From contig NZ_JARANZ010000007.1 of the NCBI RefSeq assembly GCF_029889905.1, positions 124,001 through 188,000 on the forward strand: a stretch of 64,000 nucleotides of DNA, read 5' to 3'. Positions within the stretch are counted from its first letter, which is position 1, and the number at the start of each line of letters is the position of its first letter. Source of the DNA: Chromohalobacter sp. 11-W (lineage in GTDB: Bacteria; Pseudomonadota; Gammaproteobacteria; Pseudomonadales; Halomonadaceae). The notes beneath the pieces were generated by a model. That model was not told the DNA's origin. It did no database searches and saw only the letters and a list, made by a program, of their open reading frames with translations. Both the position numbers and the translations under genes were made by a program. This document shows positions 1 to 64,000 of this stretch, in pieces.

Positions 1-554
<554 letters not shown>

Positions 555-606
555 CTAAAGAGGTGCCAGCAAGCCGGCGGCAGGCACACGCAAGATGATA
601 TGCGCG

Positions 607-1065
607 CTAATAATCCATATCCCAAGCATGCGCCATGGCATGACGCACCTGGTCGAAATCGAACCCACGTGAAGCCAGAAACCGCTCGCGCTTGGCGCGT
701 TCTCGCGGCTCGCGGCCGGGTGAGTCGAAGCGCTTGGCCAATGCCTCACACGCCAGGCGATGCCAATTGGGGGCCTCACTTTCGAGCGCCTCGCCCACCA
801 GCTCGTCGGTGACACCACGCGAACTCAATTCGGCGCGAATCTTCATTGCCCCTTGGCCACGGGACAAACGCGAACGCACGAACTGCTCGGCGAAACGCGC
901 ATCGGACTGCAAGCCCTCTTCGGCCAGGCCATCCAGCGCCAACGCGATATCGGCGCGCTCATGCCCACGCGTCGTCAGCCGCGACACCAGCTCAGCCCGC
1001 GAGTAATCGCGACGCGCCAGCAGGCGGATGGCATCGTCGCGAGGTGTCGTCTCTTGCTTATCCAT
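607..1065 (-). CDS. recX: RecX regulatory protein
   Basis: Small cytoplasmic modulator that binds RecA filaments and restrains their extension. The 152-residue product has the family build of three-helix repeats, with the typical phrases ARRDYSRAELVSRL near residue 17 and DGLAEEGLQSDARFAEQFV in the middle. Length is normal for proteobacterial RecX. Its ATG lies two bases after the recA stop codon, so it is almost certainly co-transcribed and translationally coupled with recA, and would share its LexA control. No good terminator is seen after it, only a weak GC-rich inverted repeat near 563-587. Confidence 0.93.
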   Translation of the reverse strand: MDKQETTPRDDAIRLLARRDYSRAELVSRLTTRGHERADIALALDGLAEEGLQSDARFAEQFVRSRLSRGQGAMKIRAELSSRGVTDELVGEALESEAPNWHRLACEALAKRFDSPGREPRERAKRERFLASRGFDFDQVRHAMAHAWDMDY

Positions 1066-1067
1066 GG

Positions 1068-2144
1068 TTACAGAAGGCTATCGTCGTCCTGGGTCGCTGC
1101 GGCCTTATCTTCGCTCGCGCCTTCCTCCGGCTTGTCGTCCTCCGCCTTGGGCGCGGACAGCAATCGTGCGCGAATCTCGCCTTCGATCTCGTCCATGATC
1201 GCCGGGTTGTCCTCGAGGAACTGAGCGGCGTTGGCCTTGCCTTGACCGATCTTGCTGCCCTGATAGCTGTACCAGGCACCCGCCTTGTCGACCAAGCCTT
1301 GCTGTACCCCGAGATCGATGACCTCGCCGGCATGGTAGATACCCTTGCCATAGAGGATCTGGAACTCGGCCTGGCGGAACGGCGGCGCCACCTTGTTCTT
1401 GACGACCTTGACGCGGGTTTCGTTGCCGGTCACCTCGTCGCCCTGCTTCACCGAGCCAGTCCGGCGGATATCCAGGCGCACACTGGAATAGAACTTCAGC
1501 GCATTGCCGCCGGTAGTGGTCTCGGGACTCCCGAACATCACGCCGATCTTCATGCGGATCTGATTGACGAACATCACCATGCAGTTGGCGTTCTTGATGT
1601 TGCCGGTCACCTTGCGCAGTGCCTGCGACATCAGCCTGGCCTGCAGACCGACGTGAGAATCGCCCATTTCGCCTTCGATCTCGGCACGCGGTGTAAGCGC
1701 CGCCACAGAGTCGACGACGATCACATCGACACCGCCGGAACGTACCAGCATGTCGCAGATTTCCAGCGCCTGCTCGCCGGTATCCGGCTGCGAGACCAGC
1801 AGATCGTCGAGATTGATGCCCAGTTTTTCGGCGTACGTCGGGTCCAGGGCATGCTCGGCATCGATGAACGCACAGGTCTTGCCTTGCTTCTGTGCCTGGG
1901 CAATCACCGATAGCGTCATCGTGGTCTTGCCCGAGGACTCGGGGCCGAAGATCTCGACCACGCGACCCAGCGGCAAGCCGCCCACGCCAAGCGCGATATC
2001 CAGCCCCAGCGACCCGGTGGATATGGCCGGCGTCGCTACGCGCGGCGTATCGCCAAGACGCATCACGGCGCCCTTGCCGAACTGGCGCTCGATCTGGGAA
2101 AGCGCTGCGTTGAGCGCCTTGGAACGGTTGTCGTCCTGTGCCAT
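1068..2144 (-). CDS. recA: RecA recombinase
   Basis: DNA-dependent ATPase that forms filaments on single-stranded DNA, drives strand exchange and stimulates LexA cleavage. The 358-aa protein shows Walker [10 protein letters not shown] at about residues 67-75, the [19 protein letters not shown] Walker B region and the L1/L2 DNA-binding loops (around [13 protein letters not shown] and [14 protein letters not shown]). The acidic C-terminal tail ([13 protein letters not shown]) is usual for RecA, here rather long. It is the first gene of recA-recX; a LexA box sits 73-88 bp upstream of the ATG. Strongly supported. Confidence 0.98.
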
Positions 2145-2216
2145 GAAGGTCTCCTATCGAAGGACGTCGAAGCTCGTACGGTGGCGCTGACGCATGTCGT
2201 CGCCGACCGCAAAACA

Positions 2217-2232
2217 CTGTATGACTAGACAG
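2217..2232 (-). promoter_or_regulatory. LexA (SOS) operator of recA
   Basis: The 16-bp sequence CTGTATGACTAGACAG matches the gammaproteobacterial LexA consensus CTGT-N8-ACAG exactly and lies between recA and pncC. On the minus strand a weak -35/-10 pair (TTCGTC, 17 bp, TACAGT) overlaps it, so bound LexA would cover the recA promoter. The box is seen directly; the promoter hexamers are a low-confidence reading. Confidence 0.88.
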
Positions 2233-2282
2233 TAGTATGACGAAAAAATTCCTCTCCGCCTACCTCTGTTTCTTACCCGATA

Positions 2283-2807
2283 TCACGCTGGCGATACCCT
2301 TTTCTCAAGCCTGTCGATCAAGCCGATCAGCGCCACGCGTACCGCTTGTCCACGTACGACGTCACGCGTGCCCGGCAGATGATGGCACTCGCTCTCTTGC
2401 GCTCGCACGTCGCCCCAGGCGAAACATACCGTGCCCACGGGCTTGGCGGCGCTGCCACCACCGGGGCCCGCGACCCCGCTGATCGCCACACCCAGCGTGG
2501 CACCACTGTCGCGACATGCGCCCGCCACCATCTCACCCACGGTTTCGGCACTGACCGCTCCGTGCTCGGCAAGGGTTGCGTCACGCACCCCCAGTAGGCG
2601 CTGCTTGGCACCATTGGCATAGGTCACGTAGCCGGTCTCGAAATACGCAGAGCTACCGGCGATGTCGGTAATCGCACTGGCCACGCCACCACCGGTGCAG
2701 GACTCCGCCACCGTCACGCTGGCATTCGCCGCGAGACAGGCACGCCCCAGGCGCTCGGCCAATGCCTCGAGCGAATAGGCCTGCCATGTTGTCAGCGTCA
2801 CCGCCAT
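2283..2807 (-). CDS. pncC: CinA C-terminal domain family nicotinamide-nucleotide amidase
   Basis: Predicted NMN deamidase of pyridine-nucleotide salvage (NMN to NaMN plus ammonia). The 174-aa product contains only the CinA_C domain: [17 protein letters not shown] near residue 28 and [20 protein letters not shown] further on, with no N-terminal MoCF-like domain, as in stand-alone PncC. The ATG at 2807 is chosen because GGGAG lies about eight bases upstream and the homologous part begins just after it; the frame stays open further upstream without a better start. It sits between recA and mutS, as in Pseudomonas, and starts divergently from mutS. Confidence 0.9.
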
Positions 2808-2964
2808 GTCGTGTCTCCCGGTTGCCATCTCAAGCGGCATGCCACTGACGCCGCCCACCCGAATGCGTAGAATAGAGGCTTTGGCGAACGTTTGCAGGCG
2901 CATCCAGCACGGCGTCGCCTTATCCCACTTGGCAACATCAGCCACCAGCACGACAAGGATTCGC

Positions 2965-5544
2965 ATGAGCCAGGCCTCTGCCCAGCATACCCCGATGATG
3001 GTCCAGTACCTGAAGATCAAGCGTGAGCATCCCGAGGTGCTGCTCTTCTACCGCATGGGCGATTTCTACGAGCTGTTTTATGACGACGCCAAGCGCGCCG
3101 CAAAATTGCTCGATATTACCCTGACCCAACGTGGCCAATCGGCGGGCAAGCCGATTCCCATGGCCGGTGTGCCGTATCATAGTGCCGAAGGCTATCTGGC
3201 GCGGCTGGTCAAATCCGGAGAATCGGTGGCCATCTGCGAGCAGATGAGCGACCCCAGCACGGCCAAGGGCCCCGTGGACCGCCAGGTCGTGCGCATCGTC
3301 ACGCCCGGTACCCTGCACGACGAAGCCTTGCTCGACGCGCGTCGCGACAATCTCGTGCTTGCCGTGCATTCTCACGGCGAGCGCTGGGGCCTAGCCTGGC
3401 TAGAGCTTTCAAGCGGCCATTTCAGCGTGCTCGAAGTCGATGGCGAGAGCGATCTGCTGTCCGAGATCCAGCGCCTCGACCCCGCCGAACTGCTCGCCGC
3501 AGAGAGTCTCTCGCTGCCACCTGCGCTCGCCGAGCGCCCTGGCTTTCGCCGCCAGGGCGACTGGCTGTTCGATCTAGAGAGCGCGCAGCGCTTGCTGTGC
3601 GATCAATTCGGCGTCGCCGACTTGCGCGGCTTCGGCTGCGCCCATCTCACCACTGCACTGACCGCCGCTGGCGTGCTCATCGACTACGCCCGCGACACCC
3701 AGCGCTCGCGCCTTCCCCACGTCACCGGGATCGCCGTGGAGACCCGCGACGAGGCGGTGGTGATCGATGCCGCCAGTCGTCGCAACCTCGAGATCGACAT
3801 CAACCTCGGCGGCGGCTTCGAGAATACGCTGGCCAGCGTGTTGGACACCACCGCTACGGCCATGGGCTCGCGTCAGTTGAAGCGCTGGCTAAACCGGCCG
3901 CTGCGCGATACCACCCAAGTCCAGGCGCGTCAGGCAGCGGTACAGTGTCTCATCGACGACGACCGTTATGCTGCCCTGCGCGAGCCGCTCAAGGCAATCG
4001 GTGACATCGAGCGCATCCTCGCCCGAGTGGCCCTCTACAGCGCTCGGCCGCGTGACCTGGCACGCCTGCGCGATGCGCTCAATGCTCTACCTGCGCTGGA
4101 GCGCGATCTCGCTGAGCTCGGCGACGGCACCGCCATCGACGAGCTCAAGCGCCATATCCGGCCGTATCCCGAACTGGCCGAGACGCTGACCCGTGCCCTG
4201 ATGGACAACCCGCCCGTGGTGATCCGCGACGGCGGCGTAATTGCCACAGGTTTCGACGAGGAACTCGACGAATACCGTGGCCTGGCCGAGCATGCCGGCG
4301 ACTACCTGGTCGAGCTCGAGACTCGCGAGCGCGAACGCACCGGTCTGGCCAGCCTCAAGGTCGGCTATAACCGCGTCCACGGTTACTTCATCGAGATTCC
4401 GCGCGCTCAGGCCCGCGAGGCCCCGGCCGAATATATTCGTCGCCAGACGCTGAAAAATGCCGAACGCTTCATCATCCCCGAGCTCAAGGAATTCGAAGAC
4501 AAGGCGCTCTCGGCCAAGTCGCGTGCGTTGGCGCGCGAAAAGCTGCTGTATGATGGATTGCTGGAAACGCTCAACGTCGATCTGCAAGCACTCCAGGGCA
4601 CGGCACGCGCCCTGGCGACACTCGACGTCCTGGCATGTTTCGCCGAACGCGCCCTGGCGCTGGATTTCGTACGCCCACGGCTGAGCGATCAACCCGGCCT
4701 GCGCATTCGTGGCGGACGCCACCCCGTGGTCGAGCACGTCAGCGACCACCCGTTCGTGCCCAACGACCTAATGCTCGACGAAACGCGACGCTTGCTGGTC
4801 ATCACCGGGCCCAACATGGGCGGGAAGTCGACCTACATGCGCCAAGCGGCCTTGATTGCGCTGCTCGCGCATACGGGCAGTTGCGTGCCCGCCGACGATG
4901 CCGAAATCGGCCCCGTGGACCGCATCTTCACACGTATCGGCTCCAGTGACGATCTGGCCGGCGGACGCTCGACCTTCATGGTGGAGATGACCGAAACCGC
5001 GACCATCCTGCATAACGCCACCGAGCACAGCCTGGTACTGATGGACGAGATCGGTCGCGGCACCAGCACCTTCGACGGTCTCTCGCTGGCCTGGGCCAGC
5101 GCCGAACACCTGGTCGAGCGGCGCGCGTTCACGCTCTTTGCCACGCACTACTTCGAGATGACCGCCCTGACGGAACCCTACGACGGCGTGGCCAATGTGC
5201 ATCTGACGGCCGCCGAGCATCAGGACGGCATCGTCTTCATGCACCGTGTCGAGGAAGGGCCCGCAAGCCAGAGCTACGGCCTGCAAGTCGCGCAGCTCGC
5301 TGGTGTGCCGCCTCGCGTGGTGGCACGAGCACGCGAGAAGCTCGCCACCCTGGAGCAACAAGAAGTCCATCAAGCCAGCACTCGTGGCGGGATGCACGAG
5401 GGCGAGACGCCTAAACCGCAACAAGCAGACCTTTTCGCCAGTGCGCCGCACCCGGTCGTCGAGGCCCTGGAAAAGCTCGACCTTGATGACCTTTCCCCAC
5501 GCCAGGCCATGGCCTTGCTCTATGAGTGGCGTGAACAATGCTGA
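2965..5544 (+). CDS. mutS: DNA mismatch repair protein MutS
   Basis: Mismatch-recognition ATPase that starts methyl-directed repair with MutL. The 859-aa length is close to E. coli MutS (853). Visible features: the mismatch-binding Phe-x-Glu motif in GDFYELF (F34, E36), the lever/clamp region, Walker [10 protein letters not shown] near residue 615, the signature around [16 protein letters not shown] and Walker [17 protein letters not shown]. The ATG at 2965 is preceded by AAGGAT and begins [19 protein letters not shown], the normal N-terminus; an in-frame ATG at 2806 would add an unrelated extension that overlaps pncC. The C-terminal tail resembles the tetramerisation helix region. Confidence 0.97.
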
Positions 5545-5716
5545 AGGTGCGTTTGGCTATGAGGCCATTCCAAAACGTTTATGGCGCCCGCTTGCCCACG
5601 CGCCAGGGGCGCGACTAAAATGTGGCGCCATTAGAATATGCCATTATAAATCGCCGCCCGTTTATAACCGTACTGTCACGCTTGGCGCTGCCGCGACCGA
5701 GATTCAGGAGATCCTC

Positions 5717-6040
5717 ATGACATTCGTCGTCACCGAAAACTGCATTCGCTGCAAATACACCGACTGCGTCGAAGTCTGTCCCGTGGACTGCTTCTACGAA
5801 GGGCCCAACTTCCTGGTGATTCACCCCGACGAGTGTATCGACTGCGCGCTGTGCGAGCCCGAATGTCCGGCCGAGGCGATATATTCGGAGGATGAGCTTC
5901 CGGAGGATCAGAAGGACTTTACCGAGCTGAATGCCGAGCTTTCCGAGGTTTGGCCCAACATCAGCGAGAAGAAGGATCCTCTCCCGGAAGCGGAGCAGTG
6001 GGACGGCAGCGCCGACAAGCGGCAATACCTCGAACGCTGA
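5717..6040 (+). CDS. fdxA: Seven-iron ferredoxin (FdxA type)
   Basis: Small cytoplasmic electron carrier with one 3Fe-4S and one 4Fe-4S cluster. The 107-aa protein has nine Cys at 9, 12, 17, 21, 25, 40, 43, 46 and 50, the same pattern as Azotobacter ferredoxin I and Pseudomonas FdxA, and the acidic C-terminal extension of that family. The ATG at 5717 follows CAGGAG at a proper distance; the open frame further upstream has no family similarity. It lies 172 bp after mutS on the same strand and ends in a strong terminator. Position between mutS and the RsmZ-like RNA matches Pseudomonas. Confidence 0.96.
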
Positions 6041-6075
6041 CACTGATTGCCAACGTCCTCGGCGCGCTACACAAC

Positions 6076-6104
6076 GCCGGCCTTTCGACGAGGCCGGCTT
6101 TTTT
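6076..6104 (+). terminator. Rho-independent terminator of fdxA
   Basis: An 8-bp perfect stem (GCCGGCCT at 6076-6083 with AGGCCGGC at 6091-6098), a 7-nt loop and six T follow, 36 bases after the fdxA stop codon. Confidence 0.92.
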
Positions 6105-6127
6105 GGGTCGATAGGCAACGGCAAGAC

Positions 6128-6152
6128 AAAAAAAAGCGGCCCGAAGGCCGCT
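6128..6152 (-). terminator. Rho-independent terminator of the RsmZ-like sRNA
   Basis: On the minus strand the stem AGCGGCC / GGCCGCT (6135-6141 with 6146-6152) closes a 4-nt loop and is followed by eight T. No protein gene ends just before it on that strand; it closes the GGA-rich transcript described in the next entry. Confidence 0.9.
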
Positions 6153-6375
6153 GCATCCCATTCATCCCTGAGCGGCTCCCTCCGCTCGACTCCCGAGGTG
6201 CGCTCCATGCCTGCCATGGGCTCCCTCCACGACAGGCGCACCTTGCTGCATCCCAATCTGCCTCCAGGTAAGCAATGCCTTTGCTCATCCTGTGCCATTG
6301 CATTGTTACCAAACCTTATCGTCGCGACAAGCGGGCCATTTGGCTGCCTCCGTTCTGAAGGCAGACATCGGAAAA
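6128..6375 (-). ncRNA. rsmZ: RsmZ/CsrB-family small RNA (sequesters CsrA/RsmA)
   Basis: Intergenic stretch with no credible protein. Read on the minus strand, 6156-6351 contains twelve GGA triplets in about 200 nt, several in the contexts expected for CsrA binding (CAGGATGAG, CAGGGATGA, two TGGGATGCAG, two GGAGGGAG), then a rho-independent terminator. A -10-like GATAAT at 6382-6387 suggests a start near 6375 and a transcript of about 250 nt. An 18-bp GacA-type box lies about 100 bp further upstream. In Pseudomonas rsmZ occupies the same place beside fdxA. The RNA would bind several CsrA/RsmA dimers and relieve repression of target mRNAs. The 5' end and the exact fold are inferred. Confidence 0.87.
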
Positions 6376-6381
6376 CATAAA

Positions 6382-6387
6382 ATTATC
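6382..6387 (-). promoter_or_regulatory. Candidate -10 element of the RsmZ-like sRNA
   Basis: GATAAT on the minus strand (one mismatch to TATAAT), in an AT-rich stretch about seven bases before the inferred RNA start. No good -35 hexamer is seen, which would be normal for a GacA-activated promoter. Low to moderate certainty. Confidence 0.45.
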
Positions 6388-6469
6388 TTTAAAAACAAAA
6401 AGATAAGACAGTAGAAAACGTATCTATCGCGTCGATCATCGCGCTTTATCACATATTGAGGGCATTTTT

Positions 6470-6487
6470 TGTAGGAAATCTCTTACA
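6470..6487. promoter_or_regulatory. GacA-type upstream activating sequence
   Basis: TGTAGG-N6-CTTACA matches 11 of 12 fixed bases of the GacA consensus TGTAAG-N6-CTTACA. It lies about 100 bp upstream of the inferred start of the RsmZ-like RNA and of no other gene. In pseudomonads this palindrome drives rsmY and rsmZ in response to the GacS/GacA system. Confidence 0.82.
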
Positions 6488-6511
6488 ATAAATGGAGATA
6501 ACGCTTACTCC

Positions 6512-6545
6512 AAAAACACTCACGGCGGCCCTTAAGGCCGCCGTG
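6512..6545 (-). terminator. Rho-independent terminator of eno
   Basis: Perfect 10-bp stem CACGGCGGCC / GGCCGCCGTG (6521-6530 with 6536-6545), loop of five, then AGTG and five T on the minus strand, about 45 bases after the eno stop codon. Confidence 0.88.
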
Positions 6546-6590
6546 GATGCTACAACCGGAATATCATAGACGTACGCTTTGCGTCCGGCG

Positions 6591-7892
<1,302 letters not shown>

Positions 7893-7935
7893 TCATCCTC
7901 GTGTTAACGATGGGTCGTTTCAGCATATCGAGAGG

Positions 7936-7958
7936 GTAGCGGTCACGTTGACCGCTAC
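7936..7958 (-). repeat. Perfect hairpin in the kdsA-eno spacer
   Basis: GTAGCGGTCA (7936-7945) pairs with TGACCGCTAC (7949-7958) around a 3-nt loop. There is no U-run after it on either strand, so it is not a typical terminator; it may slow exonucleases or mark an mRNA processing site between kdsA and eno. Function inferred. Confidence 0.6.
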
Positions 7959-8005
7959 GGGCGGCTCCGCTCGTCGTGTACTCGACTATCGCATTCGTCA
8001 GTGTC

Positions 8006-10650
<2,645 letters not shown>

Positions 10651-10663
10651 CAGCCCGCAGTCC

Positions 10664-10689
10664 GGTGGGAGGGAACTTGTTCCCGACGG
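10664..10689 (+). repeat. REP-like palindromic unit, first of an inverted pair
   Basis: A 26-base unit beginning GGTGGGAGG, with an internal stem GGGAAC / GTTCCC and ending CGACGG. It has the G-rich head plus small hairpin of Pseudomonas-type REP sequences. The second unit lies 8 bp further on in opposite orientation. Confidence 0.75.
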
Positions 10690-10697
10690 AGCCAACT

Positions 10698-10723
10698 CCA
10701 TCGCGAATAAATTCGCTCCCACC
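10698..10723 (-). repeat. REP-like palindromic unit, second of an inverted pair
   Basis: On the minus strand it begins GGTGGGAGC, has the stem GCGAAT / ATTCGC and ends CGATGG. Aligned with the plus-strand unit, head and tail are conserved while the stem differs at paired positions (GGGAAC/GTTCCC against GCGAAT/ATTCGC), so pairing is kept. This is the layout of a BIME-like doublet, as produced by REP-associated transposases; none is encoded in the window. Confidence 0.75.
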
Positions 10724-10761
10724 CGATACCGGATCAGGCCGCCATGGCCCGCAGCCGAGAT

Positions 10762-12198
<1,437 letters not shown>

Positions 12199-12237
12199 TC
12201 AGTGAGTAGCAGACGCTACTCGGGCCGCCGACGGCTC

Positions 12238-15200
12238 TTATTCCGGCTGACGCCGGGATTGGGCCAGCAGGCCGTTGAGACTTGCTGCCTTGGGCTTCAC
12301 CAACCAGAAATGTCGGATGAAGTCGGAGAAGTCCTCGAGGATCGCTTGACCCCGCGCGGAGCCGGTTTCGGCGACGTATTCCTCGATCATCTCCCGCAGG
12401 TGGCGCCGATAGGCTTCCATGACCTCGGTATTGATGCGATGGATCTCGACCAGTTCGTGGTTGTACTTGTCGACGAAGGTGCGATCTTCATCGAGCACAT
12501 ACGCGAACCCGCCGGTCATGCCCGCCCCGAAGTTGATGCCGGTCTCGCCGAGCACGGCGACCAGGCCACCGGTCATATACTCGCAGCAGTGATCGCCGGC
12601 GCCCTCGATGACCGCATGCACGCCGGAGTTACGCACCGCGAAGCGCTCACCCGCCGTACCCGCCGCGAACAGCTTGCCGCCCGTCGCGCCGTACAGGCAG
12701 GTGTTGCCGATGATCGCCGTCTTGTGGCTTTCGAAGCGGCTCTCATGCGGTGGCACGATGACCACCTTGCCGCCGTTCATGCCCTTGCCGACATAATCGT
12801 TGGCATCCCCTTCGAGATAGAGTTGCAGGCCACGCGCATTCCACACCCCGAAGCTCTGCCCGGCCACACCGATGAAACGCGCGGTAATCGGCGCGTCTTC
12901 AAGACCGCTCTCGCCATAGCGCTTGGCGATCTCGCCGGACACTCGGGCCCCTACGCTGCGGTCGCAGTTGGTGATCCGCAAATGGAACTCGCCGCCCGAC
13001 TTGGCCTCGATGGCAGGCAACAAGGCATCCAGCATTTCCTGGTTCTTGGCTCCCGGATCGTGCGGCTCATTACGCCCGACCTGACAGAACTGCGGCGCCC
13101 CTTCGGGCACATGATCGTTCTGTAACAGCGGCATCAAATCGAGCTTGCGCTGAGACGCCGTCTCGCCCTCGAGGATCTCGAGTAGGTCAGTACGCCCGAT
13201 CAGATCGGTCAACTGGCGCACGCCGAGCAACGCCATCAGCTCGCGGACCTCCTCGGCGATGAAGCGGAAGTAGTGCTTGACCATGTCCACGGTGCCGCGG
13301 AAATGCTCGTCGCGCAGATGCTGGTGCTGAGTCGCGACGCCGGTGGCGCAATTGTTGAGGTGACAGATACGCAGGTATTTGCACCCCAGCGCCACCATTG
13401 GTGCCGTGCCGAAGCCGAAACTCTCGGCGCCGAGAATCGCCGCCTTGACCACGTCGAGGCCGGTTTTGAGGCCGCCATCGGTCTGCAGGCGAATCTTGTC
13501 ACGCAGGCTGTTGATGCGCAGCGCCTGATGCACCTCGGGCAGGCCCAGTTCCCAAGGGCTGCCGGCATGCTTGATCGAGGTCAGCGGACTCGCCGCGGTG
13601 CCACCGTCGTAGCCGGAGACGGTAATCAAATCGGCGTAGGCCTTGGCCACGCCGGTGGCGATGGTGCCGATGCCCGGCTCGGAGACCAGCTTGACCGAGA
13701 CCTGGGCCGCGGGGTTGACCTGCTTCAAATCGAAGATCAGCTGCGCCAGATCCTCGATGGAATAGATGTCGTGATGCGGCGGCGGAGAGATCAGCGTCAC
13801 CCCGGGCACCGCATAACGCAGCCGGGCAATCAGCTCGTTGACCTTGCCGCCGGGCAGTTGCCCGCCTTCGCCAGGCTTGGCCCCCTGCGCGACCTTGATC
13901 TGCAGCACCTCGGCATTGACCAGATACGCCGGCGTCACGCCAAAGCGCCCGGAGGCGATCTGCTTGATCTTCGACGAGCGAACGGTCCCATAGCGCGCCG
14001 GATCCTCACCGCCCTCACCGGAGTTGGAGCGCCCGCCGGTCTCATTCATGGCTTGCGCCATCGCCTCATGGGCCTCGGGTGACAGTGCGCCGAGCGACAT
14101 TCCGGCGCTGTCGAAGCGCGGCAGCAGGTTCTCGACCGGCTCGACCTCGTCGAGCGGCAACGGCTCGGGGGCCGGTTTGAGCGTGAGCAGGTCACGGATG
14201 GTGGCCACCGAGCGCTCGTTGACGGTCTGTGCGAACTGCTTCCACTTGGCGTAGTCGCCGCTTTGCACCGCGCTCTGCAACTGCATGACCACGTCCGGGT
14301 TGTAGGCGTGGTATTCATGATCATGAACGTACTTCACCAGGCCGCCCTGACGAATGCTCTTGCGCGGGATCCAGGCATCGCGGGCCAGCAGTTCCTGCTG
14401 CAGTTGCAGCTCGGCGAAGCCGGCGCCCTCGATGCGCGACGCCATACCGGCAAAGCACATGTCCATGACCTCGGAGGACAGCCCCACCGCTTCGAATAGC
14501 TGAGAACCACGATAGGAGGCCAGCGTCGAGATTCCCATCTTGGAGAGAATCTTATAGAGCCCCTTTTGCATGCCTTTGCGATAGTTTTCGCGGGCATCCG
14601 CCGGATTGCCGGTCAACTCGCCGGTGTTGTGCATGTCGGCCATGACCTGGTAGGCCAGATACGGATACACCGCCGTGGCCCCCACACCGAACAGCACCGC
14701 CATCTGGTGAGCGTCGCGGGCATAGCCGGTCTCGACCACCAGGTTGACGCGCGGCCGTAAGGCCTTGCGGCCCAGGTGATGGTGGATCGCCCCCACCGCC
14801 AGCACGGCATGAATCGGCAATTTGCCGCGCTCCAGATCGGCATCCGAGAGCACCAGAATCACCTTGCCCTCGCGAATCGCGTCCTCGGCTCGCTGGCACA
14901 GATTAAGCAGCGCCTGCTTGAGCGTATCGCGCTCAGGGTCGTAACTCAGACTCAGCTTATGGCTGGCGAATGCCGGATCCTCCTGGGTCACCAACGCGGT
15001 GAACTTGCGCGGCGAGAGCACCGGCGTCGTCAGAATCAAGCGATGCGCGTGCTCGGGGGTCGCCTCGAAGACATTCAGCTCGGCGCCGCAACAGGTTTCC
15101 AGCGACATCACGATCGCTTCGCGCAACGGGTCGATAGCCGGATTGGTGACCTGGGCGAACTTTTGCCGGAAGTAATCGGTCAGCAAGCGTCCATGGCGCG

Positions 15201-16689
15201 ACAGTACGGCCATCGGCGTGTCGTCACCCATCGAGCCCACCGCCTCCTGGCCGCCTTCGGCCAACGGGCGCAACAGCTGATCGCGCTCTTCGAACGTCAC
15301 CTGGAACATCTTCTGGTAGACGTTGAGTTCGTTACCGGCCATGGGCTGGAAGCGCGCCAGCTCGGTCAACGCGGACTCCAGGTAATGCGCATGCTGCTTC
15401 AACCAGCGACGGTAGGGATACGCCGAGCGCAGGCGTTCGTCGACATCCGGCGTATGCAGGACTTCACCGGTGTGAGTGTCCACGGCGAGGATCTGCCCCG
15501 GGCCCACACGACCCTTGGCGATGACGTCCTCGGGCTTGTAATCGTAGACACCGATCTCGGAGGACAGGGTGATGTAGCCGTTCTCGGTGATCACCCAGCG
15601 CGCCGGACGCAACCCGTTACGGTCGAGCATGCACACCGCATGGCGGCCATCGGTCATCACCAGACCGGCGGGGCCGTCCCACGGCTCCATATGCATGGAG
15701 TTGTATTCATAGAAGGCGCGCAGATCGCCGTCCATGGTTTCGACGTTCTGCCACGCCGGCGGCACCATCATGCGCACGGCGTTGTAAAGATCCATGCCCC
15801 CGGTCAGCAACACCTCGAGCATGTTGTCCATGCTGGAGGAGTCGGAACCCGAGGTATTGACGATCTCGTCGAGCTCGGTGATCTCGGGCAACAACGGCGA
15901 GATGAAGTTTTCCTTGCGCGCGTTGGCCCAGCCACGGTTGGCTTCGACCGTGTTGATCTCGCCATTGTGGGCCATGAACCGGAAGGGTTGCGCCAAAGGC
16001 CAGCGCGGCGCGGTATTGGTGGAGAAGCGTTGATGGAAAACGCAGATCGCCGTATGCAGCCGCTCATCGCCCAGGTCACGATAAAAGGTCGGCAGGTCCG
16101 CGGGCATCATCAGCCCCTTGTAGGACACCACCTCGCTGGACAACGAACAGATATAGAAGTTGTCTTCGTCCTTGAGCGCTTGTTCGGCATAACGACGCGC
16201 CATGAACAGATCGACATTGAACGCCTGGGTGTCACGCTCGTCTTCCGCTTCGACGAAGACCTGGCGAATCCGGGGCAGGCACTCCAATGCCATGGGGCCA
16301 CAGACTGAAGCATCGGTGGGGACTTCGCGCCAACCACTGACACGCAGCCCGCGCGCCGTCAGTTGCGCCTCGAGCACCTCTCGCGCATGCGCCTCGCGCG
16401 CATCGTCATCGGGCAGAAACACACTCCCCACGGCGAAACGCTCGCCTAGCACGACACCCAGGTCCTCACTCGCCACGGCACGCATGAAGTCGCCGGGCAT
16501 CTTGAATAGTAGACCGCAGCCATCGCCGGTCTTGCCATCGGCGGCGATGCCGCCGCGGTGGGTCATGCACGTCAGGGACTCGATCGCGGTCTTGAGCAGG
16601 TCATGACTCGCCTGCCCTTCCATGTGGGCGATCAAGCCAAAACCGCAGTTGTCACGGAACTCGCCAGGCTGGTGAAGGCCTCTCATCAT
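12238..16689 (-). CDS. gltB: Glutamate synthase (NADPH), large subunit
   Basis: Catalytic subunit of GOGAT: hydrolyses glutamine, channels ammonia and makes glutamate from 2-oxoglutarate. The 1483-aa protein begins with a short propeptide before the amidotransferase nucleophile in [11 protein letters not shown] (C15). Further on come the central domain, the FMN-binding synthase domain ([31 protein letters not shown]), 3Fe-4S cysteines in [15 protein letters not shown] and the C-terminal beta-helix region. Length is normal. The ATG at 16689 has GAGG nearby. First gene of gltBD; the 450-bp upstream region holds its promoter. Glutamate is also an osmolyte in halophiles, but nothing here shows special control. 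Confidence 0.98.
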
Positions 16690-17084
16690 GGGCGTGCCTC
16701 ACAAAATTTTGAAACTTGTGTCCAGAAATAATCGTGTTATGCTTTACGGTTATCTTTTATTTTTTGAAGGTCGAAAAGCACGTCATGCGATGACGCATCG
16801 GGCGTGAAAAAGGTCGACCAGCATATCCCTTGGCCCCCTCTCAAGCAATTCCACTACCTGCCGCTTTGCCGCAAATCTGCGCAAAATCGCGGAGTTAGCC
16901 GCAAACCCTCGCTAAAACCCCTGACATGTCAACGCGTTAGCAAGCTTGAACGCCTGAGCCTCGAAGCACGCGACTTTAGTCTAAAACCCAGCCTCATCTC
17001 ATGCCGATCCTGCATGAGGCATGCCGATACAGGCATATTGTCGCGTGAAAAGCGCCGCTGCACAAACGCAGCAAGGCCCTACGC
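16690..17084. other. gltB upstream region, no gene found
   Basis: About 395 bp between the aroB terminator and gltB. I find no coding frame with family similarity, no sigma-54 motif and no clear sigma-70 pair. It contains an AT-rich stretch (16725-16770) likely to hold the gltB promoter and a small palindrome at 16781-16795. Open frames here look accidental. Confidence 0.5.
16781..16795. promoter_or_regulatory. Small palindrome upstream of gltB, possible operator
   Basis: CGTCAT-GCG-ATGACG, a perfect 6-bp dyad with a 3-bp centre, about 92 bp upstream of the gltB start. Size and spacing fit a dimeric regulator site, but I cannot name the regulator. Confidence 0.35.
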
Positions 17085-17109
17085 AAAACGCCTGCCGAGG
17101 AGGCAGGCG
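17085..17109 (-). terminator. Rho-independent terminator of the pil-aroKB operon
   Basis: On the minus strand an 8-bp stem (CGCCTGCC / GGCAGGCG, 17089-17096 with 17102-17109) closes a 5-nt loop and is followed by TTTT, 30 bases after the aroB stop. Confidence 0.85.
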
Positions 17110-17139
17110 TCGCGAGTCGATCGGCGGGAGAAGAGCGCG

Positions 17140-18270
17140 TCAGGCGCGAGGGAACTCGTCGAGCAGCGCCTTGAGCATATCCGGCGGAGTATCGTCGTAG
17201 ACGCACGCCTCACCCAGGCCGGACAACAACACCAGACGTAAGCGGCCGTCGATGTTCTTCTTGTCCAAGCGCATGGCGGCGAGAAAATCATCGGCACTCA
17301 TCGCAGCAGGCACCGTCACCGGCAGCCCGGCACTGGCCACCAGCGTCTCGACACGTGCCATATCCTCGCTGGAAAGCCAGCCCAGACGCTGCGACAGCGT
17401 GGCGGCCATCAGCATTCCCGCGCCCACGGCCTCACCATGAAGCCAATTACCATAGCCTTGATGCGCTTCGATGGCGTGCCCGAAGGTATGCCCCAGGTTG
17501 AGCAGCGCTCGCTGCCCTTGCTCGGTCTCGTCGCGGGCGACGATCTCGGCCTTGATCGCACAGCTTCTCAGAATGGCGTCGGTGAGCGCCTCGACATCGA
17601 GCCCGCGCAGCGCCGACATACGCGCCTCTAGCCAGGCGAGGAAGTCGGCATCCTGTATCAGGCCGTACTTGATGACCTCGGCGAGCCCCGCGGCTAGCTC
17701 TCGGCCCGGCAGCGTGGCCAACGTATCGGTGTCGATCAATACCGCGCGCGGCTGCCAGAAAGCGCCGATCATGTTCTTGCCGCGCGGATGATTGACGCCG
17801 GTTTTGCCCCCCACCGAGGAATCCACCTGCGACAACAAGGTGGTGGGCACTTGCACGAAAGCCACGCCACGCTGATAGCACGCCGCTGCGTACCCTGCCA
17901 TGTCGCCGATCACGCCCCCGCCGAGCGCCACTAGCGTGCAACGACGGTTGAAGCCCGCCGCCAGCAGTGCATCCCAGATGCGTTCGACACTGGCCAACGT
18001 TTTGGTGTGCTCGCCGTCGGGCAGGATCACCTCGCGCACGTCACGATCGTCACCGCTCAGTGTGCGCTTGAGGCGCTCGAGATACAGCGGTGCCACCGTC
18101 TCGTTGGTGACGATCATCACCTGGCGCCCGGCTAGGTACGGCACCAGCATGTCCGGTGTGTCGAGCAACCCCGGCCCGACATGGATGGGATAGCGCCGGG
18201 CGTCGAGCTCGACATGCAGACGTTGATACGGCGATGCGGACGAAGCGGACGAAGCGGACGAAGCGGTCAT
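17140..18270 (-). CDS. aroB: 3-dehydroquinate synthase
   Basis: Second step of the shikimate pathway: converts DAHP to 3-dehydroquinate using NAD and a divalent metal. The 376-aa protein shows [30 protein letters not shown] and [20 protein letters not shown], and His ligands in GHTFGHAIE and NWLHGEAV. The ATG at 18270, two bases after the aroK stop, is preferred over a TTG at 18276. The N-terminus is odd: residues 3-12 are a run of Ala/Ser encoded by a 9-bp tandem repeat, ahead of the normal start of homology. Last gene of the pilMNOPQ-aroK-aroB operon. Confidence 0.96.
18236..18266 (-). repeat. 9-bp tandem repeat inside the 5' end of aroB
   Basis: The unit GCGGACGAA recurs about 3.5 times, encoding repeated Ala-Ser-Ser on the minus strand. 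It lies in frame directly after the aroB start, so copy-number changes would alter only a non-conserved N-terminal tail. Confidence 0.8.
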
Positions 18271-18272
18271 GA

Positions 18273-18815
18273 TCAAGCCTTTAGATCGAGTGGATCGGAC
18301 AAACGCTTGGTGCGGCGAATGATCTCGTTGACCACCGCCTTGGGGCCGCGCCGGTCGGTACGTACCGTCAAGTCGGCGGTGGCGCGATAAAGCGGGTCAC
18401 GCTTGGCGAATAGATCGCGCAGCACCTGCTCAGGGTTGCCTTGGCGCAACAAGGGGCGATTACGGTCGCGGGCCGTGCGCCGAATCTGCTGTTCGACCGA
18501 GGTCGCCAAATACACCACCGTGCCACGCTCACGCAGCGCCTGGCGGTTATCCTCGCGCATCACCGCGCCACCGCCGGTGGCGAGGACGATGGCCTCGCGG
18601 CCGGCCAACTCCCGCAGCATGAGGGTTTCACGATCACGAAAGCCACGCTCGCCCTCGACATCGAAAATCCAGGCAATATTGGCACCGCAGCGCGCCTCGA
18701 TTTCGTGATCGCTATCGAAAAACTCGCGCTTCAACTCGGCTGCCAGCAGGCGTCCGATGGTACTTTTCCCCGCGCCCATAGGGCCGACGAGAATGATCGT
18801 GGGCAGACCCTGCAT
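18273..18815 (-). CDS. aroK: Shikimate kinase
   Basis: Phosphorylates shikimate with ATP (fifth shikimate-pathway step). The 180-aa protein has Walker [10 protein letters not shown] at 11-19, the shikimate-binding Asp/Arg region [13 protein letters not shown], the GERGFRDRE motif and the LATGGGAV loop. Length is typical. Its ATG shares one base with the pilQ stop (TGATG), indicating translational coupling, and aroB starts two bases downstream. The association of aroKB with pilMNOPQ is the normal arrangement in pseudomonads and relatives. Confidence 0.97.
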
Positions 18816-20824
18816 CAGCGATTCGCCTGTTCGTCTCCGATGATCTTGGGGGTAATGAAGATCAGTAATTCTACCTTTTCGTTGGATTCCTGGGTATAGC
18901 GGAACAACGAACCGATGAACGGTAAATCACCGAGCAGCGGTGTCTTGTAGAGATTGCGCAATTGCTCGGAGGTCAGTATGCCGCCCAACACCACCGTTTC
19001 GCCATCATCCACCAGCACCTGGGTCTCGATGGAATTGGTATCGATCGCCGGCGCCCCATCATAGCTACTATCGGCGACAGTATCGTTGTTGATCAGCAAG
19101 TCCATGACGATGCTGTCGTCGGGGGTGATCTGCGGTGTCACTGCTAGCGACAGCACGGCTTCCTTGAATTCCACGTTGGTCGCCCCGGACGAGGTCGACT
19201 CTTGGTAGGGAATTTCCTGCCCCTGCTTGATCACCGCCTTCTTCTGGTTGGCGGTGATGATCTTGGGTTGGGAAATGGTCTGACTCTTGCCTTCGCTTTC
19301 CAGAGCGCGCAGCTCCAGATCGAGCAGTACATCGCCGGAAAGATAGCCGAAGCTGAATGCCGAGCCGCTGCCATCGCTATCGCCCAGATCGACGGAGAGA
19401 CCGGCAGAGCCGCGATTGGCACCGCTGGGGTTGCGGTCGACCACGCTCCCCACGCCATCTTCGTCGAAGGTAACCCCCTGGCTTTGCGAGACGCCCCAAT
19501 TGACGCCCAACTCTTGAGAGGCAGTGTCACGGGCGATGACGATACGCGCCTCGATCTGCACCTGGCGCACCGGCACATCGAGCCTGTCGAGCATGTCACG
19601 GATACCGGCCAGTTGCTCGGGCGTGTCACGTACCAGCAAGGTATTGGTCCGCTCATCGACCGTCACACGACCACGCTCGGAGAGCAGCCCGAACCCTTCG
19701 CTGCCACGCAGCATCGTGGCCAGATCAGTGGCCTTGGCGTAACGCACCTGTACGTATTCCGTCTTCAGCGAAGCCAACTGTTGAGACTGAGCGCGGTTCT
19801 CCAGCGTCTGGCGCTCCATCTGCGCTAGCTCATCGGCGGGCGCAACCACGATCACATCCCCCTCGCGACGACTCGCAAGGCCATGACTCTTGAGGATCAG
19901 ATCGAGCGCTTGATCCCACGGCACCTGCGTGAGATTGAGCGTCACGCTGCCCTGGACGCTATCGCTGGCGACGATATTGACCCCACTGAAGTCGGAGAGC
20001 ACCGACAATACTTCGCGCACTTGGATGTTCTGAAAATTGAGACTCACCGGCTCGCCGTCGTATTCCTGTGCGTCGTCTTCTAACGCGCGCGCATCATCAG
20101 CGCGCGGCCGCACCTCCACGATCAGTTGATCGCCGCGCTGCGTGACCAGGTGCTGAAAAGCCTCGCGATTGTCGAGCGTCAGCGTCACACCCTCATCGCC
20201 CTCCTGCGGCACGATGCGCGACACCGGCGTATCGAAATCGCTGACGTCGAGGATCCGGTTCATATCTCCGGGCAGCCGGACACCAGGCAGCGATACCGTC
20301 AAGGTATCACCCTCAGTATCCGTTTCAGGCGTCACGCCACCGTGGTCGAGCGTGACCACCAAACGACCAGCGCCGTTATCGCCGCGCCGAAAATCGAGAT
20401 CGCGGATGCGCGTCAGCGCGGTGGAACGCTCAGCGGCATCCCCACCCAGGCGCACGCGAAGCCGCTCCCCCTGACGCTGGGTCGAATAAGGCAGGGGCTC
20501 ATCGAGACCGAATACCAAACGCGTGCGCTCCCCGGTGTCGGCCACGCTGACCTCGCGCAGTCCGTCCCGATCGATACCGAAGCGGCGCTGATCGAGCTGG
20601 TTTGTCGTTGCCGGCAGGTCGACGATGACCTGCGCCGGCGAATCGCTTCGGTAGCTATGCGGCTCGGGTGCCGGACCATCGAACGCCAGCAGAGCATCGA
20701 TTCCGCCATCCCCGCGCTGGGCGAACTCGAGCGATGTCAACGTCGCCGCCTGTCCTTGGGCACAGACGGCCAGCCCCACGAGGCAGAGCCCGCCCATCAG
20801 CCAGTCGCGCAGCGTTCGCATCAT
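18815..20824 (-). CDS. pilQ: Type IV pilus secretin PilQ
   Basis: Outer-membrane secretin ring through which the type IV pilus leaves the cell. The 669-aa precursor has a signal peptide (hydrophobic residues 10-26, cleavage near GQA-ATL), two AMIN peptidoglycan-binding domains, an STN/N0 domain ([20 protein letters not shown]), an N1 domain and the C-terminal secretin domain ending [16 protein letters not shown] with the usual [10 protein letters not shown]. The ATG at 20824 follows AGGAG; the upstream frame extension overlaps pilP and is not signal-like. Works with PilMNOP encoded directly upstream. No pilin or motor ATPase gene is in this window. Confidence 0.95.
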
Positions 20825-20852
20825 GTCGTTCTCCTGCCTGTACGTACCGCCA

Positions 20853-21410
20853 TCACTCGGCGGCTTGCGATGAATCGTTGAATTCCAAGGTACGCTGCCG
20901 CTGACGCCAGGTGCCGCCCTCGCGCACCCGCTCGACCAGCTCGACACCCGCGTCCTGAATCGCCGTGACACGTCCGAAATCGGTCCCCAGATAGTGACCT
21001 TCGAAAAGGCGGTAGACGTTGCCGTCGGGCGCGCGGATCAAGGCCGATGGCTGCCCACCTACCGTCAAGGTTCCCACCAGTTCGAGTTGTTCCAACGGAA
21101 AGCGCTCCAGGGGCTCACGCGGACGCTGACGGTCTGGGCCATCGCCCTGTGATGCTGTCACGGCGCCTTCCTGCGTGCGGCGCTCGGCACTGAACGGGCT
21201 ACGCTGCTGGGCCTGCGAATAATGTGCCGTGCGATACACCGGCGCGGGAGGAAGCGACTCGATGCTACCCTCCGGCCGCTGGCGCAGGGCATTCAGGTGC
21301 GCATCCAGGGTGGTCATCTCGGCATCGCGACAACCGCCCAGCAACACCATCCCGACCAACCCCGTAAGCAGGACACGCCAACGCCGAGAGCTCGTCAGCC
21401 ATTCAGTCAT
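20853..21410 (-). CDS. pilP: Type IV pilus lipoprotein PilP
   Basis: Inner-membrane lipoprotein linking PilNO to the PilQ secretin. The 185-aa product begins with a lipoprotein signal (VLLTGLVGMVLLGGC, lipobox Cys near residue 27), then a low-complexity linker and the folded PilP domain (LEQLELVGTLTVGGQPSALIRAPD... GHYLGTDFGRV) that resembles GspC HR domains. The ATG at 21410 is chosen because it directly precedes the lipoprotein signal; it overlaps the pilO end by 8 bp. A longer open frame upstream would lie inside pilO. 28 bp separate it from pilQ. Confidence 0.93.
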   Translation of the reverse strand: MTEWLTSSRRWRVLLTGLVGMVLLGGCRDAEMTTLDAHLNALRQRPEGSIESLPPAPVYRTAHYSQAQQRSPFSAERRTQEGAVTASQGDGPDRQRPREPLERFPLEQLELVGTLTVGGQPSALIRAPDGNVYRLFEGHYLGTDFGRVTAIQDAGVELVERVREGGTWRQRQRTLEFNDSSQAAE

Positions 21411-22041
21411 CGCCACGCTCCTCGGCCTTGGGATCAGCGTCTTCGCGATAGCTGTAGGTACGGGCCAGCAGCGACAGACGCAGCGCATCGCCATCGCCCA
21501 CCGGCGACAGCGAGAAGTCATGCAGGGTCACGATACGCGGCAGCGCCGCCACGCTGGACAGGAAGGCGGCAATGTCGTGATAGCCGCCGCGTACCTGGAT
21601 ATCGAAGGGCTGCTCGATGTAGAAGTCTTGCGGCACCGGCGAACGCAACCGGATCGACTCGATGGCGAGGCGATGGTCCTGCGCCGCATCGCTGATGTCA
21701 TCCAGCAGCGCTGGGATCTCTGTGTCGGTGGGCAGCATTTTCAGCAATGCCTGCATGCGCGTGTCGAGTTCCGCCATCTGCATGCGCATCTGCTCGAGAT
21801 TAGCCGCCTGATAAGCACGGGTTTCGTATTCCTGGAGCAGCTCGCCCTCGCGCCCTTGCAAGCTCTCCAGGGTTTCCTGGCGCGGAGCGGCGACGTACCA
21901 CTGGGCTACCCAGAAGACGGCCAGAAACAGCGCCACCAGGCATATCGCCTGCAGCAACGCCGGCCAGGTGCCGGCTTCCTTGAGGTCCAGATCGCGCCAC
22001 TCGACCTCGCGCAACTGCCGCCACTGTGAGCGCAGACTCAT
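21403..22041 (-). CDS. pilO: Type IV pilus assembly protein PilO
   Basis: Bitopic inner-membrane protein of the pilus alignment complex, dimerising with PilN. The 212-aa protein has a short cytoplasmic N-terminus, one transmembrane helix at about 29-47 (LLQAICLVALFLAVFW), a coiled coil (about 55-95) and a ferredoxin-like periplasmic domain ending with VRGGYHDIAAFLSSVAALPRIVTL, typical of PilO. Its ATG overlaps the pilN stop (ATGA). Confidence 0.94.
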   Translation of the reverse strand: MSLRSQWRQLREVEWRDLDLKEAGTWPALLQAICLVALFLAVFWVAQWYVAAPRQETLESLQGREGELLQEYETRAYQAANLEQMRMQMAELDTRMQALLKMLPTDTEIPALLDDISDAAQDHRLAIESIRLRSPVPQDFYIEQPFDIQVRGGYHDIAAFLSSVAALPRIVTLHDFSLSPVGDGDALRLSLLARTYSYREDADPKAEERGDD

Positions 22042-22604
22042 GGCGCCTCCTCGGCATCACGGCGAGGCGTACGCGCCTCGACACTGAGGTTGAAGCGCTT
22101 CAGCGTCGCATCGTCGCCATCCGACTGCACGTCGGAAAGCGCCGGCGTGCCAAACACGGGCGAGGCATCGAGCTGCCGCAGCAGCTCGGACACGCGCCGA
22201 TTGGAACGCGCCAGGCCACTCAGCTCGAGTCGATCGCCCTCTCGTACCAAGCGGTCGTAATGCACCCCGTCGACCAGCGTTGCCGCCAGCTGATCGAAGA
22301 TACGCACCGTCTGCGGACGGCTGAATTGCAGCTCGCGGATCAGGCCGATCTGTTCGAGCATCCGACCCCGTAATTCGCGATAGTCCTTGACCGTGTCGAT
22401 GTCCTTTTCGAGCGCCTCCATACGGCGCTCGATCAGGGCCAGGCGACCACGTTCGGCGTCGATCCCCGCTTGATACCAACGCGACACCCCCAAGGCGCAC
22501 AACAGTGCCAGCACCGCCACGCCCACCAGCGCCATGTAAAAGCGTCGTGTGCGTCGCTGCCGGTGCGCCTCACGCCACGGCAACAGGTTGATTTCGATAC
22601 TCAT
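22038..22604 (-). CDS. pilN: Type IV pilus assembly protein PilN
   Basis: Inner-membrane partner of PilO and docking site for cytoplasmic PilM. The 188-aa product starts MSIEINLLPWREAHR, the conserved INLLPWR motif that binds the PilM groove, followed by a transmembrane helix (FYMALVGVAVLALLCALGV), coiled coil and periplasmic domain. ATG 22604 overlaps the pilM stop by the ATGA arrangement; an in-frame GTG/ATG nine codons upstream is inside pilM and lacks the motif context. Confidence 0.95.
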   Translation of the reverse strand: MSIEINLLPWREAHRQRRTRRFYMALVGVAVLALLCALGVSRWYQAGIDAERGRLALIERRMEALEKDIDTVKDYRELRGRMLEQIGLIRELQFSRPQTVRIFDQLAATLVDGVHYDRLVREGDRLELSGLARSNRRVSELLRQLDASPVFGTPALSDVQSDGDDATLKRFNLSVEARTPRRDAEEAP

Positions 22605-23671
22605 CGCCGCCCTCTCATCGCCAGGCCGCACGCAGTGAGCATCGCCGGCGCATCGCTGGCAAGCGCCTGCACGTCGACGCGCGACGCCACCCGCATGCGC
22701 TCGAACGGATTGGCCATCACCACTTCCAACCCGCTTTGCGCGGCGAGCCGTTCACGCAACCCCGGAATGACACTCGAGCCGCCCGCCAGAATCAGGCGCT
22801 GGATATCACGGGGCTTGCCCGAGGTGTGATAAAGCTGCAATGAGCGGCCGATTTGCTGAATCAGCATGTCGATGAACGGCGTCACTACCGCATGCTCGTA
22901 ATCCTCGGGCAAACCGCCGCGCTTCTTGGCCAACCCCGCCTCTTCGAGGCTCAGGCCATAGCGCTTACGGATTTCCTCGGTCAAGTGGCGACCGCCCAGC
23001 ACGTTGTCGCGGGTATAGGCGATACGCCCATCGATGAGCACATGGAAGGCGTTCATATTGGCGCCGATATCGACCAGCGCGGCGCACTCTCCCGCCTGCT
23101 CGGACGGCGTCTCGTCGCGCAACAGCTCACTGGCCGCACGCTCCATGGCGAACGATTCCACGTCGACCGCGGCAGGCTCGAGTCCGGCACGGCGAAGAAC
23201 GTCAGCGAGATGGTCGACATCCTGCAGGCGGCACGCCACCAGCAAGACATCTTGCTGATCGGGGTAGCGAGCGTTGAGCCCCAGACGCTGGAAATCGAAG
23301 GCCACCTCATTGAGCGGAAACGGGATATGGCGCTCGGACTCGAGCTGAATGCGGGCCTCGATCTCATCATCGCTGAGGGAGACCGGATAGGTCAGCGTCT
23401 TGGTGATCGTGGCGCTGGCGGGGACCGCCGCCACCGCGCGCCGTGAATGCGGACGCGCATGCTCGACCGCGCGCGTCAACGTCGCGGCCACCTCGTCGAG
23501 ATCGCGGATGCGCCGCTCCACTACCGCGCCTTCACGCAATGGGCGCACGGCGTAACTGGCGATACGTTGGCCTGCCCCCGCACGATCGAGCTCGATCAAT
23601 TTGACGGTGGCCGAGGTAATATCCACCCCTACCAGGCCTTGTTGGGACTTTTTAAACCGCCACACTGTCAT
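22601..23671 (-). CDS. pilM: Type IV pilus assembly protein PilM
   Basis: Cytoplasmic actin/FtsA-like ATPase that binds the PilN tail and helps place the pilus machine. The 356-aa protein shows the actin-fold phosphate-1 loop region VGVDITSATVKLIEL, the adenosine-binding IQRLILAGGSSVIPGL and the ALVDIGANMNAFHVL phosphate-2 element. First gene of pilMNOPQ-aroK-aroB. It diverges from mrcA across 281 bp, the same arrangement as in Pseudomonas. Confidence 0.96.
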   Translation of the reverse strand: MTVWRFKKSQQGLVGVDITSATVKLIELDRAGAGQRIASYAVRPLREGAVVERRIRDLDEVAATLTRAVEHARPHSRRAVAAVPASATITKTLTYPVSLSDDEIEARIQLESERHIPFPLNEVAFDFQRLGLNARYPDQQDVLLVACRLQDVDHLADVLRRAGLEPAAVDVESFAMERAASELLRDETPSEQAGECAALVDIGANMNAFHVLIDGRIAYTRDNVLGGRHLTEEIRKRYGLSLEEAGLAKKRGGLPEDYEHAVVTPFIDMLIQQIGRSLQLYHTSGKPRDIQRLILAGGSSVIPGLRERLAAQSGLEVVMANPFERMRVASRVDVQALASDAPAMLTACGLAMRGRR

Positions 23672-23876
23672 ACCCCTGCGATATTCTTCGGCGTGGCGTG
23701 GGGCTCGGTACTATCGTTCGTCGAGCCAACCCGCTGCCCCTGTGCCGAGGCAAGCCGCTTTATTATCAGCGTGCCACACTATCGTATGAGGCACGCCACA
23801 TTGCGTAAGGTTACATTATGCATACTGCCGTGACAGTCGATTTGCATCAACGCTAGCCCCTATGCGGCTGCGTTCT

Positions 23877-23882
23877 TATAAT
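23877..23882 (+). promoter_or_regulatory. Candidate -10 hexamer of mrcA
   Basis: A perfect TATAAT lies 70 bp before the mrcA start in the pilM-mrcA divergent spacer. No convincing -35 is seen 16-18 bp upstream, so the promoter call is tentative. Confidence 0.4.
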
Positions 23883-23952
23883 GCCGATGGCAACGGATTG
23901 CACCATTCATTGCGGCCAGACCGCCACCCAAGACGACGGAAAACGCCTTTTC

Positions 23953-26472
23953 ATGAAGCTTTTCAAACGCTTGTTAACGTCCATCCTATGGCTAATTGTG
24001 TCTTTGGGACTGGGCTGCGTACTGGCCATCATCGGCGCCGGTATCTATTTCGCGCCGGGCCTGCCCGACGTTCGTCAACTGCAGGACTTCGAACTGCAGA
24101 CACCGCTACGCGTGTACACGCGTGATGACAAGCTAATCGGCGAGTTCGGTGAGCAACGTCGCATGCCGGTGAGCTACGACGAGATCCCCCAATCCTACAT
24201 CGACGCCCTGCTGGCCGCCGAGGATGCCAGTTTCTTCGAGCATCCCGGCATCGATCCCAAGGGGCTCGCACGCGCAGCAATGGAGCTTGCCACCAGCGGC
24301 AACATCCAGTCAGGCGGCAGCACCATCACCATGCAGGTAGCGCGCAACTATCTGTTGACGCTGGACCGCACGTTCACTCGCAAGATTCGCGAGATCCTGC
24401 TGTCGCTGCAAATGGAGCAGGTGCTCGACAAGCAGGAAATTCTCGAGCTCTACGTCAACAAGATCTATCTCGGCAATGCCGCCTACGGCATCGGAGCGGC
24501 CGCCGAAGGCTACTACGACAAACCGCTTGCGGAGCTCGACTTGCCGCAACTGGCCATGCTCGCCGGCCTGCCCAAGGCTCCCTCGGCGCTCAACCCCCTT
24601 AACAATCCCGAGCGCTCGTTGATTCGCCGTAACTGGGTATTGCTGCGCATGCGCGAACTCGGCTTCATCGATCCGATTCAGTACCAGGCCGCCGTCAAGG
24701 CGCCGATCACCGCGCATCGGCCGCGTTCGCAGTACGAGGTCAACGCATCCTATGTCGCCGAAATGGCGCGCCAATATGCTGTGGAACGCTTCGGCGACAA
24801 CGCTTATACCGACAATTACCAGATCAAGACGACCATCGACAGCCGCCTGCAGGCCTCCGCGCGCGATGCGTTGGTCAATGGGCTCATCGATTACGACACG
24901 CGCCATGGCTGGCGCGGAGCCGAGGAAACCGATATTCCCTCCAGCCTGGTAGAAGCCCAAGAGCGCACGGATTCCCAAGGGCTCGAGGAAGAGCTGTCCG
25001 AATCGCCCGAGGTCATGGAGACCGCACGCCAAGCCGCCAAGAGCAGCGAGGAGTCGGTCGAAGGGGTCGAGGGCGATGTCAGCAACTGGGTCAAGGTACT
25101 CGACCGAACCCCCCGGCATGGCCCCCTCGAGCCGGGCATCGTCGTGGACACCGATGGCCGCCAGATGCGCGTCCTGACGCGTGACGATGGCGTCGTAACG
25201 CTCGGCTGGGATGGGCTTGACTGGGCGCGTACGTACCACAGCGCCGAGTGGCGCGGCGAGACCCCGGCCAACGCCGAAGCCATTGCCCAGCGTGGCGACC
25301 TGATTCGCGTCATGCGCACCGAGGATGGCGATTGGCGTCTCTCCCAGGTGCCAGGCGCCCAGGCCGCGATCGTCATCATGGACCCTCAAACCGGCGCCAT
25401 TCGAGGCCTTCAGGGTGGCTTCAGCTTCTCGTCGAGCAAGTTCAATCGCGCCATCCAGGCGCAACGCCAAGCGGGCTCGATCTTCAAACCCTTCATCTAT
25501 CTCGCCGCACTGCACAACGGGATGAACGCCGCCACGGTCATCAACGATGCCCCTGTGGTCATGTCCGATGTCGGCGGCGACTGGCGCCCCGAAAACGCGG
25601 AGGGCGAATTCCGCGGCCCCACGCGGTTGCGCGTCGGCCTCTACCAGTCGCGCAACCTCGTCACGATCCGTGTGCTGCAGTCGCTAGGCCTGGATAACAC
25701 GCTGGAATTCCTGACGAACTTCGGCTTCGCCAAGGACCGGCTGCCGCATGGCCTATCGCTCGCACTGGGCAGCGCGTCACTGACCCCGCTGGAAATGGCC
25801 AATGCCTACGCCGTCTTGGCCAATGGCGGCTTCAAGGTCGCGCCGTGGTATATCCAGTCGGTTACCCATGGCAGCCAGAACGAACTGGTCGAGGAAGCCA
25901 ACCCCGTGGTGGCATGCCGGGAGTGCGACCCCGATCAGAAGACCGTCGCACTCAACGGTGAAACCCGCCGTATCGCCGAGCGCGTGGCCACGCCCGAAGA
26001 GATGTACATCATCCGCGACATGATGCGTGACGTCATCGAGAAGGGCACCGGGCGCGGCGCACTGGATCTCAACCGTCCCGATATCGTCGGCAAGACCGGC
26101 ACCACCAACGATCAACGCGACGCGTGGTTCTCGGGCTTCAACGACGACCTGGTGGCCACCGTCTGGGTCGGCAAGGACGACAATTCCACGACCGGTGAAT
26201 ACGGTTCGCAAGCCGCCTTGCCGATCTGGAAGTCGTTCATGGGGCAGGCGCTTCAAGGCCAGCCCGAAAGCATGCCCTCGCGCCCCGACGATATCGTCAA
26301 AGTCCGCATTGATCCCGAGACCGGGCTGCGCCTGCATAACGACCAATCGGGCGGCATGCAGGAAATCTTCCGCAAGGACAACCTCCCCGACTACAAGCCG
26401 CGTTCGATCCAGCCCGAACTCGAAGATAGCAGCGGCTCCCAAGGGACCGGCACTTACGATGCCATTTTCTAG
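23953..26472 (+). CDS. mrcA: Penicillin-binding protein 1A (class A bifunctional PBP)
   Basis: Membrane-anchored peptidoglycan glycosyltransferase and DD-transpeptidase. The 839-aa protein has an N-terminal membrane anchor (about 8-36), the GT51 domain (EDASFFEHPGID, GGSTITMQVARN, KQEILELYVNKIYLG), an OB-like insert and the transpeptidase domain with SxxK in AGSIFKPF, SRN in YQSRNLVT and KTG in VGKTGTTNDQRD. The ATG at 23953 is preferred because the anchor follows at once; an in-frame upstream start adds 24 unrelated residues. The insert at about residues 325-380 is very acidic and long. Divergent from pilM, as in pseudomonads. Confidence 0.97.
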   Translation: MKLFKRLLTSILWLIVSLGLGCVLAIIGAGIYFAPGLPDVRQLQDFELQTPLRVYTRDDKLIGEFGEQRRMPVSYDEIPQSYIDALLAAEDASFFEHPGIDPKGLARAAMELATSGNIQSGGSTITMQVARNYLLTLDRTFTRKIREILLSLQMEQVLDKQEILELYVNKIYLGNAAYGIGAAAEGYYDKPLAELDLPQLAMLAGLPKAPSALNPLNNPERSLIRRNWVLLRMRELGFIDPIQYQAAVKAPITAHRPRSQYEVNASYVAEMARQYAVERFGDNAYTDNYQIKTTIDSRLQASARDALVNGLIDYDTRHGWRGAEETDIPSSLVEAQERTDSQGLEEELSESPEVMETARQAAKSSEESVEGVEGDVSNWVKVLDRTPRHGPLEPGIVVDTDGRQMRVLTRDDGVVTLGWDGLDWARTYHSAEWRGETPANAEAIAQRGDLIRVMRTEDGDWRLSQVPGAQAAIVIMDPQTGAIRGLQGGFSFSSSKFNRAIQAQRQAGSIFKPFIYLAALHNGMNAATVINDAPVVMSDVGGDWRPENAEGEFRGPTRLRVGLYQSRNLVTIRVLQSLGLDNTLEFLTNFGFAKDRLPHGLSLALGSASLTPLEMANAYAVLANGGFKVAPWYIQSVTHGSQNELVEEANPVVACRECDPDQKTVALNGETRRIAERVATPEEMYIIRDMMRDVIEKGTGRGALDLNRPDIVGKTGTTNDQRDAWFSGFNDDLVATVWVGKDDNSTTGEYGSQAALPIWKSFMGQALQGQPESMPSRPDDIVKVRIDPETGLRLHNDQSGGMQEIFRKDNLPDYKPRSIQPELEDSSGSQGTGTYDAIF

Positions 26473-26482
26473 TCGACACCCC

Positions 26483-26509
26483 ATGGGTGGCCTCGACGGC
26501 CACCCCATG
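26483..26509. repeat. Hairpin between mrcA and the DUF481 gene
   Basis: GGGTGGCC (26485-26492) pairs with GGCCACCC (26498-26505) around TCGAC. No T-run follows, so it may be a weak terminator or a stabilising stem; the next gene has its own good ribosome site (AAAGGGAG). Confidence 0.5.
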
Positions 26510-26564
26510 AGCGCGCCAGCTCCCACACCACTGACCGAGAACCGTTTTTGAAAGGGAGTCCATC

Positions 26565-27317
26565 ATGCTCGTGTCGCGAGACTCGCGATGGTTATTGCTC
26601 GTCATACTGCTCGGCGGCGCACTCCCAGTGCACGCCGACTTGTTCTACGCACCGCCTGCACCGCAGGACGATGCCCCCAAGGTGAGCGGCGAGGCCGAAC
26701 TCGGCTATACGCACCTCTCCGGGAACAGCAACAGTCGGACGCTGCTCGCCAAGGGGCGCCTTACCTGGCTGACGGGACGCCATACACACACGCTGCGCGG
26801 CGAGACGCGCAGCGTTCAGGAAAACGATGAAACCAGTACCGAGCAGTACCTGCTGGGCGGCCGCGAGCGTTATGAGCTTGAAGGTCCCCACTATCTGTTC
26901 GGTTTCGGACGCTGGGAAAAGGACCGCTTCAGTGGTTACGACTACCAGTTCACCACCATCGGCGGCTATGGCCGTCAATGGCTCGACGGGCCGACGCACA
27001 TACTGTCCACGGAATTCGGCCCCGGCTATCGTCACGATGCCTACCAGGATGGCAAGGAAGACGACCTCGGCTTGGCCTATGCGGCACTCGACTATCGCTG
27101 GAACATCTCGGAAGGCGCCTACTTCGAGCAGGCAGTTTCCGTCGAAGCGGCCGCACCCAACACCACGACGCGCTCGATTTCGTCGTTGACCTCCCAGCTC
27201 AATTCGCACCTGGCGCTCAAGATGTCCTTTGAGGTCAAGAACAACACGAATCCGCCCGACGGCGCCGAAGCCAACACCGACCGCACCACCTCGATGTCAC
27301 TGCTCTATAGCTGGTGA
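26565..27317 (+). CDS. DUF481 family outer-membrane beta-barrel protein
   Basis: Predicted 250-aa outer-membrane protein of unknown substrate (YdiY-like, DUF481). The first ~24 residues form a clear Sec signal peptide (LLLVILLGGALPVHADL). The rest shows alternating aromatic strands typical of small barrels: GEAELGYTHLSGNSNSRT near residue 43, RYELEGPHYLFGFGRWEKDRF, and a C-terminal aromatic residue (LLYSW), the barrel-assembly signature. AAAGGGAG precedes the ATG. It is followed by a strong bidirectional terminator. Function not known. Confidence 0.85.
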   Translation: MLVSRDSRWLLLVILLGGALPVHADLFYAPPAPQDDAPKVSGEAELGYTHLSGNSNSRTLLAKGRLTWLTGRHTHTLRGETRSVQENDETSTEQYLLGGRERYELEGPHYLFGFGRWEKDRFSGYDYQFTTIGGYGRQWLDGPTHILSTEFGPGYRHDAYQDGKEDDLGLAYAALDYRWNISEGAYFEQAVSVEAAAPNTTTRSISSLTSQLNSHLALKMSFEVKNNTNPPDGAEANTDRTTSMSLLYSW

Positions 27318-27341
27318 TACCGTTCCCGCCCCACAACCCAA

Positions 27342-27366
27342 AAGGGCCGCTCTCGGAGCGGCCCTT
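27342..27366. terminator. Bidirectional terminator between the DUF481 gene and maeB
   Basis: AAGGGCCGCTC (27342-27352) pairs with GAGCGGCCCTT (27356-27366) around a 3-nt loop. It lies between two convergent genes, 25 bp after one stop and 26 bp after the other, and can serve both. Confidence 0.85.
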
Positions 27367-27392
27367 CGATATCATGCCCGTTCGGCAAACGA

Positions 27393-28667
27393 CTACAGCG
27401 GCCCGTAAACGTCCTTGATGCTGGTCAACGGATAATGGGCCGGATAAGGCTTGCGCGCCACGCCGCTATCTACCGCAGCTTGCGCCACCGCCGAGGCGAC
27501 ACGAGCGAGCAGCCGTGAATCCAGCGGCGTGGGAATGATGTAACCGCGCCCGAACTCCAGTGACTCAATGCCGTAGCCGTCCAGTACCTCGCGGGTCACC
27601 GGCTCACGCGCCAGGTCCTTGAGGGCATGCACGGCCGCCACTTTCATTTCTTCATTGATGCGCGTGGCGCGAACATCCAGCGCTCCGCGGAAGATGAAGG
27701 GAAAGCCCAGCACGTTATTGACCTGGTTGGGGTAATCGGAACGCCCAGTGGCCATGATCACGTCGTCGCGGGTCTCGTTGGCGACGTCCGGATGAATCTC
27801 GGGATCCGGATTGGAGCACGCAAAAACCACCGGACTCGCCGCCATGCGCTCGAGCTGTTCGGGCTTGAGCAGGTTGGGCCCGGACAACCCCACGAAGACG
27901 TCGGCTCCCTCGATGGCATCATCCAGCGTACGCCGCGACGTCTCGGTGGCGAACATCGCCTTGTATTGGTTGAGATCGTCACGCTCGCTGCGCACCACGC
28001 CTTTGCGATCGAGCATGTAGATATGCTCGGCGCGTGCGCCACACGAGACCAGCAGTTTCATGCAGGCGATGGCCGCCGCGCCCGCGCCCAGGCAGACGAT
28101 CTTGGCGTCTTCGAGCCGCTTGCCAGCGATGTCCAGAGCATTGAGCAGCCCTGCGGCCGTAACGATGGCCGTGCCATGCTGGTCATCGTGGAAGACCGGA
28201 ATATTGCACTGCTCGATCAACGCTTGCTCGATCTCGAAGCACTCCGGCGCCTTGATATCCTCGAGATTGATGCCGCCCCAGGTATCAGCGATGCGTGCCA
28301 CGGTATCGATGAAGGCCTGCGGACTCTCGGCATCGACCTCGATGTCTACGGAGTTGATGCCCGCGAAGCGCTTGAACAGCACGCCCTTGCCTTCCATGAC
28401 CGGCTTGCTGGCCAGGGGGCCCAGGTTACCCAGGCCTAGGATAGCGCTGCCGTCGGAGACCACGGCCACTAGGTTGCCCTTGCCGGTATACAGGTAGGCG
28501 TTTTCCACGTCCTTGGCGATCTCTCGGCACGGCTCGGCTACGCCAGGACTATAGGCCAAGGACAAATGTTTCGATGTCTCGGTGGGCTTGGTCAGTTCGA
28601 CGGATAATTTGCCGGGAATCGGCTTGGCGTGATAATCCAGCGCTGCCTGTCTTTTTTCGTCACTCAT
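27393..28667 (-). CDS. maeB: NAD(P)-dependent malic enzyme, short form
   Basis: Oxidative decarboxylation of malate to pyruvate with NAD(P)H. The 424-aa protein begins with the malic-enzyme N-terminal domain (HAKPIPGKLSVELTKP, LSLAYSPGVAEPC, Tyr/Lys catalytic region VSDGSAILGLGNLGPLASKPVMEGKG), then HDDQHGTAIV and the NAD-binding fold VCLGAGAAAIACMKLL. It lacks the C-terminal phosphotransacetylase-like domain of E. coli MaeB (759 aa), so it is the short type found in pseudomonads. The ATG at 28667 (MSDEKRQAALDYH) is preferred over an upstream in-frame start inside the AT-rich promoter region. Cofactor preference is not decidable from sequence. Confidence 0.92.
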   Translation of the reverse strand: MSDEKRQAALDYHAKPIPGKLSVELTKPTETSKHLSLAYSPGVAEPCREIAKDVENAYLYTGKGNLVAVVSDGSAILGLGNLGPLASKPVMEGKGVLFKRFAGINSVDIEVDAESPQAFIDTVARIADTWGGINLEDIKAPECFEIEQALIEQCNIPVFHDDQHGTAIVTAAGLLNALDIAGKRLEDAKIVCLGAGAAAIACMKLLVSCGARAEHIYMLDRKGVVRSERDDLNQYKAMFATETSRRTLDDAIEGADVFVGLSGPNLLKPEQLERMAASPVVFACSNPDPEIHPDVANETRDDVIMATGRSDYPNQVNNVLGFPFIFRGALDVRATRINEEMKVAAVHALKDLAREPVTREVLDGYGIESLEFGRGYIIPTPLDSRLLARVASAVAQAAVDSGVARKPYPAHYPLTSIKDVYGPL

Positions 28668-28806
28668 GAGCTTTTTCCAATCGTCTGCATGGAGGCATGA
28701 TCGCCAGAATATAGAAAAAGATTCCGCCAAACAACTTACGCCAAGTTCGCGACATTAAAGACTTTTAAGCGACCGTTTGAAGCAATTAACAGCCATTTGT
28801 TGAAAC

Positions 28807-28830
28807 TTATGCCTGACTAACCAGGCATAA
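28807..28830. repeat. Perfect palindrome upstream of maeB
   Basis: TTATGCCTG (28807-28815) and CAGGCATAA (28822-28830) around a 6-nt loop, in the rpmE-maeB spacer. No T-run follows on either strand, so an operator for maeB is as likely as an RNA hairpin. Regulator unknown. Confidence 0.5.
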
Positions 28831-28871
28831 AACAAACCTTATCGGAGCGTCGTTTTCGACTTTTCAAAAAT

Positions 28872-28898
28872 AAAAAAACCCGCCATTGGGCGGGTTTT
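28872..28898 (-). terminator. Rho-independent terminator of rpmE
   Basis: On the minus strand CCCGCC / GGCGGG (28879-28884 with 28889-28894) closes a 4-nt loop, with A-rich 5' flank and seven T after it. It lies about 45 bp after the rpmE stop. Confidence 0.88.
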
Positions 28899-28943
28899 CT
28901 CGAACGCCGACGCGGCGTCGGCGTAGCGGTTCTCTTGCTTGGC

Positions 28944-29159
28944 TCAGTCGCGCTTGAGCGCGGCACCGAAACGCTTGTTGAAGCGCTCGACACGACCACC
29001 GGTGGTCGCCTGCTTCTGCTTGCCGGTATAGAACGGGTGGCACTGCGAGCAGACATCCAGGTAGAAGTCGTCTTTGGACGTGGAGCCCAGCTCGAAGGTC
29101 GCGCCGCAAGAACAGGTGGCGGAGACCTTCTTGTATTCGGGATGGATCGCTTGTTTCAT
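28944..29159 (-). CDS. rpmE: Ribosomal protein L31, zinc-binding form
   Basis: Large-subunit ribosomal protein. The 71-aa product contains the four zinc Cys at 16, 18, 37 and 40 (CSCG and CSQC) that mark the RpmE type, as opposed to the Cys-free paralogue RpmE2, which is absent here. It reads [19 protein letters not shown], fully typical. Single-gene unit, divergent from priA and closed by its own terminator; the rpmE-priA neighbourhood is the common gammaproteobacterial arrangement. Confidence 0.97.
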
Positions 29160-29374
29160 TTTGCTGCCTCACGCTATGGTGCGCCGCCACCTGGTCGATG
29201 CCAGGCACCGCACACGGGTTGATAAAGATGCAACCGATTGATTCGGCATGCGACCCCGACGATACTCGCCTTGGCCCAAAGCCGAAGGGCCGAACATTAT
29301 AGCAGTGCCGTGATATCGCTGAAAAGACGCGTGGCACCTGCAACGCCATGTGCCGCCACTCTTTCGGAGGACTC

Positions 29375-31597
29375 TTGTCGAGCACCGACCATACGCCGCG
29401 CCTACTCAGGGTCGCCCTGCCCACGCCCTTGCGACGCCTCTTCGACTATCGCCCCTGTCGCGAGGCTCCCGCCTGTGGCTGGCGCCCAGGGCTTCGCGTC
29501 AAGGTGCCGTTCGGACGTCGCCAGCTCATCGGCGTGGTGGTCGAGTGCCCCGAACGCAGCGACGTGCCGGACGCGCAACTCAAGGCCGTGCTGGCGTGTC
29601 TCGACGATGCCCCCTTGCCCGACGACTGGTGGTGGCTGTGTCGCTTTACCGCACGCTACTATCAACACCCGCTGGGCGACACCATCGCCCAGGCACTCCC
29701 CGTCGCCTTGCGCCAGGGACGGCCCTTGCAGGCGCGCCACCAGGAGCGCTGGATAGCGCGCGACGGCGATACCGGCCCGCTCGAACGTGCGCCTCGCCAG
29801 GCCGAACTGCTGGCGATGCTGCGCCAGCACCCACGGGGTTTGATGACGCGCGCGATCACCGCGCAAGGCTTCACCCGCGCGCAGCTCGAAGGCCTGCAGG
29901 CCAAGCATCTCGTCGAGTGCCACGAAGAACGCCTGACAGCCACCGAGGAAGAATCCGGCTCGCGGCTCGCCGAACCCTCGTTGCCACTGACCCGCGAACA
30001 GGCGGGCGTCCTTGCCGAGATTCATGAAGGTCTCGAGCGCTATCATCCGTGCCTACTGCACGGCGTTACCGGCAGCGGCAAGACCGAAGTCTACCTGCAG
30101 CTCATCGAGGCGGTGCTCGCGCGAGGCCGCCAGGCGCTGGTGCTAGTACCGGAAATCGGCCTGACACCGCAAACGCTGACCCGTTTCCGGCAACGCTTTC
30201 GAGTTCCGGTGGTCGCCCTGCATTCGGGGCTCACCGATCTCGAACGCCTGGATGCCTGGGATGCCGCGCGTACCGGCCGAGCCCCGATCGTCATCGGTAC
30301 GCGCTCGGCGGTCTTCACCCCCCTGGCCGCTGCCGGGGTGATCGTCATCGACGAAGAACACGACGGCTCCTTCAAACAACAGGAAGGTCTGCGCTACCAC
30401 GCCCGCGACTTGGCCATCGCTCGCGCCCACCGCGAGAACATTCCCATCGTGCTGGGCAGCGCCACACCGGCGCTGGAGACCCTCGCCCAGGCACGTAGCG
30501 GCCGCTACCGCCATCTGCGCTTGACCCAACGCGCCAATCGGCACGCCCCGGCACGCCTGGAACTTACCGACCTACGCGGACGCCACCGCCAGGGCGGTTT
30601 GATCGCCCCCGCCATCGAGGCAATTCGGCAGACCCTGAACGCGGGCAACCAGGTGTTAGTCTTCATCAACCGGCGCGGTTTCGCTCCCTCCCTGGCATGT
30701 CACGCGTGCGGCTGGTTAGCCGAGTGCCCGCATTGCGATGCTCGCATGACACTGCATCGCCAGCCCCAGGAACTGGTCTGCCATCATTGCGACTTTCACC
30801 GCCCGCTGCCCGATGCCTGCCCGGAATGCGACAGTGGCGACCTGCGCCCACTGGGCAGCGGCACCGAGCGCACCGAGGAAACGCTAGCTGCATTGTTTCC
30901 CGAGACGCCGGTGCATCGCATCGACCGAGACAGCACCCGACGCAAGCAAGCCTTCGAGGATATTCTGCGCGAGATTCGGCGCGGCGAACCTAGCCTGCTG
31001 GTCGGCACTCAGATGCTCGCCAAGGGCCACCACCTGCCGCACGTCACGCTGGTGGTCGTGGTCAACGCCGACGCCGGCCTCTACGCCAGCGACTTCCGCG
31101 CTCTCGAGCACAGCGCCCAACTGCTGGTGCAGGTCGCCGGCCGTGCAGGCCGCGCCGAACATCCCGGTCGCGTACTGGTCCAGACCCTGCACCCCGACGA
31201 TCCCAACCTGCGCCTGCTCGCCGACAGCGGCTATGAAGCGCTCGCTGGCCAACTGCTGGAAGAACGTCGCCTGGCCGGCCTGCCGCCCTACCGTCATCTG
31301 GCCTTGGTCCGCTTCGAAGCCGCGCGCGAGCAGCACGTCGCCGAATTCGCCACCGCCGCCGCCGAGGCATTGCGCGAATGGCTCGTCACCCAGGATACCT
31401 CGGTCACCTGCCTGGGACCGGTGCCGGCGCCCATGGAGCGCCGTCAGAATCGTTATCACATGCAGCTAATGCTCTCCGACACGCGCCGTAGCGCCCTGCA
31501 CCGTGCGTGTGCCTGGCTCGTGCAGTGGCTGGACAATCACCCCGATAGTCGGCGCGTACGCGCCTCGCTGGATGTCGACCCACAAACGCTGAGTTGA
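29375..31597 (+). CDS. priA: Primosomal replication-restart helicase PriA
   Basis: 3'-5' DNA helicase that reloads the replisome at stalled forks. The protein has the N-terminal DNA-binding domain (LPTPLRRLFDYR), Walker A GVTGSGKTEVYL, the DEEH box in IVIDEEHDGSFKQQEG and a zinc-binding insert with paired Cys (CHACGW, CPHCDARM, CHHCDFHRPLPDACPEC). I choose the TTG at 29375 because TCGGAGGA sits just before it and 740 aa agrees with Pseudomonas PriA; the in-frame ATG at 29348 has no ribosome site but cannot be excluded (749 aa). It diverges from rpmE and precedes argS. Confidence 0.94.
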   Translation: MSSTDHTPRLLRVALPTPLRRLFDYRPCREAPACGWRPGLRVKVPFGRRQLIGVVVECPERSDVPDAQLKAVLACLDDAPLPDDWWWLCRFTARYYQHPLGDTIAQALPVALRQGRPLQARHQERWIARDGDTGPLERAPRQAELLAMLRQHPRGLMTRAITAQGFTRAQLEGLQAKHLVECHEERLTATEEESGSRLAEPSLPLTREQAGVLAEIHEGLERYHPCLLHGVTGSGKTEVYLQLIEAVLARGRQALVLVPEIGLTPQTLTRFRQRFRVPVVALHSGLTDLERLDAWDAARTGRAPIVIGTRSAVFTPLAAAGVIVIDEEHDGSFKQQEGLRYHARDLAIARAHRENIPIVLGSATPALETLAQARSGRYRHLRLTQRANRHAPARLELTDLRGRHRQGGLIAPAIEAIRQTLNAGNQVLVFINRRGFAPSLACHACGWLAECPHCDARMTLHRQPQELVCHHCDFHRPLPDACPECDSGDLRPLGSGTERTEETLAALFPETPVHRIDRDSTRRKQAFEDILREIRRGEPSLLVGTQMLAKGHHLPHVTLVVVVNADAGLYASDFRALEHSAQLLVQVAGRAGRAEHPGRVLVQTLHPDDPNLRLLADSGYEALAGQLLEERRLAGLPPYRHLALVRFEAAREQHVAEFATAAAEALREWLVTQDTSVTCLGPVPAPMERRQNRYHMQLMLSDTRRSALHRACAWLVQWLDNHPDSRRVRASLDVDPQTLS

Positions 31598-31764
31598 CGG
31601 GTGTCCACCGCCCGCACCCGCCGCCGCGAGCGGCAACGAAAGACACATGGCGTCGCTGGGTTTAAAGGCGTCGGCCAATCGCCGATAATAGGCGATCTAA
31701 CGCTCTTAGCGCAGCCTGGCGCTCGCCGGCCTGTCGCGCGCCAGACACAGGACATCGGAATTTC

Positions 31765-33450
31765 ATGAAAGACACCATCATCGAACTGCTCGACGCGGCC
31801 GGTACGCAGCTCAAGCAGCAAGGCATTCTTCCCCAAGACACTCCGCTTGCCATCAAGGTCGAGCCCACCAAGGACAAGGCCCACGGCGACTACGCGAGCA
31901 ACCTCGCGCTGACCCTGGCCAAGCCGGCCGGACGCAAGCCACGCGAGCTGGCCGAGGCACTGGTCGCGGCGCTGCCGGAAAGCGCCGCCATACGCCAGGT
32001 CGACATCGCCGGCCCCGGGTTCATCAACTTCTTCGCCGCCACCGACGCCGTCGCCCAGGTCATTCCTAACATCCTGGATGCCGGCGATACCTTCGGGCGC
32101 AGCCTGAGCGGCCAGGGCCAGCAGGTGCAGGTGGAATTCGTCTCCGCCAATCCCACCGGACCGCTACACGTCGGCCATGGGCGTGGTGCCGCCATCGGCG
32201 ACTGCCTGTGCCGGCTGCTGGAAGCCACCGGCTTCGATGTCACCCGCGAGTTCTACTACAACGATGCGGGCGTCCAGATCCAAAATCTCGCCCACTCGGT
32301 GCAGGCGCGCGTGAAAGGTCTCACGCCAGAGGCCGCCGAGTGGCCCGAGAACGGCTATCGCGGCGCCTACATCGCCGATGTCGCCAAGGCGTATCTGGCC
32401 GGCGAGACGATTACCGCCGATGATCGAGAAGTCACCGGCAAAGGGGATGCCGAGGATCTTAAGGCCATTCAGGACTTCGCCGTCGCCTACCTGCGCCGCG
32501 AGCAGGATCTCGACCTCAAGGCGTTCGGTGTCGCGTTCGATGTCTACTTCCTGGAGTCGTCGCTGTACAACGACGGCAAGGTCGACGCCACGGTGAAAGC
32601 ACTCGTCGACGGTGGCCATACCTATGAAGAGGATGGCGCCATCTGGCTGCGCACCACCGACTTCGGTGACGACAAGGACCGGGTGATGCGCAAGAAAGAT
32701 GGCGACTATACCTATTTCCTGCCGGACGTCGCTTACCATCTCGACAAGTGGCAGCGCGGCTTTACCACCGTGATCAACGAGCAGGGCGCCGATCACCACT
32801 CCACGGTCACCCGCGTGCGGGCCGGCCTTCAGGCGCTGGAAACCGGCATCCCGCAAGGCTGGCCGGACTACGTGCTGCATCAGATGGTGCTGGTCACGCG
32901 CTCCGGGGTCGAGGTGAAGCTCTCCAAGCGCGCCGGCAGCTACGTGACCCTGCGCGATCTCATTGATGAGGTGGGCCGTGATGCCACCCGCTTCTTCCTC
33001 GCCGCACGGCGTGCCGATTCGCAATTGACCTTCGATATCGATCTGGCCCGCTCGCAGTCCAACGACAATCCGGTCTACTACATCCAGTACGCCCATGCGC
33101 GCGTGTGCAGCATGATGCGCCGCGCCGAATCCGACGCCAAGGCATTCGATCATGCGCTGGGCATGCAGCACCTGAATCGGCTCGACACCGAGCAGGAGAA
33201 AGAGCTGATGAACCGCCTGGCACGCTACCCGGAAGTCGTCGAACGGGCCGCCCGGACCCGCGAGCCACAGCAGGTCGCCCAGTACCTGATGGATCTGGCC
33301 TCCGATTTCCACACTTGCTACAACGCGGTCAAAGTCATGGTCGACGACGATGAGTTGCGCAATGCACGGCTGGCACTGGGCTTGGCCACGCGCCAGGTGC
33401 TACGCAACGGCCTCGACCTGATGGGCGTCAGCGCACCCGAGGAGATGTAA
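31765..33450 (+). CDS. argS: Arginyl-tRNA synthetase
   Basis: Class I enzyme that charges tRNA-Arg, requiring the tRNA for amino-acid activation. The 561-aa protein shows the Add-1 domain at the N-terminus, HIGH-type motif HVGH in [16 protein letters not shown] (near residue 130), the KMSK-equivalent KLSKRAGS and the DALR anticodon-binding domain. Length is slightly shorter than E. coli ArgS (577). The ATG at 31765 begins [13 protein letters not shown]. It is closely followed by the SPOR protein gene (3 bp), so the two are co-transcribed. Confidence 0.97.
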
Positions 33451-33452
33451 GC

Positions 33453-34151
33453 ATGGCTCGTCGCCCCGCTCAGCAAGGAAAGAGCAACGCCCGCGCCGCG
33501 TCACGCGGCGCCACCAGCCGCAAGCGCCAGACCAAGTCATCGCGCGCGGGCCTTCCAGGATGGCTATGGGGCGTGGCCGGCTTGATCGCCGGCTTCGCGC
33601 TCGCCCAATACTTACAGCAGTCGGCCCCGGACCCGGTCGCCACGGTCATGCCCAAGCCCTCCAACAGCGCCTCGTCCGGCAGCGATTCGACGGGTAATAC
33701 AGGCGATGGCGCCTCACCCAGCGGTGCCGCCAACGAGGACGCCTCCGAGTCGCGCATGCCGACCTTCGAGTTCTATACCTTATTGCCGGAATCGGAGGTC
33801 ATCGCACCCAAGGTGAATAACACCACTGCGGCGCCCAGCAGCGGCGGTGAGAGTTCGCCGGACACGAGCGACGACCGTGCTGATGAGGTGGTGGCCGACC
33901 CCTCCGCCGATGGGCTCAAGTACATGCTGCAGGCGGCCTCGTTTCGCAAGGTCGCCGATGCCAAGCGCCTCGCAAGTCGACTTCAGGACCTCGGACTGAT
34001 CGCCAAGATTACCGAAGTGCAAACCTCCAACGACGAAACCTGGCATCGTGTGCAGGTCGGCCCCTACCAAGACACGAATGAGCTGACGCGCGCCCAGGAC
34101 CTGATGGTGACACAAGGCATCGAGCCACTGCTGATCAAGCTACAGAACTGA
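33453..34151 (+). CDS. SPOR-domain membrane protein, FtsN-like
   Basis: Predicted bitopic inner-membrane protein with periplasmic peptidoglycan-binding SPOR domain, probably acting at the division septum. The 232 residues run: basic cytoplasmic tail (1-32), one transmembrane helix (about 33-51, GLPGWLWGVAGLIAGFALA), Ser/Asp-rich linker (60-150) and a C-terminal SPOR domain (KYMLQAASFRKVADAKRLA... WHRVQVGPY). This is the FtsN architecture, and a SPOR gene between argS and hslV is usual in pseudomonads. FtsN itself is poorly conserved in sequence, so I leave the symbol blank. It starts 3 bp after argS. Confidence 0.85.
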   Translation: MARRPAQQGKSNARAASRGATSRKRQTKSSRAGLPGWLWGVAGLIAGFALAQYLQQSAPDPVATVMPKPSNSASSGSDSTGNTGDGASPSGAANEDASESRMPTFEFYTLLPESEVIAPKVNNTTAAPSSGGESSPDTSDDRADEVVADPSADGLKYMLQAASFRKVADAKRLASRLQDLGLIAKITEVQTSNDETWHRVQVGPYQDTNELTRAQDLMVTQGIEPLLIKLQN

Positions 34152-34167
34152 AGGGGCGCTCGGGCGG

Positions 34168-34196
34168 CTTGATTTCCCCGTCTGCCGCCCGCATTA
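34168..34196 (+). promoter_or_regulatory. Candidate sigma-32 heat-shock promoter of hslVU
   Basis: CTTGATT (34168-34174) and CCCGCATTA (34188-34196), 13 bp apart, resemble the sigma-32 consensus CTTGAAA - 11-16 bp - CCCCATnT. It lies about 109 bp before hslV. hslVU is a heat-shock operon in E. coli; the match is good but not perfect. Confidence 0.55.
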
Positions 34197-34304
34197 CCGT
34201 GAGCATCATGGCATTCGTCGCCACCGTTTTATCGCCTGGGGGGCCACGGGCGCCTCGGCAATCAAGTCATCGGGTGCCCGACACCCCACAAGGAGTTCCC
34301 ATCC

Positions 34305-34823
34305 ATGACCACGATCGTATCCGTACGTCGCGGCGAACATGTCGCCCTCGCCGGCGATGGTCAGGTTTCGCTCGGCAACACGGTGATGAAGGGCAACGCC
34401 AGCAAGGTACGCCGCATTCACCATGGCAAGGTGCTGGCCGGTTTCGCCGGCGGCACGGCCGACGCCTTCACCCTGTTCGAGCGCTTCGAGGCCCAGCTGG
34501 ATAAGTACCAGGGGCACCTGGTCAAGGCCGCCGTCGAGCTTTCCAAGGAATGGCGCACCGACCGCGCCCTGCGGCGCCTGGAAGCAATGCTCGCCGTGGC
34601 TGACAAGAACGCCTCGCTGATCCTCACCGGTAACGGCGATGTCGTCGAACCCGAGCGCGGGATCATCGCCATCGGCTCCGGCGGCCACTACGCCCAGGCC
34701 TCCGCACGCGCCCTGCTCGAGAACACCGAGCTCGACGCGCGCGCCATCACCGAGAAGTCGCTCGAAATCGCCGGCGATATCTGCGTCTTCACCAATCAAA
34801 ACATTACCCTCGAGGAGCTGTGA
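34305..34823 (+). CDS. hslV: ATP-dependent protease subunit HslV (ClpQ)
   Basis: Threonine peptidase that forms a double hexamer chamber and works with HslU. The 172-aa protein begins [20 protein letters not shown]; Met removal exposes the catalytic Thr2, as in all Hsl[17 protein letters not shown] and [20 protein letters not shown] are the proteasome-type active-site surroundings. The ATG is preceded by an AAGGAG site. HslU starts 38 bp downstream. Length is close to E. coli HslV (176). Confidence 0.97.
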
Positions 34824-34861
34824 GCCACGCTCACCGCTCCCGGGCAGCATAGGGCTCCGTC

Positions 34862-36187
34862 ATGACACAGATGACTCCCCGCGAGATCGTCCACGCACTG
34901 GATCAGTACATCATCGGCCAGCAGGAAGCCAAGCGCTCGGTGGCCATCGCCCTGCGTAACCGCTGGCGTCGCATGCAGCTCGACGACAGCCTGCGCGGCG
35001 AGGTGGTGCCCAAGAACATCCTGATGATTGGCCCCACGGGGGTCGGCAAGACCGAAATCGCCCGTCGCCTGGCCAAGCTGGCCGGGGCGCCATTCATCAA
35101 GATCGAGGCGACCAAGTTCACCGAAGTGGGCTATGTCGGCCGTGACGTCGAGTCGATCGTTCGTGATCTGGTCGAGATGGCCATGAAGATGGTCCGCGAG
35201 CAGGCCAAGGAAGAAGTCGCTCACAAGGCCGAGGACGCCACCGAGGAGCGCATTCTCGACGCGCTTCTGCCGCGGCCGCGCGGTAGCGAGTACGACCATG
35301 CCCGCGACGACTCCTCAACGCGCCAGACCTTCCGCAAGAAGCTGCGCGAAGGCCAGCTCGACGACAAGGAGATCGACATCGAAGTCACGCCCCAGGGTGG
35401 CAACTTCGATATCTCCGCGCCGCCGGGCATGGAAGAGATGACCAGCCAGCTGCAAAGCATGTTCTCCAACATGGGCAAGCAGAAGTCGGAATCGCGCCGC
35501 GTGACCGTCGAGGAAGCCCGGCGCCTGCTGCACGACGAGGAAGCCGCCAAGCTGGTCAACGAGGAGCAGATCAAGAACCGCGCCATCGAGGCAGTGGAGC
35601 AGAACGGCATCGTCTTCCTCGATGAGATCGACAAGGTCGCCAAGCGCGGTGACTCGGGCAGTGGCGGCGATGTTTCCCGCGAAGGCGTGCAGCGCGACCT
35701 GCTGCCGTTGATCGAAGGGTCGACGGTGTCCACCAAGCACGGCATGGTCAACACTGACCACATCCTGTTCATCGCCTCGGGGGCATTCCACCTCTCCAAG
35801 CCATCGGACCTGATCCCCGAGTTGCAGGGGCGCCTGCCGATCCGCGTCGAGCTGCAAGCACTGACGCCGGCTGACTTCAAGCGCATCCTCACCGAACCGT
35901 CCGCCGCGCTGACCAAACAGTACCAAGCGCTGCTGGCGACCGATGGCCTGGACGTGAACTTCACCGATGAAGGCATCACGCGCATCGCCGAGATCGCCTG
36001 GCAGGTCAACGAAGGCACCGAGAACATCGGCGCCCGGCGCCTGCACACGGTGATGGAACGCCTGCTCGAGGAGCCATCCTTCCAGGGCGGCGACATGGCA
36101 AGCCCGCTGACCATCGATGCCGCCTATGTCGACGAGCAACTCGGCGAACTGGCCACCGACGAAGATCTGTCGCGGTACATTCTCTAA
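34862..36187 (+). CDS. hslU: ATP-dependent protease ATPase subunit HslU (ClpY)
   Basis: AAA+ unfoldase hexamer that feeds substrates to HslV. The 441-aa protein has the N-domain ([22 protein letters not shown]), Walker [10 protein letters not shown] at about 57-65, the pore GYVGRDVE motif, an I-domain with charged residues (about 110-240), Walker [11 protein letters not shown] and the sensor/C-terminal [18 protein letters not shown], ending RYIL. The conserved hydrophobic C-terminal tail docks into HslV. Length matches E. coli HslU (443). Confidence 0.97.
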
Positions 36188-36198
36188 GCCACGCGCTA

Positions 36199-36236
36199 CG
36201 AGCTTCGGGCAACGAACCGCTCGAAGCTCGAAGCTC
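36199..36236. repeat. Hairpin made of CGAAGCT-type repeats after hslU
   Basis: CGAGCTTCG (36199-36207) pairs perfectly with CGAAGCTCG (36222-36230) around a 14-nt loop; the right arm belongs to two and a half GCTCGAA heptamers (36219-36236). The same heptamer forms a seven-copy array after ppk. Confidence 0.7.
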
Positions 36237-36248
36237 ACCGGAGGTTCC

Positions 36249-36632
36249 ATGACCGCACCCGTTCCCACGCGCATCCATTACCATCAGAAGGCCCGCGAGC
36301 TCGAGCTCGGCTATGCCGATGACACGTCCTACCGCTTGCCGGCGGAGCTGTTGCGCGTGTTCTCACCCTCCGCCGAGGTTCGCGGCCACGGCCCCGACAC
36401 GGCTGTACTACAGGTTGGCAAGAAGGATGTCGGCCTCAAGAACATCACCCAGGCCGGGCGTTATGCCCTCAAGCTGCACTTCGATGACGGCCACGACAGC
36501 GGCCTGTATAGCTGGGACTACCTCTATGAAATGGCCCGCCATCAAGAGCAATGGTGGGCCGATTACCTGCGCCGTCTCGAGGAGGCCGGTGCCTCGCGCG
36601 AGCCTTCCACCATCACCATCAAGGAGTTATAA
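36249..36632 (+). CDS. DUF971 family protein
   Basis: Small cytoplasmic protein of 127 aa with the DUF971 domain: [36 protein letters not shown] and a C-terminal region [17 protein letters not shown], which are conserved in this family. DUF971 domains also occur with Fe-S-cluster carriers (Mrp/ApbC) and gamma-butyrobetaine-type dioxygenases, but no function is proven. The ATG at 36249 follows GGAGG; the overlapping frame extension into hslU is discarded. It sits between hslU and ubiE, as in Pseudomonas, ~98 bp before ubiE. Confidence 0.88.
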
Positions 36633-36730
36633 GACACCCCGGCGTGGCGACAAACGCCGGGGGCGACGTTACAATGCAGCCCCACTTCCACGCACCGCGC
36701 GGGCACTCCACGCCTGCCCAAGGAAAGGTC

Positions 36731-37477
36731 ATGGACAAGCGCACGACCCACTTCGGTTATCAGGAAGTTCCGGTCGAGGAGAAAGCCGACCGGGTGGCGC
36801 AAGTCTTCCATTCGGTCGCCGCCCGCTATGACGTCATGAACGATCTCATGTCGTTCGGCGTGCATCGCCTCTGGAAACGTCTGACCCTCGAGCGCGCCGG
36901 TGTCCGTCCCGGCCATCACGTGCTCGACATCGCCGGCGGCACCGGCGACCTGGCGCTCAAGTTCTCGCGCCTGGTCGGTCCTCGCGGTCGCGTGGTGCTT
37001 GCCGACATCAACGCCTCGATGCTGCGTGTGGGACGCGACAAGTTGCTCGACAACGGTGTCGGCGACAATGTCGAATACGTGCAGGCCAATGCCGAAGCGC
37101 TGCCCTTCGCCGACAACAGCTTCGACTGCATCACCATCGCCTTCGGCCTTCGCAACGTCACCGATAAAGATGCTGCACTGCGCTCCATGGCGCGCGTGCT
37201 CAAGCCTGGCGGCCGCCTACTGGTACTGGAATTTTCCAAGCCGGCGAGCGCTGCACTCTCGCGCCTCTACGACGAATATTCCTTCCGCGTCTTGCCGCGC
37301 ATGGGCGAATGGGTCGCCCAGGATGGCGAGAGCTATCGTTACCTGGCCGAATCGATTCGCATGCATCCCGACCAGGAAACCCTCAAGGCGATGATGGAAG
37401 ACGCCGGGCTCGAGCGTGTCGAGTACACCAACATGACCGGGGGCGTCGTCGCCCTGCACCGTGGCATCAAACTATGA
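36731..37477 (+). CDS. ubiE: Ubiquinone/menaquinone C-methyltransferase UbiE
   Basis: SAM-dependent C-methylation in ubiquinone (and menaquinone) synthesis. The 248-aa protein shows [19 protein letters not shown] at the start, SAM motif [13 protein letters not shown] (about 65-76), post-[12 protein letters not shown], and the family signature [16 protein letters not shown] and LVLEFSKP. The ATG at 36731 follows GGAAAGG and matches the usual UbiE N-terminus; upstream in-frame codons are not conserved. First gene of ubiE-ubiJ-ubiB; ubiJ begins 7 bp after it. Confidence 0.97.
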
Positions 37478-37484
37478 GGCCGTC

Positions 37485-38135
37485 ATGCCGGTGATGTTCA
37501 CCACCCTGCTGGCCAGCGCGGAAACGCTGATCAACGGGCTGCTTGCACACGATCCCGCTTCGCCCTCGCAATTGTCGCAGCTTGCCGGACAACGCATATC
37601 GCTGCGTCTTGAACGCCCGGCACTGGCGGTGTTGGTGCATTTCGACACCCACGGCATCACCCTGCTCGCCCAGCACGACCCCGACGAGGCCGATAGCGAC
37701 GTGGTCGTCGAACTGGATGTCGAGACCCTGGGTGCGCTGCTGGGTGGCGAACGTGTCGAGGCACTGATGTTCGCCGGAAGGCTGTCGGTGCGCGGACGCA
37801 CACACGTGCTCGAACGCGCCAGTCAGTTGCTCAGTGATCTGGAGGTCGACTGGGAAGCCGAGCTCGCACACTGGCTAGGCGATATGCCCGCGCATAGCCT
37901 GTCGCAAGGCTTGCGACGCCTGAACCGCTTCGGTCTACGTACGCGCGGCGAGTTGCGACGCGACGTGCATGAATACCTGACCGAGGAAGCACGGCTACTG
38001 CCCAGCCGCACGCAATGGGAGATCGCCCGCGAGCACCTGACGCAACTGGGCCTGGCCACCGACCGACTCGAGGCACGCCTGGACCGGTTGGTTCGCGAGA
38101 TCGAACGTCGCCAACAGGAGGAACACGCGTCGTGA
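37485..38135 (+). CDS. ubiJ: Ubiquinone biosynthesis accessory factor UbiJ (SCP2 domain)
   Basis: Lipid-binding scaffold of the ubiquinone-biosynthesis complex. The 216-aa product has an N-terminal SCP2-like domain (about 15-110: TLLASAETLINGLLAHDP, ISLRLERPALAVLVHFD) and a C-terminal helical, coiled-coil part, the UbiJ plan. Its place between ubiE and ubiB is the conserved order. ATG 37485 with GAGG seven bases upstream is preferred over an in-frame GTG at 37461 inside ubiE. The stop overlaps the ubiB GTG start. Confidence 0.92.
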   Translation: MPVMFTTLLASAETLINGLLAHDPASPSQLSQLAGQRISLRLERPALAVLVHFDTHGITLLAQHDPDEADSDVVVELDVETLGALLGGERVEALMFAGRLSVRGRTHVLERASQLLSDLEVDWEAELAHWLGDMPAHSLSQGLRRLNRFGLRTRGELRRDVHEYLTEEARLLPSRTQWEIAREHLTQLGLATDRLEARLDRLVREIERRQQEEHAS

Positions 38136-39754
38136 GTTTGCGGCTGTTTCGTATCGGCTGGGTGATCGCGCGCTTCCGCCTCGACACCCTGATCCCCTCA
38201 GAGCGCCTCCCCGGCATACTGCGCCTGGCGATGAAGCTGTCGCCACTGCGCTTGCTACCCACCGGCCCGCACACCCGAGGCAAGCGCCTACGCCTGGCCC
38301 TCGAGGCCCTGGGCCCGATCTTCGTCAAGTTCGGCCAGATGCTCTCCACCCGACGTGACCTTCTACCGCCGGATATCGCCGACGAACTCAAGCGTCTACA
38401 GGATCAGGTACCGCCGTTTCCCGGCGAGCAGGCCCGCGCACTGGTCGAGGAAGAGCTCGGCATGGATATCGATGCCGCCTTCGCCGAATTCACCCGCGAG
38501 CCACTCGCCTCGGCCTCCATCGCCCAGGTCCACGGCGCACGCCTGCACAGCGGCGAAGACGTGGTGGTCAAGATCATCCGCCCCAACATCGATGGCGTGA
38601 TGCGCAAGGACATTGGCCTGCTGTATACCTTCGCGCGTCTGCTCAAGCGTGTTCCCGAAGCCAAGCGGCTACGCCCCGTCGAGGTCGTTGCCGACTACGA
38701 GGCGACGCTGTTCGATGAACTGGACCTGCACAAGGAAGCGGCCAACACCTCACAGCTCAAGCGTAACTTTCGTGATTCGCCGCTCCTTTACGTGCCGGCG
38801 ATTCACTGGTCGCTGACACGCAAGCAGGTGATGGTTCAGGAGCGTATCCACGGCATTCCGGTGGCCGACATGGACGCCCTGCAAGCGGCCGGCATCGACT
38901 TGCGCCGACTCGCCGAGCGCGGTGTGGAAATCTTCTTCACCCAGGTGTTTCGCGATAATTTCTTCCATGCCGACATGCACCCCGGCAATATCTTCGTGTC
39001 CGCCGACAATCCGCGCGACCCGCAGTACATCGCCATCGACTGCGGAATCGTCGGCAGCCTGACCCGCGAGGACCAGGATTACCTGGCCCGCAATCTGCTC
39101 GCCTTCTTCCGCCAGGACTACTACGAAGTCGCCGTGTTGCACATCGAATCGGGCTGGGTCGGCGAGGACACGCGCGCCAACGAGTTCGCCGCGGCCATTC
39201 GCGCGGTTTGCGAGCCGATTCTCGAGAAACCGCTCAAGGACATCTCCTTCGGCCAGGTACTGCTGGGGCTGTTCCAGACCGCGCGGCGCTTCAATATGGA
39301 AGTCCAGCCGCAGCTGGTGCTGTTGCAGAAAACGCTACTCAACATCGAAGGGCTTGGTCGCCAGTTGTACCCGGACCTGGACTTGTGGAGTACCGCCAAG
39401 CCTTACCTGGAACAGTGGATGAAAGAACGTGCCGGGCCTCGCGGCTTCTGGGACGCCTTGACCAAGCACGCACCCGAACTCTCGCGCCAGTTGCCCGAGC
39501 TGCCCGTGCTGGCCCACCAGGCGCTCGCCCGCAGCGAAGACAGCCACCGCCAGCAGCGCCAGCAAACCGAGGTGCTCAATGCCTTGCAACGGCGTTGGCA
39601 CAGTGCCGGAACGCGCGCGCGGCGGCTGCGTTTCGGTGCCTTGCTGATCGCCGTAGCGCTGGCCTGGCAGCCCCTCTGGGAGTGGGCGAACAGCCAACCC
39701 TGGCCGGTGCTGGTCGCCGCCGCACTGGGACTGGCACTCATCGCCTGGCGTTAA
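38132..39754 (+). CDS. ubiB: UbiB, ABC1/ADCK atypical kinase-like protein of ubiquinone synthesis
   Basis: Membrane-associated ATPase needed for aerobic ubiquinone synthesis. The 540-aa protein has the KxGQ motif in [12 protein letters not shown]-rich loop [13 protein letters not shown], the catalytic ExD and [10 protein letters not shown], and two C-terminal transmembrane helices (about 495-540). The start is the GTG at 38132, which overlaps the ubiJ stop (GTGA); a longer frame upstream lies in ubiJ. Length matches E. coli UbiB (546). Completes the ubiEJB operon. Confidence 0.95.
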
Positions 39755-39825
39755 TACCCCTATCAGCGCGCAATGTTGCTGCTATCATCTACCCACCATC
39801 CTCTTTGTCTCGGAACCGTCACATC

Positions 39826-40164
39826 ATGAGTGATACGCTTTCCCAGCTATCGGACGTCCTGGCCGCACGCCGCCATGCCGCCCCCGACAGCTCGTACGTT
39901 GCCAAGCTCCATGCCCAGGGCCTCAACAAAATCCTGGAGAAAGTCGGTGAGGAAGCGACCGAAGCCCTGCTTGCGGCCAAGGATGCCGAACACGGCGACG
40001 ACAAAACGCGGCAGGCATTGGTCGCCGAAACCGCCGACCTGTGGTTTCATAGCCTAGTGATGCTCTCGCATCTGGACATCGACCATCAGGCGGTGCTGGA
40101 TGAACTGGCCCGACGCTTCGGAACGTCCGGCCTGGAAGAGAAAGCGTCACGCCCATCACGCTAA
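39826..40164 (+). CDS. hisE: Phosphoribosyl-ATP pyrophosphatase
   Basis: Second step of histidine synthesis: PR-ATP to PR-AMP plus pyrophosphate. The 112-aa all-alpha MazG-like protein carries [19 protein letters not shown] and the metal-binding EED-type acids, then [16 protein letters not shown]. The ATG at 39826 begins [16 protein letters not shown], normal for HisE; a much longer frame reading into ubiB is accidental. hisI, which lies beside hisE in Pseudomonas, is absent, so PR-AMP cyclohydrolase must be elsewhere. tatA follows 37 bp downstream. Confidence 0.95.
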
Positions 40165-40201
40165 TCGGCCCGGCCGTCTGCGGGCATCAAGGAGATCTTC
40201 C

Positions 40202-40477
40202 ATGTTAGGTGGAATCAGTATCTGGCAGCTGCTGATCGTTCTCGGCATCGTCATCCTGATCTTCGGCACCAAGAAGCTGCGCAACCTGGGCAGCGATCTC
40301 GGGGGCGCCGTCAAGGGGTTCAAGAGCGCCGTCGGCGAAGAGGAACAGAAAAAAGCGCACGACGACGAGGACACGACGCAGCAGCGTGTCGAGCATGAGG
40401 CGAACGACGAGACGCTCGACACGCACTCGAAAACCTCGCAATCGTCCAAGGCCGACGAAACCTCCGAGCGGAAGTAA
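40202..40477 (+). CDS. tatA: Twin-arginine translocase subunit TatA
   Basis: Pore-forming subunit of the Tat pathway for folded proteins. The 91-aa product begins [19 protein letters not shown], one transmembrane helix, then the FG hinge (residues 21-22) and amphipathic helix [19 protein letters not shown], ending in a long acidic/polar tail. ATG 40202 is preceded by AAGGAG. First gene of tatABC; the Tat-signal PhoX is encoded 4 kb away. Confidence 0.96.
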
Positions 40478-40482
40478 CCGCC

Positions 40483-40878
40483 ATGTTCGATATGGGCTTT
40501 CTCGAACTGATGCTCATCGGTGTCGTGGCCCTATTGGTGCTGGGACCAGAGCGCCTGCCCACGGCGGCGCGCACCGTGGGCCTGTGGATCGGCAAGATCA
40601 AGCGCACGGTGTCCGGCATGCAGCGCGAAATCAATGCACAGCTGGAAGCCGAGGACCTGCGCCAGAAGCTCAACGAGCAACAACGCAAGCTCGACGCCGG
40701 TCTGCACAAGGTTCGCGACGGGGTCGAACGCCACGCCGACGACACCGATACGCATCACGCCGGATCACACCGGGACCCGGCGACGCCTAGACCGGGTGAT
40801 GACACCCCGACGGCGCGTCCCGCCACCTCCCGGGAAACACCCGACGCCTCGTCCGCCAAGGATTCCAACACCCCATGA
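40483..40878 (+). CDS. tatB: Twin-arginine translocase subunit TatB
   Basis: Receptor subunit that binds Tat signals with TatC. The 131-aa protein starts [20 protein letters not shown] with the TatB hinge GPERLP at 21-26, amphipathic helix, then a long coiled coil and a His/Asp/Pro-rich tail. It begins 5 bp after tatA and overlaps tatC by 4 bp. Confidence 0.96.
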
Positions 40879-41654
40879 GCGATACACCGCCCCGCGAACC
40901 GGAGGAGCACGCCCAGACACCCTTGATCGAACACCTGATCGAGCTGCGTTCGCGGCTGGTCAAGGCAGTGGCGGTAATCGTCGTCATCTTTGCTGCGCTT
41001 TACGCCTTCTCCAACGACATCTACAGCTTCGTTGCCGACCCCCTGATGGCGCTCTTGCCCGAAGGCTCGCAGATGATCGCCACCGAAGTGGCCTCGCCTT
41101 TCCTGGCGCCCTTCAAGCTGACGCTGTTCACGGCCTTGTTCATCGCCGTTCCCTTCGTGCTCTACCAGGCTTGGGCATTCATCGCCCCGGGCCTCTACCG
41201 GCACGAGAAGACGTTGGCATTTCCTCTGCTCGCCTCGAGTATCTTGCTGTTCTACGGCGGCGTGGCCTTCGCCTATTTCGCGGTCTTTCCCCTGCTGTTC
41301 GACTTCTTCGTCCATACCGGGCCGGAGAACGTCACGGTCATGACCGATATCAATCAGTACCTCAATTTCGTGCTCAAGCTGTTCTTCGCCTTCGGTGCGG
41401 CCTTCGAAATTCCCATCGCCACGTTCCTGCTGATCTGGACCGGCGCGACCAGTGTCGAGAGTCTCGGCAAGAAACGCCCCTACGTGCTCGTCGGCTGCTT
41501 CGTGGTCGGCATGCTGATGACGCCCCCGGACGTGGTCTCCCAGAGCCTTCTCGCCATCCCCATGTGGCTGCTGTTCGAGGTCGGCATCCTCTTCGGTCGC
41601 CTGGTCCCGCGTCACCGGCATGACGCCGATGACGAAGCACCCTACGAAGACTGA
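40875..41654 (+). CDS. tatC: Twin-arginine translocase subunit TatC
   Basis: Polytopic receptor (six transmembrane helices) recognising twin-arginine signal peptides. The 259-aa protein shows [16 protein letters not shown] at the N-terminus, the conserved periplasmic Pro/Glu loop [28 protein letters not shown] and [18 protein letters not shown] 40875 overlaps the tatB stop. Length is near E. coli TatC (258). Confidence 0.97.
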
Positions 41655-41749
41655 TTTCCGACAAGCGGGCCACGCTTGGCCCGCCCTCTCCGTAGGTTGG
41701 CGCGTGTCGCGCCCTGTTTCGTGCGTATACTGAAGATGCCCGGTCGTCA

Positions 41750-41767
41750 CTGTCACATTCCTGTCAC
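41750..41767 (+). promoter_or_regulatory. Pho box (PhoB binding site) upstream of ppk
   Basis: Two CTGTCAC half-sites (41750-41756 and 41761-41767) separated by ATTC, spacing 11 bp, matching the CTGTCAy-n4-CTGTCAy Pho-box layout. It is 57-74 bp before the ppk start, so PhoB would activate ppk under phosphate starvation. Confidence 0.85.
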
Positions 41768-41823
41768 AGACGGGTGTCATGCTTCCGGGGCAGCGGTTGA
41801 TCACCAGCGACGACAGGGAGCTC

Positions 41824-44028
41824 ATGATGGACGGTACGCGCTCTTCCGATGTTCCCCTCGGTAGCGACAACACCACCTCTCAGGAGGCCGGTGAAACGCC
41901 GCCGCTACGCGTCAATCGCACGCGCACGGGCATTCACGCCAAGCCCGCGCCGTTCCCCGAGGCCGATCTTGACGATCCGGCACTGTATTTCAATCGCGAA
42001 CTCTCGCACCTGCAGTTCAATATCCGCGTTCTCGAACAGTCCTTGGACACCTCGCATCCACTGCTCAATCGGCTGATGTTCCTGCTGATCTTCTCCTCCA
42101 ATCTGGACGAGTTCTTCGAGATTCGCGTGGCCGGCCTCAAGCACCAGATTGCTCTAGCCCGCGAGGAAAGCGGCGCCGACGGCATGCCACCACGCCAAGT
42201 GCTGACCGAGATATCGCGCATCGCCCACGAGCAAGTCGAGCGGCAATACCGCATCCTCAACGAGACGTTGATTCCCGCGCTCGAAGAGCAACGCCTGCGT
42301 TTTCGTCGCCGCACGCAGTGGACCGAGGCCCAGGCCGACTGGGTACGCGAGTATTTCGCCGAGGAGATCATGCCGGTGATCAGCCCCATCGGCCTGGACC
42401 CTTCGCATCCATTTCCTCGTCTGGTCAACAAGAGCTTGAACTTCATCGTCGAGCTCGAAGGCACCGATGCCTTCGGCCGTGAAGGGGGACTTGCCATCCT
42501 GCCTGCGCCACGCTCCCTGCCACGCTTGATGCGCCTGCCCGAAGCACTGAGCGAAGCCCGTTATACCGAATACGTCTTCCTGTCGTCGATGATCCATGCC
42601 CACGCGCAGGAAGTGTTTCCCGGCATGCAGGTACGCGGTTGCTACCAGTTCCGCCTGACGCGCAACGCCGATCTGGCCGTCGACCCCGAGGACGTCTCGG
42701 ACTTGGCCTCGGCCTTGCGCGGTGAACTGCTGGCACGACGCTACGGTAGTGGCGTGCGCCTCGAGGTGGCCGATAATTGTCCCGACCGGCTGTCGCGCTT
42801 CCTGCTCACCCAGTTCGAACTCGAGGCGGCGGACCTCTACCGCGTATCCGGCCCGGTCAACCTGACTCGGCTGATGTCGGTACTCAGTGATGTCGACCGC
42901 CCTGACCTTTTGTATCGCACCTTCACGCCAGGGTTGCCACGTCAGGTCAAGAGCGATGTCAGCCTGTTCACGCAGATCGCCCAGAACGATATTCTACTGC
43001 ACCATCCCTTCCAGTCGTTTGCACTGATCGAAGACTGGCTCCAGGAGGCCGCCAGCGATCCGGACGTGCTGGCGATCAAGCAGACCCTGTACCGAACCGG
43101 CGCCGATTCGCCCATCGTCAGCGCCCTGGTCGATGCCGCACGCAACGGCAAGGAAGTCACCGTGGTCATCGAGCTGCGGGCACGCTTCGACGAGGCCGAC
43201 AACCTCGCGCTGGCATCGCGCCTTCAAGAAGCCGGCGCCATCGTCATCTACGGCGTCATGGCCTACAAGACGCATGCCAAGATGCTCCACGTGGTCCGCC
43301 GTGAACGCGGCGCATTGCGCTACTACGCGCATCTAGGCACCGGCAACTATCACTCCAAGACGGCCAAGTTGTACACCGACTACAGTCTGCTCACCGCCAA
43401 CGAGACGCTTTGCGAAGACGTTCACAAGGTCTTCCAGCAGCTCTCGGGTATGGGCAAGCCGCGCCAGATCGACACGCTCCTGCACGCGCCATTCGTGCTG
43501 CACGACCGCCTGGTGTCGATGATCGACCGCGAAGCGCGTCACGCCGAAAAGGGCCAAAAGGCGCAGCTGATCATCAAGTGCAACTCGTTGACCGATCCAC
43601 AGTTGATCCGCGCGCTGTATCGCGCCTCGCGCGCCGGGGTGCAATGCGACCTGATCATTCGCGGTATGTGCTGCCTGCGCCCCGGCGTCGAAGGGATCTC
43701 CGACAATATCCGGGTGCGCTCGATCATCGGTCGCTTCCTGGAACATACCCGCGTATTCCATTTCCACAATGGCGGCAAGCCCGAAACCTGGTGCTCCAGC
43801 GCGGACTTCATGGAACGCAACATGTTTCGCCGCGTGGAGACCTGCTTCCCGCTGCTCGACAAGAAGCTCGCCCAGCGCGTACGCAAGGATCTGGCCACCT
43901 ACTTGGTGGACAACTGTCAGAGCTGGGAGCTGCAGACCGACGGCCGCTACCGTCTCCTCGATGCCGGCGACGCCGAACCGATCAGCGCCCAGGAAACCTT
44001 GCTCTACGCCTACGCCGCCAAGCCCTGA
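41824..44028 (+). CDS. ppk: Polyphosphate kinase 1
   Basis: Makes long-chain polyphosphate from ATP, reversibly. The 734-aa protein has the N-domain (ALYFNRELSHLQFNIRVLEQS), the head domain and the two PLD-like catalytic domains with the autophosphorylated His in AYKTHAKMLHV, then LGTGNYHSKTAKLYTDY and the second His region near RVFHFHNGG. ATG 41824 is chosen for GGGAG upstream; an in-frame start at 41779 is possible. Preceded by a Pho box and followed by heptamer repeats and a terminator. The exopolyphosphatase ppx is 9.4 kb away rather than adjacent. Confidence 0.96.
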   Translation: MMDGTRSSDVPLGSDNTTSQEAGETPPLRVNRTRTGIHAKPAPFPEADLDDPALYFNRELSHLQFNIRVLEQSLDTSHPLLNRLMFLLIFSSNLDEFFEIRVAGLKHQIALAREESGADGMPPRQVLTEISRIAHEQVERQYRILNETLIPALEEQRLRFRRRTQWTEAQADWVREYFAEEIMPVISPIGLDPSHPFPRLVNKSLNFIVELEGTDAFGREGGLAILPAPRSLPRLMRLPEALSEARYTEYVFLSSMIHAHAQEVFPGMQVRGCYQFRLTRNADLAVDPEDVSDLASALRGELLARRYGSGVRLEVADNCPDRLSRFLLTQFELEAADLYRVSGPVNLTRLMSVLSDVDRPDLLYRTFTPGLPRQVKSDVSLFTQIAQNDILLHHPFQSFALIEDWLQEAASDPDVLAIKQTLYRTGADSPIVSALVDAARNGKEVTVVIELRARFDEADNLALASRLQEAGAIVIYGVMAYKTHAKMLHVVRRERGALRYYAHLGTGNYHSKTAKLYTDYSLLTANETLCEDVHKVFQQLSGMGKPRQIDTLLHAPFVLHDRLVSMIDREARHAEKGQKAQLIIKCNSLTDPQLIRALYRASRAGVQCDLIIRGMCCLRPGVEGISDNIRVRSIIGRFLEHTRVFHFHNGGKPETWCSSADFMERNMFRRVETCFPLLDKKLAQRVRKDLATYLVDNCQSWELQTDGRYRLLDAGDAEPISAQETLLYAYAAKP

Positions 44029-44077
44029 GCTCGAAGCTCGAAGCTCGAAGCTCGAAGCTCGAAGCTCGAAGCTCGAA
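44029..44077 (+). repeat. Seven-copy GCTCGAA heptamer array
   Basis: Seven perfect head-to-tail GCTCGAA units start one base after the ppk stop codon. The 7-bp period, not a multiple of three, and the place outside genes show it is not coding; the reverse complement reads as TTCGAGC repeats. Partial copies occur after hslU. Confidence 0.92.
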
Positions 44078-44092
44078 GGCAGCCTAAACACC

Positions 44093-44136
44093 ACCGCCTC
44101 CGTCGCGAGCTCAAGCGACGGAGGCGGTTTTCTTTT
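44093..44136 (+). terminator. Rho-independent terminator of ppk
   Basis: A perfect 14-bp stem (44093-44106 with 44115-44128), loop of eight, and TTTCTTTT. It lies between ppk and the convergent phoX gene and may serve both. Confidence 0.88.
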
Positions 44137-44175
44137 CAGCTTCCAGCCGCGTAGCGGCGCTCTTCCAACTTTCCG

Positions 44176-46326
44176 CTATACCCCGACCTGGCCGCCGTCG
44201 TCTTTCTGGATCACCACCGTGGCCGCCCGCGGGCGTACGCTGTCGGCAGTGGCGTGCGTGGCATCCTGCGTCGCCGCATCAGGGTCCGCTGGCCAATTAC
44301 CGGGGTGCTGAATGTTGATGAACAACGCTGTCTTGTCGGGTGTAGCGAAGATGCCGGTCACCTCGCAGCCATTGGGCCCCACCGCGAACCGCTTGAGTTG
44401 CTGCTGGTTGCCGGCGCCCACCACCGAGGCCTGACCGCTATCGTGTGATAAGGCACCCGGCACGACCGCCAGCACTTGGTCGTTGGTCTGCTCGGCGACA
44501 CCATCGTAGCCATTGTCGGTCTCGATCCAGAGGATGCCCTGGCCGTCGTCGCGCGCGTCGTACCACAGCCCATCGGGGCTGGCGAACTGGTTGCGTTCGG
44601 TAAGTCCTGAAAGGTTGGTCGTATCGTCCGCGGCGGCACCGAACACGAATACCTCCCAGTCGAAGCGCGTGGCGTCATCGCCTCGCTCGCGCCAGCGCAG
44701 TATCTGCCCGCTCTCATTGTCGGCCCGGGGATTGGCGGCATCGGTGGGGGCCGTGGCATAGCCAACGCCCGAAGCGTCGATAGCGTCGCCGCCGTTGGTA
44801 TACGTCGGCTCGCTGTGTGCCGACGTCCGCTGGGAGTTGTTGGTCAGCGTCATGTAGACCTCGCCGGACACCGGGTCGACGGTCCCCCATTCCGGACGAT
44901 CCATGGGCGTTGCCCCTAGCAGGTCGGCGGCGTCACAGGTGTGCACGATGATGCCTGCCCGATCGCCCTCCGCCAGCGATAGGGCCTGCGCCAGCGTGCG
45001 CCCGTCTGCCAGAAGCGTGGAGGGTTCGAGTGGCAACCACTCGCCACTGCCATCGGCGTTGAACCGCGCCACATAGAGGGTGCCTTCGTCGAGATAACGA
45101 TCACCGAGCGCTAGACGATCCTCGGTGGCGCCGGGGCGACTGGCATGTGCCGGATCCCAGTGTTTGGCAGACACGAACTTGTAGATGTATTCATTGCGCG
45201 AGTCATGCCCGGAATAGAAGACCAACGGTTCGCCGGGAACGACCTTGCCCGGCCAGCAGCCTTCATGACGAAAGCGCCCCAGCGCGGTGCGCTTCACCGC
45301 CCGGGACTGGCCATCGTAGGGGTCGACCTCCACGACATAACCGAAGGTGCGCGTCTCGTTGCGATAATCGTCCCGCGGCCCGTTGCCACGAGGTGTGACG
45401 TCGAAGCGCGCGAATTCGTCGTCGCGCTCGTCGGCGTCACCCGCCGCGGTTTCCCAACCGTAGCGCCCCCGATCGGTGGGGAGCCCCAGGCGACGATCGT
45501 CGATATTGAGCTCGCCTCGATTGACGAAGACCTCGGGCCAGTTCTCTTCGCAGGTCAGGTAGGTGCCCCAGGGAGTGAAGCCATTGGCGCAGTTGTTGTT
45601 GGTGCCTCGCGTGCGCGTGCCATCCGGGGAGTAACGGGTTCTGACGTAATCGCTGCCGGCCACGGGCCCTGCCAAATCCATCGGCGTCGCGCTGGTGAAG
45701 CGGCGATTGTGGGCATCGCCGACCACATGCAACCAACTGCCATCCTCCTGCTTGCGCACCCGCACGATGGTGACGCCATGGGCATTGATCTCGGTACGCA
45801 CCTCGTCGGGAGGACGTTGACCGCTGTCGGGATTCGTCGGCCCGCCGCGCGGCGCCCAGAGCGCGTCCTGATCGATATACTCGTTATTAAGGGCGAGCAG
45901 GAAGTCGCGCGAAGCATGTTGCTCGCTCAACGGGAAGGCATGCATGCCATCGTGATGCATGCCCACGCAGTGGGCCTGCGCCTCGGCGGTCATCTCCTGC
46001 TTACGATGCCAAGCCGGTCCCTGCTCATCCAGCGGCGTGCCCCAGGGAATCAACACCTGGGCGGTATAGCCCTCGGGCACCACCACGGCATCGGTACGCG
46101 AGCCACGCAGTGACTCGAACGCCAGCGCCAGCGGCGTCTTGCGGGCACCGTTTTCCTGCGCGTTGGCCAGGTTGAGCCCGCCGATGCCGCTCAACATGCC
46201 CAAGGCAGCGAGGCTCAAACCGCCGCGCATGATGTCACGCCGAGAAACATGGCGTGCCAGTACCGACGAGAACGGTTCGTTATCGCTACGGTTGAAGTTG
46301 TGCTGGGTCTCGATTTCCTTGCTCAT
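44176..46326 (-). CDS. phoX: PhoX-family alkaline phosphatase (DUF839), Tat-exported
   Basis: Periplasmic or exported phosphatase that frees phosphate from organic esters, using Ca/Fe cofactors. The 716-aa protein begins with a twin-arginine signal (SRRDIM at 28-33, hydrophobic stretch ending NLANAQ). The mature part has PhoX-type motifs: HHDGMHAFPL, NNNCANGFTPWGTYLTCEENWPE, RTALGRFRHEGCW and HTCDAADL. Length is longer than some PhoX but usual for this group. It is convergent with ppk and joins it as a second phosphate-scavenging gene. Upstream lies one CTGTCAT half-site and an inverted repeat, not a full Pho box. Alternative: uncharacterised DUF839 protein. Confidence 0.88.
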   Translation of the reverse strand: MSKEIETQHNFNRSDNEPFSSVLARHVSRRDIMRGGLSLAALGMLSGIGGLNLANAQENGARKTPLALAFESLRGSRTDAVVVPEGYTAQVLIPWGTPLDEQGPAWHRKQEMTAEAQAHCVGMHHDGMHAFPLSEQHASRDFLLALNNEYIDQDALWAPRGGPTNPDSGQRPPDEVRTEINAHGVTIVRVRKQEDGSWLHVVGDAHNRRFTSATPMDLAGPVAGSDYVRTRYSPDGTRTRGTNNNCANGFTPWGTYLTCEENWPEVFVNRGELNIDDRRLGLPTDRGRYGWETAAGDADERDDEFARFDVTPRGNGPRDDYRNETRTFGYVVEVDPYDGQSRAVKRTALGRFRHEGCWPGKVVPGEPLVFYSGHDSRNEYIYKFVSAKHWDPAHASRPGATEDRLALGDRYLDEGTLYVARFNADGSGEWLPLEPSTLLADGRTLAQALSLAEGDRAGIIVHTCDAADLLGATPMDRPEWGTVDPVSGEVYMTLTNNSQRTSAHSEPTYTNGGDAIDASGVGYATAPTDAANPRADNESGQILRWRERGDDATRFDWEVFVFGAAADDTTNLSGLTERNQFASPDGLWYDARDDGQGILWIETDNGYDGVAEQTNDQVLAVVPGALSHDSGQASVVGAGNQQQLKRFAVGPNGCEVTGIFATPDKTALFINIQHPGNWPADPDAATQDATHATADSVRPRAATVVIQKDDGGQVGV

Positions 46327-46381
46327 GGTCTCTCCTCACGGCGTTCCACCGACACACCGGCGTGTCGGAACATGCTGTGAG

Positions 46382-46407
46382 GTCATATCCTGAACCGCCG
46401 ATATGAC
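46382..46407. repeat. Inverted repeat upstream of phoX
   Basis: GTCATATC (46382-46389) and GATATGAC (46400-46407) form a perfect 8-bp dyad with 10 bp between, about 55-80 bp before the phoX start. One arm is part of a CTGTCAT Pho half-site on the minus strand. Could be a regulator operator. Confidence 0.55.
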
Positions 46408-46425
46408 AGTGCCATGAAGCGCCGC

Positions 46426-47496
46426 TCAAGCACATGCGTCGCACAACCGCTCGGCGGCCAATGTCAGCAAGTGCTCGGTGCCTTCCCAGCCCAGGCAGGC
46501 ATCGGTGACGGAGACGCCATAACGCATGGCACCCGGCTTCAGCGCCTGCTTGCCTTCGTACAGGTGGCTTTCCAGCATCACGCCGACCAAATCGCGATCG
46601 CCGGCCAGACGCTGCTCGAGCACATCGAGCATGACCTCGGTCTGACGGCGGTGGTCTTTGCGCGAATTGGCATGGCTGCAGTCGACCATCAAACGCGGCG
46701 TGATACCGGCATTCTGTAGCTCGCGGCGACAGGCACGCACCGAGTCCACATCGTAGTTGGGCTTGCCATGCCCGCCACGCAGCACCACGTGGGTATGCGG
46801 ATTGCCGTCGGTCTCGCGCATCGCCGGGCGACCAGCATCGTCGAGAGCGAAATGACGATGCGGGTGCGCAGCGGACTGCATCGCGGCAACGGCGACATCG
46901 ACGCTGCCGTCGGTGCCATTCTTGAAACCCACCGCGGCGCGCAGGCCACTGGCGAGTTCACGATGGATCTGCGACTCGGTGGTGCGTGCCCCGATGGCCA
47001 CCCAACTGAGCAGGTCTTCCAGGTACGGCGCGGCCATCGGCTGCAGTAATTCGGTGGCCACGGGCATGCCCAGGGCGGCGATGTCACGCATCAAGCGCCG
47101 CGAGACCTCCAGGCCATGCGCCATGTCGTCGCTGCCATCCAGGTGCGGGTCGTAGGCGAGGCCCTTCCAGCCCACGGTGGTACGCGGCTTTTCGACATAT
47201 ACACGCATGACCAGCAGCAGACGGTCGTCGAGGCGCGCGGCGAGCTCACTGAGCTTTTCAGCGTATTCCAGCGCCGCGCACGGATCGTGAATCGAGCAGG
47301 GCCCCACCACGACCAGCAGGCGGTCGTCGCGGCCATCGAGAATGGCCTGAATCTCGCCACGCTGGCGTTCGATCTGCTCCTCCAGGGCGTCTCCCAGCGA
47401 CAGGCGCTGCTTGAGCTCACCCGGTGTGGGCAAGGGCTGATGAGAAGGTGCCGTGGCGATCTCGGGGCGTTGGGGCATCGTCAAGGGTGCGTTCAT
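46426..47496 (-). CDS. aroG: Class I 3-deoxy-7-phosphoheptulonate (DAHP) synthase
   Basis: First step of the shikimate pathway: PEP plus erythrose 4-phosphate to DAHP. The 356-aa protein has VVGPCSIHDP, MRVYVEKPRTTVGWKG, the TESQIHRELASGLRAAVGFKNGTDG core and LMVDCSHANSRKDHRR, all typical of AroF/AroG/AroH enzymes; which isozyme, and thus which feedback effector, cannot be told by eye. ATG 47496 is preferred; a GTG at 47526 would extend it by ten codons. It is preceded by a leader peptide and attenuator (47713-47985), so expression should respond to charged aromatic tRNAs. The symbol aroG is a family label only. Confidence 0.93.
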   Translation of the reverse strand: MNAPLTMPQRPEIATAPSHQPLPTPGELKQRLSLGDALEEQIERQRGEIQAILDGRDDRLLVVVGPCSIHDPCAALEYAEKLSELAARLDDRLLLVMRVYVEKPRTTVGWKGLAYDPHLDGSDDMAHGLEVSRRLMRDIAALGMPVATELLQPMAAPYLEDLLSWVAIGARTTESQIHRELASGLRAAVGFKNGTDGSVDVAVAAMQSAAHPHRHFALDDAGRPAMRETDGNPHTHVVLRGGHGKPNYDVDSVRACRRELQNAGITPRLMVDCSHANSRKDHRRQTEVMLDVLEQRLAGDRDLVGVMLESHLYEGKQALKPGAMRYGVSVTDACLGWEGTEHLLTLAAERLCDACA

Positions 47497-47712
47497 GTCG
47501 AGTCTCTTGTCTGGGCTGTCCGTCACGAGCGGACAGCGGAACTTCGTGTTCGGCGGACGCCACCCAGCGTTTCACGGTCGGAGGTGGCAGCTAAGACCGA
47601 CCGGACGTCGCTAAATCGCCAATAATATAGTGCCTGCGTGCTCTGCCATGCGCCGCCGATCTCGAACATGTTTCGCTCCCGTGTCATTCGTCAAAAAAGG
47701 GGTGGATTAAAC

Positions 47713-47747
47713 GCAAAAACCCCCGGTCGGGTTGCCGACCGGGGGTT
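47713..47747 (-). terminator. Attenuator terminator before the DAHP synthase gene
   Basis: Perfect 13-bp stem (47718-47730 with 47735-47747) around GTTG with a short U-run on the minus strand. No ordinary gene ends here; it lies after the leader peptide. Its loop region (47729-47736, GGCAACCC in the RNA) is complementary to GGGTTGCC at 47761-47768, an antiterminator partner that would also tie up the G-run of the 3' arm. Confidence 0.82.
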
Positions 47748-47775
47748 CGAAGACGCAGGAGGCAACCCGGGGTGG

Positions 47776-47825
47776 GGCGTGCCTCGCGGCGTATCAGGTC
47801 ATGTGACCCTACCGCCGGGCACGCC
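47776..47825 (-). promoter_or_regulatory. Leader protector hairpin (arms 1 and 2 of the attenuator)
   Basis: Arm 1 (47811-47825, codons 37-41 of the leader peptide) pairs with arm 2 (47776-47790), 12 of 15 positions, including 8 consecutive pairs. A ribosome stalled at the aromatic codons just upstream would leave this pairing altered; one reading to the stop codon would cover arm 1. This is the usual switch geometry; pairing is seen, function inferred. Confidence 0.6.
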
Positions 47826-47933
47826 GGGGCTAAACCAATACCAATAGCTAAAGCCAAAGAACGCGCGCGCACTCTCTTCCGCTGCCTGAATCGGCAGGGA
47901 ATACATGCTTGCGGTGGCTGATGCTATCGACAT
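47799..47933 (-). CDS. Aromatic-rich leader peptide of the DAHP synthase attenuator
   Basis: A 44-codon frame, ATG at 47933 with GGAG seven bases upstream, stop at 47799. Residues 25-34 read FFGFSYWYWF: four Phe, two Tyr and two Trp in ten codons (47832-47861), far beyond chance and just before the hairpin arms. It is the classic control codon run of ribosome-mediated attenuation, here for all three aromatic amino acids. It is too short to be a typical protein, and its only evident role is sensing charged tRNA-Phe, tRNA-Tyr and tRNA-Trp. It matches no product I can name. Confidence 0.85.
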   Translation of the reverse strand: MSIASATASMYSLPIQAAEESARAFFGFSYWYWFSPGVPGGRVT

Positions 47934-47957
47934 GGGTTGACTCCAAAACATGCTCTC

Positions 47958-47985
47958 ATCCTACACGGCTGTCGCCATTTGGCAA
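47958..47985 (-). promoter_or_regulatory. Sigma-70 promoter of the leader-DAHP synthase unit
   Basis: On the minus strand: -35 TTGCCA (47980-47985, five of six), 16-bp spacer, -10 TAGGAT (47958-47963, four of six). A start near 47951 places the leader ribosome site only a few bases from the 5' end, as in other attenuated operons. Confidence 0.65.
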
Positions 47986-48005
47986 GCCCAAGGCGGGGCT
48001 ATCGC

Positions 48006-48719
48006 TCATCGCAGGTGACGACCACCATCGACGGGCAATATCGCACCGGTCACGAAATCGTTGTCGAGCAGATAACGCAGCGTCTGATAGATCACGCCCG
48101 GCCCCGGCACCTTGGCCATCAACGACTTGGCTTTGGCCTTCTCGGCATAGGCCTCATCGTCACCGTCGCCCAGCATGATCAAGGCCGGCGCGATGGCGTT
48201 GACCTGAATACTCGGCGCGTACATCGCGGCAAACGAAAGGGTCAGATTGTCCAGCCCCGCCTTGGTCGCCGCATAGGCGGCGTGCTTGCGCGAGCCCTTC
48301 TGGCTGACGTAATCGGTCATGTGGATGATGTCGCGCTGCGGTTCTTGGCAGGCCTCGAGCAATTCGCGGGCATGCAGATTGATCAGGTACGGGGCCTGCA
48401 TGTGCACGCGAAACAGGCGCTCGAAATTGGCGCCAGCATCGTCGTCGAGGCTGTCCGGCGCCCAGTCGCTGGCATTATGGACGATGGCGCGCAGCGACGA
48501 GGTCTGCGCCTTGAGGCGCGCGATGAAATCGTGAATGCCCGCCTCGCTGGAAAAGTCCGCTTCCAGGGTCACCGCCCCGCGCCGCCGCAACGCCTCCAGG
48601 GACTCGCGCTCGCGACGGTAGCTCATGATCACCGGCTGTCCGTCGTCGAGCAGGCGCTCGACGCAATGGCGCCCCAAGCGCTGGGCGCCCCCGGTGACGA
48701 GAATCGGCGATTGGCTCAT
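48006..48719 (-). CDS. folM: Dihydromonapterin reductase FolM (SDR family)
   Basis: NADPH-dependent short-chain reductase that reduces dihydromonapterin (and weakly dihydrofolate). The 237-aa protein has the FolM-type cofactor motif TGGAQRLG (residues 9-16) with Arg for the NADPH phosphate, the conserved NAS (HNASDW), Tyr-x3-Lys active site in YAATKAG and the C-terminal ILPVDGGRHL. Length is right (E. coli FolM 240). It ends close to the flavin reductase start (4-bp overlap on the other side), so folM follows the fre gene in one transcript. Alternative: another SDR of the pteridine reductase group. Confidence 0.86.
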   Translation of the reverse strand: MSQSPILVTGGAQRLGRHCVERLLDDGQPVIMSYRRERESLEALRRRGAVTLEADFSSEAGIHDFIARLKAQTSSLRAIVHNASDWAPDSLDDDAGANFERLFRVHMQAPYLINLHARELLEACQEPQRDIIHMTDYVSQKGSRKHAAYAATKAGLDNLTLSFAAMYAPSIQVNAIAPALIMLGDGDDEAYAEKAKAKSLMAKVPGPGVIYQTLRYLLDNDFVTGAILPVDGGRHLR

Positions 48720-49528
48720 GCGTCGTCCTCCGCGCGGCGCTCACCGGGCGCCAAAGGTACGCTCTCGGCCGGGTCGTCCGGCAGCGGAATCAACGGCACG
48801 CGCGGCGCATAGGCAAAGACATCCGAGAAGACCCGTTCCGGATCGAGCCCCAACGGCGCCAAGGTGTCGATGCAGGCGTAGACCATGCCCGGCGAACCGG
48901 AAAGATAGACATCTTCGCCGGAGACATCCCCCAGCACCTCGGCGAGGACCGCGTCGATACGCCCGACGTGACGCGTCACGCCCGGCGGCGTGCTCAGTCC
49001 GGAATCGCTCTCCTCGCTGACGGTGTGCATCTCGACATGCGTATGCTCGGCGACCCATTGCAGCGCCAGGCTTTCCAGATACAGATCCCGCGGATGCTTG
49101 ACCGCCCACCACAGCCGAATCGGGCCCGGGTGGTCGTTGGCCAAGGCCGCCTCGACGATGGCTTTCATCTGCGCGAAACCGGTGCCCGCCGCGATCAGCG
49201 TCAGCGGCCGCCGACTGTGGGTATCCAGCACGCAGCCGCCATTGGGCAGGCGCACCGTTAACTGAGCGGCCTGCACGAGGATCTCGCGCAGGCGTGCCGA
49301 ATTGCTGCGTTCAGGCCAATGCTGAACGTGCAACTCGATGATGCCGTCGTCGACATGGGCGTTGGCGATGGAGAACGGTACCCAGATCTCCTCGTCGAGC
49401 TTGAGTTCCAGATACTGGCCGGGAGCATGCGCGATGGCCTCGCGGCGCCCCGCCAGATGGACGCGAAATACGTCGGTCGTCAGGTCCTCGACCGATTCGA
49501 CATGGCAGGTCAGCGTCTTAGGCGTCAT
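48716..49528 (-). CDS. fre: NAD(P)H-flavin reductase (Fre/LuxG type)
   Basis: Supplies reduced flavin; in UbiD/UbiX decarboxylation reduced FMN is the prenylation substrate. The 270-aa protein has the FAD-binding barrel ([30 protein letters not shown]) and the NAD(P)-binding lobe with [17 protein letters not shown] and [13 protein letters not shown]. The C-terminus is longer than E. coli Fre (233). ATG 49528 is used because homologues begin there and it overlaps the ubiD end by 11 bp. ubiD-fre is the normal pairing in gammaproteobacteria. Confidence 0.9.
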
Positions 49529-51044
49529 CGTGTCCTCGTTCGTCGCTCTGGGGCGAATGGCGGGGGGCCGGTGGCGGCGTAGCGATGCCGTATTCCTCCC
49601 AGCGCGCGTCGACACGCCGCTTGACGGCATCGTCCATGACGATGGGGGTACCCCACTCGCGGTCGGTTTCGCCCGCCCATTTGGTGGTGGCATCGAACCC
49701 CATCTTCGAGCCCAAGCCCGCCACCGGCGAGGCGAAATCGAGATAGTCGATCGGCGTGTTCTCGACCATCACCGTATCGCGCGCCGGGTCCATGCGTGTA
49801 GTGATCGCCCAGATCACGTCTTCCCAGTTGCGCGCGTCGACATCGTTATCGAGCACGATCACGAACTTGGTGTACATGAACTGGCGCAAGAAGCTCCAGA
49901 CGCCCATCATCACGCGCTTGGCGTGGCCCGGGTACTGCTTTTTCATGGTCACCACCGCCATGCGGTAGGAACAGCCCTCTGGCGGCAGGTAGAAATCGAC
50001 GATCTCGGGAAACTGCTTGCGCAGGATCGGCACGAACACTTCGTTGAGTGCCAGGCCCAGGATGGCAGGTTCATCCGGTGGCCGCCCCGTATAGGTGGAA
50101 TGATAGATCGGATCGCGGCGATGGGTGATGCGTTCCACGGTGAAGACCGGGAAGGTTTCGACCTCGTTGTAGTAGCCGGTGTGGTCGCCATAAGGACCTT
50201 CCGGCGCCGTATCGTCGGGGTAGAGGTAACCCTCGAGAACGATTTCGCTGGAGGCCGGCACTTCGAGATCGGCATGCCCGCACTTGACCAGCTCGGTGCG
50301 CGAGCCGCGCAGCAAGCCGGCGAAGGCGTATTCGGAGAGGCTATCCGGCACCGGCGTCACCGCACCGAGAATGGTCGCCGGATCGGCGCCCAGCGCCACC
50401 GCCACCGGGAACGGCTCGCCCGGGTGGGCTTGCTGCCATTCCTGAAAATCCAGCGCCCCGCCGCGATGCGAGAGCCAGCGCATGATCAGGCGGTTCTTGC
50501 CCAGTTTTTGCTGGCGATAGATGCCCAGATTCTGGCGCTCCTTGTGCGGGCCCTTGGTCACCACCAGCGACCAGGTCACCAGCGGCGCCACATCGCCCGG
50601 CCAGCAATGCTGGATCGGCAACTGGTCGAGATCGACCTCGTCGCCTTCGCGGATCACTTCCTGGCATGGCGCCTTGCGCAGCGTCTTGGGCCCCATGCTC
50701 ATCACCTGCTTGAAGATCGGCAGCTTTTCCCAGGCATCGCGGAAGCCCTTGGGCGGCTCCGGCTCTTTGAGAAACGCCAGCAGTTCGCCGACCTCGCGCA
50801 GCGCGGCTATCGAGTCCTGGCCCATGCCCAGCGCGACACGCTCCGGCGTCCCGAACAGATTGCCCAGCAACGGCATGGCGTGGCCCTTGACGTTCTCGAA
50901 CAACAGCGCCGGCCCACCCGCACGCAGCGTGCGATCGCAGATCTCGGTGATCTCCAGATAGGGATCGACCTCCGCCGTGATTCGCTGGAGCTCACCACGT
51001 TCCTCCAGCGCCGCGATGAAATCGCGCAAGTCCCGATACTTCAT
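49518..51044 (-). CDS. ubiD: 4-hydroxy-3-polyprenylbenzoate decarboxylase
   Basis: Prenylated-FMN-dependent decarboxylase of ubiquinone synthesis. The 508-aa protein starts [22 protein letters not shown], the normal UbiD N-terminus, with prFMN/metal-binding residues around the GQKLG-like core ([20 protein letters not shown]), the [13 protein letters not shown] loop with catalytic Glu, and a Pro-rich C-terminus. Longer upstream frame is not conserved. It pairs with the flavin reductase downstream; UbiX is not in the window. Length matches E. coli UbiD (497). Confidence 0.95.
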
Positions 51045-51212
51045 GTGGTTTTCCGTGCCAGAACGCGAAAAGGGCAGCATAACATGCTGCCCTTTCATTG
51101 ACCGCCCATCGGCCTTCAGCCCGGCGATATCTTGCACGCCTCAGCCGAGGCAGGCCTTCCGGAGGCGCCATGAACCCATCCCTGGGCGCCACTCGCCTCA
51201 GCAGATTATCAA

Positions 51213-51350
51213 GCGTTGAGAGCTGGCCGCAGCGAGCGAAGACAAAACAAGGCGAACTCCGGCGAGCCAGCGGAGTGTACTTTAGTACATGAGCATGGCG
51301 AACCGGAGTTCAACGCCGTGTTGCCGAGCGCAGCAGGCCAGAATCAACGC
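51213..51350. repeat. 138-bp imperfect palindrome across the rho stop codon
   Basis: Outer arms GCGTTGA (51213-51219) and TCAACGC (51344-51350) match perfectly, then CTGGCC (51223-51228) with GGCCAG (51336-51341), AACTCCGG with CCGGAGTT (51255-51262 with 51303-51310) and a centre GTAC-TTTA-GTAC (51277-51288), symmetric about 51282. The right outer arm is the last rho codons and stop. No T-run follows. Confidence 0.8.
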
Positions 51351-52603
51351 CTTTTCATGGCCTCGAAGAATTCCAGATTAGTCTTGGTATCCTTCAGACG
51401 ATCGATCAGAAACTCCGTCGCCGCCACGTCGTCCATCGGATTGAGCAGCTTGCGCAGAATCCACATGCGCTGCATTTCTTCCTCGGAGGCGATGAGGTCC
51501 TCGCGGCGCGTACCGCTGCGGCGGATATTGAGTGCCGGATAGACCCGTTTCTCGGCCAGTTTGCGGTCGAGATGCGCCTCCATGTTGCCGGTACCCTTGA
51601 ACTCTTCGAAGATGACTTCGTCCATCTTGGAGCCGGTATCCACCAGGGCGGTGGCAATGATCGTGAGACTGCCACCTTCCTCGATGTTGCGCGCCGCGCC
51701 GAAGAAACGCTTGGGCTTTTCCAACGCGTGGGCATCGACACCGCCGGTCAAGACCTTGCCCGAGGACGGCACCACGGTATTGTAGGCACGCGCCAAGCGG
51801 GTGATGGAGTCGAGCAGGATGACCACATCCTTCTTGTGCTCGACCAGACGCTTGGCCTTCTCGATGACCATCTCGGCGACCTGAACGTGCCGCGCGGGCG
51901 GCTCGTCGAAGGTCGAGGCCACCACCTCGCCACGCACGGTGCGCGACATCTCGGTGACCTCTTCGGGACGTTCATCGATCAACAGCACGATCAGATGACA
52001 CTCGGGATTGTTGCGCGTGATCGACGTCGCGATGTTCTGCAGCATCAGCGTCTTGCCCGCCTTGGGCGGCGACACGAGCAGACCACGCTGGCCTTTGCCG
52101 ATGGGCGACGTAAGATCGATGACCCGCGAGGTCAGATCCTCCGTCGAGCCATTGCCGATCTCCATCACCATGCGTTCCTGCGGGAACAGCGGCGTCAGGT
52201 TCTCGAACAGGATCTTGTGCTTGGCGTTTTCGGGCCGGTCAAAGTTGATCTGGCTGACCTTGAGAAGCGCAAAATAACGCTCCCCTTCCTTCGGCGGCCG
52301 AATCTTGCCGGCGATACTATCGCCCTTGCGCAGGTTGAAGCGACGGATCTGCGACGGCGAGACATAGATGTCATCGGGGCCGGCCAGATAGGAGCTGTCG
52401 GCGCTGCGAAGAAAGCCGAAGCCATCCTGCAGGATTTCCAGCACACCATCGCCATAAATGTCTTCACCACTTTTCGCATGCTTCTTGAGAATGGCGAAGA
52501 TGATGTCTTGTTTACGCGAACGTGCCAGATTGTCGATGCCCATTTCCCGGGCAATATCCAGCAGTTCGGGAACGGTTTTTTGCTTGAGTTCGGTAAGATT
52601 CAT
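51344..52603 (-). CDS. rho: Transcription termination factor Rho
   Basis: Hexameric RNA-dependent ATPase that ends transcripts without a hairpin. The 419-aa protein equals E. coli Rho in length. Visible: N-terminal [20 protein letters not shown], cold-shock-like RNA-binding domain ([29 protein letters not shown] would be the QFG-type region), Walker A PPKAGKT near 180, Walker [14 protein letters not shown] and the R-loop/Q-loop. ATG 52603 is the standard start; an upstream frame extension is not conserved. It follows the thioredoxin gene by 430 bp, a long leader typical of the autoregulated rho gene. A palindrome covers its stop codon. Confidence 0.97.
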
Positions 52604-53034
52604 CGGTTTCGTCAGAGATTGCTCGTGTCGGCGAGGCAATGGGATTGCCGGACAAAAGACAGGAGGCGGTTGTGCGCCGCGCGGTGCGTTCAGAGGGCCC
52701 CAGGAAATCCGTTCCACTCGTCACATTCATGCCTCAAGGCATCGCCGCGCGAGGGATTGGCGAAAAACGGTATTGAGAGATTCGGTTCGCGTCGCCTGGC
52801 GCCATGCCCAGCTCCTGATCGGGAGGCTTGGCGAGACAAGAATACTTGGGGCGATCTGACGACTTGGAGGACCGCGACGGCAATGCCGCGTAAACGGTCG
52901 GGAAGCATTCGGAACAGGCGAACGTCTCGATGGTAGTCAAGGCGCTAGCCAAACGCAAGCCCACTTTGCTCATGCGTGATCCCGGGGCGCAACGCCGGGG
53001 CTTATCGGGGATGAACTCTCTCCATGGCGCGAGC
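52604..53034 (-). other. rho leader region, no gene found
   Basis: 431 bp between the thioredoxin stop and rho. Open frames here have no family similarity. It is C-rich on the minus strand, as expected of a Rho-binding leader, because rho autoregulates by terminating in its own leader in E. coli. I can point to no definite promoter; a TTGACT lies near 52937-52942 on the minus strand without a matching -10. Confidence 0.5.
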
Positions 53035-53367
53035 TCAATTCACGAGTTGGTGGTCGAGCCATGTCTCGAGTTGCGCAGCGGACAACGCTCCCACGCGCGT
53101 AGTATCCAGCCCCGCGTCGGTAAACAGCGCCAAGGTCGGCATGCCGCGCACACCGTACTTGTGCGCCATGGCCGTATTGAGATCGACATCGCACAGCGCG
53201 ACCTGCAACGTCGTCTGGCGCGCGCTGGCCAAGGCGGATAGCCGCGGGCGCAATTCGACGCAGGGGCTGCACCAGGACGCCACAAAGGCCACCAGGGTGG
53301 GCGTGGCTGCTTCCAGCACGCGGGCCTCGAAGGTGTCGTCCGTCACCTCGAAAAGCTGTTCGGACAT
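53035..53367 (-). CDS. trxA: Thioredoxin-like protein with WCSPC active site
   Basis: Predicted cytoplasmic thioredoxin upstream of rho, the usual trxA-rho order. The 110-aa protein has the Trx fold: VAFVASWCSPCVELRPRL (active-site Cys 33 and 36), cis-Pro in GMPTLALF and a DVDLNTAMAHKYGVRG segment. The usual CGPC is CSPC here, and Lys/Ile positions after the site (E. coli CKMIAP) are VELRPR, so the protein diverges from canonical TrxA. Start ATG 53367 is chosen by homology; six more residues are possible. It may not be the main thioredoxin of the cell. Confidence 0.82.
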   Translation of the reverse strand: MSEQLFEVTDDTFEARVLEAATPTLVAFVASWCSPCVELRPRLSALASARQTTLQVALCDVDLNTAMAHKYGVRGMPTLALFTDAGLDTTRVGALSAAQLETWLDHQLVN

Positions 53368-53486
53368 ACGCCGTCTCCTGAACATTCGGCCAATTCATCA
53401 TTCCCCATTGGACGCCGCATGGCGACAATTGACAAGCCTCGGGCGCCCCCGCAACCTTGCCCTACTTCTGTGAAAAGGATCCTCGC

Positions 53487-54983
53487 ATGAGCAGCCGCCA
53501 CCCGGCGCCACGGCGTCTTGCCGCCATCGACCTGGGCTCGAACAGCTTCCACCTGCTGGTCGCCAATCATTACGCCGGTCAGCTTCAGGTCGTCGCCAAG
53601 CTCGGCGAGAAGGTACAACTGGCGGCCGGGCTCGACGCCGAAGAGTGCCTCGATGATGCCGCTTTAGAGCGCGCTCTTGCCTGCCTGGAGCGCTTCGCCC
53701 CCTACTTGAGCGGCCTCGACGCTGGCGACGTGCGCATCGTGGGCACCAACGCCTTGCGCGCGGCACACAACCGCCAGACGCTGATCGATCGAGCCGAGGC
53801 GCTGATCGGCCATCCCATCGAGATCATCGCCGGCCGCGAGGAAGCCCGTCTGATCTATCTGGGCGCCGCGCATGCGCTGGCCGAGGTGCACGGACGCCGC
53901 CTCATCGTCGACATCGGCGGCGGCTCCACCGAGCTCATCATCGGCGAGCGCTTCGAACCCCTGGCGTTGGAAAGCTTGCACATGGGCTGCGTGGCCTATA
54001 CGCAGCGCTTCTTCACCGACGGCGCGATCACCGAGCGGCGCTTTCGCGATGCCGAACTCGCCGCGCTTTCGGAGCTCGCCAACATTCGGCGCCCCTATCA
54101 AGAGCTCGGCTGGCAGGACCCGGTAGGCTCCAGTGGCACCATCAAGGCCATCGCCGCCGTGCAGGCCGCAAGCGGCGACGCGCCGGAGGGCATGATCACG
54201 CGCCAGGGGCTCAAGAACCTGCGCAGTCGTCTGCTGAAGTGCAAGAAACTCGACAAGGTCACCATGGAAGGGCTCAAGAGCGACCGGGCTCGGGTATTTC
54301 CGGCCGGCGTGGCCATTCTGTGCGCCATCTTCGAGGCCTTCGAACTCGAACGCATGCGCTATTCGGATGGCGCCCTGCGCGAAGGCGTGCTCTACGACCT
54401 TCTCGGCCGCAATACCGCCGAGGATTCCCGCGCCTCGGCGCTAATCACGCTGCGCCGGCGTTTCGACGTCGACACGCGTCAGGCAAACAATGTACGCGCC
54501 ACTGCCGTGCAACTCTGCGAGCACGTCGCCGACGCCTGGCCGTTGAGTCAGGAGCAGCGCCAGTTCCTGGCCTGGGCCGCCGAGTTGCACGAAATCGGCC
54601 TGGCGGTCTCGCACAGCCAGTTTCATCGTCACGGCGCCTATCTGCTGGAAAACTCTGACCTGGCCGGGTTTTCGCGCCCCGAGCAACAAGCCCTGGCCTT
54701 TCTGGTGCGTGCCCATCGACGCAAGTTCCCCGGCAAGGAGCTCGATGCCCTTCCCTCGGCCTCGCGATCGATTTATGCACGACTGGCGCGGCTATTGCGC
54801 CTGGCGGTGGCGCTCAATCATTCGCGCCCCGAGCAGCCCGCCCTCGACGTCCGCCTCGAGGCCGATGGCGACACCCTGCGACTGGCACTCGGCCAGGCCG
54901 AACAGCCGCTGCTGATGGCCGACCTCGAGCAAGAAGCGCGGTACCAACGTAGCGCCGGCTTCTCGCTGGTTATCGACACCTAA
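53487..54983 (+). CDS. ppx: Exopolyphosphatase
   Basis: Processively removes terminal phosphate from polyphosphate, and may act on pppGpp. The 498-aa protein has the ASKHA/actin-like fold: AAIDLGSNSFHLLVA at the start, the catalytic Glu region, phosphate-2 VDIGGGSTELIIGE and a C-terminal HD-like domain (ELHEIGLAVSHSQFHRHGAYLLENSDLAGFS). ATG 53487 with AAGGA upstream. It diverges from the thioredoxin gene and converges on tilS with a 4-bp overlap. Its partner ppk is 9.4 kb away. Confidence 0.95.
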   Translation: MSSRHPAPRRLAAIDLGSNSFHLLVANHYAGQLQVVAKLGEKVQLAAGLDAEECLDDAALERALACLERFAPYLSGLDAGDVRIVGTNALRAAHNRQTLIDRAEALIGHPIEIIAGREEARLIYLGAAHALAEVHGRRLIVDIGGGSTELIIGERFEPLALESLHMGCVAYTQRFFTDGAITERRFRDAELAALSELANIRRPYQELGWQDPVGSSGTIKAIAAVQAASGDAPEGMITRQGLKNLRSRLLKCKKLDKVTMEGLKSDRARVFPAGVAILCAIFEAFELERMRYSDGALREGVLYDLLGRNTAEDSRASALITLRRRFDVDTRQANNVRATAVQLCEHVADAWPLSQEQRQFLAWAAELHEIGLAVSHSQFHRHGAYLLENSDLAGFSRPEQQALAFLVRAHRRKFPGKELDALPSASRSIYARLARLLRLAVALNHSRPEQPALDVRLEADGDTLRLALGQAEQPLLMADLEQEARYQRSAGFSLVIDT

Positions 54984-56281
54984 CCGAGCCGGTGGTCGTG
55001 AGGCATCGGCGCCAGCCGCCAGCCTTCGGCAGCGGCCACGCCCAGCACCCCGACCAGGGTATCGCCTTCCCAGGCCAGCCACAGGCGTTCGCGTTGCCAG
55101 GGGGGCACCCCGGCTTCCTGCAGGAGCCGTTTGACGTCGCGCCGGCCGCGTCCCGCCACGCGCAGCGTCTCACCGCCCCGACGCCTGCCCAGCGTGAGAC
55201 GGATATCACGCGGCGGCTCGGGTATCAGCTGCCAGTCCAGGGGGCCCGACGGCGTTTCCAGTGGGGTGACGCCATCCCACGCGGCTTGCCAGCCAACATC
55301 GACAGGCTCGAGCGGCGCCAGCAGATAGAGATGCCCTCGCCAGCGCCTGGCCTGGGCACCCGGCCAATCCAGGCGTACCTGGGCATCGTCGCGGGCCTGC
55401 AATTGATCGAGCAAGGTTTCGAGGCGCGCGCGCGGCGGCGTGGGTAGGCAGAGCTGCCGACAGGCATGCCGTACGAGAAGCCGCTGACGTGGACGAGACA
55501 GCGCCAGGAGATCCGCCACCGGCAAGCAGGCCGCTTCGCCACCCAGTGCCTGCAAGGTTTCTGCAGCCAGCTCTTCCAGAAGCGCATCGCTCTCGCCCAG
55601 TTGCTCGACGGTACGCGCGAACGATGTCGCTGCACCCGGCCAGCGTGCCGCCAGCGCCGGCATGACCGTATGACGCAGATAGTTACGGTCGAAGCGTTCG
55701 TCGGCGTTGCTCGGATCATCGACCCAACGCAGGCCACGTGCCGCGGCCTCGCGCTCCAGCGCTGCCCGCGTCACGGACAGCCACGGCCGGACCATGCAAC
55801 GCCCCTGCCACTCGCGTCTCTCAGGCATGCCGGCCATGCCGCGCAAGCCACTTCCGCGCAAGCCCGCCAGCAACAGGCCTTCGGCCTGATCATCGGCATG
55901 CTGCGCCAGCAGCAGTGTGTCTCCCGGTGCAACGCGGCGCGCATACGCCGCGAGCCGCGCCTCACGGGCATGTGCCTCGAGGCCGCGCTCACCACATACC
56001 ACCGTGACACGCTCGACGAAGAGCGGCACGCCAAGGCGTGAACAAAGCACTCGACAATGCCGCTCGAAATCCTCGGCTGCGGGCTGCAGGTCATGATTGA
56101 CGTGCAACGCATAGAGCGCCCGTGGATGACGGCGACACGCCTCTACCGCCAGCGTCAGCATCAAGGAGGAATCCAGGCCACCCGACAGCGCCACCCAAAC
56201 GCAACGCCCCGGCGAGGTCATCGCCAGGGCGTCGTCGACAAGGGCTTCGGGGATCGGCCGTGCGTTATTGGGGCGCGCCAT
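54980..56281 (-). CDS. tilS: tRNA(Ile)-lysidine synthase
   Basis: Modifies the CAU anticodon of a tRNA-Ile with lysine so that it reads AUA. The 433-aa protein shows the N-type ATP pyrophosphatase PP-loop SGGLDSS (33-39), the [10 protein letters not shown] motif, [11 protein letters not shown] and the C-terminal substrate-binding domains with [21 protein letters not shown]. Its start overlaps the accA end by 17 bp. accA-tilS adjacency is the usual gammaproteobacterial order. Confidence 0.95.
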
Positions 56282-57218
56282 AACTCATCAGACGCTCATA
56301 GCGACGCGACAGAAGGTCATCCGTCTCCATGGCTTCCATTCGCTCGAGGCTCGCGCCGAGGGCGTCCTTGATGCTATCGGCCATCTTCTGCGGGTTGCGG
56401 TGCGCGCCCCCCAGCGGCTCCTTGATCAGGGTATCGACGAAGCCCAGCTCCTTGAGGCGCTCGGCGGTAATACCCATCGCGTGCGCCGCCTCGGAGGCCT
56501 TTTCGGCGCTCTTCCACAGGATCGAGGCGCAGCCTTCCGGGGAAATGACCGCATAGGTCGAATACTGCAGCATCTGCAGCTCATCGCAGACACCGATCGC
56601 CAGTGCCCCGCCGGAGCCACCCTCGCCCACGACGGTGGAGATGATCGGCGTCTTGAGGCGCGACATGACCGCCAGATTGTAGGCGATGGCCTCGCTCTGG
56701 CCGCGCTCCTCGGCGTCGATCCCGGGATAGGCGCCGGGGGTATCGATGAAGGTCAATACCGGCATCTTGAAGCGCTCGGCCATTTCCATCAGCCGGCACG
56801 CCTTGCGATAACCTTCCGGGCGCGGCATACCGAAGTTGCGCCGCACCTTCTCCTTGACGTCACGCCCCTTCTGATGACCGATGACCATCACCGGTTTGTC
56901 GTCGAGGCGCGCCACGCCACCCACGATGGCGGCGTCATCGGCGAAGTGACGATCGCCATGCAGCTCGTCAAAATCCTCGAACAGGCTGTCGAGGTAATCC
57001 AGCGTGTAAGGACGCTGAGGATGACGCGAGAGCTGCGATACCTGCCAGGCGCTAAGATCGCGAAAAATCGATTCGGTGAGCTTGCGATTCTTGTCTTCAA
57101 GCTTGCCGATTTCGTCGCTCAAGCTGATACGGCTGTCGTTACCGACCAGGCGTAGCTCATCGATCTTGGCTTCCAGCTCGGCGATCGGCTGTTCAAAGTC
57201 CAGGTAGTTGGGATTCAT
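56265..57218 (-). CDS. accA: Acetyl-CoA carboxylase carboxyltransferase subunit alpha
   Basis: Half of the carboxyltransferase that forms malonyl-CoA for fatty-acid synthesis. The 317-aa protein begins [20 protein letters not shown] and shows [47 protein letters not shown] and [11 protein letters not shown], the oxyanion-hole carboxyltransferase motifs. ATG 57218 is chosen by homology; the longer frame upstream is not conserved. It lies 172 bp after dnaE. Length equals E. coli AccA (319). Confidence 0.97.
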
Positions 57219-57390
57219 AGAACGTCTACTTTGTGGTCTTGGGCAGCCCGGGGCCGCACGTCCGATGTCGCACGAGGCGACGCTGTGACGGACAGGGCAT
57301 GGCGCCAACCGGCCGTAAACCGGCATTATCGCACCCTGAACGCATCACGCAAGACACCGCGCGCCAGCAACATCGCCAGCGATGGCGGAA

Positions 57391-60300
57391 TCACCCACGA
57401 TAACGCAACGTGACCGCCTCCTGCCCCTCTACTTCACGCAGGGCGATGAGCAGGTCGTCGCTGGGCGACACCCGCCAGGGTTCACCCAGTTCCAGCACGC
57501 CGCTGGCCTGGGGATTGCGATAACGTACGCGCACCGGCAAACCCTGGGGATCGCGCCAACGCGTCAGGCTATCTTGCAAATTGCGCGCGAAACGTCCGTT
57601 GAGACGCGCGCCGTCCACCGCAAGCTCGACGGCCTCGCCATAGCGCGTGCGCGCATCGACCATCGGCGTCACTTCCTTGCCACGCAGGCGCAGGCCGCCC
57701 GAATAATCGTCGGTGCTCACTTCGCCTTCGATGATCAGGACGTCATCGGCGCCGAGCTTGCCACGCATCTGCTCGTACATCTCGCCGAACAGCGACGCCT
57801 CGATACGCCCGGTACGGTCGTCCAGGGTAATGAAGGCCATAGTGTCGCCGCGCTTGGATTTCATGGTGCGCATGGCCACCACCAGCCCCGCGACACGCTG
57901 CGATTCGCCGCGCTGGGGTTTCAGATCGACGATGCGCGTCGACACGAAGCGCTTGAGCTCGCTTTCGTACTCGTCGATGGGATGGCCGGTCAGGTAGAGG
58001 CCCAAGGTATCTTTCTCGCCGGCCAGACGCTCTTTGTCGGTCCACTCGCGGGCATGGTGATAATCGGCATAGACATCGCCGCTTTCCGGTTCGACGAAGG
58101 CATCGCCGAACATGTCGATCATCCCCGCGCTGGCATTGGCATTGCTCTGCGACGCCGCCTTGAGCGCGGCATCCAGCGACGCCATCAACACCGCGCGGGT
58201 CGGCCCCAGGTTGTCCAGCGCGCCGGAGCGGATCAACGCCTCCAGCGTGCGTTTGTTGAGCCGCTTGGCGTCGACACGGCGACAAAAATCGAACAGGTCG
58301 TCGAAGGCGCCGTCGGCCTCGCGCGCCTCGACGATCGCACCGATGGGCCCTTCACCGACACCGCGAATCGCGCCCAGGCCATAGACGACGCGATTTTGCT
58401 CGTCGACGGTGAACTTGTAGCTGCCGATGTTGACGTCCGGCGGCGTGACCGTCAGCCCCTGCTTGCGGCATTCCTCGATCAGCGGCACGACCTTGTCGAG
58501 GTTGTCCATCTCGGTGGACAGCACAGCCGCCATGAAGGGCGCGGGATAATGCGCCTTGAGCCACGCCGTCTGATACGAAACCAGTCCGTAGGCGGCCGAG
58601 TGTGACTTGTTGAACCCGTAACCGGCGAATTTTTCCACCAGATCGAAGAGGTTGCCGGCCAGATCCTTGTCGATACCGTTGGCGGCACACCCTTCCATGA
58701 ATCCGGCGCGCTGCTTGGCCATTTCCTCGGGCTTCTTCTTGCCCATGGCACGCCGCAGCATATCCGCCTGACCCAGGCTGTACCCCGCGATCACCTGAGC
58801 GATCTGCATCACCTGCTCCTGATAGAGGATGATGCCATAGGTGGGGCCGAGCACCGGCTTGAGCAGCTCGTGCTGATAATCCGGGTGTGGATAGGCAACC
58901 TCGGCACGGCCGTGCTTGCGGTTGATGAAGTCATCGACCATGCCGGATTGCAGCGGCCCCGGGCGGAACAGTGCCACCAGGGCGATCATGTCCTCCAGCG
59001 AGTCCGGCTGCAGGCGCTTGATCAGCTCCTTCATGCCGCGCGATTCGAGCTGGAAGACCGCCGTGGTTTCGGCCTTCTTGAGCATGTCGAAGGTGGGCAC
59101 GTCATCGAGCGGGATCGAGGCGATATCCAATGGCCCCTGGCCTTCGCGGGCGCGCACCGTATCGACCATCTCCAACGCCCAGTCGATGATGGTCAGCGTG
59201 CGCAGCCCCAGGAAGTCGAACTTGACCAGCCCGGCTTCCTCGATGTCGTTCTTGTCGTACTGCACCACCAGCCCGCTACCGTCTTCTTCACACAGCAGTG
59301 GCGAGAAATCGGTCAGTTTGGTGGGCGCAATCACCACCCCGCCGGCGTGCTTGCCGGTGCCGCGTGTGATGCCCTCGAGCTTGAGCGCCATATCCCAGAT
59401 TTCCTGGGATTCCTCGTCGTTGTCCAGGTATTCCTTGAGCGCCGGCTCCTGCTCGATGGCTTTGGCCAGGGTCATGCCAACTTCGAAGGGGATCAGCTTG
59501 GACAGTTTGTCGCCCATCGAATACGGCTTGCCCTGGGCGCGGGCCACGTCGCGGACCACGGCCTTGGCGGCCATGGTGCCGAAGGTCACGATCTGCGAGA
59601 CGGCGTCCCGCCCATAACGGCTGGCCACGTACTCGATGACCCGATCGCGCTTCTCCATGCAGAAGTCGACGTCGAAGTCGGGCATCGACACGCGCTCCGG
59701 GTTGAGGAAGCGCTCGAAAAGCAGATCATACTCGAGCGGGTCCAGGTCGGTGATCTTGAGCGCGTAGGCGACCAGCGAACCGGCCCCGGAACCACGCCCC
59801 GGCCCTACCGGAATGTCGTTGTCCTTGGCCCACTGGATAAAGTCCATGACGATCAGGAAGTACCCAGGGAAGCCCATCTCGAGGATGATATTGAGCTCGA
59901 AGTCGAGCCGCTCGCGATAGGCCCCCTCGTGCTCACTGAGATCGCGCCCGGGATAGATCGGCATCTCGCCGGTAAAGAGCTTTTCGAGCCGCTCGGTGAG
60001 ACCATCGTGGGAGATCTTGCGGAAGAAGCTCTCCATGCTCATGCCGTCCGGCACCGGGTACTCGGGCAGGAAGATTTCTCCCAGCGGTACGTCGACGTTG
60101 CAGCGCGCGGCGATCATCACGCTATTTTCCAGCGCCTCGGGCAGGTCCGAGAAAAGCTCGGCCATTTCCTGCGGGCTCTTCAGGTACTGCTCTTCGCTGT
60201 AGCGGCGTTCGCGACGCGGGTCATCCAGCGCCTTGCCCTCGCCGATCGCCACTCGCGTTTCGTGGGCCCAGAACCCCTCGCGGGTCAGGAAACGGACGTC

Positions 60301-60897
60301 ATTGGTCGCCACCACCGGTGTCTGGGTTTCGGCCGCCAGCGCCACCGACAGGTGCAGGCATTCCTCATCGTGTTCGCGCCCGGTGCGCTGGACTTCCAGA
60401 TAAAACCGGCCGGGGAAGGCGGCGTTCCAGGCATCGCACATTTCGCGCGCCGCCTGGCCGTGTTCGGTCAGAAGATGGCGGCCGATTTCCCCTTCGCGGG
60501 CACCGGACAAAGCGATCAGCCCGGCGCTTCGGGCGAAGATCCACTCCTTCTTGAGGATCCCTTGGCCGCGCTGCTGCCCTTCGCTCCAGCCTTGAGATAT
60601 CAATTCGGTGAGATGGCGATAACCGTCGTTGCCCATCGCCAACAGCGTCAAGCGGTACGGATGCGCCTCGTCGTGAGGATTCTCCATCCACAGGTCGGCG
60701 CCGATGATCGGCTTGAGACCCGCGCCCTGGGCGCCTTTATAGGCCTTGACCAGACCGAACATATTGGAATCGTCGGTCACCGCCACCGCGGGCATGCCAC
60801 CCTCGGCCGTCGCCTCGATCAGCGGCTTCAAGCGCACCAGGCCATCGACCAGGGAATATTCACTGTGCACACGCAGATGAACGAAAGGCGTAGTCAT
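57391..60897 (-). CDS. dnaE: DNA polymerase III subunit alpha
   Basis: Replicative polymerase. The 1168-aa protein (E. coli 1160) starts FVHLRVHSEYSLVDG with the PHP domain, followed by the C-family palm with catalytic acids in PDFDVDFCMEKRDR, GPGRGSGAGSLVAYAL, YDKNDIEEAGLVKFDFLGL, the fingers helix-hairpin-helix region (GLVSYQTAWLKAHYPAPF, GLGAIRGVGEGPI) and the OB domain near the C-terminus (GLVVAMRTMKSKRGD), then the beta-clamp-binding region. It is in the usual dnaE-accA neighbourhood. Confidence 0.98.
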   Translation of the reverse strand: MTTPFVHLRVHSEYSLVDGLVRLKPLIEATAEGGMPAVAVTDDSNMFGLVKAYKGAQGAGLKPIIGADLWMENPHDEAHPYRLTLLAMGNDGYRHLTELISQGWSEGQQRGQGILKKEWIFARSAGLIALSGAREGEIGRHLLTEHGQAAREMCDAWNAAFPGRFYLEVQRTGREHDEECLHLSVALAAETQTPVVATNDVRFLTREGFWAHETRVAIGEGKALDDPRRERRYSEEQYLKSPQEMAELFSDLPEALENSVMIAARCNVDVPLGEIFLPEYPVPDGMSMESFFRKISHDGLTERLEKLFTGEMPIYPGRDLSEHEGAYRERLDFELNIILEMGFPGYFLIVMDFIQWAKDNDIPVGPGRGSGAGSLVAYALKITDLDPLEYDLLFERFLNPERVSMPDFDVDFCMEKRDRVIEYVASRYGRDAVSQIVTFGTMAAKAVVRDVARAQGKPYSMGDKLSKLIPFEVGMTLAKAIEQEPALKEYLDNDEESQEIWDMALKLEGITRGTGKHAGGVVIAPTKLTDFSPLLCEEDGSGLVVQYDKNDIEEAGLVKFDFLGLRTLTIIDWALEMVDTVRAREGQGPLDIASIPLDDVPTFDMLKKAETTAVFQLESRGMKELIKRLQPDSLEDMIALVALFRPGPLQSGMVDDFINRKHGRAEVAYPHPDYQHELLKPVLGPTYGIILYQEQVMQIAQVIAGYSLGQADMLRRAMGKKKPEEMAKQRAGFMEGCAANGIDKDLAGNLFDLVEKFAGYGFNKSHSAAYGLVSYQTAWLKAHYPAPFMAAVLSTEMDNLDKVVPLIEECRKQGLTVTPPDVNIGSYKFTVDEQNRVVYGLGAIRGVGEGPIGAIVEAREADGAFDDLFDFCRRVDAKRLNKRTLEALIRSGALDNLGPTRAVLMASLDAALKAASQSNANASAGMIDMFGDAFVEPESGDVYADYHHAREWTDKERLAGEKDTLGLYLTGHPIDEYESELKRFVSTRIVDLKPQRGESQRVAGLVVAMRTMKSKRGDTMAFITLDDRTGRIEASLFGEMYEQMRGKLGADDVLIIEGEVSTDDYSGGLRLRGKEVTPMVDARTRYGEAVELAVDGARLNGRFARNLQDSLTRWRDPQGLPVRVRYRNPQASGVLELGEPWRVSPSDDLLIALREVEGQEAVTLRYRG

Positions 60898-60977
60898 GAC
60901 GAGCTCTTGAGACGAAACGGACGATGCCGCCCGGGCGACATCTTCCTGAATGAATTGGGTAACGGCGTGATGTGGCG

Positions 60978-61580
60978 CTACGCCGGCAGCAACTGCTTGA
61001 CCGGCGCAAACGAGCGGCGATGTTCATCGAGCGGCCCCAGGCGCTCGAGCGCCTCGCGGTGCTCACGGGTAGGATAGCCCTTGTGGCGCGCAAACCCATA
61101 CTCGGGATAGCGCTCGTGCAGCGCGAGCATCTGAGCGTCGCGCGTCACCTTGGCCAGAATCGAGGCGGCGCCGATGGCTCCATGGCGCTGGTCGCCCTTG
61201 ACCGCGCACTGCCCCGGCACATGATGCCCCGGCATCCGATTGCCGTCCACCAGCAGATATTCCGCGGCCACCGGCAAGGCGTCGATGGCACGCCGCATGG
61301 CCAGATGCGTCGCGTGGTAGATGTTGAGAGTGTCGATCTCGGCGGGCGACGCTTCGCCTATTGCGAAGGCCGTCGCGTGTTGGCGAATGGCCTCGGCCAA
61401 TACTAGGCGGCGTTTTTCGCTGAGGGTCTTGGAGTCGGCCAACCCCTCGATGGGACGCGCCGGATCGAGAATCACCGCGGCCGCCACTACGCTGCCCACC
61501 AAAGGGCCGCGCCCCACTTCATCGACGCCCGCCAGACACGCGCCCTGATAATCGATCACCAACGGTGGTAGCCCCGTCAT
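60978..61580 (-). CDS. rnhB: Ribonuclease HII
   Basis: Removes RNA/DNA hybrids and single ribonucleotides left in DNA. The 200-aa protein has the active-site acids in [13 protein letters not shown] (D20, E21), the YLLVDGN strand and a final Asp-containing [14 protein letters not shown]. Length is typical. Its start overlaps the lpxB end by 4 bp, so it is part of the lpxB-rnhB-dnaE transcript. Confidence 0.97.
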
Positions 61581-62740
61581 GCGTTCTCCTCCCCTAGCGG
61601 CAAACGGCCGTGCGTAATCAAGCCGTCGATGGCCTCGGCGGCGCGCTCGCTGGCGCCACGCTGGAGCGTGGCGTGCAAGTCGGCAAAACGCGCCTCCATC
61701 GCCTGGCGCTTGGCATCGTCACCAAGCCATTCGAGCAGCGCCGCGCCGATCGCATCAGCACTGGCGGCGTCCTGTACCAGCTCGGGCACCAACGTCTCCT
61801 GAGCGATCAGATTGGGCAGCGAGATCCAGTCGGTCTTGACCATGCGCTTGGCCAACCAGTGCGTGGTCGGCGCCATCTTGTAGGCCACCACCATGGAACG
61901 ATGGCAGAGCATGGCTTCGAGCGCAGCGGTCCCGGACGCTAGCAATACCGCATCGGCGGCGGTCATCGCCTGACGCGACTCGCCATCGCACAGGACGACG
62001 ATATCGCGGACCGGATGATCGGCCAGCAGGCCCTCGAGTTCTTCGCGACGTGCCGGGGACGCCGCCGGCACGATCACTTGCAGAGCGGGGATGCGTTCGC
62101 GCAACCAGGCGACGCTATCCAGAAACGTGGGCCCCAAAAAGCGGATCTCGTTACCGCGTGAACCTGGCAACAACGCCAGCAACGGGGCCGTGGATGAGAG
62201 CCCCAGTGACGCGCGTGCCGCCTGGCGATCGTTGACCAGCGGCAATTCATCGGCCAGCGGATGCCCGACGAAGGCCACCGGTACATCATGGCGCGCGTAG
62301 AAAGCCGCCTCGAAAGGCAAAAAGGTGAGCATGGCATCGACCGACTGGGCAATGCTCTTCACTCGCCCCTGGCGCCACGCCCAGACCGAGGGGCTGACGT
62401 AATGCGCGGTGGGGATGCCGGTGACACGCAATTGACGCTCGAGCCCCAGGTTGAAGTCGGGCGCATCGATGCCGATCATCGCGTCCGGCTGCCACGCCAG
62501 GGCGTCACGCCGCAAATGACGCCGAACCTTGATCAGGCCAGGCAGGTGCTTGAGCACCTCGACCAGCCCCATGACCGATAGCGTCTCCAGCGGGTACAGC
62601 GAGTGCAAGCCTTCGGCGAGCATGCGTGGACCGCCGATACCGCGAAACTCGGCGTCGGGATAGCGACGCTTCAGCGCCTGCATCAAGCCGGCGCCGAGGA
62701 TATCGCCCGACAGCTCTCCCGCGACCAGGTAGATACGCAT
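61577..62740 (-). CDS. lpxB: Lipid A disaccharide synthase
   Basis: Couples UDP-diacylglucosamine to lipid X, the fifth step of lipid A synthesis. The 387-aa GT-B glycosyltransferase begins [20 protein letters not shown] and shows [35 protein letters not shown] and [11 protein letters not shown], all family signatures. It follows lpxA by 12 bp. Length matches E. coli LpxB (382). Confidence 0.97.
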
Positions 62741-62752
62741 GACGTGCCTCGT

Positions 62753-63520
62753 TCAGCGCGTGATGCCGCGCTGGGAATCCTTCAGCGACGCCAGGAACGT
62801 CGCGACTTCCGGGCCTTCGAAATCGTTCGCGAGACGCTCCAGCGCTTGCTCCATGGTCAGTCCCTGGCGATAGACGGTACGGTAAGCTTCTCCCAGCGCT
62901 CGCAGGGCCTCGCGCGAGAAACCGCGGCGCTTGAGCCCCACCAGGTTGAGCCCGTGCGTCTGCGCAGGGTTGCCATTGACGATGACGTAGGCCGGAACAT
63001 CCTTGGTGATGATCGACCCTCCACCGCACATGGCATGGGTACCGATATGGCAAAACTGATGGATCGCCGAGAGACCACCCAGAATAGCGTGATCGCCGAT
63101 GGTGACATGCCCGGCCAAGGTCGCCTGGTTGGCGAGAATGCAATCATCACCGATGACGCAGTCGTGTCCGACATGCGCATAGGCCATAAAAAGATTGCGC
63201 GAGCCGATAATAGTTGCTTCTTTGTCCTGCACTGTACCGCGATGCAGGGTAACGCCTTCGCGCACGACATTGTCGTCGCCCATCTCCAGGCGCGTGGGTT
63301 CTCCGGCGTACTTCTTGTCCTGACAGTCCTCGCCGACGGAGGCGAACTGGAAGATCCGATTGCGCTTCCCCAGGCGCGTGGGCCCCTTGAGCACCACGTG
63401 CGGACCGATCACCGTGCCGTCCCCGATTTCCACTTCGGGGCCAATCACGCAGAACGGGCCGATGTCGACGTCATCGGACACACGCGCACTGGGGTCGACG
63501 ATGGCGGTGGGATGAATCAA
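62753..63520 (-). CDS. lpxA: UDP-N-acetylglucosamine O-acyltransferase
   Basis: First step of lipid A synthesis, a left-handed beta-helix trimer. The 255-aa protein carries hexapeptide repeats across most of its length, the catalytic His in [15 protein letters not shown] and the C-terminal helical cap ([20 protein letters not shown]). Length is as in E. coli LpxA (262). Its start overlaps the fabZ end by 4 bp. Gene order fabZ-lpxA-lpxB-rnhB-dnaE-accA is the conserved cluster. Confidence 0.98.
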
Positions 63521-63960
63521 GCGACTTTCCTCTCGGCACAGATGATCTCGGCTTCGCAGGCTAGCTCGCCGTCGACCGTAGCACGACAGGCGAATTTCCA
63601 GATCCCGCGCTTGCCCTTGATGACGTTGGCTTCCAGGCGCAGTTGATCGCCCGGCATCACCGGACGCTTGAAGCGCACGTTATCGCTTCCTACAAGATAA
63701 TAGACATAACCGTCGGCGGGCATTTTGTTGACGGTCTTGAAACCCAGGATACCGCATGCCTGAGCCATGGCCTCGATGATCAACACGCCGGGCATGATCG
63801 GATGATGCGGGAAATGCCCATTGAAAAATGGCTCGTTGATGCTGACATTCTTGTTGGCGACGATCGACTCGCCGACCGTGATCTCCATGACGCGATCCAC
63901 CAGCAAGAACGGATAACGATGCGGTAGATACTCACGGATCTCGTTGATGTCCATTACCAT
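63517..63960 (-). CDS. fabZ: 3-hydroxyacyl-ACP dehydratase FabZ
   Basis: Dehydrates beta-hydroxyacyl-ACP in fatty-acid elongation and competes with LpxA for the same substrate. The 147-aa hot-dog-fold protein has the catalytic His 49 ([14 protein letters not shown]) and Glu 63 (IIEAMAQ). ATG 63960 has GAGG eight bases upstream; an ATG at 63954 is also in frame. The 40 bases upstream within the window hold only the spacer or the 3' end of the next gene, where lpxD would be expected; that cannot be verified. Confidence 0.97.
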
Positions 63961-64000
63961 CGATACAACCTCTGAAATAACGAAGTGCCTGCCATGAAGG

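Follow-up and report, generated by a model that had tools for sequence, protein, structure and literature searches.

Two probable ribosome-sensing leaders in series before a DAHP synthase gene of Chromohalobacter sp. 11-W and its relatives

Introduction

The trpL, pheL and his attenuators of enteric bacteria combine control codons in a leader, competing hairpins and an intrinsic terminator. In C. glutamicum, gene aroF is preceded by the AroR leader, whose source study is reportedly the work of Neshat et al. from 2014. As described in the accessible portions of PMC4046766 and PMC11802643, AroR consists of a Phe-Tyr-Phe peptide plus attenuation, and is said to answer limitation of Phe, not of Tyr. 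What is available of PMC8632094 mentions that attenuation of E. coli aroF was hypothesized in 1980 and presents the uORFC-13-1 motif, located before Acholeplasma aroF, as a predicted uORF attenuator. Likewise, according to the available part of PMC1262725, the LEU element predicted before leuA in Actinobacteria comprises a control-codon leader, a conserved pseudoknot/alternative hairpin and pairing with the Shine-Dalgarno (SD) sequence.

Here we analyze two short open reading frames with aromatic codons, designated leader 1 and leader 2, that lie between a promoter-like sequence and a DAHP synthase gene. Our main reading, to which we give a probability of roughly 0.7, is that they are two ribosome-sensing leaders in series, of which the first acts as a transcription attenuator and the second is a further aromatic leader. 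Leader 1 would share with AroR a leader peptide and attenuation before a DAHP synthase gene; however, AroR is from an actinobacterium, and the accessible text of PMC4046766 and PMC11802643 names neither a Trp codon nor a second leader or a pseudoknot. The uORFC-13-1 motif differs from both leaders and, in the part of PMC8632094 available, comes from Acholeplasma and environmental sequences only. From the accessible description, the LEU element is the closest in design to leader 2 with its putative pseudoknot, but it concerns leucine, its codon run itself pairs with the SD sequence and no preceding transcription attenuator is described there. Leader 2 is aromatic and precedes DAHP synthase, in place of a leucine codon run before leuA paired with the SD sequence, and by analogy would at most work alike.

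Results

The locus and the elements of leader 1

The window, i.e., the whole stretch of 64,000 nt analyzed, contains on its minus strand a dihydromonapterin reductase gene (NF005066, above cut-off), followed by a gap of about 0.5 kb and by the DAHP synthase gene. The elements of the gene and of leader 1 are:

46426–47496, minus strand: DAHP synthase (aroFGH family), the gene presumed to be regulated (profile matches)
47958–47985, minus strand: promoter-like hexamers TTGCCA / TAGGAT with a 16-nt spacer (pattern scan)
47799–47933, minus strand: leader 1 ORF, 44 aa, MSIASATASMYSLPIQAAEESARAFFGFSYWYWFSPGVPGGRVT (open frame; conserved in 10/10 genomes of the genus)
47832–47861, minus strand: leader 1 control codons FFGFSYWYWF, 8 aromatic residues of 10
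47818–47825, minus strand: segment a (GGCGTGCC), pairs with b (folding; also in relatives)
47776–47785, minus strand: segment b (GAGGCACGCC), partner of a or c (folding)
47761–47768, minus strand: segment c (GGGTTGCC), partner of b or d, putative antiterminator (compensated pairs, state folding)
47729–47736, minus strand: segment d (GGCAACCC), terminator loop and 3′ arm (compensated c:d pairs)
47715–47747, minus strand: intrinsic terminator of 13 pairs plus U-run, 3′ end of the P15-like RNA (pattern scan, folding)

A sequence-only reading of this DNA had placed a ribosome-mediated attenuator here, before a gene that it took for DAHP synthase, and its description was borne out element by element. 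Profile searches with the gene gave 516 bits for NF009395 and 452 bits for TIGR00034. The promoter-like hexamers lie on the minus strand at 47985–47958 (TTGCCA-16-TAGGAT), and the 44-codon frame has its ATG at 47933, a GGAG upstream and its stop at 47801–47799, between segments a and b (in P15 loci, see below, the stop is at the end of a). The eight aromatic residues in ten codons at 47861–47832 form the sole site in the six frames of the 64 kb window with at least six aromatic residues in ten codons. Folding against shuffles recovered the hairpin a:b after this run (47825–47776, −32.9 kcal/mol, z −5.3) and the 13-pair terminator (47747–47718, −27 kcal/mol, z −5.1), on which the pattern scan agreed; the whole leader 1 fold reached a z of −7.2. 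The antiterminator match of 47768–47761 with 47736–47729 is exact over 8 bases. The sequence-only reading overlooked a second aromatic leader ORF at 47669–47523.

The pattern TTG[CT]CA plus TAGGAT is kept in the 10/10 genomes of the genus, and the pattern scan found two promoter-like sites in 651 bases vs. 0.3 expected. The second one (ATGGCA-16-TATTAT, 47649–47622) is within leader 2, 3′ of the leader-1 terminator, and, if real, would bypass leader 1.

Each of the 10/10 genomes of the genus has two DAHP synthases, and in all of them leader 1 precedes the copy orthologous to that of the window. The second copy is without a leader in the 700 nt upstream scanned in these ten genomes, where no stretch of 10 codons has more than four aromatic residues.

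Conservation of leader 1

We retrieved upstream regions from 70 of the 121 searched genomes of the window's family (f1), which from its named members we take to be Halomonadaceae. Leader 1 was found by a loose pattern in 65/70 of these loci, and together with its terminator by a strict script in 46/70. Among the five loci without a match in the loose search (L028, L049, L054, L070, and L076), an aromatic frame is nevertheless present in L049, L054, and L076. Within the genus the frame is conserved in 10/10 genomes, with the run degraded to LSGFSYGYWF in two and to VGFGYWYWF in one. Codons for Phe, Tyr and Trp occur together in 77/77 leader-1 cores, of which the pattern presupposes Phe and one of Trp or Tyr. 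Codon usage in these cores was TTT 115 / TTC 48 and TAT 142 / TAC 21, compared with TTT 18 / TTC 79 and TAT 33 / TAC 46 in six genes from the window.

The run, the hairpins, the antiterminator and the terminator recur across the window's family and are also found in P15-bearing genomes of other families, so that the attenuator is not refuted by the lack of conservation that had been named as counting against it. None of 20 DAHP synthase loci sampled from other families of the order shows TGGCGATTTA or TATTGGTTTAGC, and two of the 20 have another aromatic frame. These two, L217 and L222 of family f20, carry a leader ending in AVFFWWFGYGFYFSQS, about 190–430 nt upstream of the match to DAHP synthase (a copy with ca. 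53% identity); this leader is a candidate for a further aromatic attenuator.

Competing pairings in leader 1

Segments a to d offer three pairings, a:b, b:c and c:d, each of which competes with the next; the last one draws on the terminator's loop and 3′ arm. In the mechanism that we propose, a ribosome slowed at the Phe, Tyr or Trp codons would stay upstream of segment a, leaving a to pair with b; c would then be free to capture d, the terminator could not close and transcription would continue. A ribosome reaching the stop codon would instead cover a, so that b would capture c and the terminator would close, releasing a short RNA (P15 in Pseudomonas). We infer that leader 1 responds in this way to charged tRNA.

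The comparison with the trp, phe and his operons made in the sequence-only reading holds for the layout of control codons, competing hairpins and intrinsic terminator, which leader 1 shares with the enteric trpL, pheL and his attenuators, but not for the pairing logic. Unlike in these, the control codons of leader 1 are located before segment a, so that a stall permits a:b; one more segment, whose pairing c:d extends to the loop of the terminator, brings the outcome back to the customary sign. The trp parity, in which the stall masks the first segment, was rejected because the control codons precede segment a and because folding of the window contradicts it, with c:d at the stall and b:c at the stop.

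Changes in the relatives preserve the match of c with d, as in GGGTTGCC:GGCAACCC, GGGCTGCC:GGCAGCCC, CGTGCTGCC:GGCAGCACG and GGTTGCC:GGTAACC (identical sequences were collapsed for this comparison and for the state folding). Co-change stands out most in L059 and L064, whose terminator loop has changed as well (CGTGCTGCC:GGCAGCACG). A swap test of c:d gave a modest average difference (−17.9 kcal/mol for own vs. −15.9 kcal/mol for swapped partners) because many genomes carry identical letters.

The transcript up to d was folded for a ribosome placed on either the last Trp codon or the stop, using a thermodynamic model only. For the window, the probability of c:d was 0.99 at the last Trp codon, 0.11 at the stop and 0.98 without ribosome. 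The mean over 99 distinct family sequences was 0.93 at the last Trp codon vs. 0.63 at the stop; from stop to stall, 48 of them rise by more than 0.1, one falls and 50 are flat. In 12 P15 loci the respective means were 0.92 and 0.34, with 10 rising, none falling and two flat. Over all 111 sequences, the modeled effect of ribosome position is clear in 58, flat in 52 and reverse in one, such that state-dependent c:d pairing is predicted for the window and for about half of its relatives.

The locus has a conserved leader ORF with a run of end-product (aromatic) codons, an intrinsic terminator between leader and gene, and an antiterminator that excludes the terminator and is kept, for individual pairs, by compensated changes. 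Together, these results support the ribosome-mediated attenuator put forward in the sequence-only reading.

A second aromatic leader

Between the leader-1 terminator and DAHP synthase there is a second ORF carrying ALYYWRFSD, with the following elements:

47523–47669, minus strand: leader 2 ORF, 48 aa, MFEIGGAWQSTQALYYWRFSDVRSVLAATSDRETLGGVRRTRSSAVRS (10/10 genomes of the genus, 53/70 family loci)
47680–47674, minus strand: GGGAGCG before leader 2
47613–47627, minus strand: leader 2 control codons Tyr-Tyr-Trp-Arg-Phe (TAT TAT TGG CGA TTT)
47575–47603, minus strand: stem A, CGGTCGG (47603–47597) with CCGACCG (47581–47575) (covariation)
47559–47588, minus strand: stem B, crossing A, GCCACC (47588–47583) with GGTGGC (47564–47559) (conserved pairing)

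A stretch of 27 bases in leader 2, from GCACTATATTATTGG to AGCGAC, is identical in the 10/10 genomes of the genus. In the 53 family loci, two codons are near-invariant (CGA in 53, TTT in 52) under a motif search that admitted few variants, CGC, CGG, AGA and TTC among others. The motif also retrieved leader 2 in 24/30 P15 loci of family f21 (e.g., MNTTYYRYYRNSDWRFSS); inspection by eye of the other six suggested three misplaced gene starts and three variant motifs. We assembled 61 leader-2 cores from the 53 family loci plus eight P15 loci; locus L194 (f21) has leader 2 and was left out of this set, with no gene start placed. Tyr, Trp and Phe are present in 61/61 cores, of which the motif presupposes Trp and Phe, not Tyr, and the codon position of Tyr shifts between loci. 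Leader 2 was not found in nine loci from genus g3 that have leader 1 (L024, L034, L042, L046, L047, L068, L072, L074, and L075), which constitute a single-leader natural control.

Crossing stems after the leader 2 codons

In the window's family, the Trp-Arg-Phe codons of leader 2 are followed by two crossing stems in an H-type pseudoknot arrangement. For 46 distinct sequences of the family a gap-free alignment of the core was obtained, and 44/46 have loop lengths of 8 and 10 nt. Four divergent loci (L048, L059, L064, and L080) are outside this alignment and two others (L026 and L032), with stem B out of register, were dropped from it, leaving 44 sequences. In these, 98.2% of the cells of stems A and B are paired, and double-sided changes affect 5 pairs and 19 cells; no measure was reached by more than 1 of 500 shuffles. 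Slid versions of the stems were 22–51% paired, and a slide by +3 gave 14 doubly changed cells. Stem A contributes most of this signal: its outermost pair accounts for 14 of the 19 doubly changed cells and is left open in 7/44 sequences. Stem B alone is 98.9% paired in the 44 sequences, with one cell changed on both sides and 52/500 shuffles as good. The six divergent loci show the pseudoknot arrangement with other letters, such as CGTCCTGCCTC / TGTCACC / GGGGCAGGGCG / GGTGACG in L048, and in each of them 0 or 1 of 60 letter shuffles scored as high.

A search of GTDB genomes with the exact core pattern returned 113 loci (L081–L193). In 95 of them a same-strand DAHP synthase lies downstream; the remaining 18 comprise five leader-2 loci truncated at the edge of the locus and 13 apparent chance matches. 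All of these loci were excluded from the covariation counts because the search pattern fixes the stems. A covariance model of the core matched 5/194 genomes of the order, these being four of the seven from the window's family and one from f21. No pseudoknot was found in 7/7 loci searched in f21, and L194, from this family, has a shorter version equaled by 3 of 60 shuffles. Nested folding of the stem region of the window was no better than shuffles (z +0.78), and we did not rely on the RNAalifold result, in which stem A appears along with GGTGGC weakly paired to the Trp-Arg-Phe region. The two stems could form simultaneously, as an H-type pseudoknot, or act as two alternating hairpins.

Between a few and some 12 nt past stem B there is a conserved motif without known partner: it reads CGAACAC in the window (47552–47546), in its genus and in many f21 loci, and CGATGT in most of the aligned family loci.

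How leader 2 may act on DAHP synthase

There is no TTTT between the Trp codon of leader 2 and the gene in 61/61 cores, on which ground a second transcription terminator was rejected; since there is no U-run, leader 2 probably acts on translation, and translation of DAHP synthase is its most likely target. A frameshift fusing leader 2 to the gene was also discarded, as the distance separating the leader-2 stop from the start of the gene is not constant in frame.

A possible route involves the sequence CGGAG, which matches CTCCG at the junction of the leader-2 stems and precedes DAHP synthase in 69/92 pattern-found loci vs. 12/228 other genes there, with close relatives counted repeatedly. The ribosome binding site (RBS) of leader 2 itself is AGGAG in 92/112 and CGGAG in 1/112, with identical sequences collapsed here and in the nested folding of leader 2 described below. 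Among loci drawn without the core pattern, CGGAG precedes DAHP synthase in 22/53, and in the window's genus in 0/10, so that this route cannot apply in the window itself. We propose that leader 2, reached by readthrough of leader 1, presents its Tyr-Trp-Arg-Phe codons ahead of the crossing stems; in the genera with CGGAG, a stalled ribosome would leave the knot folded, hiding CTCCG and leaving the CGGAG of the gene free, while a ribosome running through would open the knot. In nested folding, the accessibility of the RBS was flat across ribosome positions on leader 2 (0.43–0.45), rising to 0.52 only once the 3′ arm of stem A was covered. These comparisons support the presence and structure of leader 2, but not the sign and route of its action. 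In the window's genus, which has no CGGAG RBS, the leader-2 stop codon lies within a hairpin at 47537–47515 (GCTGTCCG / CGGACAGC).

In 30/53 family loci, the leader-2 stop and the gene's ATG are close together, the first base of the stop being −14 to +10 nt from that of the ATG; this proximity is also compatible with translational coupling, which would have the opposite sign. Another reading draws on it: leader 1 alone would regulate, and leader 2 would be an ORF translated for coupling, which senses no amino acid and carries ribosomes through the structured region to the start of DAHP synthase. The SD match is also longer at leader 2 than at the gene (means of 4.9 and 4.05), although this comparison is biased by starts having been chosen partly by their SD. 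We nevertheless consider such a coupling ORF unlikely, as it accounts neither for the presence of Tyr, Trp and Phe in every leader-2 core, with Tyr at shifting positions, nor for the crossing stems that, in the window's family, immediately follow the codons for Trp-Arg-Phe.

The compact crossing stems, their nearly constant loop lengths and their position before a biosynthetic gene would also suit a metabolite-binding riboswitch, with the ORF being incidental. This we regard as quite improbable: the loop sequences vary, the core is inside an open frame with an SD sequence and aromatic codons, and no Rfam riboswitch matched the window or five loci. At the gathering score, no Rfam model matched the window, T-box and known riboswitches included, and the ten matches obtained in the five loci with E up to 1 were to P15, P37, sodF sRNA and His_leader, all below cut-off.

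Leader 1 and Pseudomonas sRNA P15

Returning to the reading of two ribosome-sensing leaders, at a permissive threshold the leader 1 region matched Pseudomonas sRNA P15 (Rfam RF00627) with 48.3 bits over model positions 1–119, in a full-length alignment that includes the terminator. Because this score does not reach the gathering cut-off of 70 bits, leader 1 of the window is a P15 homolog and not a filed member of the family. The terminators of P15 and leader 1 are nearly identical and both are found in the same place before DAHP synthase, but in leader 1 the hairpin that separates the control codons from the terminator is longer.

Under strict filtering, P15 exceeds its cut-off in 10/194 genomes of the order. 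In family f21, probably Pseudomonadaceae, it is above cut-off in 37/59 genomes and without a match in 19/59. The P15-matched locus lies before a DAHP synthase in 14/14 cases of a first set, which includes two weak matches from the family of the window, and in 30/30 f21 loci (available for 30 of 40 matching genomes); seven loci are common to both sets, giving 37/37 distinct loci. Outside the order but within the class, the P15 locus L229 is also before DAHP synthase, and L230, a weak match (28 bits), is not.

P15 is among the sRNAs found by Livny et al., as listed in PMC2375449. We found no function for it in the literature searched (open-licence papers), and its Rfam description names none. 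From the sequence comparisons, P15 is most likely the terminated leader of a DAHP synthase attenuator. Attenuator RNAs can gain trans roles, and Rfam files P15 as a gene-type RNA, but that P15 and its relative in the window are independent genes for trans-acting small RNAs that happen to precede DAHP synthase is scarcely tenable given the conserved frame with aromatic codons, the compensated c:d pairs and the invariable presence of DAHP synthase downstream of the distinct loci. P15 may nonetheless have a trans role in addition.

Discussion

Conservation of the leaders, compensated c:d pairs, covariation of stem A and position before DAHP synthase are all computed from the sequences. A bolder reading is tentative, with chances that we put slightly below even: in Halomonadaceae, DAHP synthase would be gated twice by the charging of aromatic tRNAs, at transcription by a P15-type attenuator whose pairing order departs from that of trp and then at translation by the second aromatic leader, whose pseudoknot switch would conceal or expose an anti-Shine-Dalgarno segment. 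P15 would be the discarded product of the first gate, and in the P15-bearing f21 genomes the second leader, also present there, would have another downstream structure.

If true, two ribosome sensors of different mechanism would operate in series, and the aromatic pathway may be controlled at its entry by the three product tRNAs simultaneously. P15, an RNA family without assigned function, would likewise gain a probable one. In the literature searched (open-licence papers), we found no assignment of P15 to a DAHP synthase leader, no tandem aromatic leaders and no case of the leader 1 pairing order before DAHP synthase. Nor did we find described there a layout in which a transcription attenuator comes first and a second translated leader next, both of them containing codons for Phe, Tyr and Trp; the tandem aromatic arrangement before DAHP synthase appears to be new.

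Elsewhere in the window, units SSFELRA / SSKLEAR repeat in overlapping frames at 44010–44114, at the end of the frame 41779–44028, which suggests a short tandem repeat.
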